DNA of 64,000 nt, from positions 1 to 64,000 of the forward strand of contig JABDMH010000090.1 of the NCBI GenBank assembly GCA_013001595.1, given 5' to 3'. Numbering within the stretch: position 1 is the stretch's first letter; every line of letters starts with the position of its first letter. The notes under the pieces are model-generated. The model was not told the DNA's origin. It saw only the letters and a program-made list of their open reading frames with translations, and did no database searches. The position numbers were made by a program, and so were the translations under genes. This stretch comes from Saprospiraceae bacterium (GTDB lineage Bacteria > Bacteroidota > Bacteroidia > Chitinophagales > Saprospiraceae). Of this stretch, positions 1-64,000 are shown one piece after another.

Positions 1-1348
1 GTGGTGGGGTGGGAAGATAACCGTAAGAGCCATTTGCAAGTTCGATGGTAAATGCATCTTTGAATGGAGCTTTCTCCTTAATTTCCAGTCCAGTCTCGGC
101 AAAAGTTTCGAAGGGTGATGTTGCAATCCCTAGATCGCCGATGCGAAATGCTTGGAGTATGATTTTGATCTCATCGGGCCATTCTGCCTCTAGCTGGCGA
201 ATGCGTTCGGCATATATTTTCTCATGCCGACTGAAAATTGGATCTGAACTGTCGGGTCTTGCACGCACCGCTTCCATGTTTTCTAGCACTTTGGCACTAG
301 CTCGTCGAACCTTCAGTTTCATCTCTGTCTGGGCGGCTGCTAAAGGTACCCAATCCCTAAATTCCAAATCTTGATATTTTTCGTAGACCGCCTTCGCCAC
401 ATCATTGGCCACAATGTTCATTTTCGCATACGGAAGGTATTTTTCACCTGGTCCTGCGAAATTGATGTTGTTGACATCCCCAGATGTCCCATTGGTCATA
501 ATACCTACGAATGATGGCGTCTGCCGATCGGCCCCCATTAGTTCTTGGAGTCGGTCACCAAATATGGCAAAATAGTCTGCAGAAATATGACCCCTGGGGA
601 CACCCCCGACGTAGTGAAGTGAGTAGTTTGCTAAAACAGCAATAGGTGTTCCTTTAGCAGACTCCACAGCGATGAATGATACTTCAGGATCGATCGGACC
701 AGCCGGTTTCACGATGTCTGGATTTTTTAGTCCTGGATTCATCTTGGCTTTGTCCATTCCACCCAGTGGATTCATGACAGGTTCACGCATCAACCATCTC
801 CGATTAAAAACATGCTGGGGTACATCTACTCCTCCCCAAGCTATTCGTGCTGGTTCTAAATGATTGATGGCAATCCGCACACCATCTGCCATTCTACGTG
901 CGACAAACTGCTGATATTCATCAAGCGGGGCGTCACCTTGCCATGCCTTGCGTGCATTACCTTCGCCACTGGCACTGATGGCCGAATGGGTATGGGTCGC
1001 TGCCATAAGGATATGATCAACCTCCAAATCCGTTTCTTCAACAATCCACTGCTTAGCTGCATCGAACACTTCCCGCCGAATGCCTACATTATCAACCACA
1101 ACGATGGCTATTTTCGTCTTTTCATTATCGAGAACTAGGCACTTTGCATAAAGCTCATCATGTACATGTGTTGCCGGTGGAGAATTCCAGTTGCCCACTA
1201 TTTCTTTCCCAAGAGGCGGTGTAACATTGCTCACATAGGCTCCTGCCTTAAAAACCTGGGCAGAGAGCGGGTTTACAATGATTAGGGAGAGGAGCCAGAT
1301 GACTGATCGCCGACTAAGGGAAGGTGTGCTAAAGATCAAATTTTCCAT
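1..1348 (-). CDS. Neutral/alkaline ceramidase-like secreted hydrolase, N-terminal part (C-terminus lies beyond the left edge)
   Basis: The frame is open from an ATG at 1348 to the window edge, giving about 449 residues without a stop, so the gene is partial. Residues 1-30 carry a basic start and a hydrophobic stretch ending in NPLSAQ, a signal peptide. The mature part begins with AGAYVSNVTPPLG, followed by VVVDNVGI and ATHTHSAISASGEG (His119 and His121), which is the zinc-binding layout of neutral/alkaline non-lysosomal ceramidases (Pfam Ceramidase_alk). A later NYSLHYVGG and GHISADYFA also fit. Such enzymes hydrolyse the N-acyl bond of ceramide, but many bacterial relatives have unknown substrates. 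The neighbouring sulfatases and GH20 enzymes would suit a glycolipid or glycan role. The family call is firm; the substrate is inferred. Confidence 0.8.
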   Translation of the reverse strand, partial: MENLIFSTPSLSRRSVIWLLSLIIVNPLSAQVFKAGAYVSNVTPPLGKEIVGNWNSPPATHVHDELYAKCLVLDNEKTKIAIVVVDNVGIRREVFDAAKQWIVEETDLEVDHILMAATHTHSAISASGEGNARKAWQGDAPLDEYQQFVARRMADGVRIAINHLEPARIAWGGVDVPQHVFNRRWLMREPVMNPLGGMDKAKMNPGLKNPDIVKPAGPIDPEVSFIAVESAKGTPIAVLANYSLHYVGGVPRGHISADYFAIFGDRLQELMGADRQTPSFVGIMTNGTSGDVNNINFAGPGEKYLPYAKMNIVANDVAKAVYEKYQDLEFRDWVPLAAAQTEMKLKVRRASAKVLENMEAVRARPDSSDPIFSRHEKIYAERIRQLEAEWPDEIKIILQAFRIGDLGIATSPFETFAETGLEIKEKAPFKDAFTIELANGSYGYLPTPP

Positions 1349-1577
1349 ACCCCAATATAAGATCTTTATGGCAGCACGTATCACAGAATATCTAATCTGT
1401 GCTGCCAATTTCTTTGCGATGAAGTGAGCTACCTACTCTCTTTGGTATATTGGCTATTCGGATACTTGATCTAGATTTTATATACTCTTCTGATCAAAGT
1501 ACGTAGTGAGTCATCTTAGGGAAGTTTCATGTATTTGCGAACAACAGTTATGATCATAATTGTCATCGATAATAATT

Positions 1578-2465
1578 CTACTTGACCACAACAAAATCAC
1601 TATGTTCATCAGCAAATTGCTCAAGATATTGTCCCAATTGATCCGAACTGTATAACCACTCCCAATTTGCTCTGTGGTCCAAAAAGTCTTGACTATATCC
1701 ACCAAGACTAGGAAAATATCTGTCCCTCACCTGCATAGACTGCAATACCATCAAAAAAAAATAAACATCTTGATGTGGACCACGTATACCTTTTAGGAAA
1801 AACACCTTTGCACCAGGTAATGCGTCACTTCGATTTGGAGACCAAACATTGATGATGAATTGTTCAAAGTCTTCTTTCTGCACATCCTTTTTCAATATCA
1901 TTTGATGCATTCCGACAACTGCTCCCTTTGTCAACCAAATGTTCCTTACTGGTTTCCCACAAGCAACCACCAAATAATCGTTCGAAAGGCTGTCCACCCA
2001 TCCCTCGTTATCAAGGTAAAAGGTACTGTCTTGATAGAGCCAATCGATTTTCCTCCGTTCAATTAGATACTTCTCTGAAGGTCGATCAGGATGAGGCCAA
2101 TATTGATTTCTTGTCTCTAGATCTCGAAAGATCCAGCAAAACACCTGACTATCCACATTCGCCCCACGCTCACCGCGAAGATGGTATACGCGACTATCAG
2201 GAAGTAGATCTCGCCACGTAGGAAAATAGCGCTCTGATAAAAACACCCTGTTACGATCTACATCGAAATGGGGCTTCTGTTTAATGAAGTGAAAACCCAT
2301 TACTGATCCATCTTGCAGCAAGTATTCCTCTTGATGTCTCTCCGGTACACCGGGCTCTGCAATATCAGTTTGTGGAGTTAATTGTCCATGGCTTAAGCTT
2401 TGGATGGAAATGGCAATAGATATCGAAGTAATAAATGAAATGATCAATCTTGTCATCGGATGCAT
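1578..2465 (-). CDS. Secreted protein made of two tandem homologous domains, function unknown
   Basis: The 295-residue protein starts with a signal peptide (residues 1-28, ending SHGQ). The mature protein consists of two similar halves, residues about 53-167 and 181-294. Both run G-x-V-x-G at the start, then D-x-LP-x-(S/A)-(R/K)-V, L-(R/K)-G-x-RG, a hydrophobic strand, a RxxYxP-like segment, (N/D)W-x-WLY, and end in SDFVVV or NDYLVV. Sequence identity between halves is modest but collinear along the whole length. The pattern of strands and helices, with an RG turn and R-Y-F-P, recalls small dimeric alpha/beta barrel domains such as NIPSNAP or ABM proteins, where two copies can pair within one chain. 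That fold assignment is a guess. The gene lies between the ceramidase-like gene and a divergent enolase-superfamily gene. Confidence 0.7.
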   Translation of the reverse strand: MHPMTRLIISFITSISIAISIQSLSHGQLTPQTDIAEPGVPERHQEEYLLQDGSVMGFHFIKQKPHFDVDRNRVFLSERYFPTWRDLLPDSRVYHLRGERGANVDSQVFCWIFRDLETRNQYWPHPDRPSEKYLIERRKIDWLYQDSTFYLDNEGWVDSLSNDYLVVACGKPVRNIWLTKGAVVGMHQMILKKDVQKEDFEQFIINVWSPNRSDALPGAKVFFLKGIRGPHQDVYFFLMVLQSMQVRDRYFPSLGGYSQDFLDHRANWEWLYSSDQLGQYLEQFADEHSDFVVVK

Positions 2466-2723
2466 ATTAAGTCACAAGATCTTCCAATAGGCCCAGTTGA
2501 GATTGTAAAAATGCGTCAAAACCAAAGGGCTTTAATCACATGAAATGCCTAAAGGCTTCTCTTCAACTCACCTTATCCACAAGCTGCACGGATAGCATGC
2601 AATAGAAAATCAGGCCAACAATTCTGCTAGTAATGACTAGTATACCAAACTGCGCTTGGACACTCGAAATTTCTAATTACATTTAGTAGATCTACTGACT
2701 ACCATAACCACATCATTCGACTT

Positions 2724-4001
2724 ATGAATCGGCGAAACTTTCTTTCTAATTCCGTTATTACAGGCTTGACGTCATCATCTATCTATGGCTTGGGCAAGCT
2801 TGCTCCCAGTTCCGAAGAAGCAAAGAACTCGAAGTATGAATTACTGGACAAAGTATTGCAGCGACCCATACTGCGAAAAGAGCTTTTTGCCGATCCGGTC
2901 ATTATTGAGTCTTTAGAGTTGTTGGAGTATGAAGGTAAATACTTGTGCAGGGTGCGCTCAAAAGATGGTGCAGAGGGCCTATCCATTAGCCATAGCAGCA
3001 TGAATATGCTCTATCCAATTTTTACGAATGCCCTACAGCCATTTTTTATCGGAAAGGATGCGAGAGAACTGGATCTGCTATTGGAGAAGGTCTACGTCTA
3101 TCGCTTAAATTTCAGGTTAAGTGGACTGGCGCTGGGCATACCGCTTGCCACCATCGAATTTGCTATTCTAGACATGTTGGGTCATATAGCTGGTCGTTCT
3201 ATGGGCGAACTCATCAGTGAGATCAATCATCCGGAGGTAGCGGTGTATCAGGCAACTGAATATCGGGAAAAATCGGTCGAAGAATCATTGGAACTGATTA
3301 AGAGAGACGTGGCAGAGTATAACGCTCACGCTGTGAAAATCAAGGTAGGTGGTCTCATGTTTATGACCAAAGACATGTATGCCGTTGGACCTCCAGGCAG
3401 AACAGAAACAATGATTCCGCTGATCCGTGAAACCTTTGGAGATGACATGTTCTTATATGCCGATGCCAATGGTTTTTATGAAGTTGACGAAGCCATTCGA
3501 GTCGGTCGTCTCCTGGAGGAATATAATTATGGCTTTTTTGAAGAACCCGTCCACTTTGATCACTATGAAGAGACCAAGCAGGTATCTGATGAACTAAAGC
3601 TGCCAGTGGCAGGTGGCGAACAGGAATATAGCATCCATGGTTTTCGTTGGTTGGTCGCGAATGATGGACTACAAATTGTGCAGCCCGACACCTATTATTT
3701 CGGTGGTATGATTCGCTCACTAAAAGTAGCCCGCATGGCTAAAGCTATGGGTAAATTATGTACACCACACATGTCAGGTGGCGGCCTTGGTTACTTATAT
3801 ATGATTCATTTTGTTTCGGGCCTATCCAATGCAGCTGCCCATCACGAATTTAAGGGATTACGCACGCATGTCCCTTTCGAATGCGAAACATCATCCTTGC
3901 AAGTGAACGACGGTAAAATCAAGGTGCCTACGGGTCCTGGCTCGGGCATCACCATTGATCCTGACTTTGTGAAAAAACATACATTGGTTAGGGATCACTA
4001 G
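2724..4001 (+). CDS. Mandelate racemase / muconate lactonizing enzyme family protein (enolase superfamily), exported
   Basis: This 425-residue enzyme has the enolase-superfamily layout. Lys205 and Lys207 form the KxK acid/base motif, and the metal ligands fall at Asp247 (YADANG), Glu273 (FFEEP) and Glu299 (GGEQ), with the 26/26 spacing seen in mandelate racemase. His349 in TPHMSGGG is a candidate second acid/base residue. The N-terminus [10 protein letters not shown] followed by a weakly hydrophobic stretch resembles a Tat signal, common for this family in Bacteroidota. Expected chemistry is proton abstraction next to a carboxylate, as in sugar-acid dehydration or racemization; the substrate cannot be read. 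The ATG at 2724 is the natural start. No partner gene overlaps it, but a decayed patch follows directly downstream. Confidence 0.85.
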
Positions 4002-4034
4002 ATACCAAATTACCTAACACGTTTTTGGTATTAA

Positions 4035-4208
4035 AACCGTAGCGTTATTCACTTCAGGTCAGGTGTTCCAGTCATCTCACATCAATGTTACAGAAACATA
4101 TTGAAGAGTTTAGCGCCTCCTCAGTTTTTGGAACAGCCCTTGCGGCTTACCTATACTCATTATGAAGTGGCAGATGCAGCCTCCTTTCAGGGGATCAAAA
4201 TGGCATAA
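4035..4208 (+). pseudogene. Possible 3' remnant of an unknown coding sequence
   Basis: Fifty-seven open codons lie between in-frame stops at 4032 and 4206, without a convincing start. The tail APPQFLEQPLRLTYTHYE followed by VADAASFQGIKMA has the composition of a real C-terminus rather than noise. It follows the enolase-superfamily gene on the same strand with only 33 bases between them. I do not recognise the family. It may be the last part of a gene whose front was deleted; it could also be a chance open frame. Confidence 0.25.
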
Positions 4209-4246
4209 TTTACTGAAGTATTGAATGTACGCCACCTCCTAAGTAG

Positions 4247-4428
4247 AGGATTAACCTACCGGTTGTTTGTGCCATCATTTCTTATGGCTATTTCAAGTTA
4301 CTGGCAAGGGTTTAGCTGGAATATCACCACAATTTTCCATATTTATCAGCATCGCGTCAATAGCAACGCTGATTCCGTTCACTGCTTGGCTGATCCGCGA
4401 ATTTCTGTGCCAGGAGAAGGCACCATAG
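4247..4428 (+). pseudogene. Possible frameshifted remnant of a membrane protein
   Basis: Two overlapping frames each encode a strongly hydrophobic segment that would join if one frameshift near 4300-4312 were repaired. The first frame reads INLPVVCAIISYGYFKLLAR and stops at 4313. The next frame reads SIFISIASIATLIPF, then TAWLIREFL, and stops at 4426. Both resemble membrane helices, and the second ends with a charged tail typical of a C-terminus. A longer open frame also crosses this patch (4221-4481), but its composition is not protein-like. The best reading is a decayed gene end; chance hydrophobic frames cannot be excluded. Confidence 0.25.
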
Positions 4429-4596
4429 CTCATTTTGCCTTTAATTTTCTCAAATCACATCAGTGGCTCGCGAGGAGATGATTTTAGAAATAAGGTGCCA
4501 TATTTATGTCCTTCGGGATAGATGTATGTGCAGCCTTGAAATTCAAGCCACAGCTCTAAAGGCTCTACACTCCCGTTGATATTTATTTATCTTGAC

Positions 4597-5544
4597 ATGG
4601 ATATAGTAACTTCTCCTTTTGTGGTCAATACCTTTATTATCGTCAACCCTACTGCTGGAAATGGACGCGGGAAAAGAGCATTTGCGGGATTGCTTCCGCT
4701 GATTTCCAGGTATACCCACGGGCACCATACGATCTTTGAAAGTAAATGTGAGAAAGACTGTATTCAGCTCTCCAGAGAAGCAGTCGAACTTGGTGCGCAA
4801 CTGATCATTGCCTTTGGAGGTGATGGAACAGTTCACGAGGTTGTCAATGGTATGTTGGTTGGCGAGTCCGCAAGAGTCCATACCTGTGAACTGGGGATCA
4901 TCAGTCATGGTAGTGGAGAGGATTTTATCAGAAATCTTGATTTTCCTCATGACAGAAGACAACAAATAGGAAATATTTTTAACAAGCCATCCCGTATGGT
5001 TGATGCGGGTTGGCTGAAGTGCACGGACAGTTCGGACAACACCATTAAGCGCTATTTTGTCAATGAGTGTCAGCTCGGTATCAGCGGCGCTGTAATCTCC
5101 CGTATGCGTGACAAATCTCCTCAAACGCGACGATCCTGGTCTTACACCATTGAAGCCATTCGCCAATTATTTAAGTATCGTTCGAGTACATTCGAAACGC
5201 AGATCGATGGCCAAGTGATCAATGCCAAAAAGATATTGGGATTAGCGGCAGGTAACGGCAGGTATTCCGGGGGAGGGATGAAATTGACGCCTCGGGCAGA
5301 AGTTAACGACGGCCACCTGGACGTACTTTTTATGGAAGACATGCATTTGGTCGATCGACTTCGGATATTTTCGCAGATTTTTTCCGGGAGACACATTCAC
5401 TCAAAGTCTGCAACCTATCAAAAAGGGCAGGAAATTCATATCATCTCTGAGCCGCCGGTCTTTATAGAAGCAGATGGTGAACTGATCGGTCAAACACCCT
5501 GCCACATAGGTATAATTCCGAACGCGATAAAAGTTAGATATTAG
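4597..5544 (+). CDS. Diacylglycerol kinase family (YegS/BmrU-type) lipid kinase
   Basis: The 315-residue protein contains IIVNPTAGNGRGKRAF near its start and FGGDGTVHEVVNG around residue 77. These are the substrate/nucleotide elements of the DAGK catalytic domain; GGDG is the hallmark motif. The C-terminal half has the usual all-beta domain (AAGNGRYSGGGM, then ADGELIG near the end). It phosphorylates a lipid such as diacylglycerol, sphingosine or undecaprenol using ATP at the membrane. I place the start at the ATG at 4597; an upstream TTG at 4576 would add seven residues. With a ceramidase-like gene nearby, a sphingoid base is an attractive but unproven substrate. The next gene follows after 20 bases. 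Confidence 0.85.
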   Translation: MDIVTSPFVVNTFIIVNPTAGNGRGKRAFAGLLPLISRYTHGHHTIFESKCEKDCIQLSREAVELGAQLIIAFGGDGTVHEVVNGMLVGESARVHTCELGIISHGSGEDFIRNLDFPHDRRQQIGNIFNKPSRMVDAGWLKCTDSSDNTIKRYFVNECQLGISGAVISRMRDKSPQTRRSWSYTIEAIRQLFKYRSSTFETQIDGQVINAKKILGLAAGNGRYSGGGMKLTPRAEVNDGHLDVLFMEDMHLVDRLRIFSQIFSGRHIHSKSATYQKGQEIHIISEPPVFIEADGELIGQTPCHIGIIPNAIKVRY

Positions 5545-5564
5545 TACAATTAAAAATCTTAAAA

Positions 5565-6674
5565 ATGAAAAATACAATCTTGACATTAGTATGTTTAGTA
5601 CTGGGTAATTCTGCCAAAGCACAATCCATACTCGATAGCCTGGTGCCAGTACGAGGTATTTGTATTGCGGCACCCATGCCAGGGGGAGTGGGGCCGTTCG
5701 TAGATTTTATTGAAGATGAATTGGCACCCCGAAAGTTAAATACCATGATCCTACGGGTTGATTATCGCTACCAATATTCCTCACATCCGGAATTAGTCGC
5801 AGATAGTGCCCTTTCTACAGCGCAGGTCAAGCAAATTGTACATGCTTGTCAAACAGCCGGAATTCAGATCGTACCACAAGTGAATTTATTAGGGCACCAA
5901 TCTTGGTACGATGATGTTGGGAAATTGCTGGAGATTTATCCCCAATTTAATGAGACGCCCTATGTTCCTACCGATCGAGAAATTACCTGGCCCAATGAAT
6001 GGGGATTGTATTGCCTAAGCTATTGTCCGTTGCACCCCGAGGTTCATGATGTAGTTTTTGACATTGTGGATGAAATACTGGATGTGTTTGAAGCAGATGC
6101 CTTTCACGCCGGAATGGATGAAGTCTTTTATTTGGGTGACGACCAGTGCCCCAGATGCCAGGGAAGAGATAAGGCTGAATTATTTGCTCGTGAAGTCACG
6201 GCCATTCGCAATCACCTTGCACTACGGGATAAGGAATTATGGATTTGGGGAGATCGACTTCTCGATGGGAGGACCACAGGCATCGGACTTTGGGAAGCCA
6301 GCTACAATAATACACATCGTGCGATTGACATGATCCCCAAAGATGTGGTGATCAACGACTGGCATTACGAAAGACCTGATCCTACTGCTGCCTACTTTGC
6401 CCTTAAGGGATTCAAAGTAATTACTTGCCCCTGGAGGTTTCCTGGGGTAACAAAAAAGCAACTACATATGATGGTCCAGTTTCGCGAGAGCTCCACCGAA
6501 GCGACTAGAGAAAATTACCAAGGAATGATCCACACGGTTTGGACCAGTGCTGAAAATGCCATTGATCAGTTTTATGGTAGAAAAGATGCCAACAATCTAC
6601 GCCGGGGCGGAAATTGGGTGGAAGCCTTTAAATCTTTATATGACGAAATTGCCAGGTTGGAATCAGGAGGGTAA
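5565..6674 (+). CDS. Secreted compact glycoside hydrolase family 20-like protein
   Basis: This 369-residue protein begins with a signal peptide (MKNTILTLVC up to NSAKAQ). The rest is a TIM-barrel-like sequence in which PQVNLLGHQSWY and HAGMDEVFYLG match the core strands of GH20 beta-N-acetylhexosaminidases. Asp185-Glu186 would be the catalytic pair for substrate-assisted cleavage of N-acetylglucosamine or N-acetylgalactosamine. It is much shorter than usual GH20 enzymes and lacks the N-terminal GH20b domain. A DDQCPRCQG segment just after the DE pair may form a small metal or disulfide loop. A much larger GH20 protein lies at 59499-62039. The fold call is good; activity and substrate are inferred. 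A dispersed repeat element begins right after its stop codon. Confidence 0.7.
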   Translation: MKNTILTLVCLVLGNSAKAQSILDSLVPVRGICIAAPMPGGVGPFVDFIEDELAPRKLNTMILRVDYRYQYSSHPELVADSALSTAQVKQIVHACQTAGIQIVPQVNLLGHQSWYDDVGKLLEIYPQFNETPYVPTDREITWPNEWGLYCLSYCPLHPEVHDVVFDIVDEILDVFEADAFHAGMDEVFYLGDDQCPRCQGRDKAELFAREVTAIRNHLALRDKELWIWGDRLLDGRTTGIGLWEASYNNTHRAIDMIPKDVVINDWHYERPDPTAAYFALKGFKVITCPWRFPGVTKKQLHMMVQFRESSTEATRENYQGMIHTVWTSAENAIDQFYGRKDANNLRRGGNWVEAFKSLYDEIARLESGG

Positions 6675-6879
6675 TAGTACGCTGTCCACTGGAAGATTGT
6701 CGTTAATTTATGGTCCCTTTTTGCGAAAGCCTTTGTTGTATCCCGATAGCTATCGGGACAACAGGGCTACGGCCATGATTCCGTTTTAACGTCCGTCCCA
6801 ATGGCTTAGCCGAGCGGGCCTTGTCTTTCACAAAAATGACCTCAAAATTATTCAACATATTCCGCTGGACAGAGCACTA
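6675..6879. repeat. MITE-like dispersed element, copy 1
   Basis: About 205 bp with imperfect inverted ends: TAGTACGCTGTCCA at the left, and the complement of TGGACAGAGCACTA at the right, matching at 12 of 14 positions. Inside, 6741-6758 is the perfect palindrome TCCCGATAGCTATCGGGA, extended by TGTTG/CAACA into a longer hairpin. It shares a collinear set of landmarks with 13264-13465: inverted ends, TTTTTGCGAA, the CGATAGCTATCG core, an ATGGCT-AGCCG-GGGCCTTG block, AAAATT and GACAGAG-ACTA. It starts at the stop codon of the GH20-like gene and holds no credible ORF. Confidence 0.65.
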
Positions 6880-6943
6880 GTCAAGCAAAGAATAGAGTGG
6901 CAGTTACTGTTGGTGGTAACGATAAAAAATGGCCGCGGCGATA

Positions 6944-7888
6944 TTAATTATTTCGATCCTCCAGACCATCCTCAGTTTTCATTTCAGGTTGATTATTCAC
7001 TTCAAAATTAAAAATATCGTTTCTCGAGTAGTGTCCAAGGGGATCAAAATCAAACTTACTTCGAACGATTTCTTGCAGATCTAAATCTACGATGAGGCAG
7101 CCCACTTGATCATAGAGGGGTCCCGCTATGATCTGACCCATGGGATTAACGATCACACTGCCACCACGACACATCACCTCTTCATCACTCTGCACCAATT
7201 TGCGATATTTCTCTGGATACATTGATTTAGTAAAGTATTGATTACACCCCATCACAAAACACTTTCCTTCGAGGGCAATGTGTTGCATGGTGGCCAGCCA
7301 GCCATCTCTGTCATCGGCGGTAGGTGCAATATATAATTCTAACCCCCGCTGATACATAGCCATTCTCGCCAATGGCATATAATTCTCCCAACAAATGAGA
7401 CCACCTATCCGCCCTATGGCGGTTTGAAAAGTCACTAAAGATTCACCGCCTGCTGCTGCCCATACGATGCGCTCGCTACCTGTTGGCTTAATCTTCCTAT
7501 GCACACCCAAGAGTCCTTGAGTCGGTGAGATGTAAAACATAGAGCAGTACAGACTGCCATTGTCGGGCATTTTCTCAGTGGCTCCTATGACCAGATAAAC
7601 ACCTTCAGCATGGGCAAGGTCTTCCAACTCAGCCATTTCCTTGCCATCAATTTGAATACTATTCTGATGATAAATGGCGTACAGATCTCGTCCAGCTTCT
7701 GACCTACTTCCAATGGTGGTGCCAAACGAAAACCCTCGCGGATAGCCAGGAATAAAGGACTCGGGAAAAACAAGCAATTGGCAGCCCTTGGCAGCATACG
7801 CTCTTACCAATCCCCCAAGCTTATCCATGGTGCCCCTGACATCAAAGAATACGGGACTTTCTTGTACAAGTCCGACGCTTATTTTCAT
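6944..7888 (-). CDS. Nitrilase (carbon-nitrogen hydrolase family)
   Basis: The 314-residue protein shows the three catalytic residues of the nitrilase superfamily: Glu43 in FPESFIPGYP, Lys132 in HRKIKPTGSER, and Cys166 in LICWENYMPLAR. The CWENYMPLAR signature is that of true nitrilases (branch 1), which hydrolyse R-CN to a carboxylic acid and ammonia, rather than of amidases. The enzyme should be cytoplasmic, as no signal peptide is visible. It lies 124 bases downstream of a minus-strand run of secreted beta-propellers and a sulfatase. The C-terminal tail (about residues 295-314) is polar and family-unspecific. Confidence 0.9.
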   Translation of the reverse strand: MKISVGLVQESPVFFDVRGTMDKLGGLVRAYAAKGCQLLVFPESFIPGYPRGFSFGTTIGSRSEAGRDLYAIYHQNSIQIDGKEMAELEDLAHAEGVYLVIGATEKMPDNGSLYCSMFYISPTQGLLGVHRKIKPTGSERIVWAAAGGESLVTFQTAIGRIGGLICWENYMPLARMAMYQRGLELYIAPTADDRDGWLATMQHIALEGKCFVMGCNQYFTKSMYPEKYRKLVQSDEEVMCRGGSVIVNPMGQIIAGPLYDQVGCLIVDLDLQEIVRSKFDFDPLGHYSRNDIFNFEVNNQPEMKTEDGLEDRNN

Positions 7889-8012
7889 AAATACAGAATT
7901 ATCACATTCTATTTTACTGTGATGTACTAATTTTTCTACACAAATACTGGAGACAGCTGAACACCAATAGTCCTACATGATCTTTCGAATCATCATTGAT
8001 GGCGTCACCTAA

Positions 8013-9374
8013 CTACAATCGCTCTTGAATCAAACCGGGGGTATCTTTACGCTGCCGTTCGACAACGGGATTTGTCGGATTCAGATCACCTTTCAAAGGC
8101 TGATCTTCTGGCATATAGAAAAAGAGCTTTCCACCCCGGTCACTTTCGCCACAAAATACGGTGCCATCAGGTCCCACAGCCATGGCATCAAATTGATAGG
8201 CCCGGCGAGAATAATACGGACTCCGATCTACCGCAAATGGACCCAGTTCTCTGAAACCTGTTTTTCCAGACAGATCGTAGGTATGTAGTTTACAAGACCT
8301 TTCAAACTCTCCAGTGATCATATACAGTTTATTGTCACGACCTACTTCCATAGCTCTCATACGCCTCATGATACGGGGCTTTCCTAAAGTGACCACACTT
8401 TCATCCCTAAAATTCAATTCCACCAAATAACCATCGTGCGTAGCGGCAAAAACACGCCCATTCTTGGTCTCCACAAATTGTTCAACAATAGGGTAATCCC
8501 AAGATTTCAGGCCTTCCCAATATTCTCCAGGCAATCGCATCCAGGTCAACTCTAGCGTATCCACGCCGGGTCGATGTCGCAATAAAAAGCCATTATCTCC
8601 CGATGTATAGACATATCCAGTATTTCGATCACAATGCAATGCTCTGGGCACTGATCGCCAATGCCTTTCCGGACCACCGTAGACTTTATTAGTGAAAATA
8701 TCTCCAAAGTCCTGGGTCCGCTTCGATGCTAGATCAAAAATAAAGAAGTGAGCATCTGGGTAGCTAAGCCCATAGATTTTGGTACTATCTTGATTTAAGC
8801 ACATCGCATAAATGGAGTTGCCGGGAACAGGAATCCCAAGGTCTTCCAAGGGAGTCATATCATTGTTCGTATATTTCTGCCGATCACCGGCACTAGGCAC
8901 ATATCGATAAATATGCCCGCCTTCATATCCAGCAAAGTGATTTTTAATATCCTTCCACAATTGCTTTTCAATTCCCTCATACTCAATGGGAAATTCCTTG
9001 GTGAGTCTGACCGGTTCATAGATACTTTTTCCAGTACCAATAAATATAGATCCATCTCTTGCCTCAAGTAGTGTATGGTGTACGCCATTGTCTTCACCAA
9101 TTTTACCCAGAGGTCGGACCTTATTTACGAAGCGATTATAAAAAAAGAGATAAGACTGCGTTTTGCCACTGGTCGCTCCATATATAAATCCATTGGAATG
9201 TGCTAGCAATGCACTGATTAGACCATTATCGGCTTCGATCATATTCTGTGACGGGTATCCCAAATCTCTGCAATCCATGCGATGTGTGTCAAAATGGGGG
9301 TTTACCCATTGCTGGGCCGACACATTCTGATTCCAGCACAATATTAAAATGACGATAAGAACGATATGCTTCAT
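8013..9374 (-). CDS. Secreted beta-propeller-like protein
   Basis: The 453-residue protein has a clear signal peptide (MKHIVLIVILILCWN up to VSAQ). The mature part repeats a pattern of hydrophobic beta strands around motifs such as GFIYGAT, GSIFIGTG, KIYGLSY, GYVYTSG, GRVFAATHDG, KLYMITG and GTVFCGE, each followed by a segment like FFY or LHTYDL. This is the rhythm of a six- to eight-bladed propeller resembling SMP-30 or streptogramin-lyase-like sensors. No catalytic motif is recognised, so binding, lactonase or scaffold roles are all possible. It lies 21 bases downstream of a second propeller gene and probably shares its transcript. Confidence 0.65.
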   Translation of the reverse strand: MKHIVLIVILILCWNQNVSAQQWVNPHFDTHRMDCRDLGYPSQNMIEADNGLISALLAHSNGFIYGATSGKTQSYLFFYNRFVNKVRPLGKIGEDNGVHHTLLEARDGSIFIGTGKSIYEPVRLTKEFPIEYEGIEKQLWKDIKNHFAGYEGGHIYRYVPSAGDRQKYTNNDMTPLEDLGIPVPGNSIYAMCLNQDSTKIYGLSYPDAHFFIFDLASKRTQDFGDIFTNKVYGGPERHWRSVPRALHCDRNTGYVYTSGDNGFLLRHRPGVDTLELTWMRLPGEYWEGLKSWDYPIVEQFVETKNGRVFAATHDGYLVELNFRDESVVTLGKPRIMRRMRAMEVGRDNKLYMITGEFERSCKLHTYDLSGKTGFRELGPFAVDRSPYYSRRAYQFDAMAVGPDGTVFCGESDRGGKLFFYMPEDQPLKGDLNPTNPVVERQRKDTPGLIQERL

Positions 9375-9395
9375 GATTATTTCTTTTGCTATTTA

Positions 9396-10787
9396 TTATT
9401 GGGCACCTAATTCTTTGGGTTTATAACATCCCAGCCCCAGACTGTAGGGAAATTCGCCGCGCATATTTCGCACGACAAACTTGGTGTCTTTTTCTTCAAA
9501 TGCACCAATAAACCACACTCTGCCTTGAGCATCTGTATCTGCAGCACCCATACCATAGACGCGAGAATTATCGTCAAGAGTGATTAATGTACCGATATCT
9601 TCCACTACATCATTTGATAAATCATATGACACCATAAAGGATAGCGGCGGACCATTCTGCTCTGCCGCTGATGTCTTCGATTGACTATTGCTAGTTTCGA
9701 CGGCGCCATAGTCAAAATCACCACTAACCACCGGGAGATAGTAAATCTTACGCGTCTTTCTATTGAATGTCATAGCCAACGTAGCAGAAGGAATATCAAA
9801 AGGATCCGCTTCACGATACTTTGGCGCACAAATACGAGCAAGTGGAAGCATTTTACCTTCAGATCCAAGATGGACATCAAATTGAAAGAGAAGATTGGTG
9901 CCACCGGTAATACCATAAGCCACTTTTTCCTGTGGATCCCATTCAATATATCTCCATTGGCTTCTTCGGTCTAACATTGGATTTGCCATGGTCCGCGACT
10001 CCAAAGATGATGGCACTCTAGTGTGTACGAGATCATAGATGCGATCCGCTTCTACATCAAATTTCCAAATTCGGCCCGGTGCATAGCTACCATACACATT
10101 TCCGATATCATCAATGAGCAACGTGCGACAAATGTCCCAATTATCTACACGACCCAAATCTTCTGTATAATCGTCATCAATGAAGTAGCGAACCAAATGA
10201 CCTTCCTCAGTCAAACCATAGATAATTCTTCTTTCCTTGTCCATTTCTTGGCCAATCAACCCCCAAAAACTATTAATCTTGCTTAGGGTAATTACTTCTC
10301 CAGTTTCCATATTTATTTTAAACCAAAATGGTCCCTGATAACTTCTTGCATCGATGGCCGGTGGACCATTGTCCTCACAGAAAGATCCAAAGTAAACATA
10401 CCCATCAAGTTCCTGCATTTTGACATGTATTTTGCCATTGGTCCAAATGCCTTTTCCGCGCTCATCCAGCAGCTTCGTAAGATTCGCTAGTTGCCGCATT
10501 TTTCTTGTCACAATATCGAATTCATATACAGTAGCGGCGTCCCCATGGGTGCACAAACCGATGTATATTTTATCATTCGAAGCGATGTACATACCGCTCC
10601 AGATCTGAGCATCCTTATCGTAGTCGCTAAAACGATATCGATCGATCGCCACAGGAGGTAGTGTCTCTTCAATCCCAGGTTGTACATGTTGAGCAACGGA
10701 CTTCTTGGACAGGCCAAGAAAAAGGAGGCAAAGAATAAATATCCACTGCTTCCGAGTTTTACATATTAATGTCATAAGCGCATACAA
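9396..10787 (-). CDS. Secreted beta-propeller-like protein, probable distant paralogue of the neighbouring gene
   Basis: The 463-residue protein begins with a long basic then hydrophobic leader ending SVAQ (residues 1-33). Repeating blades can be followed through KIYIGLCTHG, GYVYFGSF, RRIIYGLTEEGHLVRY, GNVYGSYAPGRIWKF, KVAYGITGGTNLLFQF, KIYYLPV and GRVWFIGAF. Several are followed by a DLG or D-G turn. Length and blade rhythm match the next gene, suggesting an old duplication, although identity is low. It lies 50 bases downstream of the VIT transporter and 21 bases upstream of the second propeller. I cannot name a ligand or reaction. Confidence 0.65.
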   Translation of the reverse strand: MYALMTLICKTRKQWIFILCLLFLGLSKKSVAQHVQPGIEETLPPVAIDRYRFSDYDKDAQIWSGMYIASNDKIYIGLCTHGDAATVYEFDIVTRKMRQLANLTKLLDERGKGIWTNGKIHVKMQELDGYVYFGSFCEDNGPPAIDARSYQGPFWFKINMETGEVITLSKINSFWGLIGQEMDKERRIIYGLTEEGHLVRYFIDDDYTEDLGRVDNWDICRTLLIDDIGNVYGSYAPGRIWKFDVEADRIYDLVHTRVPSSLESRTMANPMLDRRSQWRYIEWDPQEKVAYGITGGTNLLFQFDVHLGSEGKMLPLARICAPKYREADPFDIPSATLAMTFNRKTRKIYYLPVVSGDFDYGAVETSNSQSKTSAAEQNGPPLSFMVSYDLSNDVVEDIGTLITLDDNSRVYGMGAADTDAQGRVWFIGAFEEKDTKFVVRNMRGEFPYSLGLGCYKPKELGAQ

Positions 10788-10837
10788 TTGTCTTAGTCTA
10801 TTTTAAAATATTGTCTACCTATCAAGGTGTTTCCAAC

Positions 10838-11596
10838 TCAATTCATAACTATATCCTCTAGGATGCCACCTACATAATAGGATACCAGCGCTGCAAGTGT
10901 TCCAAGCAGCAATGTTTCCGCTACCCCCTTCCATCTGGTAGTTTCTGTAACGTAACTTTTTAGGTATCCGACAATTAAGAATCCTATGCCGGTAAAAATC
11001 GATGAGGCCATGAAAAGATTTCCCGCATATCCAAAAATATGGTCATAAACATATACGAGTAGCGGAATCAGGCCAATGGTCAAAAAGGATAAATAAGTCA
11101 TTAGTCCGATTTTCCATGGAGATTTATTATCCTTTATCATTCCGAGTTCTTCCTTCATCATCACATCTACCCATCGGTCTTTGTCAGCAATAATTACTGT
11201 GGTAATCTGTGACAAAAGGGGTTCCTCAAAACCCTTATTTCGATAAATCTCCCTTACCTCTTCTTCTTCTACATCAGGTAGGTTTTCGACTTCCCAATAT
11301 TCCACACGTTTATGTTTCTCATATTGATCATGAGCCGTCTTCGCCGATAAATAAGCACCAATGGACATAGCAAAACCATCCGCCAGCAGATTGGCAAAAC
11401 CCAATATTATTATCACCGCACTTTCTAAATGAGCACCTACTGCACCAGCCACCACCGCAAAGGTGGTGACACCTCCATCAATGCCTCCGTATACAAATTC
11501 CCCCAGATAGCGCTGGACTGAACCTGATACTTCATGACCATGATGCAGCACGCCCTCATCGTGCTTTTTTCCTCCTTGTGTATCAGCAGACTGCAT
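10838..11596 (-). CDS. VIT1/CCC1 family Fe2+/Mn2+ transporter
   Basis: The 252-residue membrane protein has the VIT family signature early on: [19 protein letters not shown], then [21 protein letters not shown]. An acidic stretch follows ([22 protein letters not shown]), the likely metal-binding region between membrane helices 2 and 3. Three further hydrophobic helices follow, for five in total. The family moves ferrous iron or manganese out of the cytosol. The short His-rich start (HHGHEVSG) may help bind metal. It sits between a sulfatase (27 bases upstream) and a propeller gene (50 bases downstream), so it is probably co-transcribed with secreted catabolic genes, an unusual place for it. 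Confidence 0.9.
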
Positions 11597-11623
11597 ACCT
11601 TAAGGTTTTTCAATTGGCCAAGT

Positions 11624-13225
11624 CTATACTCCCTTAGCTTGCGCCCAACCATTCCATAGATTCTGAAGGCTATCCACCAAGCCCGTATTAACGTAACTAA
11701 TATCATTGGACTCAACTGGGTCAATGGATAGGTCATACAATTCCCAATCGTCATTATGAACATTGACCAACTTGTAGCTTCCACTTCTTACCGCTTTATT
11801 TCCCCTATGTTCCCAGAAAAGTGGCGCTTCATCCTGAAGTTCATTACCCTTAAGCAACGGCAGAAAGCTGCGTCCATCTAGCGGTAGCAGCATTTTACCT
11901 TGTTGCTCCGCAGGATACTGCACTTCTGCAATATCAAGTATTGTGGGCATAATGTCAATGATGTGGACAGGTGCATGGACGAGTCTATTTTCAGTGCTGA
12001 TTCCTCGAGGCCAATGAATGATCAGGGGAGTGATAATCCTCCCTTCGTGCTCATACTTTTTATACTTCATAAAAGGAGTATTACTCACATTTGCCCAACT
12101 CTTTCCATGGGACTCGAAACAATATCTAGTTCCAACTTCACCTTGGGGGCTCTCATTAATCTCTTCAGCACTGGCTCCATTGTCAGACAAGAAGAAAATC
12201 AAGGTATTAGCCAAGATATTCAGAGACTGAAGATGGGTAGTTAGCCGTCCAGTATTCTGATCCAGGCGATCAACTTGAGCTGCGTATACTGCCATCTTAA
12301 ATGCCTCAGATGCGGTATCTACAGTAGACCAATCCGCATAATCTAATGGCGAAAGATCTATATCCTTCTGTACAATCCCTAATTGCTTCTGCTTAGTAAA
12401 TCTACTTGCCCGAATCGCAGCATAACCATCGTCATACATATCCTTGTATTTATTGATGTCCTCTGGCCAAGCCTGCAAAGGAAAGTGAGGAGCAATATGG
12501 GCCAAGTAAAGAAAAAAGGGTTTGTCCTCCGAATGAGACTGGTCAATAAATTCTATGGCCGCCGTAGTAAAATCATCTGTGCAGTAGAATGATGTGGTAT
12601 CCACTTCTGTTGGCTCTCCATTTTTAAACAATGGTCGATCCCGAAATTTGTAAGGATAATAATAAACGCCTCCCCCATCGGGCAATCCATAAAATCGCTC
12701 AAACCCTCGGCGATCAGGCCACTGTTCTATATGTCCACCAAGGTGCCATTTACCGCTCATGTTAGTAGCGTATCCACGAGGTGATAAGGCTTCTGCAATG
12801 GTGAGGCAGCGGTCATTTAGAAAACCTTGATATGCAGGGGTGCCATAATCTGCTACCATAAATCCGACTCCAGCCGCATGCTGATAGAGGCCGGTCAGGA
12901 GACTGGCTCTGGATGGACAACATCGTGAGGCATTATAGCAATGCGTGAAAAGGAGACCGTTGCTGGCGATTTGATCAATATGGGGTGTGGAGATCTCACT
13001 ATCCATACATCCCAGATCAGCATAGCCCATGTCGTCAGTCAATATGATCACGATGTTCGGTTTTGTGGTCTGGTCCTCACCAATGTCTGTGGGAATTACA
13101 CCACAAGCAAAAACCAAAGGCACTATACAGCGTAAAATCAACCCATTAAGATGCAAGGGCCTGTCAAATGACGAGCTCCAGGACATGTTGAGCATTAGGG
13201 AAAGATATAGCTTCGAAAATGACAT
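11624..13225 (-). CDS. Secreted arylsulfatase (sulfatase S1 family)
   Basis: The 533-residue protein has a probable N-terminal export signal (residues 24-45). It then shows PNIVIILTDDMGYADLG, with the Asp pair for calcium, and NASRCCPSRASLLTG. Cys102 in the C-x-P-S-R motif is the residue converted to formylglycine. GKWHLGG and FFLYLAHIAPHFPLQ are further metal/sulfate-binding elements, and LSDNGASAEE carries the later Asp-Asn. It hydrolyses sulfate esters outside the cytoplasm; length and motifs resemble arylsulfatase A-like enzymes. It is the first gene of a minus-strand run with VIT and the two propellers. A divergent sulfatase starts 256 bases away, with a MITE-like element between them. 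No formylglycine-generating enzyme is in the window. Confidence 0.92.
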   Translation of the reverse strand: MSFSKLYLSLMLNMSWSSSFDRPLHLNGLILRCIVPLVFACGVIPTDIGEDQTTKPNIVIILTDDMGYADLGCMDSEISTPHIDQIASNGLLFTHCYNASRCCPSRASLLTGLYQHAAGVGFMVADYGTPAYQGFLNDRCLTIAEALSPRGYATNMSGKWHLGGHIEQWPDRRGFERFYGLPDGGGVYYYPYKFRDRPLFKNGEPTEVDTTSFYCTDDFTTAAIEFIDQSHSEDKPFFLYLAHIAPHFPLQAWPEDINKYKDMYDDGYAAIRASRFTKQKQLGIVQKDIDLSPLDYADWSTVDTASEAFKMAVYAAQVDRLDQNTGRLTTHLQSLNILANTLIFFLSDNGASAEEINESPQGEVGTRYCFESHGKSWANVSNTPFMKYKKYEHEGRIITPLIIHWPRGISTENRLVHAPVHIIDIMPTILDIAEVQYPAEQQGKMLLPLDGRSFLPLLKGNELQDEAPLFWEHRGNKAVRSGSYKLVNVHNDDWELYDLSIDPVESNDISYVNTGLVDSLQNLWNGWAQAKGV

Positions 13226-13263
13226 CCATTGAATATAGACAAAACAAATATTTTCTACCTTCC

Positions 13264-13465
13264 TAGTACTCAGTCAAGCAAAATATTGTCAAGAATTTAA
13301 GCTCTTTTTGCGAATTTCTTCGATGCATGCCGATAGCTATCGGCATGCCAGAGCTATGGCTCTTTCAGTGTTTTGCGCCCCTCCGAATGGCTAGCCGGGT
13401 GGGCCTTGAACTTCATCAAGAGTCTGATTAAAATTCACTAACATTATTAACTTGACAGAGTACTA
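13264..13465. repeat. MITE-like dispersed element, copy 2
   Basis: About 202 bp with terminal inverted repeats TAGTACTCAGTCAAG (13264-13278) and, on the other strand, TAGTACTCTGTCAAG (from 13465 inward), one mismatch in 15. Inside, 13325-13348 is a perfect 24-base palindrome with the same CGATAGCTATCG centre as copy 1 but different outer arms. A second small hairpin GAGC-TATG-GCTC follows, then a block resembling copy 1. It lies in the divergent intergenic region between two sulfatase genes and must affect, or at least sit among, their promoters. Confidence 0.7.
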
Positions 13466-13481
13466 TCATAAATTACATTGT

Positions 13482-14861
13482 ATGTTTCACCGCCTGCTCC
13501 TTATTATCTTACTGGGTTCTTCTGTGCACTCCCATGCACAAGAACCCAGGCCAAACATCCTTTTTATTTGTGTAGATGACCTCAATGATTGGGCTGGCTA
13601 CTTAAAAGGGCACCCACAAAGCATCACCCCCAATCTGGATCAATTTGCAAAGGAAGGAATTACCTTCACACGCGCATACTGTCCAGCTCCAGCTTGTAAT
13701 CCTTCGCGAGCAGCCATCATGACAGGTGTCCGGCCATCTACTTCAGGAGTGTATATTAATCCCCAACCTTGGAGAAAAAGTCCGGTGTTGGCAGATGCCG
13801 AGACGCTTCCCCAGTATTTTCGGCGGCACGGATACAAAGCCCTGGGTAGTGGAAAGGTCTTCCACGGTCGATATCCAGATCCTGCATCATGGAATGCCTA
13901 TTGGCCAGCACTGGATCAGCAACGACCAGTTGATCCAGCTCCCGACGACCTACCAGTAAATGGCATCCCGAATACTAGGCATTTTGATTGGGGCCCCATG
14001 AATGTGGGCAAAGAAGAAATGGGAGACTGGCAAGTAGCGGATTGGGTATCTAGCCAATTACAACAATCTCATGAAAGCCCCTTCTTTCTGGCCTGCGGAT
14101 TTTTTCGGCCGCATCTTCCTTGGTATGCACCGGCAGAATACTTTGATCGGTTTCCACTCGATAAAATCGTACTACCGAAAGTTATGGAAAGTGACCTAGA
14201 TGATATCCCCCAACCTGGGTTGGATATGATCAATATGAAAGACCACGAAAATGTAACTCGGTATAAGCAATGGAAAAAAGCAGTACAGGGATATTTGGTA
14301 AGCATTCACTTCATGGATGATTGTCTGGGAAAGGTATTGGAGGCATTAAGAGCATCCGATCATGCAGGGAATACCATTGTCGTACTGTGGTCTGATCATG
14401 GCTGGAATCTTGGTGAAAAACACCACTGGCGAAAATTTGCACTTTGGGAAAATACCACCAGAACAAATCTGATCATCAAGAGGCCTGGCTCAATGCGCAT
14501 GGGATTGCAATGTGACCAACCGGTAAATTTGCTCGATGTCTATCCCACCTTACTTTCACTGGCAGGTCTGCCACCCAATGATAAAAACGAAGGCACAGAT
14601 CTCACACCATTGTTAGATCATCCGAATATGCAGTGGTTGACACCATCCATCACCACCCATGGCAAAGACAATCATGCGGTGCGATTGGGAAACTGGCGCT
14701 ATATTCACTATGCTGATGCATCAGAAGAGCTATACAACTTAAAAAGCGATGTCCATGAATGGACAAATTTGGCAGATGTTGAGGCATATCAGGACATCAA
14801 AGCTCAGCTCAAAAAGCATCTTCCGTCAGTGAATGTTGATGCCACAATGGTCGATCGATAA
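13482..14861 (+). CDS. Secreted sulfatase, iduronate-2-sulfatase-like
   Basis: With the ATG at 13482 the protein has 459 residues and starts with a clear signal peptide (MFHRLLLIILLGSS up to HSHAQ). An upstream TTG would begin inside the repeat element and is unlikely. PNILFICVDDLNDW gives the calcium-binding Asp pair and ACNPSRAAIMTG the formylglycine site (Cys72). SGKVFHG, FFLACGFFRPHLPW and VVLWSDHGWNLGEKHHW are the remaining active-site segments. The DDLNDW and GFxRPHLPW pattern is typical of the iduronate-2-sulfatase-like subgroup, which acts on sulfated uronic or related sugars. Substrate specificity is an inference. It is transcribed away from the arylsulfatase. Confidence 0.92.
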   Translation: MFHRLLLIILLGSSVHSHAQEPRPNILFICVDDLNDWAGYLKGHPQSITPNLDQFAKEGITFTRAYCPAPACNPSRAAIMTGVRPSTSGVYINPQPWRKSPVLADAETLPQYFRRHGYKALGSGKVFHGRYPDPASWNAYWPALDQQRPVDPAPDDLPVNGIPNTRHFDWGPMNVGKEEMGDWQVADWVSSQLQQSHESPFFLACGFFRPHLPWYAPAEYFDRFPLDKIVLPKVMESDLDDIPQPGLDMINMKDHENVTRYKQWKKAVQGYLVSIHFMDDCLGKVLEALRASDHAGNTIVVLWSDHGWNLGEKHHWRKFALWENTTRTNLIIKRPGSMRMGLQCDQPVNLLDVYPTLLSLAGLPPNDKNEGTDLTPLLDHPNMQWLTPSITTHGKDNHAVRLGNWRYIHYADASEELYNLKSDVHEWTNLADVEAYQDIKAQLKKHLPSVNVDATMVDR

Positions 14862-15058
14862 ATTCCCAAAAAAAATCTACTATTGACCTCCATAAACCTG
14901 GGTGCTATCCTTGGGAACTGATGTCAATCTTCCACCTTCGAGGAGATGAACCGCAATTTCGATGATGCTACCACAAAAGTAATGTACTGTTCATTTTGAT
15001 ATACAGCCAAGTATTCTTATCTAGATTGGCCTTATAAGAAACGATTAATCCATTCGGA

Positions 15059-16873
15059 ATGAACACAAAAAACAGCAGCAATCTATTATTTCTATGTCGA
15101 TGGTGGGTTCGAATTACCCTAATCGCCATTATCTATCTGCCTACGTCGACCCTACCGGCGCAAGATCATCACGATCTGAGGATTATGCGCCATCAAGCTG
15201 TCGAAATGCGAGATGGAGTAAGATTATTTGCAGATGTCTACTTACCGGAGGAAGAGGGTGCGTATCCCACGATTGTAGTGCGCACGCCCTATGGCGTTCA
15301 ACGTCCAGGCATGCATCAGACCATGGTCAATCTGGCTCAACACGGATATGCAGTTGTCCTAGCTGATGTTCGTGGGCGATACGAGAGTGAAGGCAGGTGG
15401 GATCCATTTCGAGACGAGGCAAAGGACGGATATGACATCATTGAATGGGCTGCTGTACAGCCTTTTTCTAATGGCAAGGTGGGCTTGCAAGGCGGTAGCT
15501 ATTTGGGACACAATCAATGGGCTGCAGCCAGTCAGAGACCTCCTCATTTGGAAGTCATTGTTCCCCGTGTTGCCTCTACAAATATATATGCAAATTGGCT
15601 CACCATGGGAGGTGCATTTAGGCTTAGTTTCAATTTTGGTTGGGGTGCGGTACGTATGCCCTATCGCATTATGCTTCCACAGTTTTGGCACCAATCAGAC
15701 TTTATGCCGGAAAATTTGAAGTATGAAAATGTGCTCATGCAATTGCCCTTGTCTACCATGGACGAGCAGGCAAGCCATGAAGCCATCAAGCACTATCGAA
15801 ATTGGTTGACGCATCAGAGCTATGACGAATATTGGAAATCAATCAGCGATGAAGAACGATTCGATCGAATCGAGGTTCCTGCCTATACAATGGGTGGCTG
15901 GTTTGACATTTTCGTACAAGGTACCGTCAATGGATTCGTGGGCATGCGCAACCAAGGTGCTACAACTGAAGCCAGACAAGAAGCACGAATGATGATTGGG
16001 CCTTGGGGACATGGAGTATCGCAGTCTTTTGGTGGATGGGATTTTGGTCCACAGGCAGTGCGCGACGCTTCTCTTCGCGAGCTTCAATTCTTTGATTACC
16101 ATCTTAAGGGCAACAGAAGCGATCTGATTGATGAAAAACCAGTACAGATATTCTATATGGGAGCCAACAAGTGGCAAGGAGAAGATAGTTGGCCCATTCC
16201 CGGCACCATCTATCAGGAAGTTTATTTAAATGGTGGCGGCAATGCCAATTCAGTACGTGGAGATGGTACTTTGTCTTTTGATAGACCCGGCAATGCAAAG
16301 ACCGACACCTATTTCTATGATCCAAAACAACCGGTATCTACGGTGGGTGGCAACAATTGCTGCGGTACACCTACCTTGAGTGGTCCAAGAGATCAACGAC
16401 CGATGGAACGCAGGGAAGATGTTTTGGTATATACCTCTAAGGTCCTGGAAGAGCCGGTGACGATCGCAGGCAACGTTAAAATGCGGCTCTATGCAGCCAC
16501 TGATGGAAAAGATACAGATTGGATGATCAAGCTGGTAGATGTCCAACCGGATGGTTATGCGTTTCCGGTATCTGAAGGCATTCTCCGCGCAAGATTTCGT
16601 CAGGGACTAGATAACATGCAAGTACTAACGCCCAATGAAGTGTATGCTTATGACATTGAGCTGATGCCTACTGCCAATGTATTTTTACCGGGGCACCGCA
16701 TAAGGATTGACATCACCTCCAGCAATTTTCCACAATTTAACCGAAACCCTAACACTGGAGAAGATCTGGGAGCTTCCGCCGAAATGCGCGTCGCAAGACA
16801 AACCATCCATCATGGTGGTGAGCGAGCAAGCCATATCCTATTACCGACTGTCCACGCCATCACTATGGATTAA
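15059..16873 (+). CDS. Secreted CocE/NonD family alpha/beta hydrolase (X-Pro dipeptidyl-peptidase S15-like)
   Basis: The 604-residue protein has a signal peptide (about residues 13-35, ending LPAQ). The S15 domain begins with MRDGVRLFADVYLP and continues through VVRTPYG, DVRGRYESEGRW and the nucleophile elbow GLQGGSYLG (Ser147). The catalytic His lies in GPWGHGVS. The C-terminal third (from about 430) is the jelly-roll domain, with VLVYTSKVLEEPVTIAG and GHRIRIDITSSNFPQFNRNPNTG. Members cleave acyl esters, amides or proline peptides. It follows the sulfatase by about 200 bases on the same strand and may belong to the same catabolic set. It converges with the next gene. Confidence 0.92.
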   Translation: MNTKNSSNLLFLCRWWVRITLIAIIYLPTSTLPAQDHHDLRIMRHQAVEMRDGVRLFADVYLPEEEGAYPTIVVRTPYGVQRPGMHQTMVNLAQHGYAVVLADVRGRYESEGRWDPFRDEAKDGYDIIEWAAVQPFSNGKVGLQGGSYLGHNQWAAASQRPPHLEVIVPRVASTNIYANWLTMGGAFRLSFNFGWGAVRMPYRIMLPQFWHQSDFMPENLKYENVLMQLPLSTMDEQASHEAIKHYRNWLTHQSYDEYWKSISDEERFDRIEVPAYTMGGWFDIFVQGTVNGFVGMRNQGATTEARQEARMMIGPWGHGVSQSFGGWDFGPQAVRDASLRELQFFDYHLKGNRSDLIDEKPVQIFYMGANKWQGEDSWPIPGTIYQEVYLNGGGNANSVRGDGTLSFDRPGNAKTDTYFYDPKQPVSTVGGNNCCGTPTLSGPRDQRPMERREDVLVYTSKVLEEPVTIAGNVKMRLYAATDGKDTDWMIKLVDVQPDGYAFPVSEGILRARFRQGLDNMQVLTPNEVYAYDIELMPTANVFLPGHRIRIDITSSNFPQFNRNPNTGEDLGASAEMRVARQTIHHGGERASHILLPTVHAITMD

Positions 16874-16920
16874 TCAGGTGCAGCATTTCAATGCCCCCCT
16901 AAGCTAAGCACATAGTAGAA

Positions 16921-19900
16921 CTAAACCACCAATTCCTCGATGGGTTGCAGCTGATCGGCACCAAATGTGCCACGAAGACTTTGCAAATAATTTTCTGACT
17001 TGACCCTTTGCAAATTTGCTTTGGCATCTTTTAGCCTGGTATGTACATGGAGGCGCGCTGCAGCTTCGGCAAAATTTCTTTTCTTCAGAAAGCCCTCCAG
17101 ATAGGCGATGTTTTTAGTCCATAGGTCGATGTCTCGCTGCTGCTTGACCACAAGTCGCTCTTTGTACCATGTACTTCTCAGCACAGACTGTCGTGTAAAC
17201 ATCTTGCGAATGTTGGGATCGCTTCTATCCATGCCTTCATAAGATCCATCTATCATCAAATGAATGAGTACTTTGAGCGGAGGACAAAGCGCTTCATAGG
17301 TTCCATCGAGCATATACCCTTCGGCCACTCTCTTTTGGGTGATGCTTAGGTTGTCAATGGATGCGACAAAAGCGTCCATATCTTGCTGCTCGGGTTGTAG
17401 CATTTCTGCAGTCAACACAGCATCGGGATTGCTGAAAATTCTGCCCATAAAATGATGGACGAACTTGCGTGTGATGCGATATCCCAGCAGGCTGGCCTTG
17501 ATTTTTCTTCCCTGGTACTCGAAGTCTTTTACCTGCTCGAGGTAATTAAATTCGATAAGGTACTTCGGATCTCGTTCCTTAACCGACATTCGGCACCAGA
17601 TTTCTGGGATTAGCAAGCTGATGTCATGGTCAACCTTGTATTTAGGGCCTACATATCCAGCAGCTGATGAGAAGCCAGCATACCCGGTCAGGATGTAGGA
17701 TAGAAAGGCATTGTTTAGGTCGCTGGCTGGAAGCAGTGCATTGAATGGCCCCTTGGTCAAGGCACCCTCTGATCCAAAACCAGTGGTGGAAGGTGACTTT
17801 CCAGTGATGCTGGCAATAAAATCTATGAATAATTCTGGCAATTCCTGATAATGGATGGGATTGTAAATGGCCAATGGAGGCACATTGTTTTTCGGATCTG
17901 CCGGATTATTTCGTCTGCCAGGTAGCACGGCATTTACAGGTAGGTGCACAGGATCGCCAAGCGGTATCTCTCTACTTAGACCTGTTCGCAACCGCGCTAG
18001 GTACATCTGATGTGGATTCGCTAGATCGGGTCTCATCTGCAGATACCTGGGATTTTTAGTAGGCACTCCATCAACCAATCTGGGCTCCGACGGAATGACG
18101 ACAAATTTGGGTTGATCAGTATGCAGGAAGCCTTCGATCAGTTCCTGCACGGGTCTGGTATATTTTTCGAAACCGATGGTATCATCCCTGATGGCCTTGA
18201 CATCTGCTCTCACAAGGGGCTCAAAATTACTGACGAAAGTGTTTGGACTCGATAGGTCTGCTTCAGCTTGTTGGTCATAGCCCTTGTGAATACAATCATC
18301 CGGTCGTTGAAAAAGTCGAGCTTCACAATTGGTCACCAGTTTGATACTGGGATTATTAAGGGTAGGGTTGAGCTTTCCCAACCTTGATGTATCCAGTACT
18401 ACCGATGCTGTGATGTCATCTTCGAATTGCACTTTTTGGGCCGCAGCAAAATCTTTGCGGAGTTGGAAGATTCGCCATGAACCCTCTTGATCATGACCCA
18501 CCCTAAGATAATAAGCTTGCAGTTTAATTCCTTCAAATTTAAGTTCGTTGCCAGGTCTACCATTGATTTGGTCTACAGAAAAATGGATGCGCCAATCTTC
18601 TCCCCAGCTTTGATCGTAATGTCGTTTTAATATATACAGTAGGTCTTTGATTCGCTGCGGTACGGCTAACAGCCATTCGTTGAAATCATCGGTATAATCG
18701 GTGGAAGGTGTAAATAATTTTATGACAGAGCCAAGTGATCTTTGCGCACTCAGAATGGGACGAGACGGTCGGGGTTTCCTAAATTTCTCACGGAACCTAA
18801 TGGCGTAGTCTTTTTTTAAGATCCGATCAACTTCGTCCAAATCCCGATTAATATCAGTGATGATCACTGGGCCACCGATCATGGCATCTTGAATAGATTT
18901 TGATATTTCAGATTTTCCCCCTCCCGAAACCGTGCAAGGTTTATGACAAAGGGTGCCTTCTGGAACGGTACCTACGATTCGCCATTTAGAACCTTCTACA
19001 TGTTTCTTCATCTCTACTTGTAGTCCATGAGGTAGCACATAGTACTTTCCAGGAAGAAGCTTTATCGAATGTTCGACGCCGTCATTTTCCCACCGGACGA
19101 TTTGCTTCAATAATTTAAACTGAGCATTCCCAGGTACATAATGTATTTGCGGAAACCGCTTATCAATACCGTAGCCTTCAACTTGCAGATCCATCCTGTC
19201 TCGATATTCGGTAACCAACCTTTCGAAGGTCATTGGAGACCGTTGAGCATCTTCACTTTGAAATTCTTCTCCAAGATCATAACTCGGAAAGGCGATCGCT
19301 CCACCGGCATGCTCCTCCTCACATAGACCAAAGAGATTGGCGGAATAGCTTATTTGGGTTTTAACCTCTTTCTTACAGTAGCCGAAATAATTGTCGGCTA
19401 TGAGCGTAACAACCACCCCCTGCATATCCCTGGAGGTGATTTTGAAAGCTCCCCCATCGTTGTATTTTTCTGTCGCATCTTTCCAACACATACCTTCCCT
19501 CCGTTGACGGTCACTGGCATCGTCGTAGTGTGGCAACCCCAAATCCTTTTTATACAATTGGGTCAAGTGGGGTGCCAGGATGACACAACCGGTATGGCCG
19601 GTCCATGATTCTGCATCTAAAGCAGCATCGTTTTCGGGGAGGTGTGGATCTCCAGCATTTCCAAAAATAGATTCTACAAAATCCAGATTACTCACCAGAC
19701 TTCCGGGAGCGAAGAATCGAATTTCCATCGACTTCTCTTTCAATACCCCTGGTACTTCTGGAACTACGATCGGTCGTAACAACAGGCCTACAAAAAGTTT
19801 GGCCTGTTCTTTCTGATTAGCCGTGAAGGGAAGTGTCAATAATTCATCTGGTGGATCGAGCGCCTTTGCAAGCAGTCTAGCGAAAGTAACTTTCGGCACG

Positions 19901-20391
19901 CGCTTCTTGTCATGAGGAACTGGCAATCCTCCTTCACAAACATGGAAAACTCCTTTGGTTGTTCGCCGGTCTTCTTTGGGATTGTGCAGTATGCCTTGTG
20001 GCGTACGGTAGGATTTGACAATGTCTGTTTCATAGCTATCACTATCTGGGGGTAAAGATAGAATGCGTGCAAGTCCATGACGATCGAGCAGGAAAGGATG
20101 TTCTGGTAGAGAAATGTTGCCGCTATCGGGCACATCTTCCAATAGATTTTCTAAATATCCTTGAATCCTGCTGCCTATTGGTGAGAGATAACTCGATAAC
20201 AGCCTAGACTTCTCCTTGTAGTTGTTGAGTAGTGGCTTGGCGATATCCAAGAATTCCGAAACCTCACTCTCTGCATTGGTCTCGAATCCCAATGCAGCAA
20301 GCTTGAGATAGATGTATTGTATGATCTTAGCTTCATCTAAGGTGCGACTTTCTATATCTATTCCAGGACCAAAAGTTCGAGTGATGCTCAT
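16921..20391 (-). CDS. Very large conserved protein, probable pyrophosphate-type phosphoenolpyruvate carboxykinase
   Basis: The 1156-residue soluble protein has no signal peptide. I read its middle as a divergent PEP carboxykinase core. DNYFGYCKKEVKTQISYSAN (about 333-352) aligns by eye with the GTP-enzyme segment that carries the paired lysines. EEEHAGGAIAFPSYD (358-372) matches the region with the metal-binding His. VSGGGKSEISKS (488-499) stands where the P-loop S-x-C-G-K-T lies, and ITDINRDLDEVDRIL (511-525) follows as a kinase-2-like acidic segment. Length matches the PPi-dependent family known from Entamoeba and Propionibacterium, which converts PEP, CO2 and phosphate to oxaloacetate and pyrophosphate reversibly. 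The long flanks are unassigned. Homology is read by eye, so the name is tentative; coding status is certain. Both neighbours are unrelated. Confidence 0.6.
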   Translation of the reverse strand: MSITRTFGPGIDIESRTLDEAKIIQYIYLKLAALGFETNAESEVSEFLDIAKPLLNNYKEKSRLLSSYLSPIGSRIQGYLENLLEDVPDSGNISLPEHPFLLDRHGLARILSLPPDSDSYETDIVKSYRTPQGILHNPKEDRRTTKGVFHVCEGGLPVPHDKKRVPKVTFARLLAKALDPPDELLTLPFTANQKEQAKLFVGLLLRPIVVPEVPGVLKEKSMEIRFFAPGSLVSNLDFVESIFGNAGDPHLPENDAALDAESWTGHTGCVILAPHLTQLYKKDLGLPHYDDASDRQRREGMCWKDATEKYNDGGAFKITSRDMQGVVVTLIADNYFGYCKKEVKTQISYSANLFGLCEEEHAGGAIAFPSYDLGEEFQSEDAQRSPMTFERLVTEYRDRMDLQVEGYGIDKRFPQIHYVPGNAQFKLLKQIVRWENDGVEHSIKLLPGKYYVLPHGLQVEMKKHVEGSKWRIVGTVPEGTLCHKPCTVSGGGKSEISKSIQDAMIGGPVIITDINRDLDEVDRILKKDYAIRFREKFRKPRPSRPILSAQRSLGSVIKLFTPSTDYTDDFNEWLLAVPQRIKDLLYILKRHYDQSWGEDWRIHFSVDQINGRPGNELKFEGIKLQAYYLRVGHDQEGSWRIFQLRKDFAAAQKVQFEDDITASVVLDTSRLGKLNPTLNNPSIKLVTNCEARLFQRPDDCIHKGYDQQAEADLSSPNTFVSNFEPLVRADVKAIRDDTIGFEKYTRPVQELIEGFLHTDQPKFVVIPSEPRLVDGVPTKNPRYLQMRPDLANPHQMYLARLRTGLSREIPLGDPVHLPVNAVLPGRRNNPADPKNNVPPLAIYNPIHYQELPELFIDFIASITGKSPSTTGFGSEGALTKGPFNALLPASDLNNAFLSYILTGYAGFSSAAGYVGPKYKVDHDISLLIPEIWCRMSVKERDPKYLIEFNYLEQVKDFEYQGRKIKASLLGYRITRKFVHHFMGRIFSNPDAVLTAEMLQPEQQDMDAFVASIDNLSITQKRVAEGYMLDGTYEALCPPLKVLIHLMIDGSYEGMDRSDPNIRKMFTRQSVLRSTWYKERLVVKQQRDIDLWTKNIAYLEGFLKKRNFAEAAARLHVHTRLKDAKANLQRVKSENYLQSLRGTFGADQLQPIEELVV

Positions 20392-20719
20392 TCTTGAATT
20401 GTTGTTGTTAGGGGAATTCCGACGTCAGATCGGTCTACTGTTTTAATCATTGTTGGCCCTCTAGGCCCATTTTGCGAGTCTAAATGTAAGTATGAAGTAC
20501 CTAAAGGTATTACTGATCGTAAGATTATTTCCATTCTATAAAAAAGGCTAGCCAAAGTATATATATTTTTTCTGACGATGAGAACTTAGTGATAATGTAT
20601 AATCCCTTCAATCTCTTCTATTCAATTCCATGTCTTCTACACCTATCAAAAAAAAACCCAATCCTTGATAAGCTCTTGGTGGACAATCTTTTAGAAAGTC
20701 TTTGCATTCCTAAAAAAGA
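20392..20719. other. Divergent intergenic region, no gene seen
   Basis: AT-rich spacer between the large minus-strand gene and a small plus-strand gene. It must hold the promoters of both. I see a short GGCCCTCTAGGCCC near-palindrome at about 20455-20470 and poly-A tracts, but no convincing promoter box, RNA or ORF. Confidence 0.4.
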
Positions 20720-20992
20720 ATGCTTATTTTGACAGTGAAATACAACCCGTTTATTAATAGAAATGAAACCGTTATGTCTCTCGTGCTACCCAAACAAGAG
20801 ATAGCCACATTTGACGATTATCGTCACTGGCTATGTGATTCAGGCCTTAGATATTATGAGGAGGTCTGGTCTTTCAAGAAAAAAGAAACAGTTTTACAGG
20901 AATACCTGGCGATCTGCTATGCTAAGAAGATCAAACCAGTAATCAATCGGGAAGATGATCTTAGTTTAACTCGTCTCTCGAGTAAAAACTAA
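20720..20992 (+). CDS. Small hypothetical protein
   Basis: A 90-residue open frame (or 72 residues from the ATG at 20774, which begins MSLVLPKQEIATFDDYRHW) with plausible composition: many aromatic and charged residues and no membrane segment. The stretch SGLRYYEEVWSFKKKETVLQ followed by EYLAICYAKK looks helical. I do not recognise a family. It stands alone, divergent from the large gene at 16921-20391 and about 170 bases ahead of the Dabb-domain gene. Confidence 0.45.
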   Translation: MLILTVKYNPFINRNETVMSLVLPKQEIATFDDYRHWLCDSGLRYYEEVWSFKKKETVLQEYLAICYAKKIKPVINREDDLSLTRLSSKN

Positions 20993-21160
20993 GATGAATT
21001 CACGTGCATAAGATCTTTGCTTGAAACAATGGTGAAGATCGAAGGCGCCCTTACCTGATTGAATCAGTCTGTCTCCGGCCCTTAATATGTCAAGGAGTCA
21101 GTGTATTTCTGTGCAATTACTTTTATCAGTACATTCGCACATCACTATAAAATATCTAAG

Positions 21161-21475
21161 ATGGATAGACCAGGTTTTGTGCATTCGGTATACTTCTGGC
21201 TCAAAGAGGAAGTGAGTGAGGATCAGCGAACAGCTTTCTCCCAGGGGCTGCAAGCATTAAACAATTGTCCTACCGTGCGTCATTCCTTCATTGGCCCATC
21301 AGCAGGTACACCCAGGGAAGTAGTTGACAATAGTTATGACTTTGCGCTATTGGTTTTCTTCGACAATAAGGTGGACCACGATGCCTATCAAGAAGATGAA
21401 ATCCATCACGAGTTTATTGATAAATACAAGGACATGTGGGCCCGAGTACAGATTTATGACCACCTTCCGGCCTAG
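21161..21475 (+). CDS. Dabb family stress-responsive alpha/beta-barrel protein
   Basis: The 104-residue protein starts MDRPGFVHSVYFWLKEEVSED, with the H-x-V-x-F-W-L-K opening typical of Dabb domains. It continues with ALNNCPTVRHSFIGPSAG and YDFALLVFFDNKVDHDAYQ, and ends in the helix and strand HHEFIDKYKDMWARVQIYD. These small proteins form dimeric ferredoxin-like barrels; most have no known reaction. I chose the ATG at 21161 because the upstream extension to 21101 is not conserved-looking. It is probably monocistronic: a foldback element lies 100 bases downstream. Confidence 0.85.
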   Translation: MDRPGFVHSVYFWLKEEVSEDQRTAFSQGLQALNNCPTVRHSFIGPSAGTPREVVDNSYDFALLVFFDNKVDHDAYQEDEIHHEFIDKYKDMWARVQIYDHLPA

Positions 21476-21816
21476 GAGACCGTTGAAATACCAACTCAGC
21501 TTCGTTCGCTGCCTCTTTTGCCGGCATACATCACCACAAGTACTCGATATAGCAGGTGCTGTGCCTGTGTTTTTTGACTCGTCTGCGACCAAAAGAAGCC
21601 AGTGTTCAGTTTCACAAGTTATAGTGAATAATTTTGAGTCCTATTTTGGTCATGATCAAGGCGACATGCGCAGTCATAGCCTTAGTTATGGCGAGCAATG
21701 GCAACGATGAGCATGGCCAGAAGAAGCCAAAATTATCGCTAATCACTTATGAAACTGGGCACTAACGAGTCAAATTAAGCCAGTAATTCAACGATCTCCT
21801 AAGACTGAGTGCCTAA
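21476..21816. other. Convergent intergenic region, mostly a foldback element
   Basis: Between the convergent Dabb and RNA methyltransferase genes. The first 100 bases hold nothing I can name; 21573-21774 is the long inverted repeat listed separately. An ORF that runs through (21324-21710) overlaps the Dabb gene out of frame and is not credible. Confidence 0.5.
21573..21774. repeat. Long imperfect palindrome / foldback MITE-like element
   Basis: About 200 bp whose two halves are imperfect reverse complements. The ends are TTTGACTCGT (21573) and ACGAGTCAAA (to 21774). The left arm GTGTTCAGTTTCACAAGT, from 21603, matches the complement of the right arm at about 21729-21763 (GTGCCCAGTTTCATAAGT), and both continue into AATTTTG. 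The match goes on through TGG-CATG-TCA to a central near-palindrome CATAGCCTTAGTTATG at 21675-21690. The left arm carries about 20 extra bases near 21583-21602. There is no coding potential. Confidence 0.65.
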
Positions 21817-22932
21817 TCAATAGAGGTCAAATCCCACGAATCTACAGTCGAGCGGTCCATTGAAAACAGGAATGCGACGGATCGGCCTAAGTCCCAGCTG
21901 TTTAATGGCTTTAAGATGGGAAGATATGATCCAAGCTTTCCAGCCATTACAATGTTGCTTGAGGTGGTCTCCAATCTGCTTATAAAAAAGTATGGCATCA
22001 TCTAAGCCGATGCGCTCATCGTAGGGAGGATTGAAAATAATCATCCCAGGTGGACCAGTTGGTTTCCACTTAAAGAAATCTCCCCTTCGCCATTTGATCG
22101 AATCATAGCCTGCCCGCATCGCATTGGTTTGGGCCGCATCCAACACCCGCTGATCTTTGTCTATACCCAACATCGCTGTTTCAACTGAACACTCTTTCGC
22201 CCGTGCAGCTTCTTTCACCACCCGCCACATCTGCTCGTCATAATCGGTCAACTTCATGAAGGAGAAATCACTACGAAAAGATTGGGCAGCCTTTTTGGAG
22301 GCCATCATAGCAGCCTCCATCAGAAAGGTTCCAGAACCACACATGGGATCCACCAGTGGTACCCCTTTCTTCCAACCCGATAGCTTTAAGAGTCCTGCAG
22401 CTAACACTTCGTTAATGGGTGCAGTTCCTCGTTTGTAGCGATATCCCCTTTTGAATAGGGTTGCACCTGAAGTGTCTAGAGAAATGGTACACCAATCGTC
22501 ACGGATGAAAATATTAATCTTGATGTCGGGATCTTTACTGATTGATGGTCTCTTTCCGTATCGATCGCGAAATTGATCGACAATCGCATCTTTGCTTTTC
22601 AGTGCCAAAAAATGGGTGTTGCGAAAGCGATCCGAATAGCAGACCATGTCAATCAGAAAAGTTTTATCTAAGGTGAAAATGCGATCCCAGTATACACTAC
22701 GAACCAGATCGTACAACTTAGATTCTGTGGGTGCGTGTCCTGATTTTATCGGTCTTAGTACACTCAGAGCTGTGCGTGTCTCCAAGTTCAGTCGATATCC
22801 CAAGGCCAGATCTCCCTGACACGAAACAGCCCTGTTTTCAACTTTCACTTGCTTGCCCCCCAGCGCTTGCACTTCGTGTGCCAAGAGACCTTCTAGACCG
22901 AATAGTGTCTTTACTACATACTGAATTGCCAT
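21817..22932 (-). CDS. THUMP-domain class I SAM-dependent RNA methyltransferase (RlmL/YpsC type)
   Basis: The 371-residue protein has an N-terminal THUMP-type RNA-binding part (about 1-160), starting YVVKTLFGLEGLLAHEVQALGG. The UPF0020 methyltransferase domain follows, with VDPMCGSGTFLMEAAM as the SAM-binding loop and IIFNPPYDERIG as the catalytic NPPY motif. The family makes N2-methylguanosine in large-subunit rRNA. Its length corresponds to the N-terminal methyltransferase half of Escherichia coli RlmL or to Bacillus YpsC. It stands alone on the minus strand. Confidence 0.9.
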   Translation of the reverse strand: MAIQYVVKTLFGLEGLLAHEVQALGGKQVKVENRAVSCQGDLALGYRLNLETRTALSVLRPIKSGHAPTESKLYDLVRSVYWDRIFTLDKTFLIDMVCYSDRFRNTHFLALKSKDAIVDQFRDRYGKRPSISKDPDIKINIFIRDDWCTISLDTSGATLFKRGYRYKRGTAPINEVLAAGLLKLSGWKKGVPLVDPMCGSGTFLMEAAMMASKKAAQSFRSDFSFMKLTDYDEQMWRVVKEAARAKECSVETAMLGIDKDQRVLDAAQTNAMRAGYDSIKWRRGDFFKWKPTGPPGMIIFNPPYDERIGLDDAILFYKQIGDHLKQHCNGWKAWIISSHLKAIKQLGLRPIRRIPVFNGPLDCRFVGFDLY

Positions 22933-22977
22933 TTGTATAAATTTAATGCCACATCGTCCAGCCTCGCAAAACTAAGT

Positions 22978-23171
22978 CGTTAAGGGGTAGAAAAGGGGAA
23001 AAGGGTTGAAAAAGGGGAAAGCTTGGCATATCCCATGGGTAGCTGCGAAGATATTCCCCCTATGAACACCAAAGATCTGGTTGTTTTGCCCAGAGCGAGC
23101 AGCATCCTTTTGCTGCGGACATGGAAGGTAAAAAGGGATGAAGGGAGGAAAAAGTGGAACGTGGAAAAGGG
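22978..23171. other. Purine-rich low-complexity spacer with several G runs
   Basis: On the plus strand this spacer has repeated GGGG/GGG runs separated by A-rich loops, especially 22984-23020 (GGGGTAGAAAAGGGGAAAAG and on) and again 23118-23170. The first cluster has four G runs within 40 bases. It ends exactly at the stop codon of the carboxylase gene. No ORF is credible. Confidence 0.5.
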
Positions 23172-24806
23172 CTACACTTGGAAAACACCGGGCACAAAGG
23201 GCTCAATAACACCTTCATTAGCTGCCTCTATTCCCATCGAAATCAGCTTTCTAGTGTCTTTGGGATCAATGATCGCATCCACCCATAATCGAGCTGCAGC
23301 ATAGTAGGGAGATGTCTGGGCTCCGTAAGATTCAGAAATCTTTTCGTACAGCTCTTTTTGCAATTTTTCATCTGGCTCTTCTCCCTTCTTTTTCAAACTA
23401 CTTAATTGAATCTGAGTAAGTACTTCAGCAGCCTGACTTCCTCCCATGACTGCAATTCTTGCTGAAGGCCAAGCTACAATCAAACGCGGATCATAGGCCT
23501 TTCCACACATGGCGTAATTTCCCGCTCCATATGAATTTCCAATGATTACACTAATCTTAGGTACGGTACTATTGGCCACAGCATTGACCATCTTAGCTCC
23601 ATCCTTGATGATCCCTCCTTGCTCTGATCGCGTACCCACCATGAATCCTGTCACATCATGGATAAAAATCAAAGGTAACTGGCGCTGATTGCACAACATA
23701 ATGAAGCGGGCCGCCTTGTCAGCTGCATCGGAATAGATCACTCCTCCGAACTGCGTTTCACCAGACTTCGAGCGCACCAGTGCCCGATTGTTTGCCACGA
23801 TTCCTACCCCCCATCCATTGATATTCGCGTATGCACAGGTAATGGTCTTCCCGTATCCTTTTTTATACTGAGTAATGGAATCTGCGTCAACAATAGCTTC
23901 CAAAATTGGCAGTATGGGATAGGGTTTCGTGCGTTCTTTGGGAAAATGACCATACATTTCATCAATATCAATTTTTGGCTCTTTTGCCTGGTCTCTTATG
24001 AATCCTAATTTGGTATTGGGTTTGATCTTCTCCACTAGATCCTTAATCCGATCCAAGCAACTCCTTTCATTGGGCATCTTGTGATCGATAATACCCGAGA
24101 TTTCACTCTGAGTCACTGCGCCGCCTAACGTTTCTGCATCTACATTTTCTCCAATTGCCGCCTTGACCAAGTATGGTCCGGCCAGGAAAATAGACCCACT
24201 ACCTTCAACAATTAGCGACTCATCTGACATAATGGGCAAATACGCACCCCCTGCAACACAGCTGCCCATTACAGCAGCAATCTGATGGACACCCATGCTT
24301 GAGAGTCGGGCATTATTTCGAAAAATTCTTCCGAAGTGCTCTTTGTCGGGAAATATTTTATCCTGGAGTGGTAGGAAAACGCCTGCACTATCTACCAGAT
24401 AGATGATGGGAATACGATTTTCCATAGCGATCTCTTGGGCCCGTAGATTCTTCTTTCCCGTCATCGGGAACCATGCACCTGCCTTGACCGTCGCATCGTT
24501 GGCCACCACAATTACCATCCGGCCTCGAATGTACCCTTGTACCACTACCACTCCGGCAGAGGGAGCTCCCCCATATTCTTCATACATTCCTAAGGCTGCA
24601 AAGGCCCCAATTTCAAATCTGTCTGAGTCGGGATCGAGCAGATAATCTATGCGTTCTCTAGCTGTAAGTTTGCCCTTATTATGGTGTTTTACAATGCGCT
24701 TTTTTCCCCCTCCCTGATAGATCTCATCTAGCCGGTGACCAAGCTTGGAAACGGCAAGTTTATGCGCATCCTGATTGCTGCTTTCCTCTAAGTCTATTTC
24801 ATTCAT
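23172..24806 (-). CDS. Acyl-CoA carboxylase beta (carboxyltransferase) subunit, methylcrotonyl-CoA carboxylase-like
   Basis: From the ATG at 24806 the protein has 544 residues; an upstream in-frame start at 24860 would overlap the preceding gene by 34 bases and adds an unlikely leader. LTARERIDYLLDP opens the N-terminal carboxyltransferase domain. MGSCVAGGAYLPIMSDE forms an acyl-CoA binding turn, and HDVTGFMVGTRSEQGGIIKDGAK in two parts marks the C-terminal domain. IGNSYGAGNYAMCGKAYDPR is the second oxyanion region. The SEQGGIIKDGAK pattern is closest to methylcrotonyl-CoA carboxylase beta subunits of leucine breakdown, but propionyl-CoA is possible. No biotin carboxylase subunit lies nearby. 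The VWA membrane gene lies 20 bases upstream on the same strand. Confidence 0.88.
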   Translation of the reverse strand: MNEIDLEESSNQDAHKLAVSKLGHRLDEIYQGGGKKRIVKHHNKGKLTARERIDYLLDPDSDRFEIGAFAALGMYEEYGGAPSAGVVVVQGYIRGRMVIVVANDATVKAGAWFPMTGKKNLRAQEIAMENRIPIIYLVDSAGVFLPLQDKIFPDKEHFGRIFRNNARLSSMGVHQIAAVMGSCVAGGAYLPIMSDESLIVEGSGSIFLAGPYLVKAAIGENVDAETLGGAVTQSEISGIIDHKMPNERSCLDRIKDLVEKIKPNTKLGFIRDQAKEPKIDIDEMYGHFPKERTKPYPILPILEAIVDADSITQYKKGYGKTITCAYANINGWGVGIVANNRALVRSKSGETQFGGVIYSDAADKAARFIMLCNQRQLPLIFIHDVTGFMVGTRSEQGGIIKDGAKMVNAVANSTVPKISVIIGNSYGAGNYAMCGKAYDPRLIVAWPSARIAVMGGSQAAEVLTQIQLSSLKKKGEEPDEKLQKELYEKISESYGAQTSPYYAAARLWVDAIIDPKDTRKLISMGIEAANEGVIEPFVPGVFQV

Positions 24807-24826
24807 AGTCCTTGTTAACCTTGCTC

Positions 24827-26926
24827 CTAATATCCGCCCATATAGCGACGCAAACCCCATTCTGCCGAAAGCAGGCCAAGTAATATGAAGAAAATCCAGC
24901 GCAAGCTAATGGCATTTTCCGTTTCAAAAACCCTATACAGAATAGGCTTCAACTCATCGCTGCCCTCAATTGTAGAAGACACTTCCTGCAACTGATTAGG
25001 ATAGAATAGCAACCCACCGCTGGCGTTGGAAAGCTGCCGCAGTAGGTTATGATTAGCCACTGTAGCATAGTTTTCCTTTGCAATCGCTTTTACGCTAAAT
25101 TGACCCTGGGCATCAAATCGCTCTCCTTCATATTGGGTTTGTGCACTCCAACTATAATCTCCTACAGGGAGTTTACCAGCATCTAGGGTATAACTCTTGT
25201 TCTGCTTGGTAAAAACGAAGGTAAACGTCTCACCTTGTGCGTTATTTATATTCATGGTCACTTCAGGATCATTAATCAATTCGTATGATTGATTATATAA
25301 CTCGGCATCAAATAGTGCATCCTCATTTTCAGCCAGCAAATTCTTCACCTGAAAAACCCTGAATTTACGCTTGTCCTCTTTCAAAGAAATATACTGCGCA
25401 GTTTTACCAATAATTTCATCAAAGACCTGGTGACTCTCATTTTGTAAATAATCGTACAAACCCCATCTCCATAGTCCTTCGGCCACAATAATCGATTCTT
25501 TCTTGTCTCCATCTTCCCCAAAGATCCAAAGCGGAAAATCTGTATCCACTTTGCCAATGCGTTGTTTCATAAAAACTTGTGCAGCGGGATTAACTTTAAA
25601 CTCTGCAAAGGGAGCATCAATCGGAGCAAATGAACCCAGTTGATTTAATAATTCATCTGAAAAGGTGAAGAGCGAAAAACCATCTTGGATCACCCCTTGC
25701 ACCAGATTCGAATTAATACCCTTGGGTGCAATGTTAATCAGATTTTGATATTGATTGAATAAGGATAGGTTCGTTTGGGCACCAACAACCATGAGGGTTG
25801 GCATCTTCATCTCCTTGATCTGCCTCAATAGCCTTCTCTCTTGATTTCTTTTCGTTGGCAATTGATGTAGAATGGCAAGATCAAAATCCTTAATTTCTCC
25901 GTCGAAATCCTTGGCTAATGATGTGACCACCTCATAATTCTTATTTTTTTCTAAAGCTGATCGAATAGCCCCAACATCAGGGTGAGGACTTCCAGCCAAG
26001 ATCAGCACTTTTTGTCGTGCATCGATCACATCGATGAAAAAGTCCCTGCTATTGTTGGCGTATGATTTTTCTCCTCTTAGTCCATCCAATGTCACACGAA
26101 ATCGTTGTAAGCCGGTATGTTCCTGTGGCATGGTCACCTCCAACGTTCTAAAAAAATCAGACTGATCAATACGAAAAACTACAGTCTCCAAGAGCTCCTT
26201 TCGGTCTCCGTCCATATGGTAGACTTTCAATGAGCTTCCCTGCCCGTTGCCATTAAAACAGCTCACATCTATTTGCAAGGTGGTTTTATCACCGAGATAT
26301 GAGATGTTGTTATGAAAAACCTGTCTGATGTAAAGATCCTTATCCTGAGTAGTATCTCCCAGAGCGACTGTAAAAATGGGCGCCGAAAACCGATAGTTAC
26401 TGTAGAGCGGATCCAAACCTTCATTATAGATTCCATCTGTAGCATAAATCACCGCTCCCAAATTCTGGTCTCCATATAGATCTCCAATATGAGTTAGTAC
26501 AGATGACAAGTTACTGGAACGATCATCATAGCGACCATCAATCCCCTCCCGTACCTCCTCTCCAAAGGAGATCGACCGTACATCATGGTCTTGGCCAAGT
26601 GACTGGATCATCGATGACAAATCGGTATGGTAAATAGCCAACTGAAGAGAGTCGGTTTCCGAACCAATGGACAAAGACTGATCTTGAGCCACAACCACGA
26701 TGGGCTTTTTTGTTTCTTGCTTACTTTTCTTGAGTATGGGCGAAAGTAGGAGAAGGCTGATGAGTAAAACGGATACAAACCTCAAAATGGATAACCCAAA
26801 CTTTGCCAATCTATTAACGTCCGGAAAGCCTTTTGCCCGAATGTAAAGGACAGTCGCGAAGATACCAGCAAGTATCAAGCAAAGGAAAATATACCATATG
26901 GGAAATTGGATCTCTATATTGTCCAA
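24827..26926 (-). CDS. Membrane-anchored von Willebrand factor A domain protein
   Basis: The 699-residue protein has two N-terminal membrane helices (about 10-30 and 43-63). A VWA domain opens IVVVAQDQSLSIG, where DQSLS fits the MIDAS D-x-S-x-S, and AVIYATDGIYNEG gives the T-D-G element. Middle domains are beta-rich and include VLILAGSPHPDVGAIRSALE, a fold resembling a glutamine-amidotransferase-like Rossmann segment. One C-terminal helix (SLRWIFFILLGLL) precedes a short tail ending RRYMGGY. The layout, with helices at both ends and a large periplasmic body, matches Bacteroidota proteins of the BatA-like VWA group. Their role is unknown; envelope stress or complex assembly is suggested. It is probably co-transcribed with the carboxylase gene. 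Confidence 0.8.
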   Translation of the reverse strand: MDNIEIQFPIWYIFLCLILAGIFATVLYIRAKGFPDVNRLAKFGLSILRFVSVLLISLLLLSPILKKSKQETKKPIVVVAQDQSLSIGSETDSLQLAIYHTDLSSMIQSLGQDHDVRSISFGEEVREGIDGRYDDRSSNLSSVLTHIGDLYGDQNLGAVIYATDGIYNEGLDPLYSNYRFSAPIFTVALGDTTQDKDLYIRQVFHNNISYLGDKTTLQIDVSCFNGNGQGSSLKVYHMDGDRKELLETVVFRIDQSDFFRTLEVTMPQEHTGLQRFRVTLDGLRGEKSYANNSRDFFIDVIDARQKVLILAGSPHPDVGAIRSALEKNKNYEVVTSLAKDFDGEIKDFDLAILHQLPTKRNQERRLLRQIKEMKMPTLMVVGAQTNLSLFNQYQNLINIAPKGINSNLVQGVIQDGFSLFTFSDELLNQLGSFAPIDAPFAEFKVNPAAQVFMKQRIGKVDTDFPLWIFGEDGDKKESIIVAEGLWRWGLYDYLQNESHQVFDEIIGKTAQYISLKEDKRKFRVFQVKNLLAENEDALFDAELYNQSYELINDPEVTMNINNAQGETFTFVFTKQNKSYTLDAGKLPVGDYSWSAQTQYEGERFDAQGQFSVKAIAKENYATVANHNLLRQLSNASGGLLFYPNQLQEVSSTIEGSDELKPILYRVFETENAISLRWIFFILLGLLSAEWGLRRYMGGY

Positions 26927-27323
26927 ACTCTTGAATCTATTTACTCGGAAAGACTGCCAAAGTTATGAATAGTGACAGAGTAATCAACCACGTGATCAAA
27001 CATTTGTTTCGAACCAGTATCTGACAACTCATAGCGAAACATTCTTGCTTAGGGACCGATAATAAAGAACTTCCCCATTTATACTGGTTCCTTTGAATCT
27101 ATGCTGCGTTTTAAAAAATTCATGTAGCCCACTACGCTTATTTTTTATGCCTTTCTTCGGCTCCGCTCTTAACACATTGTCTAAATTCAAAGTACACCGC
27201 CAAAATCGGGAACTTATTGTCTAACGATCCCTTACTATAAGGATTATTCGGTTCAAATATTTTAAATGGTCATAACTTTTGACCGGTAGAGATCGTTATT
27301 TTTACAATTAAACAACAGCCGCT
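26927..27323. other. Divergent intergenic region containing a foldback element
   Basis: Divergent spacer between the VWA gene and the secreted protein gene. A MITE-like foldback occupies 27049-27235. The last 85 bases before 27324 are AT-rich and presumably hold the plus-strand promoter. I see no RNA or ORF. Confidence 0.5.
27049..27235. repeat. Foldback MITE-like element
   Basis: About 187 bp with long imperfect inverted ends. The left end reads TTAGGGACCGATAATAAAG then AACTTCCCC-ATTT. The complement of the right end reads GTAAGGGATCGTTAGACAAT then AAGTTCCCGATTTT. Further in, CTTTGAATCTA at about 27090 pairs with TAAATTCAAAG at 27182-27192. A small hairpin GTAG-CCCA-CTAC sits near the centre (27125-27136). 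There is no coding potential. It shares no sequence with the other elements in the window. Confidence 0.55.
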
Positions 27324-28604
27324 ATGCGAAATTTGGGTATTCTCATGCTTCTTTTACTACTGTTGCTGGGTCAGCAAGAAGCAAAAGCCTCTTACATCAT
27401 TCTTCCCATGGATCCTGAGCAGAAAGATCACCTAAAGGCATATGGTATCACTTATTGGGTCTTGGATAAAGGATCAGAAGCCTGGTGGTTGTTAAACTAT
27501 CGTGGAGGAAGCTTTGCTTTTCGACATAATATGTTGTTTGAAAAAGAGTGTCGTACTCGAGGCGTAAGTTTTGAGATATTGCCTGATGCCCAATTTAATG
27601 GGATACTTGAAGAGATTTCCAGTCCAGCGATTAATCAGGATGCGATCAAGCTCGAGGCTGCACCAAAAATTGCTGTGTACACGCCTGACTTTAATGCCAA
27701 AGGTGAGGCAGTACAACCATGGGATGATGCGGTGACCATGGTACTGACCTATGCGGAAATTCCCTATGCGACGGTGTATGACACGGATGTGCTCGATGAA
27801 AAGCTCGCAGAATATGACTGGTTGCATCTTCACCATGAAGATTTCACTGGTCAATATGGCAAATTCTACCGAACGTATCATGCCTTTTCTTGGTATCGTG
27901 AGAATCAGAAAAAAATGGAGAAATTGGCTACCGAGCATGGGTTTGCCAAGGTTTCGCAATTGAAATTGGCAGTAGTCAAGAAGATACGGGAATATGTGAT
28001 CGGCGGTGGATTCATGTTTGCTATGTGTTCAGCAACTGATACATATGATATTGCGTTGGCTGCTGAAGGTTTGGATATTTGTGCAGAGATCTATGATGGA
28101 GATCCCGCTGATCCCAACGCGCAGCAAAAACTAGATTTCAGCAAAACATTTGCGTTTAAGGATTTTGATTTAATGAAGAACCCACTGATGTATGAGCATT
28201 CGAGCATTGATAATCGCAACCGAAAAGTCACAGCCCAAACCGACTATTTTACACTGTTCGATTTTTCAGCAAAGTGGGACCCTGTACCGGCAATGCTAAC
28301 CCAAAATCATACGCAGACCGTCAAAGGCTTTATGGGTCAATCCACCTCTTACCGGAAGAAGCATGTAAAGTCAAATGTGCTGATTCTTGGTGAGAACAAA
28401 CCTGCAGCTGAGGCCAAATATATTCATGGCACCCTGAACGAAGGACAATGGACATTCTATGGTGGTCACGACCCGGAAGACTATCAGCACTTTGTGGGAG
28501 ATCCCGACACAGATCTCAGTTTGCATCCCAACTCACCTGGATATCGCCTGATCTTGAATAATGTCTTGTTTCCAGCGGCCAAAAAGAAAAAACAAAAAAC
28601 ATAG
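27324..28604 (+). CDS. Secreted conserved Bacteroidota protein, often labelled asparagine synthetase B
   Basis: The 426-residue protein has a signal peptide (LGILMLLLLLLLGQQ, cleaved near EAKAS). The mature start ILPMDPEQKDHLKAYGITYW then WLLNYRGGSF is characteristic of a family widespread in Bacteroidota and commonly named asparagine synthetase B, without visible synthetase motifs. A flavodoxin-like core is suggested by KIAVYTPDFN, VLTYAEIPYATVYDTDVL, YDWLHLHHEDFTGQYG and GGGFMFAMCSATDTYD, followed by WTFYGGHDPEDYQH near the end. This resembles a periplasmic glutamine-amidotransferase-like or DUF4159-like fold more than an ATP-dependent synthetase. I would not assign a reaction. It stands alone, 194 bases before the fabH start. 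Confidence 0.65.
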   Translation: MRNLGILMLLLLLLLGQQEAKASYIILPMDPEQKDHLKAYGITYWVLDKGSEAWWLLNYRGGSFAFRHNMLFEKECRTRGVSFEILPDAQFNGILEEISSPAINQDAIKLEAAPKIAVYTPDFNAKGEAVQPWDDAVTMVLTYAEIPYATVYDTDVLDEKLAEYDWLHLHHEDFTGQYGKFYRTYHAFSWYRENQKKMEKLATEHGFAKVSQLKLAVVKKIREYVIGGGFMFAMCSATDTYDIALAAEGLDICAEIYDGDPADPNAQQKLDFSKTFAFKDFDLMKNPLMYEHSSIDNRNRKVTAQTDYFTLFDFSAKWDPVPAMLTQNHTQTVKGFMGQSTSYRKKHVKSNVLILGENKPAAEAKYIHGTLNEGQWTFYGGHDPEDYQHFVGDPDTDLSLHPNSPGYRLILNNVLFPAAKKKKQKT

Positions 28605-28798
28605 CACAATAGAATGCTCCTAGTCAAAGTGTAGGCTGATTGAAATCTCTTCCAAGGTCGAAGAGACCCACATTAGACCGCACTCCCCGGAATGGCCTTT
28701 CACCAGTGATCTCCCCAACTGCGGTACCCTTTTCAGGCATAATAGCGCTTTTACTGTATTACTTCTTATCTTTCCTCACGAACAGAATCTTACTCGAT

Positions 28799-29854
28799 AT
28801 GATACGCTCTAAAATAGCGGGGATCGGTCATTATGTCCCAGAAAAAGTAATCACCAATCATGATTTAGAACGACTGATGGAAACATCTGATGAATGGATC
28901 CAGGAACGGACTGGAATTCAGGAACGGAGATTTGGAAATCGAGCAGAAGAGACCACAACAACCATGGGTGCCAGAGCGGCAGAAAAAGCCATCGAGCATG
29001 CTGATATAGATAAAAACGACATTGATTTTATCGTGTTTGCAACACTCAGTCCCGACTACTTTTTTCCTGGATGTGGTGTCTTGGTACAAAGGGAGTTGGA
29101 CATTGCTAGTACAGAAATTGGTGCCTTAGATGTGCGTAATCAGTGTTCAGGTTTTGTCTACGGACTTTCTGTTGCAGATCAGTTTATTCGGTCAGGTATG
29201 TACAAGAACATTTTGTTGATTGGTGCTGAAATGCATTCCATGGGCTTGGACATGACCACCCGTGGTCGAGATGTCTCCGTTATATTTGGTGATGGTGCTG
29301 CAGCCGTGATTCTGCAACCCACAGAAGATTCCGATCAAGGTGTACTTAGTACCCATCTCCACGCCGATGGAAGACATGCTGAAGAGCTCGCCTTCATCAG
29401 TCCTGGATCTCATGGTGGTCGATACGGTGAAAAAGAAAAATACGGATTCCCGGACAATGAATTTGAATCGGTATTCATCACACGGAAGATGATCGATGAT
29501 GGCTTGATCTATCCCAATATGAACGGAAAATATGTCTTTAAATATGCCGTACAAAAATTTCCAGCTGCGGTGATGGAAGCATTGACCACCAATGGATATA
29601 AACCAAGCGACTTAGATCTGCTCATCCCCCATCAGGCCAATTTGCGCATTAGCCAATTTGTGCAAAGAACCCTGCGATTAGAGGACCACCAGGTTTTCAA
29701 TAATATTCAGAAATATGGAAACACCACGGCTGCATCCATACCCCTAGCCCTTTCTGAAGCGGTGGATTCTGGAAAGGTAAAGCGTGGTGACCTCATCTGT
29801 CTGGCAGCCTTCGGCAGTGGATTTACCTGGGGCTCTGCATTGTTAAAATGGTGA
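28799..29854 (+). CDS. fabH: 3-oxoacyl-[acyl-carrier-protein] synthase III
   Basis: I start the gene at the ATG at 28799 (MIRSKIAGIGHYVPEKVITN); an upstream extension to 28640 is low-complexity and not family-like. The 351-residue enzyme has the KASIII triad: Cys116 in NQCSGFVYGL, His278 in IPHQANLRI and Asn308 in YGNTTAASIP. It condenses acetyl-CoA or another acyl-CoA with malonyl-ACP to start fatty acid synthesis. It is longer than the usual 320 or so residues because of an insertion around 200-245 (GSHGGRYGEKEKYGF), a form common in Bacteroidota. bshB1 begins 6 bases after its stop. Confidence 0.92.
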   Translation: MIRSKIAGIGHYVPEKVITNHDLERLMETSDEWIQERTGIQERRFGNRAEETTTTMGARAAEKAIEHADIDKNDIDFIVFATLSPDYFFPGCGVLVQRELDIASTEIGALDVRNQCSGFVYGLSVADQFIRSGMYKNILLIGAEMHSMGLDMTTRGRDVSVIFGDGAAAVILQPTEDSDQGVLSTHLHADGRHAEELAFISPGSHGGRYGEKEKYGFPDNEFESVFITRKMIDDGLIYPNMNGKYVFKYAVQKFPAAVMEALTTNGYKPSDLDLLIPHQANLRISQFVQRTLRLEDHQVFNNIQKYGNTTAASIPLALSEAVDSGKVKRGDLICLAAFGSGFTWGSALLKW

Positions 29855-29860
29855 TCGCAT

Positions 29861-30580
29861 ATGAAAGTTGACATCCTAGCTATTGGTGTACATCCAGATG
29901 ATGTGGAGCTCTCCTGCTCTGGCACACTCTTACGGCAGATGTCCCTGGGATACAAGGCCGCTATTGTTGACCTCACTGAAGGAGAATTGGGCACACGAGG
30001 AAACGCCAAAACCCGTTTGGCTGAGGCAAAAAAAGCAACGGATATATTAGGTGTAGCCGAACGCATTAATCTAGGTCTTGCTGATGGTTTTTTTAGTGGT
30101 GACCGAGCTGACCAACTGAAAGTAATTCAGGCCATCCGATATTTTCGACCAGATATTGTGCTGGCCAATGCCATCGACGATCGGCATCCCGATCATGGAA
30201 GAGCTGCCAAACTGATCCATGATGCTTGTTTTTTGGCTGGGCTCCTGAAGATCGAAACGCAATCGTATGATCAATCGCCGCAGGAGAGATGGAGGCCGCA
30301 AGCGATCTATCACTACATCCAAGACAAAGTCCTAAAAGCAGATCTAGTTGTTGATGTTACCCCCTTCATGGAAAAGAAAATGGAAAGTGTGCGTGCATTC
30401 CAATCACAGTTCTATGATCCGGATTCTAAGGAAGCAGACTCACCGATTTCCGGTAAAGATTTCCTGGACTTCATCCGTGCACGGGCGCAAACCTATGGCC
30501 GGCAGATCGGAGTACCATATGGAGAAGGATTCACATCTGCAAGGCCTATAGGTAGCAAAGACCTTTTTGAGTTGATTTGA
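29861..30580 (+). CDS. bshB1: Bacillithiol biosynthesis deacetylase BshB1 (PIG-L family)
   Basis: The 239-residue protein opens with VDILAIGVHPDDVELSCSGT. His-Pro-Asp-Asp is the zinc-binding and catalytic motif of PIG-L deacetylases. DLTEGELGTRGNAKTR and DDRHPDHGRAAKL (second zinc His) are diagnostic of the BshB1 branch. It removes the acetyl group from GlcNAc-malate to give GlcN-malate, the second step of bacillithiol synthesis. The FabH gene ends six bases upstream, so they are probably one transcript; this fabH-bshB1 order is not needed by the pathway. bshA and bshC are not in the window. Confidence 0.93.
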   Translation: MKVDILAIGVHPDDVELSCSGTLLRQMSLGYKAAIVDLTEGELGTRGNAKTRLAEAKKATDILGVAERINLGLADGFFSGDRADQLKVIQAIRYFRPDIVLANAIDDRHPDHGRAAKLIHDACFLAGLLKIETQSYDQSPQERWRPQAIYHYIQDKVLKADLVVDVTPFMEKKMESVRAFQSQFYDPDSKEADSPISGKDFLDFIRARAQTYGRQIGVPYGEGFTSARPIGSKDLFELI

Positions 30581-30685
30581 ATCTCGTTTATCCGAATATT
30601 TTCGCCAATAATCCTGCAAATTCAGACAAGGCAATCTTACCAAATTGCGCTGTCTTTTGGATTGCTAAATTCTTATCTTGGCTCT

Positions 30686-31237
30686 ATGAGTAAGAAAATT
30701 CTAGTCATTACCGGAGATGCGGGTGAGAGCTATGAAACACTCTATGCTTTACATCGATTTCAAGAGGCAGGTTATGTAGCACACATTGCTGCCCCAAGTA
30801 AGCGGAGACTTCATTTGGTCATTCACGACTTTGAACCTGGATGGGATACCTATAAAGAATCACCTGGCTACAAAGTCGCTTCAGATCTGACATTCGAAGA
30901 TGTAGATGTCAATAACTACGATGCCATTTTGCTCTTGGGTGGCCGGGCTCCTGAATATTTAAGGCATAATCAGACATTGATTGGACTGGTTCAGGCTTTC
31001 GATCAAGCAGAAAAATGGATTTTCTCCATCTGCCATGGTATTCAAATACTCATAGCGGCAGGCTTGTCCAGTGGCAAGCAGTTGACTTGTTACGAACATA
31101 TAAGGTTTGAAGTCGAATCTACTGGAGGCACATTTTGCGAAGTGGAGGCCGTACGTGATGGTCACATTGTGTCAGCACAAACCTGGGAATCTCATCCTGA
31201 TTTCTACCGATTAGTTTTTGAATGCTTAAACAGTTAG
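30686..31237 (+). CDS. DJ-1/PfpI family protein
   Basis: The 183-residue cytoplasmic protein starts MSKKILVITGDAGESYETLY at the ATG at 30686; an upstream TTG would add eight residues. The nucleophile elbow is FSICHGIQIL with Cys116, preceded by YDAILLLGGRAPEYL with the conserved Gly-Gly turn, and followed by a short GKQLTCYE and an IVSAQTWESHP end. The family includes deglycases, chaperones and amidases; which activity applies is not visible. It lies about 100 bases after bshB1 on the same strand. Confidence 0.88.
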   Translation: MSKKILVITGDAGESYETLYALHRFQEAGYVAHIAAPSKRRLHLVIHDFEPGWDTYKESPGYKVASDLTFEDVDVNNYDAILLLGGRAPEYLRHNQTLIGLVQAFDQAEKWIFSICHGIQILIAAGLSSGKQLTCYEHIRFEVESTGGTFCEVEAVRDGHIVSAQTWESHPDFYRLVFECLNS

Positions 31238-31697
31238 TGGTAATCACTTATCTAATCCGATCGCAACCATAAAATTCTGGCCATGTTCTTGAAAATATGA
31301 AAAAAAATTAAAAAAAGTTAAGTCTGATTTTTGCCTCCAATTCAGCAGACAGCAATCAGACCGACAACTTCAAATTCGATGTGTATGACAGGGTAAATAC
31401 ACATTGTTCATCATACAGATACATAGATTTAAGCATTTCTTCTTCAACTTGGTAGCTATTACGATGCATTTCGATGTAAACATGTACTGGTCAGATGCAT
31501 CCGTTCAGTTTACCTCTTTCCTCTGAACACGCATAAATAAATGGCCAAATGTATAAGGAATATAAGCCCGACACAAAGCACGGACTGGAGCACAATTTGA
31601 ACAATTTTGCTGCCGTTAAAATTTGGAATCATCAGAATAGATTTACTATCTTTCTGTGAGCGTTTTGTTAAGATAACCCGTTAAAAGCTTTGTTAAA
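31238..31697. other. Intergenic region with a possible promoter
   Basis: AT-rich 460-base spacer with no credible ORF, RNA or repeat. The only signal I would mark is a Bacteroidota-like promoter near its right end (31622-31654). Confidence 0.45.
31622..31654 (+). promoter_or_regulatory. Possible Bacteroidota-type promoter ahead of the DUF2490 gene
   Basis: TTTG at 31622-31625 and TATCTTTC at 31647-31654 resemble the -33 TTTG and -7 TAnnTTTG boxes, with a 21-base spacer and one mismatch in the -7 box. The gene starts 43 bases further on. Read by eye only. Confidence 0.3.
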
Positions 31698-32423
31698 ATG
31701 CCCGTTAGCCCAAATCTCCCTGGCAAGGTATGCCTAGTGGTATGCTGCCTACTGCTAATTTTCTCCCTACCCGCACAGACCTTAATCGGAGGATCGATCT
31801 ATGATGACGAAATAGAATCCATGTCCTACAATCACGTGTGGCTTCAATACGCCAATACTTTCCGCTTTAAGGAAGATATGAGCATTGATTCTGATTTTGG
31901 TCACATATTCTACACTGGAAATAATGCCAAACGCCTGAATGTCCGCAGCACCTTTAAATACAATTTGACTGAGAATCTTCAAATTGGTGCCGGCATGGGT
32001 TTTTTCTGGATGTACAACACACCAAACCTATCTCAGGAGCTTCGCTTCAATCAAGTGATTAGCTACTTCAAGGATTTTGAAAGAAGTACCATGCATCACG
32101 ATTTTCAAATTGAAGAGCGATTGCTGCAATCACAAGAGGAGCTGCGTGATAGCAAAACGAGGCTCCGCTATCGATTTGGCTATACGATTCCCACCGGCGA
32201 CAATTTTTATTTTGGTGTCTTCGATGAGATATTTTCACACCTCAACCCGGATGCTGATGAAGCGACCATTCATATGAATAGAGCTGGAGCCTACATCGGA
32301 TATAATACACATCAATTCTTCCGTTTGGAAGCACATGTCATGATGCAGGATGAATTTCTCAAGAATCATGGATTAAGCCATCGTGCATGGGTATTTCAAG
32401 TTCGGGTAAAGCAAATCATCTAG
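31698..32423 (+). CDS. DUF2490 family outer-membrane protein
   Basis: The 241-residue protein has a signal peptide (VCLVVCCLLLIFSLPAQ). The mature part is a series of alternating amphipathic strands: WLQYANTFRFKEDMSIDSDF, FKYNLTENLQIGAGMGFFW, then QELRFNQVISYF, LRYRFGYTIP, and a terminal strand RAWVFQVRVKQII ending in hydrophobic residues as barrel proteins do. W-x-x-Y-x-N-x-F-R and QELR-x-x-Q-x match the DUF2490 family of small beta-barrels. Function is unknown. Another predicted barrel protein starts about 35 bases after its stop. Confidence 0.75.
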   Translation: MPVSPNLPGKVCLVVCCLLLIFSLPAQTLIGGSIYDDEIESMSYNHVWLQYANTFRFKEDMSIDSDFGHIFYTGNNAKRLNVRSTFKYNLTENLQIGAGMGFFWMYNTPNLSQELRFNQVISYFKDFERSTMHHDFQIEERLLQSQEELRDSKTRLRYRFGYTIPTGDNFYFGVFDEIFSHLNPDADEATIHMNRAGAYIGYNTHQFFRLEAHVMMQDEFLKNHGLSHRAWVFQVRVKQII

Positions 32424-32458
32424 CCCGCTGATCATTCGGTTATGGAGTTGGGGTGGTG

Positions 32459-33415
32459 ATGATGATGCCTCCAATGGATTACCTTTGGTGCATGTCAGGT
32501 AAAGGAGCCCAGATCTCTTGGGTATGCGCATATTTTATACTCCTAGGCTGTTGCCACCTACCCATTGGGCTGCACGGTCAGGGGCATTATTGGTGGGCTG
32601 ACAATGTGGAGTGGGACGGTGTCACACATTGGAGTGAGTACATTGTATACGGGCCCAATTTTCTGGGTCCAAATGCCATGCCGGTACCCAGTTTTTCAAC
32701 TGGAAAAATTGAAAAAAATCATGCGTTCACAGCAGGCATTCAGGGTCATTTTAATAAAGGGGACCAAACTCAAAACTTACGTATTGAGGGCACTTACGTC
32801 ATGTTAAAAGACAAAGTTTCGTTCGACTTTGACTGGGTACCCTTGGAGTTTTTTCAAGTCTCGCATGAAATGAAGACCCGGAGGAGAACATTCCATACGT
32901 TTTACGATGCCAGCAAAGCAACAGGAGATTTTTACGTCAATACCAACATTCAAGTTTTACGAAGAAAGGGATTTGCACTGGCTGCCAGATTGGGCTATAA
33001 GTTTCCGATCTCTAATATGCAAGGTGCTGCGCGCTTCACCGACTCTCCTGGATATTATGCCAATGTAAGTTCATTTGTCAACCTACAGCCTAGCAATGAG
33101 ACAAATGGCTTTGGGCTGGTCGGAATGTTGGGTTTTTATGCTTGGCAAACCAACCTGGACGAACAATTTCAGAATGACGCGCTATTGGCTGGAATCGGGC
33201 TTAGACATGAAGGTATACATTGGGACTTCGAAGGGCACTTAAGGGGCTATTGGGGTTACTTAAACATTGGTGACCAACCTGTGGTGGCAGAGATTCAGAT
33301 GGACTACAAGATGAAAAAAATCGGCGTTTCCCTGGCATTGACTAGAGGGCTTCAAGATTTTCCTTTTACCTCATTGATGCTATCGGCAACCCATTTCATG
33401 GCACCAAGGCAATAA
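32459..33415 (+). CDS. Predicted outer-membrane beta-barrel protein, family unknown
   Basis: About 318 residues from the ATG at 32459; an ATG at 32492 gives a more normal signal peptide (WVCAYFILLGCCHLPIGLHGQ) and is equally likely. The mature protein consists of alternating hydrophobic strands with aromatic ends, such as HYWWADNVEWDGVTHWSEY, GFALAARLGYKFPI, GFGLVGMLGFYAW and VSLALTRGLQDFPF, and ends in LMLSATHFMAPRQ. This fits an 8- to 12-strand barrel. I recognise no named family. It is probably co-transcribed with the DUF2490 gene, so the two may work together in the outer membrane. Confidence 0.65.
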   Translation: MMMPPMDYLWCMSGKGAQISWVCAYFILLGCCHLPIGLHGQGHYWWADNVEWDGVTHWSEYIVYGPNFLGPNAMPVPSFSTGKIEKNHAFTAGIQGHFNKGDQTQNLRIEGTYVMLKDKVSFDFDWVPLEFFQVSHEMKTRRRTFHTFYDASKATGDFYVNTNIQVLRRKGFALAARLGYKFPISNMQGAARFTDSPGYYANVSSFVNLQPSNETNGFGLVGMLGFYAWQTNLDEQFQNDALLAGIGLRHEGIHWDFEGHLRGYWGYLNIGDQPVVAEIQMDYKMKKIGVSLALTRGLQDFPFTSLMLSATHFMAPRQ

Positions 33416-33454
33416 ATGGGTTGTGACAGCCATAGCCATTCGCAAGACGATACA

Positions 33455-34483
33455 CTATCCGGGATGAATGACCGTAATGCCAGCCACCTGATTAGATGGC
33501 CTTATGAAGTGATCAATGGAGGACTCAAGGTCTACTTCCGAATCGATGAGCCTCGATAGATTCAGTTGATGGTGATCAATAAAATCAAGCATTGCAGCAT
33601 ACCTATGTGCCGGTATACCATGACTACCGATGATTTCGAGCTCACCACCCACTAAACGATCCATTTTCAGCAGCGTCTCTTCTGAAGGTTTTAGCAATCC
33701 TACTTGTAGATGCTTTCCCTTATTTCTAAGAATCCTTCCAGACTTAGCCAATATTTGACCATCGCCAAATGCATCCATACTCACGTGCACACCATGGGTG
33801 GTCGTTTCTAAGATTTGTGACTCGGTGTATGCACTCAGGTCTGAAAATGCATCGGCACCAAGTGACCTTGCAAAATCTTGTGCACTTTGCCGGGGATCAA
33901 AGGCCAACACCTTTGCGCCTAACGCTTTGGCTATCATAATAGCCGCCAATCCTAGACCGCCACAACCAAAAATTGCCAACCATTGTCCAGCTTTTAGATC
34001 TGCCTGATGAAGAAGGGCGTGATACGCAGTTCCAAATCTACAACCAAGTAGGCAAGCCTCCGAATAGGACATGGTAGCAGGCAGGGCTATGAGATTTTCA
34101 TTTGCATGGCGTACTTCTACAAATTCTGCAAATGATCCCCATTGTGTGAAACCAGCCTGTTGTTGATGTAAGCAAACCTGCTGTTGATCGTCCTTACAAT
34201 ATTGGCATCTCCCGCAAGCTTGAATGAACGGAACCGTTACTCTCGCACCTTTCTGCCATCTACTTACCGCTGACCCCACCTGATGAATGGCACCAGCAAA
34301 TTCATGCCCTGGGACATGGGGAAGTGAGATATCCGGATCATGCCCATGCCAACCATAGCGATCACTACCACAAATTCCGGTGGCCCCCACCTTTATCAGC
34401 ACTGCATCCGCATGAATGTGTGGCGTAGGCACCTCCCTAATGGTAGGTTCGGCACCAAATCGATCGTACCAAATGGCTTTCAT
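33455..34483 (-). CDS. Zinc-dependent alcohol dehydrogenase family protein (MDR superfamily)
   Basis: The 342-residue enzyme has the catalytic zinc ligands Cys38 (TGICGSD) and His60-Glu61 (PGHEFAGA). The structural zinc site is Cys90, 93, 96 and 104 (CGRCQYCKDDQQQVC). The NAD(P)-binding Rossmann turn is IFGCGGLGLAAIMIAKALG, followed by FDPR; an acidic Asp after the second strand suggests NAD preference. It oxidises alcohols or polyols to aldehydes or ketones in the cytoplasm; the exact substrate cannot be read. It converges with the barrel gene and is transcribed away from a lipoprotein gene. Confidence 0.9.
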   Translation of the reverse strand: MKAIWYDRFGAEPTIREVPTPHIHADAVLIKVGATGICGSDRYGWHGHDPDISLPHVPGHEFAGAIHQVGSAVSRWQKGARVTVPFIQACGRCQYCKDDQQQVCLHQQQAGFTQWGSFAEFVEVRHANENLIALPATMSYSEACLLGCRFGTAYHALLHQADLKAGQWLAIFGCGGLGLAAIMIAKALGAKVLAFDPRQSAQDFARSLGADAFSDLSAYTESQILETTTHGVHVSMDAFGDGQILAKSGRILRNKGKHLQVGLLKPSEETLLKMDRLVGGELEIIGSHGIPAHRYAAMLDFIDHHQLNLSRLIDSEVDLESSIDHFIRPSNQVAGITVIHPG

Positions 34484-34613
34484 ATCTTACCAGCTATCTT
34501 AGACTGCCTAAAGATCCATTAAAAATCATAAACCGTCGAGTACTCCCAAATCTGTCACTTTAGTGAAGCCAATCACCAAACCATTTTCCCTGATTCAGCG
34601 TTATTTCTTTGGT

Positions 34614-34994
34614 ATGCCAATGGAAAAAATCACTGTATTCCTCGCCCTTGTGCTCCTATCTCTCGGGATCAGCTGCAACAAAGGTGGTGACAGAACTACA
34701 CACCTGTGCTTTACTACACAGCACCATGATTTAATCATTCCTAACATTTCGATCTATGTGAAGTATGCCGCCACAGATTTCCCTGGTTATGAGCCGATCG
34801 AACAGTTTGACAACACGCTAGTATCGGATGAAAATGGTCGTGTATGCATGAGTAACTTTCCCCTCGGAAATCATTGGTTTGTAGCCATTGGTTATGATGA
34901 ATTGATCAGGGAACAAGTCATTGGAGCGATGATGATTCGATTTGACCTAAGCCATTTGTCTGCAGACACCATACTCTACGTAGGTGAAGAGTAA
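34614..34994 (+). CDS. Small putative lipoprotein
   Basis: From the ATG at 34614 this is a 126-residue protein with a lipobox (VLLSLGISCNK), so it is probably anchored to a membrane by a lipidated Cys. Upstream GTG starts would disturb the signal. The mature domain reads IPNISIYVKYAATDFPGY then VSDENGRVCMSNFPLGNHWF and VAIGYDE, a beta-sandwich rhythm like small carboxypeptidase-regulatory or Ig-like domains. No named family is recognised. It lies about 100 bases before cimA. Confidence 0.6.
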   Translation: MPMEKITVFLALVLLSLGISCNKGGDRTTHLCFTTQHHDLIIPNISIYVKYAATDFPGYEPIEQFDNTLVSDENGRVCMSNFPLGNHWFVAIGYDELIREQVIGAMMIRFDLSHLSADTILYVGEE

Positions 34995-35096
34995 ATTCCA
35001 CCTACCAGATTGTCCATTCACAAGACAAGCACCTAATCTCTAATTTGTCTTTTAATTGAATAACTTCGATCTTTATTACTTGATCAGATATGTCTA

Positions 35097-36698
35097 ATGA
35101 AGCAAAACAAAGTACTCATCTATGATACAACCCTAAGGGATGGCACCCAAGGAGAAGGCATATCTTTCTCCGCGAGGGATAAGGTACTTATTGCCAAACG
35201 CATGGATCAGTTCAAGTTTGATTACATCGAAGGAGGATGGCCAGGTTCAAATCCTCGGGACATGAGGTTTTTTGAGCTGGCTAAAGGCATTGAATTTCAA
35301 CATTCAAAACTTGCGGCTTTTGGATCCACAAGAAGGGCAAATCTTGCTGCAGAGGACGACCAGCAATTACACCAGCTGATTAAAGCCGAAACACCAGTTG
35401 TTACCATTTTTGGTAAGTCATGGCCACTTCATGTTACAGACGTACTGAAAACTAGCCTGGAAGAAAACCTGAATATGATTAGGGAGTCCATCGCATTTCT
35501 AAAAAATGCGGGCAAGGAAGTGCTCTACGATGCCGAACATTATTTCGATGGATACAAGAACGACAGCGAGTATGCGCTACAAACGCTGAGAGCAGCAATT
35601 GAAGGAGGTGCAGACTACATAGTCTTATGCGATACCAATGGTGGTACTCAAATTGTGGAATTTATCCAAATTGTAGAGGAGGCAATAGCCATCTGTGCGC
35701 CGACTCCGGTGGGTGTGCATTGTCACAATGATTGTGGACTAGGTGTTGCGCTTTCGCTGGTCGGAATTGAGCATGGCGCCACTATGGTGCAAGGCACCAT
35801 CAATGGCCATGGAGAACGGATAGGAAATGCGAATTTGACCAGCATCCTGCCTAATCTTCATTTTAAACTCAATTACCAAATCAGCTGTGGAGATCAACTG
35901 ACCGGTTTGCGTGAGTTTTCCATTGGACTAGATAAAATGGCAAACATAGCTCCCAACATAAAGGAAGCCTTCGTGGGAGCCAGTGCATTTGCACACAAGG
36001 GTGGAGTCCACGCCAATGCAGCCAAGAAGGTGGCACGGAGCTATGAACATATGCAACCTCAGCTGGTAGGTAATCAGCAGCGAATCCTGATGTCTGACAT
36101 GTCAGGTAGCAGCAGTGTTGTTCTGAAAGCCAGAGAATTGGGCATTGATCTGGATGAGAAATCTGACCAGATGAGAGCATTCCTTGCACTCATCAAGGAA
36201 CGCGAAGATAGGGGCTATGAGTATGAGAATGCTGATGGATCTTTCGCTGTCCTACTGCATCAACATTTTCGCGGGGTTACGGACAATTTTGAGTTGGTGA
36301 GCTACCGCACCATTTCAGAAGTGATACGCGACTCAGGAACGAATATTAGCGAAGCAGTGGTCAAACTAAGGGTAGAGGACGATCAAGAAATCAAAATGAC
36401 GATTGCAGAATCTACTGGGCCTGTAGGAGCCCTGGACCATGCTATGCGAAAGGCCTTTGGGTTACACTTTCCGATGCTGCGATCAGTGGATCTGATTGAC
36501 TACAAAGTGAGAATAACTCAGTCGGGCATGGGCACTGAATCAATTGTTCAAGTATTTATGAAATCTGCCGACGAAGACGGTAGCTGGTGGACCTGTGGAG
36601 CAGATGGAAGTATTATTGAAGCCAGCTATCAAGCACTAAGGGATGCTTTCAGATACAAACTTCTCAAAGAATCGCTGGTAGAAGTAGCTACCCAATGA
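35097..36698 (+). CDS. cimA: (R)-citramalate synthase
   Basis: The 533-residue protein starts VLIYDTTLRDGTQGEGISFS, the HMG-CoA-lyase-like barrel entry with the metal Asp. It has VGVHCHNDCGLG, with the paired metal His residues, and GTINGHGERIGNANL. After the barrel comes the LeuA-type regulatory dimer domain (from about residue 395, with IRDSGTNISEAVVKLRVEDD). The DGTQGEG variant and GWPGSNPRD near residue 48 are those of citramalate synthases rather than isopropylmalate synthases. The enzyme condenses pyruvate and acetyl-CoA to (R)-citramalate, giving isoleucine without threonine. No other branched-chain gene is nearby. Confidence 0.93.
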   Translation: MKQNKVLIYDTTLRDGTQGEGISFSARDKVLIAKRMDQFKFDYIEGGWPGSNPRDMRFFELAKGIEFQHSKLAAFGSTRRANLAAEDDQQLHQLIKAETPVVTIFGKSWPLHVTDVLKTSLEENLNMIRESIAFLKNAGKEVLYDAEHYFDGYKNDSEYALQTLRAAIEGGADYIVLCDTNGGTQIVEFIQIVEEAIAICAPTPVGVHCHNDCGLGVALSLVGIEHGATMVQGTINGHGERIGNANLTSILPNLHFKLNYQISCGDQLTGLREFSIGLDKMANIAPNIKEAFVGASAFAHKGGVHANAAKKVARSYEHMQPQLVGNQQRILMSDMSGSSSVVLKARELGIDLDEKSDQMRAFLALIKEREDRGYEYENADGSFAVLLHQHFRGVTDNFELVSYRTISEVIRDSGTNISEAVVKLRVEDDQEIKMTIAESTGPVGALDHAMRKAFGLHFPMLRSVDLIDYKVRITQSGMGTESIVQVFMKSADEDGSWWTCGADGSIIEASYQALRDAFRYKLLKESLVEVATQ

Positions 36699-36780
36699 TT
36701 TAGAACTAATGAATACACTGGGGAAAGGGTCATTTTTGATTTGGTCACCTTTTCGGAGTGGATTCTCTAATAATATATCT

Positions 36781-37023
36781 ATGAAAATTACCATCCTGGC
36801 CTTTGGTATTGCTAAAGATATTCTCGGTGCCAGACAGACTACACTTGAAATAGTTGAACCCACTACAGCTGGTTCTATCAAAAGCACATTGATGGAAAAA
36901 TATCCGGATTTTATCAAACTCAAATCATTGGCTCTAGCTGTAAACCAGGAGTACGTCGATGACGATACCCTTGTTAAAGACAATGATGAATTGGTGATCA
37001 TACCACCTGTTAGTGGGGGTTAG
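36781..37023 (+). CDS. moaD: Molybdopterin synthase small subunit MoaD
   Basis: An 80-residue ubiquitin-fold protein from the ATG at 36781, which ends in the required Gly-Gly (IIPPVSGG). The terminal Gly becomes a thiocarboxylate that donates sulfur to cyclic pyranopterin monophosphate. A longer frame from 36709 adds 24 unlikely residues. The moaE frame begins immediately after it, and the two products form the heterotetrameric synthase. Confidence 0.92.
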   Translation: MKITILAFGIAKDILGARQTTLEIVEPTTAGSIKSTLMEKYPDFIKLKSLALAVNQEYVDDDTLVKDNDELVIIPPVSGG

Positions 37024-37072
37024 CTATGGGCAGATGACATGGCAATTTGAAAAACAGCATACTTATCCAAGA

Positions 37073-37492
37073 ATGAAAGTAGATCTTCAAGTGCTGGAAA
37101 CACCACTCCAAATCGAATCCTGCACAGCCTTTGTTCAAGATATTTCATGTGGTGGTACGGTGGTTTTTATCGGGACGGTTCGTAGTCAGACAAAAGGCAG
37201 GCATGTAATTGGGTTGGAATTTGAGTCATACATACCGATGGCCATAAAGGAAATGAAAAAGATCGCTGCGGATGTGGGAGAAAAATGGGACGTAAAGCGT
37301 ATGTGTATTCAACATCGAATCGGCACTTTAGATATTGGTGAGATACCTGTCGTCATCGCTGTTGCAACTCCTCATCGTGCTGCAGCATTCGCAGCTTGTC
37401 AATACACCATTGATACTTTGAAAGAGACGGTACCCATTTGGAAAAAGGAATTTTATGCGGATGGATCCATTTGGGTATCCGCACACCCGTAG
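37073..37492 (+). CDS. moaE: Molybdopterin synthase catalytic subunit MoaE
   Basis: A 139-residue protein from the ATG at 37073 (MKVDLQVLETPLQIESCTAF). Typical motifs are GGTVVFIGTVRSQTKGR, LEFESYIPMAIKEMKKI, IQHRIGTLDIGE and the end PIWKKEFYADGSIW with catalytic Lys residues. Alternative starts at 37034 (ATG) and 37013 (GTG, overlapping moaD) are possible. It transfers two sulfurs from MoaD to the precursor to make molybdopterin. It converges with mobA after about 55 bases. Confidence 0.92.
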   Translation: MKVDLQVLETPLQIESCTAFVQDISCGGTVVFIGTVRSQTKGRHVIGLEFESYIPMAIKEMKKIAADVGEKWDVKRMCIQHRIGTLDIGEIPVVIAVATPHRAAAFAACQYTIDTLKETVPIWKKEFYADGSIWVSAHP

Positions 37493-37547
37493 TCAAATTC
37501 TGGTAGACAAGCGAGCCAACCGAGCCAGTAATTCACCACCAGTCTCC

Positions 37548-38117
37548 TCATAGGCCTTCCAAACCTTCAGGCGTATTTACATTTAGTAAGCTAAGCCCAT
37601 CATCAACGAAAACCGGAACAACGTCAAGTTTTGATAAACATCTCCATAGCGCATAAATGCCGGCATCTATTTGATCCTGCAGCGTATTGTGACATGACGG
37701 TTCATAAATTGCACAAAGCGGATGCCAGCGATCATCTTCTTTCGTAAACGGTACTGTGGCATCTTTTAACGCATTCCTATTCCTGCTTATCATGGACAAC
37801 AATGATTTGTCTACATAGGGCATGTCTACAGCCAGCAAGAAAATCGGGCAGCCAGGTCGCCGGTGCAAGGCGGAATCAAGTGCGGCGATGGGACCAATAT
37901 TTGGGTGTCTGTCAATGAGCAACGGATAATTGTTAAAATCACCGGGATGGTCTTTACCACAGGAAATAAGTACTTCACCGCAAATAGAGCTGAGCAAATC
38001 ATGAGCGTGGTCAATCCATTTTGTACCATGACGCTGTAGCATGGCTTTGTTGGTGCCCATTCTACGGCTTAAGCCACCGGCAGCAACGATACCCACCCCA
38101 TCAAAGGTGGCATTCAT
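37548..38117 (-). CDS. mobA: Molybdenum cofactor guanylyltransferase MobA
   Basis: The 189-residue protein begins with GIVAAGGLSRRMGTNKAML, the nucleotidyltransferase signature (residues 9-27). ISCGKDHPGD and IFLLAVDMPYVDKSLL carry the metal-binding Asp. The enzyme links GMP to molybdenum-molybdopterin, making the MGD form used by DMSO-reductase-family enzymes. Its start overlaps the stop of moaC by four bases (ATGA), so translation is probably coupled. Its presence implies that at least one MGD enzyme exists elsewhere in the genome. Confidence 0.9.
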   Translation of the reverse strand: MNATFDGVGIVAAGGLSRRMGTNKAMLQRHGTKWIDHAHDLLSSICGEVLISCGKDHPGDFNNYPLLIDRHPNIGPIAALDSALHRRPGCPIFLLAVDMPYVDKSLLSMISRNRNALKDATVPFTKEDDRWHPLCAIYEPSCHNTLQDQIDAGIYALWRCLSKLDVVPVFVDDGLSLLNVNTPEGLEGL

Positions 38118-38593
38118 CTCTTCTCGAAATTGTGCTTTCCTCCTGCCTTTTGAACCAGTTTCACCTCTTGAATAATGATGTCGTGAGAGAAGGCCTTACA
38201 CATGTCGTAAATGGTTAGTGCGGCGATGGATGCTCCTGTAAGTGCTTCCATTTCAACGCCCGTCTGTCCAGTAGTTTTTGAGGTACAGGTTATTTGTATC
38301 AGATCACTTTCCAACACCCTGATATCTACTTTGCAGTTCTGCAAATTTAGTTGATGACACAGGGGTATTAGTTCGCTGGTCCTTTTTGCACCCATTATAC
38401 CGGCTAAGATGGCAGTTTGAAAAACTGGCCCCTTCTTAGTGTCGATCTCTTCACCGGAAAGTTGCGTCCGTACTGCTTCTGGAAGCTTCACCAGTGCCTG
38501 TGCGGTGGCAGATCGATGGGTATGTTGCTTTTCTCCCACATCGACCATTGCTGGGTTGTTTTGCTCATCTAAGTGTGAAAATGTCTCGCTCAT
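38114..38593 (-). CDS. moaC: Cyclic pyranopterin monophosphate synthase MoaC
   Basis: The 159-residue protein has all the family landmarks: MVDVGEKQHTHRSA near the start, KKGPVFQTAILAGIMGAKRT, SELIPLCHQLNL, and GVEMEALTGASIAALTIYDM, ending in KAGGKHNFEKR. It acts after MoaA to form cyclic pyranopterin monophosphate. It lies two bases after moeA and overlaps mobA by four bases, inside a four-gene minus-strand operon. Confidence 0.95.
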   Translation of the reverse strand: MSETFSHLDEQNNPAMVDVGEKQHTHRSATAQALVKLPEAVRTQLSGEEIDTKKGPVFQTAILAGIMGAKRTSELIPLCHQLNLQNCKVDIRVLESDLIQITCTSKTTGQTGVEMEALTGASIAALTIYDMCKAFSHDIIIQEVKLVQKAGGKHNFEKR

Positions 38594-38595
38594 AG

Positions 38596-39798
38596 TTAAC
38601 TTAAAATCGGCTTAAATGGTATTATGGGAAATTGTTCGTCTTTTTCAAAAACATCCCGACCAGCAGGTAACTGCATAAAGGCATTAGATTTTGTCAAGTT
38701 GGCCAAATCTCCAGACCCCCGACCTTCTTGAGGAGAAGCCCAAAGTCTTCCATCTTCGACCTTGCATTCAACTTGCAAATAGTAGGTCAGCGGTGGATTA
38801 AATTTCACCTGTTCCTGCAGTGTGGCTAGTGATCTTGACGCATCCAATCCCAGGCTATTTTTGAGCCACCTTATTACATATCTCTGTAGGCACATGAATG
38901 CCGATACAGGATTGCCAGGAAGGGCAAATACGAATATGGAATCACCCTTGCTTCCAAACAGAAGCGGCTTGCCAGGACGCTGCTTCACACCATGAAAATG
39001 TTGGTCAATTCCATACTTTCCAAGTATCTCAGGAACATAATCGTACTTGCCTTTGGAAGTGCCACCTAAGAATAGCAACACCTCATAATCCTCCAAGCAT
39101 GTTTTTAGCAGATTTTCCACTTCGTCTTGATTATCGTTTACATGCATCCTATCGACTGGCACTCGCAATTGAGCAAAGGCAGCCTCTATGACATGTTCGT
39201 TAGAGCTTCTGATTTGATACGCGTTCGGAGTTTGTTCAACCGGCACCAGTTCGTCTCCGGTTGCAATTGCTGCAATCTTTGGCCAACTCCAAGCATCCAG
39301 CTGTGCATAACCTGTGCTTGCCGCAATACCAATTAGAGCCGGATCAATTAGTCTTCCAGCAGTAGCGATAATGTCCCCCGCTCGTTTGTCACTTCCCTGC
39401 CAATGAATACTTTTTCCCTTTACAACGGCATCTACTAAAACCTCGGCATATCCATCAGATATCCGTACATCCTCATAGCGAATAACGGTATCATACGGTG
39501 CAGGTAGTGCAGCTCCCGTCATAATCTCGACACATCCTGCCTCTGAAAAAGAGGTAGCCGGGTTAGAACCAGCCCCCACAGTTGCTTCCACAGGAAAACG
39601 ACGATCTCCTGCAGCCAAGCGCTCATGGCAAATCGCTATGCCATCCATCATGACCCGGTCAAAGGGTGGAAAATCTCGATCTGCAACCATGGATTGTGCC
39701 AAAACCCGCCCCACCGAGGCATTAATTGTTACGGATTCAATTTGGGGTTTGAAGGGATGTCTCCTTAAGATCTCTTCGGCCTGCTCGACGTCAACCAT
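38596..39798 (-). CDS. moeA: Molybdopterin molybdenumtransferase MoeA
   Basis: The 400-residue protein shows FPPFDRVMMDGIA, EIMTGAALPAPYDTVIRYED, ATGDELVP and FLGGTSKGKYDYVPEIL followed by the substrate-binding FALPGNPVSAFMC segment. It inserts molybdate into adenylylated molybdopterin. The C-terminal MoeA domain IV is present (about 325-400). It sits between moaA (26 bases upstream) and moaC (two bases downstream). No mogA or separate moaB homologue is visible for the adenylylation step. Confidence 0.94.
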   Translation of the reverse strand: MVDVEQAEEILRRHPFKPQIESVTINASVGRVLAQSMVADRDFPPFDRVMMDGIAICHERLAAGDRRFPVEATVGAGSNPATSFSEAGCVEIMTGAALPAPYDTVIRYEDVRISDGYAEVLVDAVVKGKSIHWQGSDKRAGDIIATAGRLIDPALIGIAASTGYAQLDAWSWPKIAAIATGDELVPVEQTPNAYQIRSSNEHVIEAAFAQLRVPVDRMHVNDNQDEVENLLKTCLEDYEVLLFLGGTSKGKYDYVPEILGKYGIDQHFHGVKQRPGKPLLFGSKGDSIFVFALPGNPVSAFMCLQRYVIRWLKNSLGLDASRSLATLQEQVKFNPPLTYYLQVECKVEDGRLWASPQEGRGSGDLANLTKSNAFMQLPAGRDVFEKDEQFPIIPFKPILS

Positions 39799-39824
39799 AG
39801 TTGCTCAAAACTTATTTAAATAGT

Positions 39825-40808
39825 TTACCCTCCAATTGAAGCCATAGACTCGGACACAATTCCATTCTTGCGGCTTGACTCCGCTTCGAATCCATCTTTA
39901 GCCCGATTTCCAACGGCCTCTACGATTGCCTGCATAATCTGTGGATCAGTGGCACCCGCCCTCATCATATCTTTCAAGTTGAAGGTGCCTTCCCCATATA
40001 AGCATGTGCGAAGCATTCCCTGAGGGGTCACTCTAAGTCGATTGCAGCTTCCACAAAAAGTGCGACTTGCTGCGGCTATTATACCCAATGATCCCTTAAA
40101 TCCTTGAACACTATATTTACTTGCCGTCGATGATTCTGCAGCCGGTATCAATGCAAGGGTTGGAAAATGTGCTTTCAAATGATCGTGGATGGTACGAAAC
40201 GTCCAGGGAACATCTGGAGTAGATCCAGTTCCGTTGAAAGGCATCTCTTCAATAAATCGAACATCCACTTCATACTTACGTGCAAGCTCCGCCATCGGTA
40301 TGAGGTCTGCAATGTTTTGACCATTCATGACCACCATGTTTATTTTGGTTGGAATTTTATAGGTCAACAGCTGTATAAACGTCCGCCAGACAGTCTCAAA
40401 TCTGTCCCTGCGGGTTATTAGGTCAAAACGGTTGCGGTCTAGAGAATCCAGCGAAAGATTCACTGATCGGATGCCCAGATCCTTGAGTTGTGGAACAGCA
40501 TCGTGAGTTAGTGTACCATTGGTTGTAATATGCACTTCTTCAAGATTGCTTTCCTTCAACATCTGTAAAAACCCTAAAAGGTCTTTCCTTAAGAAAGGCT
40601 CACCCCCGGTAACACGCAGTTTTGTGATCCCCAACTTTGTGACAATGTCAACTAAACGCATCAGCTCCTCGAAAGACATCAGGGCGGATCGCTCAACATA
40701 ATCGATGCCTTTTTCGGGCATACAATAGAAGCAACGTAGGTTGCAGCGATCTGTGACTGCCAATCGAAGGTAATTTATCTGCCGCCCATGATTATCGATC
40801 AACTTCAT
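39825..40808 (-). CDS. moaA: GTP 3',8-cyclase MoaA (radical SAM)
   Basis: The 327-residue radical SAM enzyme has the N-terminal iron-sulfur motif DRCNLRCFYCMPEKG (Cys22, 26, 29). A second cluster motif near residue 250 reads FCGSCNRLRVTPQGMLRTC. The protein ends in Gly-Gly (SMASIGG), as MoaA proteins do; that tail enters the active site. It cyclises GTP in the first step of molybdenum cofactor synthesis. It is the first gene of the moaA-moeA-moaC-mobA run. Confidence 0.95.
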   Translation of the reverse strand: MKLIDNHGRQINYLRLAVTDRCNLRCFYCMPEKGIDYVERSALMSFEELMRLVDIVTKLGITKLRVTGGEPFLRKDLLGFLQMLKESNLEEVHITTNGTLTHDAVPQLKDLGIRSVNLSLDSLDRNRFDLITRRDRFETVWRTFIQLLTYKIPTKINMVVMNGQNIADLIPMAELARKYEVDVRFIEEMPFNGTGSTPDVPWTFRTIHDHLKAHFPTLALIPAAESSTASKYSVQGFKGSLGIIAAASRTFCGSCNRLRVTPQGMLRTCLYGEGTFNLKDMMRAGATDPQIMQAIVEAVGNRAKDGFEAESSRKNGIVSESMASIGG

Positions 40809-40869
40809 TGCTTGTACTTATCAAGAATACATGCTAAAGATAAGTCTATCTGATGAAGGATTGAATGCC

Positions 40870-41001
40870 CTACCTGTACTCTTTTCGCCAGACGTCCTTC
40901 AAGGCAGACCATTTCTTATCTACATCATACACTTTTACATCTACTAAGTGAAGGAGAAGAGGGGTACTTCGAATAACATCTTTATTCACATCGGTGGCCA
41001 T
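40870..41001 (-). CDS. Possible 43-residue small protein
   Basis: A short frame from an ATG at 41001 to a TAG at 40870, reading MATDVNKDVIRSTPLLLHL and ending KDVWRKEYR. Its composition, a regular mix of hydrophobic and charged residues fitting an amphipathic helix, is more protein-like than the surrounding spacer. It lies between DUF3810 and moaA on the same strand. I recognise no family; it could be a real small protein, a remnant, or chance. Confidence 0.3.
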   Translation of the reverse strand: MATDVNKDVIRSTPLLLHLVDVKVYDVDKKWSALKDVWRKEYR

Positions 41002-41080
41002 TTTAGCAGCTTTCGTAGACCAAGTTTAGCAAACGGTGGACGACCGAAGCAATTAATATTATTGACCTTTAATATTACCT

Positions 41081-42163
41081 TCATGGCAATGCGTACTTAT
41101 TGGATCGCCAACTGAGCACCAATTCTACTACCCTCCCATAATTAGCTAGCCCATCATGTATCTTATTTGATTTCAAATATGCGGAATACATCTGATCTCT
41201 CAACCTGGGAGCAATGTCTGGGTATGCAGCCATTTGGGTATCAATGGCCTCAATATCTGATCTCACGATCTTGGGAAGTCGATTATAGCTGGATTCATAC
41301 TGGTCTTTGTCGAGTCGACGAAAACTTCCGCGAAGATAGCGCCAGTAGCCAAGCTCACCGGAATAGCGTATAAACGGAAGTTGCGAGTTTCGGCACAGTA
41401 CATATGCCAAAAAATTGCAGTCTCCTTCTCCTGTTACGCCCGCGCCATGAAAAAATTCATGAGCCATGACAAAAGGCTTCTGCAGTGGATGCAATCCCTT
41501 ATCAATGTTACACTCACCAGTTAAAGGATTATAAAAACCCGCTGTGCCAAATCTCAGGAGTATTCCTTTCGGAATCAGTTGACGACATTGTACTGGCGAA
41601 GAAATGTGGTATCCATACTCCGCAGCAAGTTCGATTGCATCCTGTCTTATTACGGTCTCCAAAAGTCGATAAGCATCTTTAAGCAGCGATTCATCGATGG
41701 ACTTAAGGTGTGTACTCCGTTGTGAAGCCAGTCGACGGATTTGCTCATTACATTCTGCAATAAAAGCTTCTTCCTCAGGAGGGTGTGCAGACCATGATAT
41801 TCGTTCATCAAAGCGAAGGCGATCATAGTTGAATCCCCAAAGGGTATAAAAGAAGAATACGAGCCAGCCCAACATTGACAAAACACCCACAATTAGAGCT
41901 ACCCAGCTTCCGACTTTCCGGGGCGAATCTCGCCAAAACTTAAGTAATATTCGGTAGAACCACCAAAGGGCCGCTAGAGCTAGTACATAAGTGAATGGAA
42001 TGCCAAGGAGTCCAATCGTATAATCCAGGCAATACCTGACTGCCTTATAAAAACCAGCGTACCAACTTTCCATGGTGTTGGGGCCCATGGTAAGATGTAT
42101 GAAGATTGCCACCAACCCCAATACCACTCCAAGTAGCTTCTTCTTTGATATATATTGCATCAT
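41081..42163 (-). CDS. DUF3810 family membrane protein, possible metallopeptidase
   Basis: The 360-residue protein has about three N-terminal membrane helices (residues 8-26, 45-75 and 85-110). The soluble part contains KPFVMAHEFFHGAGVTGEGD, then CNFLAYVLC. HEFFH is a zinc-metallopeptidase-type H-E-x-x-H with a following E-x-D, a pattern kept in DUF3810 proteins of Bacteroidota. Peptidase activity is inferred from the motif only. The gene is divergent from thioredoxin and followed by the moaA operon. Confidence 0.82.
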   Translation of the reverse strand: MMQYISKKKLLGVVLGLVAIFIHLTMGPNTMESWYAGFYKAVRYCLDYTIGLLGIPFTYVLALAALWWFYRILLKFWRDSPRKVGSWVALIVGVLSMLGWLVFFFYTLWGFNYDRLRFDERISWSAHPPEEEAFIAECNEQIRRLASQRSTHLKSIDESLLKDAYRLLETVIRQDAIELAAEYGYHISSPVQCRQLIPKGILLRFGTAGFYNPLTGECNIDKGLHPLQKPFVMAHEFFHGAGVTGEGDCNFLAYVLCRNSQLPFIRYSGELGYWRYLRGSFRRLDKDQYESSYNRLPKIVRSDIEAIDTQMAAYPDIAPRLRDQMYSAYLKSNKIHDGLANYGRVVELVLSWRSNKYALP

Positions 42164-42286
42164 ACTGTAACTACTGCGACATATCAGGCCTTGCGCTGAA
42201 CTAAGGTCTGACTATCTATGTTAAAATGTCGACTGTTTCAAAAGTAAATGTTGAAAACTTAAAAATAGCAACCGTAGTTTTCTTTA

Positions 42287-42294
42287 TACTTTTG
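42287..42294 (+). promoter_or_regulatory. -7 box of a Bacteroidota-type promoter ahead of thioredoxin
   Basis: TACTTTTG is a perfect match to the TAnnTTTG box and lies 38 bases before the thioredoxin ATG. A matching TTTG at the expected -33 distance is not evident, so the assignment rests on the -7 box alone. Confidence 0.4.
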
Positions 42295-42331
42295 CAGCTC
42301 ATTAAGGGTATTTGATAACTTATAAATGTAA

Positions 42332-42658
42332 ATGAAAATGGCTTTTGAATTTACCGACACAAATTTCCAGGAAACAGCACTTGACCAGGGAGGTCTTTCA
42401 GTAGTTGACTTTTGGGCAGAGTGGTGCGGTCCTTGTAGATTAGTGGGTCCCATCGTTGAAGAACTTGCACAGGAATATGATGGAAAGGCCTTGATCGGGA
42501 AGGTGAACGTAGACAACCACCCGGAGGTATCCATGAAATACAATATTCGCAGCATACCTACAATTTTATTTATAAAAGATGGGGAGGTAGTGGACAAGCA
42601 TGTAGGCACTGCTACAAAGCAAGCCTTGACTGAAAAGATTGATTCTTATCTATCTTAA
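42332..42658 (+). CDS. trxA: Thioredoxin
   Basis: The 108-residue protein has the active site WAEWCGPCRLVGP (Cys32 and Cys35), the cis-proline loop SIPTILFIKDGEVV, and the conserved Asp in VVDFWAEWC. It reduces protein disulfides in the cytoplasm with electrons from thioredoxin reductase. A second ATG two codons later (MAFEF) is an equally good start. A strong terminator follows at 42682-42716, so it is probably transcribed alone. Confidence 0.96.
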   Translation: MKMAFEFTDTNFQETALDQGGLSVVDFWAEWCGPCRLVGPIVEELAQEYDGKALIGKVNVDNHPEVSMKYNIRSIPTILFIKDGEVVDKHVGTATKQALTEKIDSYLS

Positions 42659-42681
42659 TATAATGAAGGCAAGATGAAAAT

Positions 42682-42716
42682 GCTCCTGTTCGACGTTATT
42701 GGACGGGAGCTTTTTT
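42682..42716 (+). terminator. Rho-independent terminator after thioredoxin
   Basis: An imperfect GC-rich stem with arms GCTCCTGTTC and GGACGGGAGC (G-U pairs allowed), an 9-base loop, and six T at 42711-42716. It lies 24 bases after the thioredoxin stop and just ahead of the DUF58 gene. Confidence 0.8.
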
Positions 42717-42727
42717 AATTTAGTACT

Positions 42728-43654
42728 ATGAGCTTTTTTGACGACTACAACCTTAAGAACCTAGAAAATCTCGATCTGATTGCCAAGCAGGTGGTAGAGG
42801 GTTTCATCATTGGCCTACATAAAAGCCCCTTTCACGGTTTTTCGGTAGAATTTGCCGAGCATAGGCTTTATAATCAAGGGGAAAGCACACGTAATATTGA
42901 TTGGAAGGTGTATGCCCGGACTGATAAAATGTTCAGTAAGCGTTTTGAAGAGGAAACCAATTTACGCTGTCAAATCATTTTGGACGCCTCATCGTCCATG
43001 TACTTCCCTCACATATCTGAAGCGTCGTCGAGGAAGTTGAATAAAATCAGATGGTCCAGTCTGGCTGCTGCCTCACTGATGCTGCTCTTAAAAAAGCAAA
43101 GAGATGCATTTGGATTAAGTATTTTTGATGACGAAGTCAGACAGCATACACCTGTACGAAGTAGCACCTCTCACTATCAATTGTTACTTACCTACCTGGA
43201 CCGAATGATTGCTGATGGGCGAACCGAGAAAGGTACGGAAGCAGCTAAATCTCTACACCAAATCGCCGACAGCATTCACAAGAGATCACTTGTTGTGATA
43301 TTCAGTGACATGTTTGATCGATTAGAGCAACCTGAAGAGCTTTTTGCTGCACTTCAACATTTAAAACATAATAAGCATGAGGTCCTCCTCTTTCATGTGG
43401 TGGATAAAGCTAGGGAGATTGAATTCGAATTTGACAATCGACCTTATATGTTCATCGATGTGGAGACGGGGGAAAAGGTAAAGGTGCAACCCAATGATGT
43501 CAAAGAGATCTATACGCAAAAATTAAAGGCATTCAAGGAAGAACTGCACATGAAATGTCTCCAATACAAGATCGATCTAGTAGAAGCTGACATTGCGAAA
43601 GGCTTCAAACCAGTCTTAGAATCTTACTTGATTAAGCGCAAGCGAATGAAATGA
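42728..43654 (+). CDS. DUF58 domain protein
   Basis: The 308-residue protein carries the DUF58 signature STRNIDWKVYARTDKMFSKR (about residues 56-75). A VWA-like fold follows, LRCQIILDASSSMYF (D-x-S-S-S, MIDAS-like) and LVVIFSDMFDRLEQPEELF. These proteins are usually encoded with MoxR ATPases and VWA/Bat proteins and are thought to assist assembly or envelope stress responses; no MoxR gene lies here, though a membrane VWA protein is at 24827-26926. No membrane helix is seen. It starts 12 bases after the thioredoxin terminator. Confidence 0.9.
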   Translation: MSFFDDYNLKNLENLDLIAKQVVEGFIIGLHKSPFHGFSVEFAEHRLYNQGESTRNIDWKVYARTDKMFSKRFEEETNLRCQIILDASSSMYFPHISEASSRKLNKIRWSSLAAASLMLLLKKQRDAFGLSIFDDEVRQHTPVRSSTSHYQLLLTYLDRMIADGRTEKGTEAAKSLHQIADSIHKRSLVVIFSDMFDRLEQPEELFAALQHLKHNKHEVLLFHVVDKAREIEFEFDNRPYMFIDVETGEKVKVQPNDVKEIYTQKLKAFKEELHMKCLQYKIDLVEADIAKGFKPVLESYLIKRKRMK

Positions 43655-43685
43655 TGTACTGTCGCTAAACCATCTTGTCGATCTA

Positions 43686-44492
43686 ATGGCACTCACCACC
43701 TTCTTCAGTAATGCAGTGCGATCGTTAGGATTGCTGGTCCACATTGATAGGCTACGGATGCATTTTGCACGTTGGAGATTTCGCAATAAAAATCAAGCCT
43801 TTAGAGCAGCTCATCCTCACTTAGCAATACCCGATGAGGCGATCATTTACGAAACCTTTAATGCTGACATTACCAAATATTATGAGGATGGTAGGGATGT
43901 AGCTAAGTGGTTGGTAGAAACCATTCAGTCACACACCGATTGTGATACTTGTAAAATCTTAGACTGGGGATGTGGTCCAGCCCGTATAGTCCGACACCTT
44001 CCCGACCTCTTGCCTAGGAATGCCGAAGTTTTTGGTACCGATTTCAATGCGTATACAATCGATTGGTGTCAGAAAAACATTTCAGATGTCGCATTTACAT
44101 GCAACGACCTTATACCACCACTTCCATTCCATTCCAATACTTTCGACATTGTCTATGGAATCTCTGTGCTCACACACCTGAATGAACAAAGAAATCACTC
44201 CTGGACCAGGGAGATTTTTCGCATCGTGATGCCCGGCGGGTTGGCAATTCTGACGACTCAAGGTGAAGCATTTTCAGCTAAGCTCACACCAAAAGAGAAA
44301 ACTGCTTTCAGAAACAATCAATTGGTGGTACGAGGTAAAGTAGCCGAAGGTAGGCGCACTTTTAGCGCCTTTCATCCAGAAGCCTATATGCGTAACCTCT
44401 TTACCGAATTTTCGATCTTGCAGCACACTCCAGGACGGAGTGTCGGTAAATCATTAGAGCAAGACATCTGGATTTTACAAAAATCCAATTAG
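43686..44492 (+). CDS. Class I SAM-dependent methyltransferase
   Basis: The 268-residue protein has the SAM-binding motif KILDWGCGPARIVRHL, then an acidic strand end (VFGTDFNAYTIDWC) and FDIVYGISVLTHL, which are methyltransferase motifs I to IV. The N-terminal 75 residues are basic and helical and may bind the substrate. The pattern of motif II-III is that of small-molecule or sugar methyltransferases (Methyltransf_11/25), but the substrate is unknown. It follows DUF58 after about 30 bases. Confidence 0.85.
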   Translation: MALTTFFSNAVRSLGLLVHIDRLRMHFARWRFRNKNQAFRAAHPHLAIPDEAIIYETFNADITKYYEDGRDVAKWLVETIQSHTDCDTCKILDWGCGPARIVRHLPDLLPRNAEVFGTDFNAYTIDWCQKNISDVAFTCNDLIPPLPFHSNTFDIVYGISVLTHLNEQRNHSWTREIFRIVMPGGLAILTTQGEAFSAKLTPKEKTAFRNNQLVVRGKVAEGRRTFSAFHPEAYMRNLFTEFSILQHTPGRSVGKSLEQDIWILQKSN

Positions 44493-44643
44493 CCATCGGT
44501 GTTAGATCTTGACCTACCGCAGCGATCTGCCACGATGTCAATCTTATTGGGATTAGGGTAGCCTTGCCATTAGAGTCATCAATAGCCTTTTCACAACTTA
44601 TCAAAAAGTGTATCTTCCACCGTCGTCAAAAATTCTTCATCCA

Positions 44644-45396
44644 ATGATCAAACTCTCAGAGATTTCAACAGTTGCTCCTGCTGGTTTGGAGAAGCAGTCA
44701 ACCAAAAAGGAACGGATTGAACTTTCCAAAAGGCTGGCAGAACTACAACACCTGATGTATGCAGAAGAAAAACGCAGTATGTTGGTTGTATTCCAAGGAA
44801 TGGATGCAAGTGGAAAGGATGGAACGACGAAGAAAGTATTTCGCTTCTGCAGTCCGAGCGGCGTATGGGCCAAGGCGTTTAAGAAGCCAAGCGATGAGGA
44901 ATTTGCTCATGACTTTCTCTGGAGGGCACACAAATTCGTGCCCAAGAAAGGTAGAATCCAAGTATACAATCGGTCACACTACGAAGACATCCTCATTCAA
45001 CGTGTACATAAATGGATCGATAATGAACGAGTAATATACCGAATGAATGCCATTAATGATTTCGAAGAGCTACTTAGCTTTGACAACAATACCACTGTGG
45101 TCAAATTTTACATGCACATCAGTGAGGAGCGGCAACTAGAAAAACTTCAAGAACGCATTGATGTACCCAGTAAGAATTGGAAACACAATCCAGGTGATTG
45201 GGAGGAGCGGAAGCATTGGTCTGCCTACATGACAGCCTATGAATATGCCCTAAATGAGAGTACCATTCCCTGGCACATAGTACCTTCAGACCAACGCTGG
45301 TATCGCGACTATTTTGTCGTAGAAACGTTGGTTGACATCATGGAGGATTTTGATATGAAACTGCCCATCTTGTCCCAGGAGGAGCTAAATGGATAA
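44644..45396 (+). CDS. Polyphosphate kinase 2 family protein
   Basis: From the ATG at 44644 this is a 250-residue protein; an upstream GTG adds 12 residues. It has the PPK2 Walker A motif VVFQGMDASGKDGTTKK (about 48-64). The lid and second motif follow as RIQVYNRSHYEDILIQRVH and KFYMHISEERQLEKLQER, with WEERKHWSAYMTAYEYAL near the end. The family transfers phosphate between polyphosphate and nucleoside mono- or diphosphates. Sequence length without a second domain fits single-domain PPK2, class I or III; which nucleotide is used cannot be read. Its last bases overlap the S4 gene. Confidence 0.9.
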   Translation: MIKLSEISTVAPAGLEKQSTKKERIELSKRLAELQHLMYAEEKRSMLVVFQGMDASGKDGTTKKVFRFCSPSGVWAKAFKKPSDEEFAHDFLWRAHKFVPKKGRIQVYNRSHYEDILIQRVHKWIDNERVIYRMNAINDFEELLSFDNNTTVVKFYMHISEERQLEKLQERIDVPSKNWKHNPGDWEERKHWSAYMTAYEYALNESTIPWHIVPSDQRWYRDYFVVETLVDIMEDFDMKLPILSQEELNG

Positions 45397-45784
45397 AGTG
45401 AGGGTGGATCAATGGCTGTGGAGTGTACGCATCTTCAAGAGCAGAACCCTAGCCACAACAATGTGCAAATCGGGCAAAGTCTCCGTAGGCAAAGTGAATG
45501 TAAAACCGTCTTACAAGTTAAGAGTTGGTGATCTGGTGAATGTCCATAAGAACGGGTATAATTTCCAATTCCTAGTGCTCAAACTATTGAAGAAGCGGGT
45601 TGGGGCACCGATAGCTGTAACGGCTTATCGGGATCAGACGCCTGCCGAAGAGCTCAGCAAATATGAAGACTGGTTTGTTGGAAAATCAAGATCGGAGTTC
45701 CGCGAACCAGGTAGTGGTCGGCCCACAAAGAAGGACAGACGGGAGCTGGATCAATTTAAGGGTGAGTACTATTTTGATGAGTAG
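45389..45784 (+). CDS. S4 domain RNA-binding protein (Hsp15-like)
   Basis: The 131-residue protein begins VRVDQWLWSVRIFKSRTLAT, the classic S4 opening, and continues CKSGKVSVGKVNVKPSYKLR. A basic tail ends the protein (PGSGRPTKKDRRELDQF). Hsp15 (HslR) relatives bind 50S subunits with stalled nascent chains and help recycle them. It overlaps the PPK2 gene by eight bases and the folK start by eight, so all are probably translated together. Confidence 0.9.
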   Translation: MDKVRVDQWLWSVRIFKSRTLATTMCKSGKVSVGKVNVKPSYKLRVGDLVNVHKNGYNFQFLVLKLLKKRVGAPIAVTAYRDQTPAEELSKYEDWFVGKSRSEFREPGSGRPTKKDRRELDQFKGEYYFDE

Positions 45785-46283
45785 TTTAAAAGCAAAGGCT
45801 TTCATTGGGCTTGGCTCTAACATAGGAGATCGGGCTGGCCATCTCAAGACAGCGACCAAAGAATTGGAAAAACGCCTGGAAGATGCTACGTGCCAAAGAT
45901 CACCTATATACTTGAGCAAAGCTTGGGGTGTGACGAACCAAAATGATTTTTATAACCAGGTCATCGCCTTCGAAACCGGCCTCGAGCCAGAATCCCTGCT
46001 CCATCATTGTATTCAGGTTGAAAAAGCAATGGGCAGAAATAGAGCGAGGCGCTGGCACTCGAGAAACATTGATATTGATTTGCTTTTTGTAGGTAACAAC
46101 ATCCGCCAATCCGAGAAGCTTAACTTACCTCATCCGATGATAGAAAAGCGTAATTTTGTGCTTGTCCCTTTAATGGAACTGGCACCACAATTTATACATC
46201 CCATCTTGGGTAAGACCATCGAAGAGTTGTATCTTCAAACCAACGATTTGCTAGAAGTACTAATGTTAGAAATGCATGGATGA
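45777..46283 (+). CDS. folK: 2-amino-4-hydroxy-6-hydroxymethyldihydropteridine pyrophosphokinase
   Basis: From the ATG at 45777 this is a 168-residue protein. Family motifs are FIGLGSNIGDRAGHLKTA (residues 8-25), SPIYLSKAWGVTNQNDFYNQ and RNRARRWHSRNIDIDLLF, then LPHPMIEKRNFVLVPLMELA; the D-I-D pair binds the magnesium ions. The enzyme pyrophosphorylates the pterin ring in folate synthesis. It overlaps the S4 gene upstream and the deoxynucleoside kinase downstream by eight bases each. An upstream in-frame start would lie inside the S4 gene and is rejected. Confidence 0.95.
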   Translation: MSSLKAKAFIGLGSNIGDRAGHLKTATKELEKRLEDATCQRSPIYLSKAWGVTNQNDFYNQVIAFETGLEPESLLHHCIQVEKAMGRNRARRWHSRNIDIDLLFVGNNIRQSEKLNLPHPMIEKRNFVLVPLMELAPQFIHPILGKTIEELYLQTNDLLEVLMLEMHG

Positions 46284-46926
46284 CTATCCGATCCCATATA
46301 GATACATCTGTGTGGAAGGAAATATTGGGAGTGGTAAAACATCTCTTTGCAACAAACTGGCTAAGAGATTCAATGGCAAACTTCTACTAGAGCAATTTAC
46401 AGACAATCCATTTTTACCCTTTTTTTATAGTGATCCCGAACGCTATGCCTTTCCTGTTGAGGTGTTTTTTATGACTGAGCGGCACAAACAGATGCAAAAG
46501 CATATTCTTACCCGCGATCTCTTTGCTGAGCATATTTTTGCCGACTACTGTTTCCCTAAGACCCTCCTCTTTGCTAAGAATAATCTTAATGACGAGGAAT
46601 TCAGAATATTTCAACATCTATTTCAACTCCTGGAAACACCCTTTCCGCACCCCGATCTATTGGTATATCTACATCGTTCTACATCAAAGTTGATGCAATT
46701 AATAGAAGACCGGGGAAGGGTCATGGAGTCTCCCATCTCTGAAGATTATCTAAAGAACATTCAAGATGCCTACTACGAATACTTCCGAAGTGAGAATTCT
46801 TATCCCATTCTGATCATAGATGTAGAGGACATGAATTTCATGAAAAATAAAGAACACATGGATGAAATATTGAAACTGCTGGGACAACGCTACAATCCTG
46901 GAGTTCATAGGGTAAGCATCCACTAG
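46276..46926 (+). CDS. Deoxynucleoside kinase
   Basis: The 216-residue kinase has the P-loop VEGNIGSGKTSL (residues 13-24). LLEQFTDNPFLPFFYSDPER and the deoxynucleoside-kinase D-R-S-type segment FAEHIFADYCFPKTLLFAK follow, and then PDLLVYLHRSTSKLMQLIEDRGR as the lid with Arg residues. It phosphorylates deoxyadenosine, deoxyguanosine or similar nucleosides for salvage. The folK - deoxynucleoside kinase order, usually with sppA near, is common in Bacteroidota. It overlaps folK by eight bases. Confidence 0.92.
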   Translation: MDDYPIPYRYICVEGNIGSGKTSLCNKLAKRFNGKLLLEQFTDNPFLPFFYSDPERYAFPVEVFFMTERHKQMQKHILTRDLFAEHIFADYCFPKTLLFAKNNLNDEEFRIFQHLFQLLETPFPHPDLLVYLHRSTSKLMQLIEDRGRVMESPISEDYLKNIQDAYYEYFRSENSYPILIIDVEDMNFMKNKEHMDEILKLLGQRYNPGVHRVSIH

Positions 46927-47094
46927 TGAAATTTACTCCGAAGAGGTCACCAAATCAAAAATGGTTCTTTTGGCAATCTTTCATTTTTCGCAGTTAGTGC
47001 AGTGTCTGTTGCCTTAAGGCGATATATTCGGTGATTTTATCGAAATAGGTGGAGAATCCTCACTATGCTCCATACCTTTATCTAAAATTAGACA

Positions 47095-48882
47095 ATGAAA
47101 AGTTTCATCAAGATAGTCCTTGGATCATGTTTAGGCGTGATTGTGGCGACGTTAGTGGTCGGATTGATTCTTTCCGGGATTGGAGCAGCTATGTTTGCCT
47201 CAGATAGTGATCAAGGCTCTATCAAGGCAAATAGTGTGTTGCAACTTTCCTTAAAGGATAACATACCTCAGAAAACGGGCAACACAGAAGAAGCCATGTT
47301 TAATTTCTCGGATGAACCGATCATAGGCCAGTTTGATATGATCCAAGCCATCGAGGCTGCAGCCGAAGACAAGAATATCAAGGGACTCTATTTGACCTTG
47401 GGATCAAAAGGGGTAGCTAGTGCCAAGGCGCAAGATATCCGCAATGCCATCATCTCCTTCAAAGAAAGCGGGAAATTTGTCTATGCCTATTGCGGCAACT
47501 ACGGATATGGTCAGAGCGAATACTATATTGCTTCCGCAGCCGACAAAGTGTTCATCCATCCATTAGGTGCTGTTGATTTTCGCGGTTTTGGGTCGGAAAT
47601 ACCCTTCTTTAAAGATATGCTAGACAAAATCGGTGTAAAGATGGCGACCTTTTATGCGGGGAAATATAAAGGCGCTACTGAGCCCTTACGCCTAAACAAG
47701 ATGAGTGACGAGAATCGCCTCCAGATCAAGACTTACCTTTCGGCATTATACGAATCCTTCCTGAATGACATCGGTAGCTCAAGAGACTTGTCCCGAAACC
47801 GACTAAGTGCGTTAGCATCAGAACTTGGTGGCCGTACTGCTGAAATGGCATTGGAAAATGGTCTGGTAGACGAGATCAAATATGCAGATGAAGTGCTGGA
47901 CGCCCTTCGTGAAGCCTTGGATTTGGATGAGGACGAGAAAATACCACTTATTAGCGTAGTCGACTACCATAAAGAACGAGATAAGGATAGAAATCTAGGT
48001 TCAAACGCCAAAGTGGCCGTGCTTTATGCTGAAGGTGAAATCAGAGCCGGTAAGGAGACCTACGGCATGATTACCGACCAGCACTATGTGGATATGATCC
48101 GGAAAATTGGAAAAGATGACAAAGTAAAAGCAGTAGTTATACGCATTAATTCTCCAGGTGGTGATGCATTTGTGTCAGACGAAATATGGCGTGAATTAGA
48201 GCTGCTACAGGAGAAAGATATCACCGTAGTAGCTTCCATGGCTGATATTGCTGCTTCCGGTGGATATTACATCGCCTGTGGCGCAGATGAAATTATAGCA
48301 GAAGCAAACACCATTACAGGTTCCATTGGTGTTTTTGGTGTCATTCCCAATGTCCAAGAACTCATGAACGACAAGCTTGGTATTCACATGGATACCGTAA
48401 AGACTGAACGATACGCAACAGGTGTGGTCAGCTCATTCTATCCTATTGGCAAAGATGAAGCAAAGCTGATTCAGGAAAGCATAGATCGAATATATCGGAT
48501 CTTTCTGGATCGGGTGGCTGAGGGCAGGCAGATGAGTATTGATGATGTCCATGAAATAGCACAAGGACGCATCTGGACGGGTGCCAAAGCAAAAGAAATC
48601 GGCCTAGTCGATCGGCTTGGAGATCTTGACTATGCCATCGCCAGGGCTGTCGAAATCGCAGAAATAGAAGATTATCGCATCACTGAGTACCCAAGAATAA
48701 AAGATCCGATGCAGAAGCTCCTCGAAGAACTCACCAGTAGCAAGGGAAGTACGGTCCTTCAAGATCGACTGTTGAAAACTTATTTCCCCTCCAGTGCAGC
48801 ACTATTGATGGAGTTTGAACAACTGTTGAATCAAAGTAATCGGCCTATGGCCAGGTTGCCCTTCGCAGGTCTGCAATATTGA
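47095..48882 (+). CDS. sppA: Signal peptide peptidase SppA, long (67 kDa) form
   Basis: The 595-residue protein has one N-terminal membrane helix (VLGSCLGVIVATLVVGLIL). Two tandem S49 peptidase domains follow. The first has FYAGKYKGATEPLR with the general-base Lys near residue 202. The second has VVIRINSPGGDAFVSDEI and MADIAASGGYYIACGADEI with the catalytic Ser near 386. It degrades leftover signal peptides in the membrane. The size matches the E. coli-type tetrameric enzyme rather than the short archaeal or Bacillus form. Confidence 0.95.
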   Translation: MKSFIKIVLGSCLGVIVATLVVGLILSGIGAAMFASDSDQGSIKANSVLQLSLKDNIPQKTGNTEEAMFNFSDEPIIGQFDMIQAIEAAAEDKNIKGLYLTLGSKGVASAKAQDIRNAIISFKESGKFVYAYCGNYGYGQSEYYIASAADKVFIHPLGAVDFRGFGSEIPFFKDMLDKIGVKMATFYAGKYKGATEPLRLNKMSDENRLQIKTYLSALYESFLNDIGSSRDLSRNRLSALASELGGRTAEMALENGLVDEIKYADEVLDALREALDLDEDEKIPLISVVDYHKERDKDRNLGSNAKVAVLYAEGEIRAGKETYGMITDQHYVDMIRKIGKDDKVKAVVIRINSPGGDAFVSDEIWRELELLQEKDITVVASMADIAASGGYYIACGADEIIAEANTITGSIGVFGVIPNVQELMNDKLGIHMDTVKTERYATGVVSSFYPIGKDEAKLIQESIDRIYRIFLDRVAEGRQMSIDDVHEIAQGRIWTGAKAKEIGLVDRLGDLDYAIARAVEIAEIEDYRITEYPRIKDPMQKLLEELTSSKGSTVLQDRLLKTYFPSSAALLMEFEQLLNQSNRPMARLPFAGLQY

Positions 48883-49072
48883 TCTAGGGTCAGGCAACTC
48901 AAAGTATACTTGAAGATTTTAAGGTACACCTATGCAGGTACTTAGTGTGGGTCTAACCTGCTACAATCGCTCAGATGTACAGCAGCTCCCTCCTATTTTC
49001 CATGACTACCTGATCGATTCATCCCTACTTTTTCCCTTTTTGTCTTTTCCAAGTCACTTTGAACAATTTTCA

Positions 49073-49105
49073 TGTATAGACATTTATTGTATAGACATAT
49101 ATTTG
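49073..49105 (+). promoter_or_regulatory. Repeated operator-like sites overlapping a TAnnTTTG promoter box
   Basis: TGTATAGACAT occurs twice, at 49073-49083 and 49088-49098, 15 bases apart. Each has the dyad TGT-N4-ACA. The second copy abuts TATATTTG (49098-49105), a perfect -7 box, 10 bases before the MarR ATG. The layout suits an autoregulated operator. Confidence 0.45.
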
Positions 49106-49115
49106 CGCGGTGAAA

Positions 49116-49562
49116 ATGGAAAACGCAATCAAGCAGGAGAAGTTCAAGGATGAATGGATCAGGGTGGCCGTGAATATGTACTATACGCAATCTCAATTGC
49201 AATATGCCAGTCATACCTGTTTAAAACCCTTTGACATCTCCGTTCAACAATTTAACATTCTGAGAATTTTGAGGGGGCAACGCGATAAAGCTTTGACGGT
49301 ATCAGAAATCACGGATCGAATGATCGACAAAATGTCAAATGCCTCTAGGCTCATTGAGAAACTTAGGAGAAAGCGACTTGTAGTACGGACTGAAGATCAG
49401 TACGATCGCAGAAGAGTAAACATCACCATTTCAAAGGAGGGACTGCTATTGTTGAATGAAGCTAGCGAGGCCATGGAAAAACACTTGACTGAGAAGTTAG
49501 CTGGCCTCTCAAAGATTGAAGCTAATCAGCTCAATGTTCTTTTGGACAAAATAAACACTTAA
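49116..49562 (+). CDS. MarR family transcriptional regulator
   Basis: The 148-residue protein (ATG at 49116) is a winged-helix regulator. QQFNILRILRGQRDKALTVSEI leads into the recognition helix DRMIDKMSNASRLIEKLRRK. The wing follows with EDQYDRRRVNITISKEG, including the D-x-R-x-x-x motif typical of MarR proteins. The ends are helical and form the dimer. It probably controls itself and the YceI gene 38 bases downstream through the repeats at 49073-49098. The signal it senses is unknown. Confidence 0.92.
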   Translation: MENAIKQEKFKDEWIRVAVNMYYTQSQLQYASHTCLKPFDISVQQFNILRILRGQRDKALTVSEITDRMIDKMSNASRLIEKLRRKRLVVRTEDQYDRRRVNITISKEGLLLLNEASEAMEKHLTEKLAGLSKIEANQLNVLLDKINT

Positions 49563-49600
49563 TCATTTTTTAATTATATCACAATTAACTATCACGTCTA

Positions 49601-50194
49601 ATGAAAAAATTATCAATTTCTCTACTGCTTTTAGCGACCGTATCTTTTGTAGGTATGGCATCTGTCAATCCTGTCGATGGGGAAGTCGACATTGCCAAGA
49701 GTAAGGTAAATTGGGAAGGCAAGAAGGTAACAGGTAAGCATCACGGCTCCATCGATCTTAAAGAAGCTTCACTTGAAATGAAGGATGGCATGCTCACTGG
49801 TGGCAGCTTTACCATTGATATGACCTCGATTAAAAATATCGACATGGCTGGTAAAGATGGTGCACCGAAATTAGAAGGTCACCTAAAATCACCTGACTTT
49901 TTCAACGTTGCGGAATATCCTACCGCCACCTTGCAGATTACAGATGTAGTCAGTAGAGGCACAGAAGGAGAATATAAGGTTGTAGGCGATTTGACCATTA
50001 AGGGAATCACCAAACCCATTAAATTTAACGCGCACATTGGAAAGGAAGACGGTATGCATATGGCTTCTGCCAACATCGAAATTGACAGGGCAGAATATGA
50101 TGTACGTTATGGTTCTGGAAGCTTCTTTGATGGTCTAGCTGATAAGACCATCTACGATGAGTTCACTTTGGATGTAAAGCTGGTTCTAAAATAA
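49601..50194 (+). CDS. YceI family periplasmic lipid-binding protein
   Basis: The 197-residue protein has a signal peptide (LSISLLLLATVSFVG up to MAS). YceI landmarks follow: VDIAKSKVNWEGKKVTGKHHG, GGSFTIDMTSIKN, HLKSPDFFNVAEYPTATLQI, GDLTIKGITKPIKF, and a tail ending DEFTLDVKLVLK. The lipocalin-like barrel binds isoprenoids, amides or fatty acids; the ligand is not known here. MarR-YceI pairs are frequent in Bacteroidota, sometimes in stress responses. A hairpin at 50220-50245 may end the transcript. Confidence 0.92.
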   Translation: MKKLSISLLLLATVSFVGMASVNPVDGEVDIAKSKVNWEGKKVTGKHHGSIDLKEASLEMKDGMLTGGSFTIDMTSIKNIDMAGKDGAPKLEGHLKSPDFFNVAEYPTATLQITDVVSRGTEGEYKVVGDLTIKGITKPIKFNAHIGKEDGMHMASANIEIDRAEYDVRYGSGSFFDGLADKTIYDEFTLDVKLVLK

Positions 50195-50219
50195 TTAATT
50201 AGCTCCGCTTGAAGGTAAA

Positions 50220-50245
50220 GGGGTGCACATCATCGATGGCACCCC
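50220..50245 (+). terminator. GC-rich hairpin after YceI, possible terminator
   Basis: Perfect stem GGGGTGC / GCACCCC with a 12-base loop, 25 bases after the YceI stop. The following tract (TTGTC) is only weakly T-rich, so termination is plausible but not certain. Confidence 0.5.
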
Positions 50246-50846
50246 TTGTCAATACCCATGGTCTGGTACGTTTTTAGGTTTCATATCATCCGAGATAGAC
50301 GATGCCTTTATACGATCCAGCCACATGGGTAGCCCTTAATGTAACAGCCTGCATCAGCTAGTATTTATATAGCCAATGACACATACATTCACCTTCAGGC
50401 AATGACATGCAGACTGTCTAATTGTTATGGATAGTATGGGTTTTTTCTGGGTGTACTCTCAAGAAAAGGTGCAAAGTCATATCGATTGCCTGATACGCTA
50501 GGCACCTTACAATTCATTAAACGTGCACACTTTTCACTTAAATACGTTTTCAACTATCTTCAGACTGGACCATAATCCGTCGGAGATATCGTTTCATTTG
50601 GTGTGTTAATATCCGATTGAATGCTTCTTTTTCCGCTATCAATGTTGCATCATCCTGCCTTCATGCAATCGTTGGATAAATTGCAAAATCTTTGCCAGAA
50701 GCAAGATTAGCACTACGAATTCTGACATAATTAATTATGCCATACATAATGGTCTCAGTGTAGCCAAGCTACATCCTATGAAATCTGCAGATGAATCATT
50801 ATTAATGTAACAAACAAAACACAAAAGCATGTTTCTTCGCCGGCAT
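50246..50846. other. 600-base convergent spacer, nothing identified
   Basis: AT-rich sequence between the YceI gene and the convergent NDH-2 gene. I found no credible ORF, tRNA, repeat or element ends of the kinds seen elsewhere in the window. It is unusually long for this gene-dense stretch. Confidence 0.4.
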
Positions 50847-52133
50847 TTAGCCAGGTCCATCATCCTTCTTGGGATTGATGATTAGACGCAATGACTGATC
50901 GTACGTTAAATAGTTCCACACCCAGTTGATAAAGACAATCAGTTTATTACGCACGCCAAGTAGAGAGTAAAGATGGACTACGAGCCAAATAACCCAGGCG
51001 AAAAAGCCACCAAAGTAGACCGACGGCAAATCCACGACAGCTCGATTTCTTCCGATTGTAGCCATCGATCCTAGATCCTTATAAGTGAATGGCTTCCATG
51101 GCTCATCTGTTTTCTTCCGCAAGTTTTTTCCCAATTGCTTGGCCATTTGGATCGCCACTTGAGCTACTTGAGGATGGCCACGGGGATAGTTTTGATCCTG
51201 CTCAACTAGAGCACCATCACCCAGCACATAAATGTCTTTCTGTCCTTTCATGCGATTGAACCGATCTACCGAGATCCTGCCATTATGAGCGAAGGCACCC
51301 TCAGGTAGCCCCTCAAGCTTTGGACAACGGATTCCGGCAGCCCAAATGACCTTGGCTGCCGGGATTTTACTTCCGTCATTCATGTATACCCAGGAACCAT
51401 CACAGCGGCCTACCCTCTTGTTTTTTATCACATGGACACCCAAGTCAATAAGATATTTTTCAGCATTTATGGATGACTTGTTAGACATACCAGGCAGCAA
51501 TCGATCTCCTGATTGCACCAGATATATATCGACTTCCCTTGCTTCTATTTCCCTAAAATCTTTGGGGAGTACATATTTTTTCATTTCAGCCAGTGCTCCT
51601 GCCACCTCCACACCAGTTGCTCCACCACCCACAACTACAATATCAATAAGTTCCTGTCTCGCTGCATAATCACGTGTTGAGATTGCATACTCATAGTCGG
51701 CCAAGATTTCATTCCTCAGCTGTAGGGCCTCTGAAATAGACTTCATCGGTAAGGTTTTGGCCTGAAGCTCCTTGTTTCCGTAATAGTTGGTTGTTGCACC
51801 AGTGGCCAATACCAGCATATCATAGTTAAGATAGCCTAGATCGGCATAGACTCTCTTCTGATCCGGATCAATACGATTGATTTTTGCATATCGAATTAAG
51901 ACGTTCTTGTCTTTTTGGAACGTCTTACGCAGAGGGAAACTGATTGAACTTGGTTCGAGTCCTGCCATTGCAACCTGGTAAAGAAGCGGCTGAAACTGGT
52001 GATAATTATTTTTATCGATGAGTACAACCTGAAAGTTAGAGCGACGCAGTGATTTTGCAAGTTTTAGACCAGCAAATCCAGCACCAATAATGACAATGCG
52101 CTGTTGACCAGTCTCTGGAACATTAAATGCCAT
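50847..52133 (-). CDS. ndh: Type II NADH dehydrogenase (NAD(P)/FAD-dependent oxidoreductase)
   Basis: The 428-residue protein has the FAD-binding start RIVIIGAGFAGLKLAKSLRR, the NDH-2 segment YHQFQPLLYQVAMAGLEPS, and the NADH-binding IVVVGGGATGVEVAGALAEMKK, then YVLGDGALV. The C-terminus has one or two amphipathic/hydrophobic helices (FFAWVIWLVVHLYSLLG) that hold it at the inner membrane. It passes electrons from NADH to quinone without pumping protons. A nucleotidyltransferase gene lies 39 bases after the start on the opposite side, transcribed in the same direction. Confidence 0.93.
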   Translation of the reverse strand: MAFNVPETGQQRIVIIGAGFAGLKLAKSLRRSNFQVVLIDKNNYHQFQPLLYQVAMAGLEPSSISFPLRKTFQKDKNVLIRYAKINRIDPDQKRVYADLGYLNYDMLVLATGATTNYYGNKELQAKTLPMKSISEALQLRNEILADYEYAISTRDYAARQELIDIVVVGGGATGVEVAGALAEMKKYVLPKDFREIEAREVDIYLVQSGDRLLPGMSNKSSINAEKYLIDLGVHVIKNKRVGRCDGSWVYMNDGSKIPAAKVIWAAGIRCPKLEGLPEGAFAHNGRISVDRFNRMKGQKDIYVLGDGALVEQDQNYPRGHPQVAQVAIQMAKQLGKNLRKKTDEPWKPFTYKDLGSMATIGRNRAVVDLPSVYFGGFFAWVIWLVVHLYSLLGVRNKLIVFINWVWNYLTYDQSLRLIINPKKDDGPG

Positions 52134-52172
52134 TAGCCCCGTACTTGCATGCCATCTTCACTGATAATCTAC

Positions 52173-53075
52173 TCATTGCCAAAGGGGTTGTGGATACTTA
52201 CCCTGCTCAGCAAACGTTTGAAAGGCTTTCTTAACCAATGCCGCATCCTCTTGGTACGTGACCCCATACCATCGATCGTGTGAGGTGAGTACCTCAACAG
52301 AAATTTCACCATTTCTTATGAGGTCATCGACAATTAGGGGAATAAAATATTCTGCCTTAGGATTAGCTACATTGGCCAACACAAATTCTCTAAAACCTAA
52401 TTCCAGGTGGCGAAATATGTCCTGGTGAAATCCCCAAAAATTCATGGACACAATCGCATCCGCTGGCAATGATCCTTCATGATTTTCACCATGGACAATC
52501 TTACCATTATGCCTATGGATCTTTAAAACCTCTTCTACACCAATCAGGTTGCCATCTTGATCGGTTTCGCAAATTCCGCGATTTACATTTCCCTGATCAG
52601 ATAGTGTGTTCTGCAATACATATCCAACCATCGCAGATCGTTTAGGCAACACCTCTGTACGTAGGAAGTCACCCAGGATGTTAAAACAACTCTGACCATA
52701 ATAGTCATCTGCATTGATCACGGCGAATGGTTCATCGATAAGGTCCTTGCAAACCAATACAGCATGAGAAGTACCCCATGGTTTTTCACGCTTGGGCAAA
52801 TCCTCGATGCCAGCTACTTCAGGGTTTACATCTTGATGAACATATTGTACGTCAATCTGATCGGAAAATCTACTGCCCACTTTTTCCCGAAACTCATCCT
52901 CAAAAAAATCGCGAATCACAAAGACCACTTTATCAAATCCTGCATTGATGGCATCGTATATTGAGTACTCCAATATGGTTTCACCATTGGGGCCCAATGC
53001 ATCCAATTGTTTGAGTCCTCCATACCTACTGCCCATTCCAGCAGCCAATACGATCAGACTGATGTTCTGCCTCAT
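52173..53075 (-). CDS. Sugar-phosphate nucleotidyltransferase-like protein
   Basis: From the ATG at 53075 this is a 300-residue protein with ISLIVLAAGMGSRYGGLKQL, the nucleotidyltransferase signature. PNGETILEYSIYDAINAGFD, WGTSHAVLVCKD and FAVINADDYYG with the metal Asp follow. An earlier in-frame start adds 16 residues that do not fit. These proteins transfer a nucleotide to a sugar phosphate or amino alcohol; the Y-G-G-x-K-Q variant resembles uncharacterised NTP-transferases of Bacteroidota rather than RmlA or GalU. Its stop lies 39 bases before the NDH-2 start. Confidence 0.85.
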   Translation of the reverse strand: MRQNISLIVLAAGMGSRYGGLKQLDALGPNGETILEYSIYDAINAGFDKVVFVIRDFFEDEFREKVGSRFSDQIDVQYVHQDVNPEVAGIEDLPKREKPWGTSHAVLVCKDLIDEPFAVINADDYYGQSCFNILGDFLRTEVLPKRSAMVGYVLQNTLSDQGNVNRGICETDQDGNLIGVEEVLKIHRHNGKIVHGENHEGSLPADAIVSMNFWGFHQDIFRHLELGFREFVLANVANPKAEYFIPLIVDDLIRNGEISVEVLTSHDRWYGVTYQEDAALVKKAFQTFAEQGKYPQPLWQ

Positions 53076-53493
53076 CTTTCCTAATTTGCACCCAAAGATA
53101 TAATTACCCCCTAGATTCCGCAATGGAATATATATCCAGACTTCATAAAGTGTAGTACGGTGATTGACTGATCAATAAGTTCGATCACCTGTCAGAGATG
53201 CCCAAGAGGGGCAGGATGGTGAACTTGCGCATCGTAACTAGATATAATTGATATCTGTCTTACCTGCTAAGAACTGTAAGGGACTGCTCAAGTGTAATCT
53301 TACCAGCTTGATTTTAAGCGCACATGAAGCTCCTGCTAGTCAAGAGCTGAATAGGTATGATCTAAAGCTCCTGCTCAACTGAAAACCTAAAGCCCTAGCA
53401 TTACATTGTGCAATAATGCCTTTGTATAGGTGCCAAAATGCTTCGAGCATTTTAGGTATATTGGACAGCTGTTCTGCTGCAAATCAAAACGAA
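53076..53493. other. Divergent intergenic region, 418 bases
   Basis: Divergent spacer between the nucleotidyltransferase and symporter genes. It holds a short direct repeat AAGCTCCTGCT (about 53327 and 53367) and a weak GGTGAT...ATCACC dyad near 53159-53189, a possible regulatory site. No ORF or RNA is credible. Confidence 0.4.
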
Positions 53494-55284
53494 ATGACAC
53501 TAGCTACCATTGACATTGTTATCATCCTATTCTTCTTTGCCCTGACCCTTGGCATCGGTATTTATGTAAGTCGCACGTCGGGTAAAAACACCGCTGAATA
53601 CTTTTTATCCGGCCGTAGCATGCCGTGGTGGCTTCTGGGCATGTCCATGGTGGCAACCACATTTTCTACGGATACACCAAACCTGGTCACAGATATCGTG
53701 CGACAGAATGGCGTCTCTGGAAACTGGGTTTGGCTTGTCTTTTTACTCACAGGTATGCTTACGGTGTTCGTTTATGCCAAGCTCTGGAGAAAATCTAATG
53801 TTACCACAGACATTGAGTTCTATGAGCTTCGTTATGGCGGTCCTCCGGCCAGATTTTTACGTGCTTTTAGAGCAATTTTCCTTGGTCTGATTTTCAATGT
53901 TCTAGCCATGTCTGCTGTATCTCTCGCGGCGATCAAAATCGGAGAGGTCATGCTTGGACTGACACCAATTCAAACCATTGGCATTGCCTCTGTGGTGACT
54001 GTTGTTTTTAGTTCTCTAGGTGGATTCAAAGGCGTGGTTTACACTGATTTCATATTGTTCTTTGTAGCGATGATTGGAGCGATTGGCGCAGCTGTAGTTT
54101 CTGTTAATCATCCAGATGTAGGTGGTCTATCTGCACTCTTCGATAATGCAGCAATCGCTGACAAGATCAATATCTTACCTGATCTCAATAACCAAGATAT
54201 ACTCATTTCTCTGGTCATTATTCCGTTGGCTGTTCAATGGTGGGCCGCCTGGTATCCGGGATCAGAGCCAGGAGGAGGCGGATACATTGCGCAGCGCATG
54301 TTGGCCGCAAAAGATGAAAGTCATGCCGTAGGAGCAACTTTCTTTTTCAACATCATGCATTATGCCTTAAGGCCTTGGCCCTGGATTCTGGTTGCGCTCG
54401 CTTCCTTGATCGTGTTTCCGGATCTCGCAAGTATCAAAGAAGCATTCCCCAATGTCAGTGATCATAAACTCGGTCACGACCTGGCGTATCCAGCCATGCT
54501 AACCTTCTTGCCTGTCGGTTTGATGGGATTGGTGCTGGCTTCTCTCATTGCTGCATTCATGTCTACTATTTCCACTCATCTGAACTGGGGTGCATCATAT
54601 CTGGTGAATGACCTATACAAGCGTTTCATTAAGCCTAATGCATCTGAGAAAGAATTTGTTGCTGCAGGTCGGGTAACCACCTTTATTCTAATGTTCCTTG
54701 CCGCTCTTATGGCTTTGTATATGCAAAATGCGCTTCAGATCTTTGACTTTATTCTCATGTTTGGCGCCGGCACTGGGTTGATCTTTCTCTTGCGCTGGTT
54801 TTGGTGGCGCATCAATGCCTGGAGTGAAATAGCCGCGATGTTTTCATCTGGTATCATCTCCTTTTTATTTGTCTTTTCGGGACTCTATCCCGAGGAATGG
54901 CCGCCCTTCTATCGCTTTCCCATTATTGTCCTGATCACCACCATTATTTGGTTGGTGGTGACTTTTCTTTCAAAACCCGAAAGTGATGACACCCTTCATG
55001 AATTCTACCGACGCATTCAACCTGGTGGTGCTGGCTGGCAAAAAGTCATTAACCATGCAAGTGACCATGGTGTCAGCATAGTAGAGCCGAATGCTAAATT
55101 TACATTGCCTCAAGGAATTCTAGCTATGGTTTTGGGTACCATCCTAGTCTACAGTTTATTTTTCGCAACCGGCAAAATGTTATATGGTGAAACGGGTGCA
55201 GGACTAATTTTAGCTGTCGTTGCCATTATCGTTGCTTTCATCTTAAAAAACGTATGGAAAAAAGCCGGAGCTGATATTATCTGA
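53494..55284 (+). CDS. Sodium:solute symporter family (SSS) transporter
   Basis: From the ATG at 53494 this is a 596-residue membrane protein with about 14 helices. The first helix is TIDIVIILFFFALTLGIGIYV, followed by the SSS motif AEYFLSGRSMPWWLLGMSMV. The helix-2 region has TTFSTDTPN, and the later VSLAAIKIGEVMLG, MLTFLPVGLMGLVLASLIA and AAFMSTISTHLNWGASY lie at the sodium-binding core. It probably imports a sugar, organic acid or similar solute with sodium. The earlier start at 53416 gives a leader that is not membrane-like. Substrate is not readable; neighbours give no clue. Confidence 0.92.
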   Translation: MTLATIDIVIILFFFALTLGIGIYVSRTSGKNTAEYFLSGRSMPWWLLGMSMVATTFSTDTPNLVTDIVRQNGVSGNWVWLVFLLTGMLTVFVYAKLWRKSNVTTDIEFYELRYGGPPARFLRAFRAIFLGLIFNVLAMSAVSLAAIKIGEVMLGLTPIQTIGIASVVTVVFSSLGGFKGVVYTDFILFFVAMIGAIGAAVVSVNHPDVGGLSALFDNAAIADKINILPDLNNQDILISLVIIPLAVQWWAAWYPGSEPGGGGYIAQRMLAAKDESHAVGATFFFNIMHYALRPWPWILVALASLIVFPDLASIKEAFPNVSDHKLGHDLAYPAMLTFLPVGLMGLVLASLIAAFMSTISTHLNWGASYLVNDLYKRFIKPNASEKEFVAAGRVTTFILMFLAALMALYMQNALQIFDFILMFGAGTGLIFLLRWFWWRINAWSEIAAMFSSGIISFLFVFSGLYPEEWPPFYRFPIIVLITTIIWLVVTFLSKPESDDTLHEFYRRIQPGGAGWQKVINHASDHGVSIVEPNAKFTLPQGILAMVLGTILVYSLFFATGKMLYGETGAGLILAVVAIIVAFILKNVWKKAGADII

Positions 55285-55427
55285 GCATGATTGCTGGATA
55301 GATTCAATTGTGATTTATCATGGATACGCGCTGCCATATCTGATCCGAAATTGCGTCATATTATGGCGATGACACTTTTGGAGTGCGTTCAATATTTAAC
55401 TTTGCCCGATTAAAGGACATTCTGCAC

Positions 55428-55835
55428 ATGTTTACACATGCTACAAATGTGAGGGTCAGGTATGGTGAAACTGATCAGATGGGATTTGTCTATTACGGAG
55501 CCTACGCGTTATATTATGAGGTTGGAAGAGTGGAAGCCATTCGCTCCTTGGGCATCACCTACCGCCAATTGGAAGACGAAGGCATCATCATGCCGGTAGT
55601 TCGATTAACTTCAAAGTATGTTCAACCTGCTCGTTATGACGACTTGTTAGACATAACCTCCGTCATCCGCGAAATGCCAGATCGTTTGATCTCCTTTCAT
55701 GTGACGATAAAGAATCAGGCAGATCAACTTATTAATAGGGCTGAAGTGGTCTTGTGCTTTCGCAATATGCACACTGGCCAACTAATAAGAACACCTTCAA
55801 TTATTCAACAGAGATTGGCTAATTATTTTGATTAA
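55428..55835 (+). CDS. Acyl-CoA thioesterase, hotdog fold (YbgC/4-hydroxybenzoyl-CoA thioesterase type)
   Basis: From the ATG at 55428 this is a 135-residue protein. VRVRYGETDQMGFVYYGAYALYYE is the hotdog signature with the catalytic Asp in the ETDQMG segment. SKYVQPARYDDLLDIT and EVVLCFRNMHTG are the other core strands. It hydrolyses an acyl-CoA thioester; YbgC-type members act with the Tol-Pal system in some bacteria, which is not shown here. The downstream membrane gene begins inside its last codons. Confidence 0.9.
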   Translation: MFTHATNVRVRYGETDQMGFVYYGAYALYYEVGRVEAIRSLGITYRQLEDEGIIMPVVRLTSKYVQPARYDDLLDITSVIREMPDRLISFHVTIKNQADQLINRAEVVLCFRNMHTGQLIRTPSIIQQRLANYFD

Positions 55836-56769
55836 AAGGACCATACAGAAGCTCAAACGTCACTACCTGCTACTATTTAGCCGCCTTCGCAGCTGGGGTA
55901 ATAAGACTTCTTTTCCCGGATTCTTCAACATCCCAATCTGGACTGTAGCGGTCTTTATCATAGATGAACTCAAAAAAGATGATATTGTCACACGGTCCAA
56001 TTCGATGGCTTACAGCTTTTTTCTATCCTTATTTCCGACGATCATCTTCATGTTCACGCTCCTACCCTATATACCTATAGATGATTTTGAAAACGTGATT
56101 CAACAGGCCATACAAAACATTATGCCCGAGAATGCCCACGCCTTTCTATTCGAGTCGGTAGATAGTATTATGTCCATCCCCCATGGTGGCACGCTTTCGT
56201 TAGGGTTCTTGCTGGCACTTATTTTTGCTTCGAATGGTTTCGATACCCTTCTCCAAGGATTTGAAAAATCCTATGCGGTTTCGTTTAAACGCAGATCGTT
56301 TTTTAAAAAGCGATTGATCGCACTCGGACTGACCATATTCATTGGCATCATGTTTCTGATCTCCGGCACGATCATCATTGGCGGCAACAAGTTATTGGGC
56401 CTACTTTTTGAACAGGAGGTAACAGAAGGATTTAATCGCTACCTATTTGCGATGATAAAGTGGCTCTCCATACTCATTCTATTTTATGGCATTATCAGTG
56501 TCATCTATAAATTCGGACCGCCTCTTCATCGGAAATTTGGTTTGGTCTCTCCTGGCAGTACCATGGCTACAATCTTTTGCCTACTGACCTCCGTAGGTTT
56601 TTCCTACATTATCGATCAGTTTGGCACGCAGAGTCGCATTTATGGCTCATTAGGAGCTCTAATTGTGATGCTGGTATGGATGCAACTAAATTGTTTTATC
56701 TTACTGGCCGGTTTTGAGCTTAATGCCAGCATCGCTGTGAATCGCGACCTATTAGATGAGCCGGATTGA
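55828..56769 (+). CDS. YihY/BrkB family membrane protein
   Basis: The 313-residue protein has six to seven membrane helices (from about residue 52). Family motifs are DIVTRSNSMAYSFFLSLFPTIIFMF, FASNGFDTLLQGFEKSY and SPGSTMATIFCLLTSVGFSYI then YGSLGALIVMLVWMQL. I accept a TTG start at 55828 that overlaps the thioesterase gene by eight bases: the next ATG would remove the conserved first segment. Members are inner-membrane proteins, once called ribonuclease BN; their role is unclear. Translation is probably coupled to the thioesterase. Confidence 0.88.
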   Translation: MIKRTIQKLKRHYLLLFSRLRSWGNKTSFPGFFNIPIWTVAVFIIDELKKDDIVTRSNSMAYSFFLSLFPTIIFMFTLLPYIPIDDFENVIQQAIQNIMPENAHAFLFESVDSIMSIPHGGTLSLGFLLALIFASNGFDTLLQGFEKSYAVSFKRRSFFKKRLIALGLTIFIGIMFLISGTIIIGGNKLLGLLFEQEVTEGFNRYLFAMIKWLSILILFYGIISVIYKFGPPLHRKFGLVSPGSTMATIFCLLTSVGFSYIIDQFGTQSRIYGSLGALIVMLVWMQLNCFILLAGFELNASIAVNRDLLDEPD

Positions 56770-56798
56770 TCATCAACAATCGGGAATCATCCTCAAGC

Positions 56799-57356
56799 CT
56801 AATCGCCCCATCTCTTTCTATCCACTTGAAATCCAACAAGATCTAGAATTCGATCGATGACACTATCCACCACCGACGTTGCGTCTTTTTCTCCGCTATA
56901 AAAAGAAGGGATGGCAGGAGCTACAATGGCACCAGCCTCTGTCAATTGTACCATATTGCGCAAATGAATGAGACTTAAAGGCATTTCCCTCGGTACCAGT
57001 ACTAGTCTACGTCGCTCCTTTAGAATCACATCAGCAGATCTAGTGATTAGGTCGTTGGATACACCTTGAGATACTCTAGCCAACATGCCCATTGAACACG
57101 GACAAATAATCATGGATTGAAACTGAGCTGAACCTGAAGCAAAAGGTGCATTAAAATCACGGACATCATAAAACGCAAATGGATAGTCGTCCCTACTAAA
57201 CTTACCTACTTCCAACTCCCAGTTGGCTAGACCATTATGTGTCATGACGACACCTACTTTTGACCATTGATCAGACAATAGCACCAACTTGTCTAGCAAT
57301 CGCTTTGCGTAAATGGCACCACTTGCTCCCGTTATTCCAATGACTAGTTGCTGCAT
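56799..57356 (-). CDS. ubiX: Flavin prenyltransferase UbiX
   Basis: The 185-residue protein begins IGITGASGAIYAKRLL, the FMN-binding loop, and continues SMIICPCSMGMLARVSQGVSNDLI. The later REMPLSLIHLRNMVQLTEAGAIVAPAIPSFY contains the conserved P-S-F-Y. It adds a dimethylallyl group to FMN, making prenylated FMN for UbiD-type decarboxylases. No ubiD gene lies in the window. It converges with YihY and is divergent from a thioredoxin-fold gene. Confidence 0.93.
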   Translation of the reverse strand: MQQLVIGITGASGAIYAKRLLDKLVLLSDQWSKVGVVMTHNGLANWELEVGKFSRDDYPFAFYDVRDFNAPFASGSAQFQSMIICPCSMGMLARVSQGVSNDLITRSADVILKERRRLVLVPREMPLSLIHLRNMVQLTEAGAIVAPAIPSFYSGEKDATSVVDSVIDRILDLVGFQVDRKRWGD

Positions 57357-57512
57357 ATCCTAAAGATGACAAAATAGGCTCAATTATTGATTCCCTAACA
57401 AGTGAAGAGAACTCCTCTTTAGTATCTGTCGATCGTAACATAGCATCTCGAGGAATGTTGAATCGTCTGCTTAGACAAAATCTGAATGAAAGCATTAATA
57501 CAAAGCTAAGTC

Positions 57513-58013
57513 ATGAATCTACTCATCTTAATCATTGGTCTTTTAGGGACATTTCTGCCAAAGGCCACTGACAACGTTACTGAAAACACCAAGATAGACT
57601 GGATGTCCTGGGAAGAAGCGGTTGCGGCCAATGAGACACAACCCAGAAAACTGCTGGTTGATGTCTATACAGATTGGTGTCATTGGTGCAAGGTGATGGA
57701 TAAAAAAACATTCTCGAAACAAGAGATTGTGGCTTACATCAATGAACACTTTTATGCAATAAAACTAAATGCTGAGGGCAAGCAAGACATTGAATGGAAT
57801 GACCGAATATTTAGTTTTAAGGCTAATGGAAGACGTGGATCACACGAACTTGCCAGTGCACTGCTAGATGGCGAGATGTCCTATCCATCTTTTGTATTCC
57901 TTACTGAAGACTATGAGAAAATCAGGGTGTCAAAAGGATTTAAGCCTGCCACGCCATTTTTAGAAGAACTCAAGTTTGCGGCTGAAGAGCAGTACAAACA
58001 GATGACCGAGTAG
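57513..58013 (+). CDS. Secreted or membrane-anchored thioredoxin-fold protein
   Basis: The 166-residue protein has an N-terminal hydrophobic segment (LLILIIGLLGTFLPK), probably a signal or anchor. The thioredoxin-like domain contains VDVYTDWCHWCKVMDKKTF, with a C-H-W-C active site (Cys near 53 and 56), a D-W-C-x-x-C variant seen in DUF255/thioredoxin_7 proteins and DsbD-like C-terminal domains. The conserved proline loop is SYPSFVFL. It probably handles disulfides outside the cytoplasm. It begins 156 bases from the ubiX start, divergent. Confidence 0.83.
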   Translation: MNLLILIIGLLGTFLPKATDNVTENTKIDWMSWEEAVAANETQPRKLLVDVYTDWCHWCKVMDKKTFSKQEIVAYINEHFYAIKLNAEGKQDIEWNDRIFSFKANGRRGSHELASALLDGEMSYPSFVFLTEDYEKIRVSKGFKPATPFLEELKFAAEEQYKQMTE

Positions 58014-58083
58014 CAGCGACAGCACAAAATCGAGGCACCTTTCAGCTGGTGATCTCTGCTTTATTCTTATTTTCGCAGGACGT

Positions 58084-59217
58084 ATGTCTGCACCTGTTAT
58101 AAGCGTAAAGGTCGTTGATTCTAAGTCTGATCTCAAACGGTTTGTCAATCTTCCCTACAAGCTATATAAGAACAATCCTTACTGGGTACCTCCCCTGCGA
58201 GGTATGGAAATGAAGCAGTTTTCTTCGGAAAGTAACCCGGCCTATGATCATTGTGATGCCAGATTGTTTATGGCGCTGCAAAATGGAGAGGTTGTCGGTA
58301 GGATTGCTACCATTATCAATCACAGAGAAAATCATGATCTTGAACCAAAAGTAGCCCGATTTGGCTGGCTAGATTTTATTGATGACAAAGCCGTTAGTGC
58401 GGCGCTATTTGCGGCGGCAGTAAATTGGGTGGGCAGTCAAGGGATCGCAAAAATCAAGGGTCCACTGGGATTTTCCAATATGGATAAAGCTGGCCTGTTG
58501 ATAGAAGGATTTGAAGAACTTTCAACAATGGCTGTGATTTATAATCATGCCTATTATCCAACTCATTTGGAAGAATTAGGTTTCGAAAAGCTCGTTGATT
58601 GGAAGGAGTTTGAATCGACAGTCCCAGAAATAATGCCAGAACGAGTGGTCAAATTTGCCTCACTGATTCAGAAACGATATAACCTCCATGAATATCGACC
58701 AGCAAACAGGTCCGATCTAAGAAAAGTTGGGTATGAAATTTTTTCCCTCCTTAATCTGGCATACAAAGACCTGGAAGGATTTATTCCACACACGGAAAAA
58801 CAAATTGAATTATTTATCAATCAATATCTTTCGCTGCTCAATCCTGATTTTATCAGTATAGTACGTGACGCGGATCATCTATTGGCTGGCTTTGGGATCA
58901 CCATGCCATCATTTACTAAAGCCCTACAAAAAGCCAACGGCAGCCTCTTCCCCTTTGGCTTTTGGCATTTGCGAAAAGCCATGAAATCAAATGACAGAGC
59001 TGATTTATATCTAATCGCTGTACGTCCAGACCTGCAAAACAAAGGTATCACAGCAATGATATTTAGGAAGATAATCGAAACATTCATTAATTATGGCATC
59101 CGAAGAGCAGAGACTAATCCCGAATTGGAATCCAATCAAGATGTTCAGAATCTATGGAAAGATTACGAAATGCGCCTGCATAAAAGACGCCGCTGCTATA
59201 TGAAGGATGTGAAATAA
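58084..59217 (+). CDS. Protein with two GNAT-like acetyltransferase halves
   Basis: The 377-residue protein belongs to a common Bacteroidota family. The first half begins KVVDSKSDLKRFVNLPYKLYKNN and carries LFMALQNGEVVGRIATIIN. The second half contains ADHLLAGFGITMPSFTKAL, ADLYLIAVRPDLQNKGITAMIFRKI and the end GIRRAETNPELESNQDVQNL, like a GNAT acetyl-CoA site (V-R-P-D-x-Q-x-x-G). A WVPPLR segment near residue 36 is typical of the family. The acetyl acceptor is unknown. It follows the thioredoxin-fold gene after about 70 bases. Confidence 0.78.
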   Translation: MSAPVISVKVVDSKSDLKRFVNLPYKLYKNNPYWVPPLRGMEMKQFSSESNPAYDHCDARLFMALQNGEVVGRIATIINHRENHDLEPKVARFGWLDFIDDKAVSAALFAAAVNWVGSQGIAKIKGPLGFSNMDKAGLLIEGFEELSTMAVIYNHAYYPTHLEELGFEKLVDWKEFESTVPEIMPERVVKFASLIQKRYNLHEYRPANRSDLRKVGYEIFSLLNLAYKDLEGFIPHTEKQIELFINQYLSLLNPDFISIVRDADHLLAGFGITMPSFTKALQKANGSLFPFGFWHLRKAMKSNDRADLYLIAVRPDLQNKGITAMIFRKIIETFINYGIRRAETNPELESNQDVQNLWKDYEMRLHKRRRCYMKDVK

Positions 59218-59498
59218 ATCTATTGGTAGCAAAATTCCTCTTGGCAATCAGACCTGCTTTAGCAATAAACATGTGTTATATCCGAGAAGGCATTTGCAAT
59301 AGAAATGGAACGGACATATTTGCAAGTAGTACACAATACTACACAACACAGCACACCAACTACCGAAACATGTCAGACACTATTTCGGTCATCTTGATGA
59401 GAGAATTTGAAATCTCTAAATCGGTCCAAGCGTCCATGAACAAGTCAGGGCTTCGACGCATCGCACCGGCCTACCTTACGATACAACACGTGATCAAC

Positions 59499-62039
59499 AT
59501 GAGAATAACCCTCTTTAATGATAGTTACAATATCCCCACGATATTGACGCTGATGATTTTTCTGGTTTGCTTTGCACCCTACAGTTACCTGCTTGCACAA
59601 CAAGTCACACCGCAACCCCAGTCTATCGAATATGGTGGAGATAGTTTATCCTTTGGAAAAGAATATGCGTTGGTGGTCAAGGGAATTGATCAATTGGATC
59701 CATCCCCGATTATAAAAACTATTCAATCTGAATTGCACACCCTCCAAAAAAGGCTTTTTACGAGTACAGGTAAAGTTGAAAAGACTATCTCACTTACATT
59801 ACACAAAAAAGAAAATAATTCCACTTCAAATAAACTGACCGAGGGCTACGAGCTAAATATTGACCGGAATGAAATCGACCTCTACGCTCAAGATCATGCA
59901 GGTTTTCTATACGCAATGCAGAGCCTTCAGCAATTGTTCTACATTAATCAAGAAAGTGGACTTATACCTTGCCAAAGAATTGTAGACTCCCCAGATTTTC
60001 CTTTTCGCGGAATTATGGATGATATTAGCAGAGGACCACTGCCAACGCTCACTTTTATGAAAAAACAGATTCGAAGACTAGCTCATCTGAAGATCAATGT
60101 TTTTTCATTTTATATCGAGCATGTATTGCGAACTAAAAGCCATCCTGACTTTTCTCCTTTGGAAGGTCTTACCATAGATGAATTAAAAGAATTGTCAGAT
60201 TATGCTGAAGGATATAATATTCAGTTGATGGGTAGTTTTCAATCACTGGGACATTTTCGCAATATTCTATCACATCCAAACTACATGCATTTGGGTGTAG
60301 GTGACCGCATGCTCAATCCAGGTGATTCGGCATCCCTTCTTTTCTTAAAGGAGGTATACAATGAGATAATTCCTGCTGTGAAGCATCCATTCTTCAATAT
60401 AAATTGCGATGAAGCATACGATCTATCTCGCGGTCATAAGCTCAAGCAATTGGCAGATAGTTTGGGTGAAGGAATTGTTTATGCCCAACACATTATTCCC
60501 TTACTCAATCATGTCCAAGAAAGAGATAAGAGACCTGCCATATGGGGTGACATGATCTTGAAACACCCTGAGATTTTTGAATTGATTCCACCAAAGACGG
60601 TCATTTTACCTTGGGACTATAGTGACCGAAAAAGTTTTGATGATTTGCTTGACCCGATCGCTGAACACGGTTTCGAATTTATTGGCTGTCCTGGCATTGT
60701 CAATTCTTATCGGCTTTGGCCAGATTTACTCGAAGCCAAGAATAACATCAGAAATTTTGCGAGCGCTACCTTTGATAAAGGAGGAATGGGTATCATGACA
60801 ACTGTTTGGGATGATGGAGGTAGGCATTTTTTTGCAACAGATTGGTATGGAATCGTCTTAGCTGGAGCCTATGGCTGGAATCCTGATGGCACAGATGATC
60901 GCATGGTTGATCAACACTTTTCACGTTACTTTTTGCATGGTGAACCCGAGGCATTCTCAGCTTTCTTACACACCCTCGCCAAACTGCAAAATATAGACCG
61001 CCTTTCCAATCTCTCTACACACCTTGTTGAAATGAACTACGAACCCCAAAGTGAAGACACTGTACTAATAGACACCACCTCTTTGCAAGCCATCTCCACA
61101 ATTTTGGTCGAAGCAAAACAGCAACTTGACCGCTTTGATCAACAGAATAGCCACCCCTACCATTGGTCTTCTGACCTGGCCGTTTGGCATTTCAAACTAG
61201 ATGAAACCATTGAAGCTTGCCATATCCCTTTCAAATTGATGCAACTCTCAAAAACAATAGCTAATGTCTATCGCGAATCCAATGAAGTAATTCGCCGTAA
61301 TGACATCTTGAGAGCCCGAGCAACGGCTAAAAAAAACCTCCGTGATGCTAAACACATGAAGGATCTTTTCATAAAATTATGGAGGACCGAAAATCGAAAC
61401 CATTGGTTCGATGAGGCAGAGAAAATCTATGAGTGTAGAACTAAAACATGGAAGGAGCAGTACGATTTTCTCCTTAGACTTTCCCATCATGGCACAACCT
61501 TGGTACCTAGGGATAAGTATCCCATATATAGCCCCTCCCCTGGACTATTTATCACCTATTGGTTAGGTGCTGGTCCCTTTAATACTGTGGGTAATCTAGA
61601 TTTTGACTTTTTCGCCAAAGAACAAGGTGAACGCAATCTTCGCCCTGCGGCCATCGATTATTTTCTCAATCCTTCGGGTACTTATCAGGGATGGAACAAG
61701 ATCATATCTCCTTATCCCGACCGCATTAACTTTAGCGATTACTATAATTCACCAAATCCCGACGTCGCATATGCCAGTTGTCGAATTGAAGTAAATGCAC
61801 ACATCAGTGTGAAGTATGAACTTCGTTCTACTGGAATTTATACATTGTTTCTAGGTTCAGAACGAATAATACCCCATAAACAAAGCATTGAGAAGTCAAG
61901 TGGGACCATACATCTTTCCAAAGGTCACAACTATCTAATATTCAAATCATTAGAGCCTTTATATGGCCCTTGGAATTTCTCATTCCGTGTTCTACATTCG
62001 GAAATCACACAAAATAAGTACAAGTATATATTGAAGTAG
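59499..62039 (+). CDS. Secreted beta-N-acetylhexosaminidase, glycoside hydrolase family 20
   Basis: I start at the ATG at 59499: the signal peptide (PTILTLMIFLVCFAPYSYLL, cleaved near AQQ) directly follows, whereas an upstream frame to 59223 is not protein-like. The 846-residue enzyme has a GH20b-type domain (about 40-165) ending PDFPFRGIMDDISRGPLP, then the catalytic TIM barrel with INCDEAYDLS (Asp304-Glu305). Later WGDMILKHPE and TVWDDGG give barrel-edge Trp residues. The rest (about 600-846) is helical, then a C-terminal beta domain. It removes terminal GlcNAc or GalNAc. It is the only glycan enzyme in this part of the window. Confidence 0.88.
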   Translation: MRITLFNDSYNIPTILTLMIFLVCFAPYSYLLAQQVTPQPQSIEYGGDSLSFGKEYALVVKGIDQLDPSPIIKTIQSELHTLQKRLFTSTGKVEKTISLTLHKKENNSTSNKLTEGYELNIDRNEIDLYAQDHAGFLYAMQSLQQLFYINQESGLIPCQRIVDSPDFPFRGIMDDISRGPLPTLTFMKKQIRRLAHLKINVFSFYIEHVLRTKSHPDFSPLEGLTIDELKELSDYAEGYNIQLMGSFQSLGHFRNILSHPNYMHLGVGDRMLNPGDSASLLFLKEVYNEIIPAVKHPFFNINCDEAYDLSRGHKLKQLADSLGEGIVYAQHIIPLLNHVQERDKRPAIWGDMILKHPEIFELIPPKTVILPWDYSDRKSFDDLLDPIAEHGFEFIGCPGIVNSYRLWPDLLEAKNNIRNFASATFDKGGMGIMTTVWDDGGRHFFATDWYGIVLAGAYGWNPDGTDDRMVDQHFSRYFLHGEPEAFSAFLHTLAKLQNIDRLSNLSTHLVEMNYEPQSEDTVLIDTTSLQAISTILVEAKQQLDRFDQQNSHPYHWSSDLAVWHFKLDETIEACHIPFKLMQLSKTIANVYRESNEVIRRNDILRARATAKKNLRDAKHMKDLFIKLWRTENRNHWFDEAEKIYECRTKTWKEQYDFLLRLSHHGTTLVPRDKYPIYSPSPGLFITYWLGAGPFNTVGNLDFDFFAKEQGERNLRPAAIDYFLNPSGTYQGWNKIISPYPDRINFSDYYNSPNPDVAYASCRIEVNAHISVKYELRSTGIYTLFLGSERIIPHKQSIEKSSGTIHLSKGHNYLIFKSLEPLYGPWNFSFRVLHSEITQNKYKYILK

Positions 62040-62324
62040 AAGAATTAAACCGAATTATGTAAATTTAAAATCATCAAGATCGTATGTAGTCAAGTATTTA
62101 TCCATGGGTTAGCCGATTTTCTAGCTGCAATGGAATGTTTCTGACTTTATAGCCTACGCTGGCATTGTTTTTGATATTACTTTAGCAATGTAAACACATA
62201 CTATCTGCGAGGATGTTTCGACTACTTTTTGAAACGGACTACATCCTTGCATCACACGATCATCAGTGAGTAGGATCGTTTATATCCATATTATCCTTCC
62301 TTAATTAACCTAATCGGGAACACT

Positions 62325-62975
62325 ATGCGATGTTTTGGTCTATTTATTTCTGCCATTGTCTTTTGTAATATTTCATTTGCCCAGGATGCTGTAACATCAT
62401 TATCATCAAATAATTCCATGACGGAAAAGATCGCAAGGGTACATGATTTTGAAGGTCTTGATAAACATGTACGGGTGATGATGTCTAACGATGCAACAGA
62501 TTCATTGTTATTTTTCACTGGTGAGTGTGCAAACATATATCGCGTCATTCACATTCGTGGAAAGAGAAATAAATATCTACTAGATCCGGAAATGGTGGCA
62601 AAGATTGAATTTGATTCGAGAGTCTTTGAATCACACAAGATTCGTGTACCTGGAAAAGGGGCTGGTAGACAATGCTTCGTCGAGAAGTTTTTCTCCTCTG
62701 CTGAAATCGAAATGTTTGAGGGAAATAATTGCGATGAGTTTCGACCAAGGGTTAGCTATTACGTAAGAATTGGAGGAACCAGATACCTAAATAGATTGGA
62801 TGGTGTATGTGGAACAATCAATAAGACTAGTAATGGTCAAATAATTACTGATGAGGCAAATATTCGACAACATAGTTTGCTGCCAATGTCAAGAAAAAGC
62901 ATGACCGCGATTGGTGCTCATCTTGCTACAGCTCGTCGAGCTAAGACATTCGGCAGTAGTGTTTTTCGAAACTAA
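62325..62975 (+). CDS. Secreted protein of unknown function
   Basis: The 216-residue protein has a signal peptide (FGLFISAIVFCNISFAQ). The mature part is mixed strand and helix: KHVRVMMSNDATDSLLFFTG, YLLDPEMVAKIEFDSRVFE and VSYYVRIGGTRYLNRLDG. Four Cys residues (GEC, RQC, NNC and GVC segments) could form disulfides outside the cytoplasm. The tail (MSRKSMTAIGAHLATARRAK) is basic and helical. I do not recognise a family. It is an isolated gene about 285 bases after the GH20 gene, converging with mgtE. Confidence 0.6.
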   Translation: MRCFGLFISAIVFCNISFAQDAVTSLSSNNSMTEKIARVHDFEGLDKHVRVMMSNDATDSLLFFTGECANIYRVIHIRGKRNKYLLDPEMVAKIEFDSRVFESHKIRVPGKGAGRQCFVEKFFSSAEIEMFEGNNCDEFRPRVSYYVRIGGTRYLNRLDGVCGTINKTSNGQIITDEANIRQHSLLPMSRKSMTAIGAHLATARRAKTFGSSVFRN

Positions 62976-64000
62976 AGCAACCGACCTAATGCCCAACCGG
63001 CAAAGGTTAGAGTCAGAAAGAAACCAGCCATATCTGTCACTGTAGTTAATATAGGGCCTGATGCTAAAGCGGGGTCCACTCCCCCTTTCTTCAATAGCAA
63101 CGGTACCGTACCACCCAAAGAAACAGCTAAAATTGTATTTAGGCAGAGAGCTCCGCCTACAACAAAGCCCAACGCAATATTACCTTGCCAAAAATAAGCA
63201 CCTAGACCCAGTAGCATTCCTAAAACAGTACCGTTGATCAGCCCGACAGACAGTTCCTGCATCCACACTCTTAGCACTTCTTTGGGTTTCACTACACCCA
63301 AAGAGAGTTCTCGCATACTCACTGCCACTGCTTGATTTCCAGAACAGCCACTCATATCGGAGATGATCGGTAGAAACACGGCAAGTGCAATGACAGCGCT
63401 CAGCGTATCCTGATGAAAAGCTATCACGCTTGCCGCTACCATATTAAGTATGATGTTTATGGACAACCACGACAAACGCCTACTTGCCCTTGTCCAGATA
63501 GGCATAGTGCGCAATTCCTCACCTCCAACAATACCTTGGCTTTCCAGGTGTTCCATGCTCACTTGTTCTACGGCCTCCTCGAGAACGTCTTTGCGAAGTA
63601 CCACACCCAATAGAAAGTCATTATCATCGATTACCGGAACTCCATAAAAGTCATAGGTGTGAAAAAAGTCAATAAGTTCATCTAACGTGGTATGGTGACC
63701 TACCTTCAATACATCAGGAATTATAATATCGCGCACCAATGTATCTGCCGGTGAAAACACCAGATCCTGCATCTGCAATACGCCCGCAAATCGACCAGCT
63801 TCATTGACAATGTATAGGTACTTGATCGACAATTTTTCGTAATCTGCTCTTCTGACCTTCAGCTCTTCTACCATTCCAATAACTGAACTGGTTTCGCTGA
63901 AGACCAGGAATTCCGTGACCATGAGACCTCCGGCTGTGTCAGATTCATAACGAATCAGCCTTCTGACGTCTGCAGCCTCCTCTGGATCCATGAGGGATAT
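62972..64000 (-). CDS. mgtE: Magnesium transporter MgtE, C-terminal part (start lies beyond the right edge)
   Basis: The frame is open to the window edge, so the gene is partial; the Met at 63991 is internal, since the N-terminal regulatory domain is missing. Visible are DPEEAADVRRLIRYESDTAGGLM, the linker to two CBS domains (about residues 20-150 of the visible part), and five membrane helices with LPIISDMSGCSGNQAVAVSMRELSLG. The G-N-Q segment lines the ion path. Loss of Mg2+ from the N and CBS domains opens the channel in known MgtE proteins. It slightly overlaps the 3' end of the unknown secreted gene on the other strand. Confidence 0.9.
   Translation of the reverse strand: MSLMDPEEAADVRRLIRYESDTAGGLMVTEFLVFSETSSVIGMVEELKVRRADYEKLSIKYLYIVNEAGRFAGVLQMQDLVFSPADTLVRDIIIPDVLKVGHHTTLDELIDFFHTYDFYGVPVIDDNDFLLGVVLRKDVLEEAVEQVSMEHLESQGIVGGEELRTMPIWTRASRRLSWLSINIILNMVAASVIAFHQDTLSAVIALAVFLPIISDMSGCSGNQAVAVSMRELSLGVVKPKEVLRVWMQELSVGLINGTVLGMLLGLGAYFWQGNIALGFVVGGALCLNTILAVSLGGTVPLLLKKGGVDPALASGPILTTVTDMAGFFLTLTFAGWALGRLL

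Follow-up and report, generated by a model that had tools for sequence, protein, structure and literature searches.

A putative mobile hairpin nested in a second one between convergent genes of a Saprospiraceae bacterium, with a structured core also found in distant bacteria

In the usual view, a MITE is what remains of an insertion sequence once everything but the ends has been lost. The closest described systems are cited here from extracts of their sources. Type II MITEs such as MITECca01 of Cardinium (derived from IS982) are short and geneless, with ends like those of the parental insertion sequence (PMC9769881, PMC10969869). RUP of pneumococcus is non-autonomous, its ends match those of IS630-Spn1 and its target contains TA; for the imperfect palindrome named ERIC, IRU or RU-1, the effect on mRNA depends on orientation (PMC2229807). 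REP and REPIN sequences, with their tyrosine transposases, are abundant mobile palindromes in bacterial chromosomes (PMC2817692, PMC3116915), the REP repeats being 20-40 bp long (PMC3733652). As far as the extract of a 2007 review goes, most bacterial repeats of this kind had no candidate mover (PMC2229807).

The window analysed here is a stretch of 64,000 nucleotides from a Saprospiraceae bacterium (GCA_013001595.1, contig JABDMH010000090.1), in which two hairpins, A and C, lie one within the other. As for RUP and IS630-Spn1, we are dealing with non-autonomous repeats that have TA in the target and, in one end family, ends matching an insertion sequence; unlike RUP as described in the extract, the best-supported mover is of the IS5 type with 4-bp duplications (in that end family), and the ends vary while the core is common. 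With ~155-163 bp, long terminal repeats and CTAG or TA targets, the hairpins also differ from REP and REPIN. Type II MITEs, as the extracts describe them, have only ends in common with their parent, whereas here unrelated ends surround the same structured core, and this inversion, a common centre with differing ends, sets the hairpins apart from MITEs as described in the parts of the sources at hand (PMC2229807, PMC10969869, PMC9769881). The Cardinium MITE was considered as a relative and dropped, being IS982-derived and, so far as the extract tells, unrelated (PMC9769881). In the open-licence literature, we found no description of this hairpin superfamily, nor of five core or end strings taken from it.

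The original prediction had singled out 21573-21774 as a long imperfect palindrome between convergent genes that would fold into one hairpin, and this was borne out. Indeed, the named ends and centre are present, the segment is flanked by a Dabb-domain gene (PF07876; 21101-21475, + strand) upstream and by an RlmL-like THUMP methyltransferase gene (21817-22932, - strand) downstream, and the predicted folding energy of 21560-21790 is -83.4 kcal/mol, whereas 200 dinucleotide shuffles average -54.1 ± 4.5 (z -6.5) and none was as good. What did not hold is that these ends delimit a single unit. When 21560-21790 was used as a query against the genome, its first ~40 bases matched at several places, and at two or three of them (contigs 156, 113 and 21) the last ~30 bases follow directly, the middle being absent. 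The copies read define family A, a repeat of ~160 bp with ends GAGACTGTTGAA...TTCAACAGTCTC, for which a genome search with one A copy gave 21 matches (18 sites by our own count, some of them partial). The uninterrupted A copies L002, L003, L006 and L011 carry CTAG at the place where C sits, i.e., the empty site. As the window copy has an insert of 159 bp relative to them, one element nested in another is indicated and no single unit. Read from the letters, the palindrome is thus almost certainly a mobile hairpin, C, nested in a second mobile hairpin, A, of the same superfamily.

Element C (21603-21761, + strand, 159 bp) is an inverted repeat extra to the uninterrupted A copies, with terminal inverted repeats TGTTCAGTTTCACAAG / TGCCCAGTTTCATAAG and the end sequence TGTTCAGTTTCA. 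It is preceded by CCAG (21599-21602), where the A consensus is CTAG, and followed by CTAA (21762-21765); each of these 4-mers being one change away from CTAG, any target duplication would be approximate. Element A (21476-21798, - strand), split by C, has terminal inverted repeats GAGACCGTTGAA / GAGATCGTTGAA and measures 127 + 33 = 160 bp once C and one 4-mer are subtracted. On its left side, 21469-21602 shares 91% identity with the contig 156 copy; the right piece is 21762-21801. A is itself flanked by CTAG (21472-21475), whose TAG (21473-21475) serves the Dabb gene as stop codon, and by CTAA (21799-21802). Both ends of the palindrome as first delimited therefore belong to the interrupted repeat A, while the inserted unit is 21603-21761: the left one, TTTGACTCGT (21573-21582), is not C's end and is present in uninterrupted A copies, and the right one, ACGAGTCAAA (21765-21774), has its first base in the right 4-mer and aligns with CGAGCCAAA of other A copies. 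The two elements are 159 and 160 bp long (within the 50-500 bp range of MITEs), lack a transposase gene, end in inverted repeats and are multi-copy, C being inserted relative to an empty A site; by size, ends, copy number and empty site, they are classified on sequence as MITEs.

Another A copy is also split (L060/L161 on contig 44; L060 1288-1500), by a different palindrome of ~210 bp. The latter was considered as a carrier of the core described below and dropped, as the covariance model R1 gives no recognition. A fragment at 37510-37548 (+ strand) of the window is 85% like the right terminus of family-A elements (E 5e-4), and 36724-36764 and 46930-46970, 10 kb apart, form an inverted repeat pair of 41 nt (83% complementary) that looks like another repeat family.

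Parts of C match other repeats of the genome, above all those of family B, whose ends read TACTCTGTCCAG and for which a genome search gave 44 matches at E<=0.01. The alignment of C, A, B and repeats of relatives gave one common core. On 15 rows, RNAalifold predicted 27 pairs, 20 of which change on both sides in one or more rows, and R1 was built from this alignment, whose rows come from the own genome and relatives (Bacteroidota) only. In the window, R1 scores the C core (21642-21726, + strand) at 86.2 bits (E 1.9e-19), and a second model, R2, scores it at 75.3 bits (21634-21730), C being a training sequence of both. The A core (21512-21596) lies on the opposite strand and reaches 63.6 bits with R1 (E 1.3e-13; other A copies were in the training set, this copy outside it) and 31.8 bits with R2 (E 2.8e-6), which was trained without any A copy. 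R1 also matches 6714-6838 (28.9 bits) and, weakly, 13301-13423 (17.9 bits, E 0.079). The palindrome had been called unrelated to the other elements of the window, which these matches contradict. Moreover, rather than a single copy with no stable fold, the genome holds at least 66 R1 matches at E<=0.1 and at least 60 at E<=1e-3, counts that are lower bounds with 150 of 1494 first-look candidates scored. The expectation of further copies thus held for the core; C's particular ends, among the elements read, are seen only here. The surroundings of R1 matches outside A and B, when read, reveal further end families.

Within the window, 6675-6877 (- strand) is a family-B hairpin (75% to the B query, E 1.5e-39), whose core holds a small nested palindrome around CCCGATAGCTATCGGG; the weak core match at 13301-13423 (- strand) has a 57-nt repeat in common with 6717-6773. 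Small palindromes around CCCGATAGCTATCGGG and CCCGCCCGGCTAGCCATTCGGACGGG break cores at recurring places (L078, L079, L081, L085, L095, L141, L156 and L157) and are, as their letters read, further nesting.

Regarding the mover, the end pattern TARGGCRAYGCTGAAYAAGTC was run in four genomes. Among the matches listed, many end pairs are 167 bp apart, as hairpins would give, and one pair in one of the four genomes (L377, Roseateles) is 1188 bp apart. L377 encloses an ORF of 320 aa with DDE_Tnp_1 and DUF772 domains, a combination that we take to be typical of IS5 and that places this ORF with IS5-type transposases, and it has no core; one of its ends reads GGGCAACGCTGATTAAGTCCCC, compared with AGGCAACGCTGAATAAGTCCCC in hairpin L219 of the same genome. 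Three of 15 listed plasmid relatives, all three with an IS5 family annotation, have similar ends and lie between 4-bp duplications (CTAA, TTAA and TTAA), and the core is absent from the four IS5 elements read. Among hairpins of this Comamonadaceae/Roseateles end family, 9 of 17 have equal 4-bp flanks (control 0.09), seven of them CTAG, CTAA or TTAG and the others CAAG and CGAA. An IS5-type element with the same terminal repeats in a hairpin-carrying genome, together with these equal flanks, argues for MITE-type elements that are probably moved in trans, and an IS5-like mover is very likely for this end family on sequence evidence. Equal flanks are found in 2 of 8 family A copies (control 0.04). 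In the window, A is flanked by CTAG/CTAA and C by CCAG/CTAA, where other A copies have CTAG. Given the style of the ends and the CTAG sites, an IS5-like mover is somewhat favoured for A and can be put forward tentatively for C.

Equal 4-bp flanks are not in excess in B (7/27, control 0.29), F (1/5, 0.25), the Roseithermus type (6/9, 0.60) and the Endozoicomonas type (0/17, 0.20), which show TA at most as a target mark; the flank test of family E came from a loose 6-mismatch search in which many of the 33 rows were no elements, and it was left out of inference. As a rival reading, the hairpins could be TA-target MITEs moved by an IS630/Tc1-type transposase, the target habits by which we assign IS5 and IS630 families being those we presume for them. 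TA stands at both ends in 12 of 24 distinct family-B pairs, and also in the Endozoicomonas type, and the own genome has one IS630-type DDE_3 transposase ORF (L101 2-1030, contig 58), which is cut by the contig start. However, the visible end of this IS630-type element is, by eye, unlike those of A, B and C, its other end being missing, and one end family has 4-bp duplications and an IS5-type partner. An IS630/Tc1 mover is on the whole unlikely, with some probability left for it in the families showing TA only, such as B and the Endozoicomonas types.

The search for an autonomous partner extended to other sequences. No transposase with A, B or C ends was found in the own genome, searched for DDE_3, and the first 1.4 kb of 40 of its 161 contigs gave scattered, chance-like matches to such ends and no protein match to the two transposases. 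Among the loci, strict searches for terminal repeat pairs returned four pairs, each consisting of neighbouring hairpins or of a hairpin with a remnant or lone end, with no transposase between; a relaxed search returned four loci, with a transposase in L377 alone.

The core itself is widespread. In a phylum sample, 11 of 395 genomes, the own genome included, match at E<=1e-4 under strict filters; the distribution is patchy, and most genomes with any match have several copies. At least 120 stretches on contigs of named genomes contain the exact core pattern AAGGC-N13-RTAGCC-NN-AGYTAYGGCRAG-N7-AACG, for a chance expectation of ~5e-4 (own arithmetic from 25 fixed base-equivalents, both strands of 257 Gb and equal bases). 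Among the matches listed are Bacteroidota, Gammaproteobacteria (Endozoicomonas, Salinisphaeraceae), Burkholderiales, one Clostridia and one Gemmatimonadetes assembly; these taxa come from record titles, misbinning is possible for lone metagenome contigs, and some genera are placed in the class or phylum to which we take them to belong. At E<=0.001, R1 finds 7 copies in Roseithermus sacchariphilus, 29 in Endozoicomonas ascidiicola, 18 in Roseateles oligotrophus, 34 in Simplicispira hankyongi and 73 in Comamonas composti, all five being outside the host's family, and R2 gives 84.4 bits on a copy from a plasmid of Martelella (Alphaproteobacteria). Two blastn queries matched 6 and 7 of 72,556 plasmid records and one matched none of 50,697 phage records, while no viral contig has the exact core pattern. 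Scarcity on phages and plasmids is only suggested, because the queries were few.

The same core is found with many different ends. When 105 elements were clustered by single linkage at 60% end identity, they fell into 26 end families. Among 477 pairs with cores identical at 46 or more of 49 positions (about half of these positions being set by the search pattern), there are 135 in which the similarity at both ends does not exceed that of 95% of shuffled ends. Elements with identical cores and unrelated ends include L286/L302 and L192/L199. This leaves either very strong selection on the core or an exchange of ends. Of 92 elements from other genomes, 76 match at 11 or more of the 16 end bases next to TA. 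On contig 10 of G011, the near-identical hairpins L173 and L164, whose ends are again different (TATACTTCACGCGG...), lie less than 2 kb apart. In Simplicispira, a 122-bp copy (L379; contig 18, 69184-69305) has the same ends and lacks the apical core hairpin; as its sequence reads, it is a natural core deletion.

To follow the stems, 110 pattern matches were reduced to 32 at <75% identity and gave a gapless alignment, A3, of 31 rows (30 plus C). Paired cells amount to 84.5% (64.3% shuffled), cells changed on both sides to 205 (76.7 shuffled), and the covariation score to 0.521 against 0.169 ± 0.014 for shuffled and at most 0.181 for slid versions. The score benefits from a structure read off these very sequences, and the apical stem was set by the search pattern, which left the outer and middle stems free. 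Stems vary while the non-complementary loops AAGGC, AACG and CGAG stay constant, loop letters being partly fixed by the search pattern. Stem mispairs comprise 81 G.T and 20 A.C, with G.T exceeding A.C in 24 of 31 rows and the reverse in one. Composition alone predicts an excess of G.T (95.7 G.T and 56.5 A.C in shuffled columns), but A.C is depleted far more than G.T relative to these columns. The prevalence of G.T over A.C in stems points to one folded strand, with the polarity AAGGC to AACG, and for the C hairpin the + strand gives the better fold (z -4.3, compared with -2.7 for the - strand, over slightly different extents). Judging from these patterns, the core is probably kept as a folded single strand, most simply RNA. 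That it acts as RNA is a reading towards which we lean, and our best guess for its role is a sense-strand 3'-UTR RNA.

Palindromes can have one arm corrected from the other. The hairpins might hence be ordinary MITEs derived from insertion sequences, whose cores look conserved only because they spread recently or because one arm corrected the other, a folded strand not being under selection. Copies inside a family are indeed close, and such correction is possible in palindromes. We regard this as quite improbable, since the core is common to several phyla, stems change while loops stay, the covarying stems lie outside what the pattern fixed, and the core is missing from all four IS5 elements read.

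A further rival is a bidirectional terminator, or a stand-alone non-coding RNA gene, fixed between convergent genes. The palindrome folds strongly, C does so better as + strand, and a simple consensus scan found one terminator-like stem-loop with a T tail (21552-21568, + strand; shuffle mean 0.3) inside A, facing Dabb gene transcripts. As regards an ending of transcription from both sides, the scan gave this one + strand site inside A and none on C, whose hairpin has no T tail. The suggestion of a non-coding RNA kept its conserved folded strand, probably RNA by covariation and by G.T over A.C, and lost its lone palindrome. Rfam gave no match in the window at the gathering threshold, and for 21450-21830 one match at chance level (E 0.86).

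Placement bears on the same question. For the own genome and named loci, with a crude ORF caller, 28 copies are convergent, 12 divergent, 49 tandem, 14 perhaps intragenic and 15 unusable, so that convergent sites outnumber divergent ones. Copies at divergent and tandem sites nevertheless make convergent genes dispensable for placement. In addition, the methyltransferase gene is present in four of the five other species of the genus and the Dabb gene adjoins it, convergently, in three of these four (including G004); between these kept neighbours, R1 finds no core in the congeners with both genes (including G004). Together with the nested insertion, its empty-site copies and the dozens of copies elsewhere, this renders a fixed terminator or RNA gene more improbable still than ordinary MITEs. 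In another species of the genus, a weak core match (L342 2662-2748; 21.6 bits, E 0.0022) lies upstream of the methyltransferase gene, on its far side. Among tandem copies, 32 are in sense and 17 in antisense (p 0.044, crude ORF calls), a weak bias towards sense placement at 3' ends. In the window, C follows the Dabb gene, and A the methyltransferase gene, each in the sense orientation. The elements may be transcribed and may affect the neighbouring genes.

Membership in the ERIC/IRU family of enterobacteria is very improbable: although the general build is the same (a short imperfect palindrome, ~127 bp in the extract of PMC2229807, with TA ends and mostly chromosomal copies, few being on plasmids; an ERIC consensus matches 56,783 places on chromosomes and 68 on plasmids), both R1 and R2 miss an E. 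coli ERIC copy even with filters off, the core motif is absent from that copy, and ERIC was dropped as the parent family.

Taken together, we consider it likely that the window holds two non-autonomous MITE-type hairpins of one superfamily, moved in trans, with a core kept as a folded strand. A transposase from an insertion sequence, supplied in trans, would cut at the family-specific terminal inverted repeats and the element would be pasted at CTAG/YTAR or TA sites; C (159 bp) would have been inserted in this way into A (160 bp) at a CTAG. The core would then be retained as a folded single strand that keeps to one polarity; the simplest form of this is an RNA within the 3' UTR of the gene reading into it. 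A more speculative view, possible but doubtful at present, is that of cross-phylum modular selfish hairpins, whose structured RNA or single-stranded DNA core is selected as a folded strand, swaps its terminal inverted repeats and rides different transposases.

The IS5-type element provides a named candidate mover for one end family, which was lacking for most such repeats according to the extract of the 2007 review (PMC2229807). Unrelated ends around a near-identical folded centre in distant bacteria are unlike the usual build of small jumping elements. Both the job of the core, as RNA or single-stranded DNA, and the way in which one core gains new ends can now be tested. If the modular view is true, the lasting unit of inheritance would be the core and the ends would be secondary, the reverse of ordinary MITEs.
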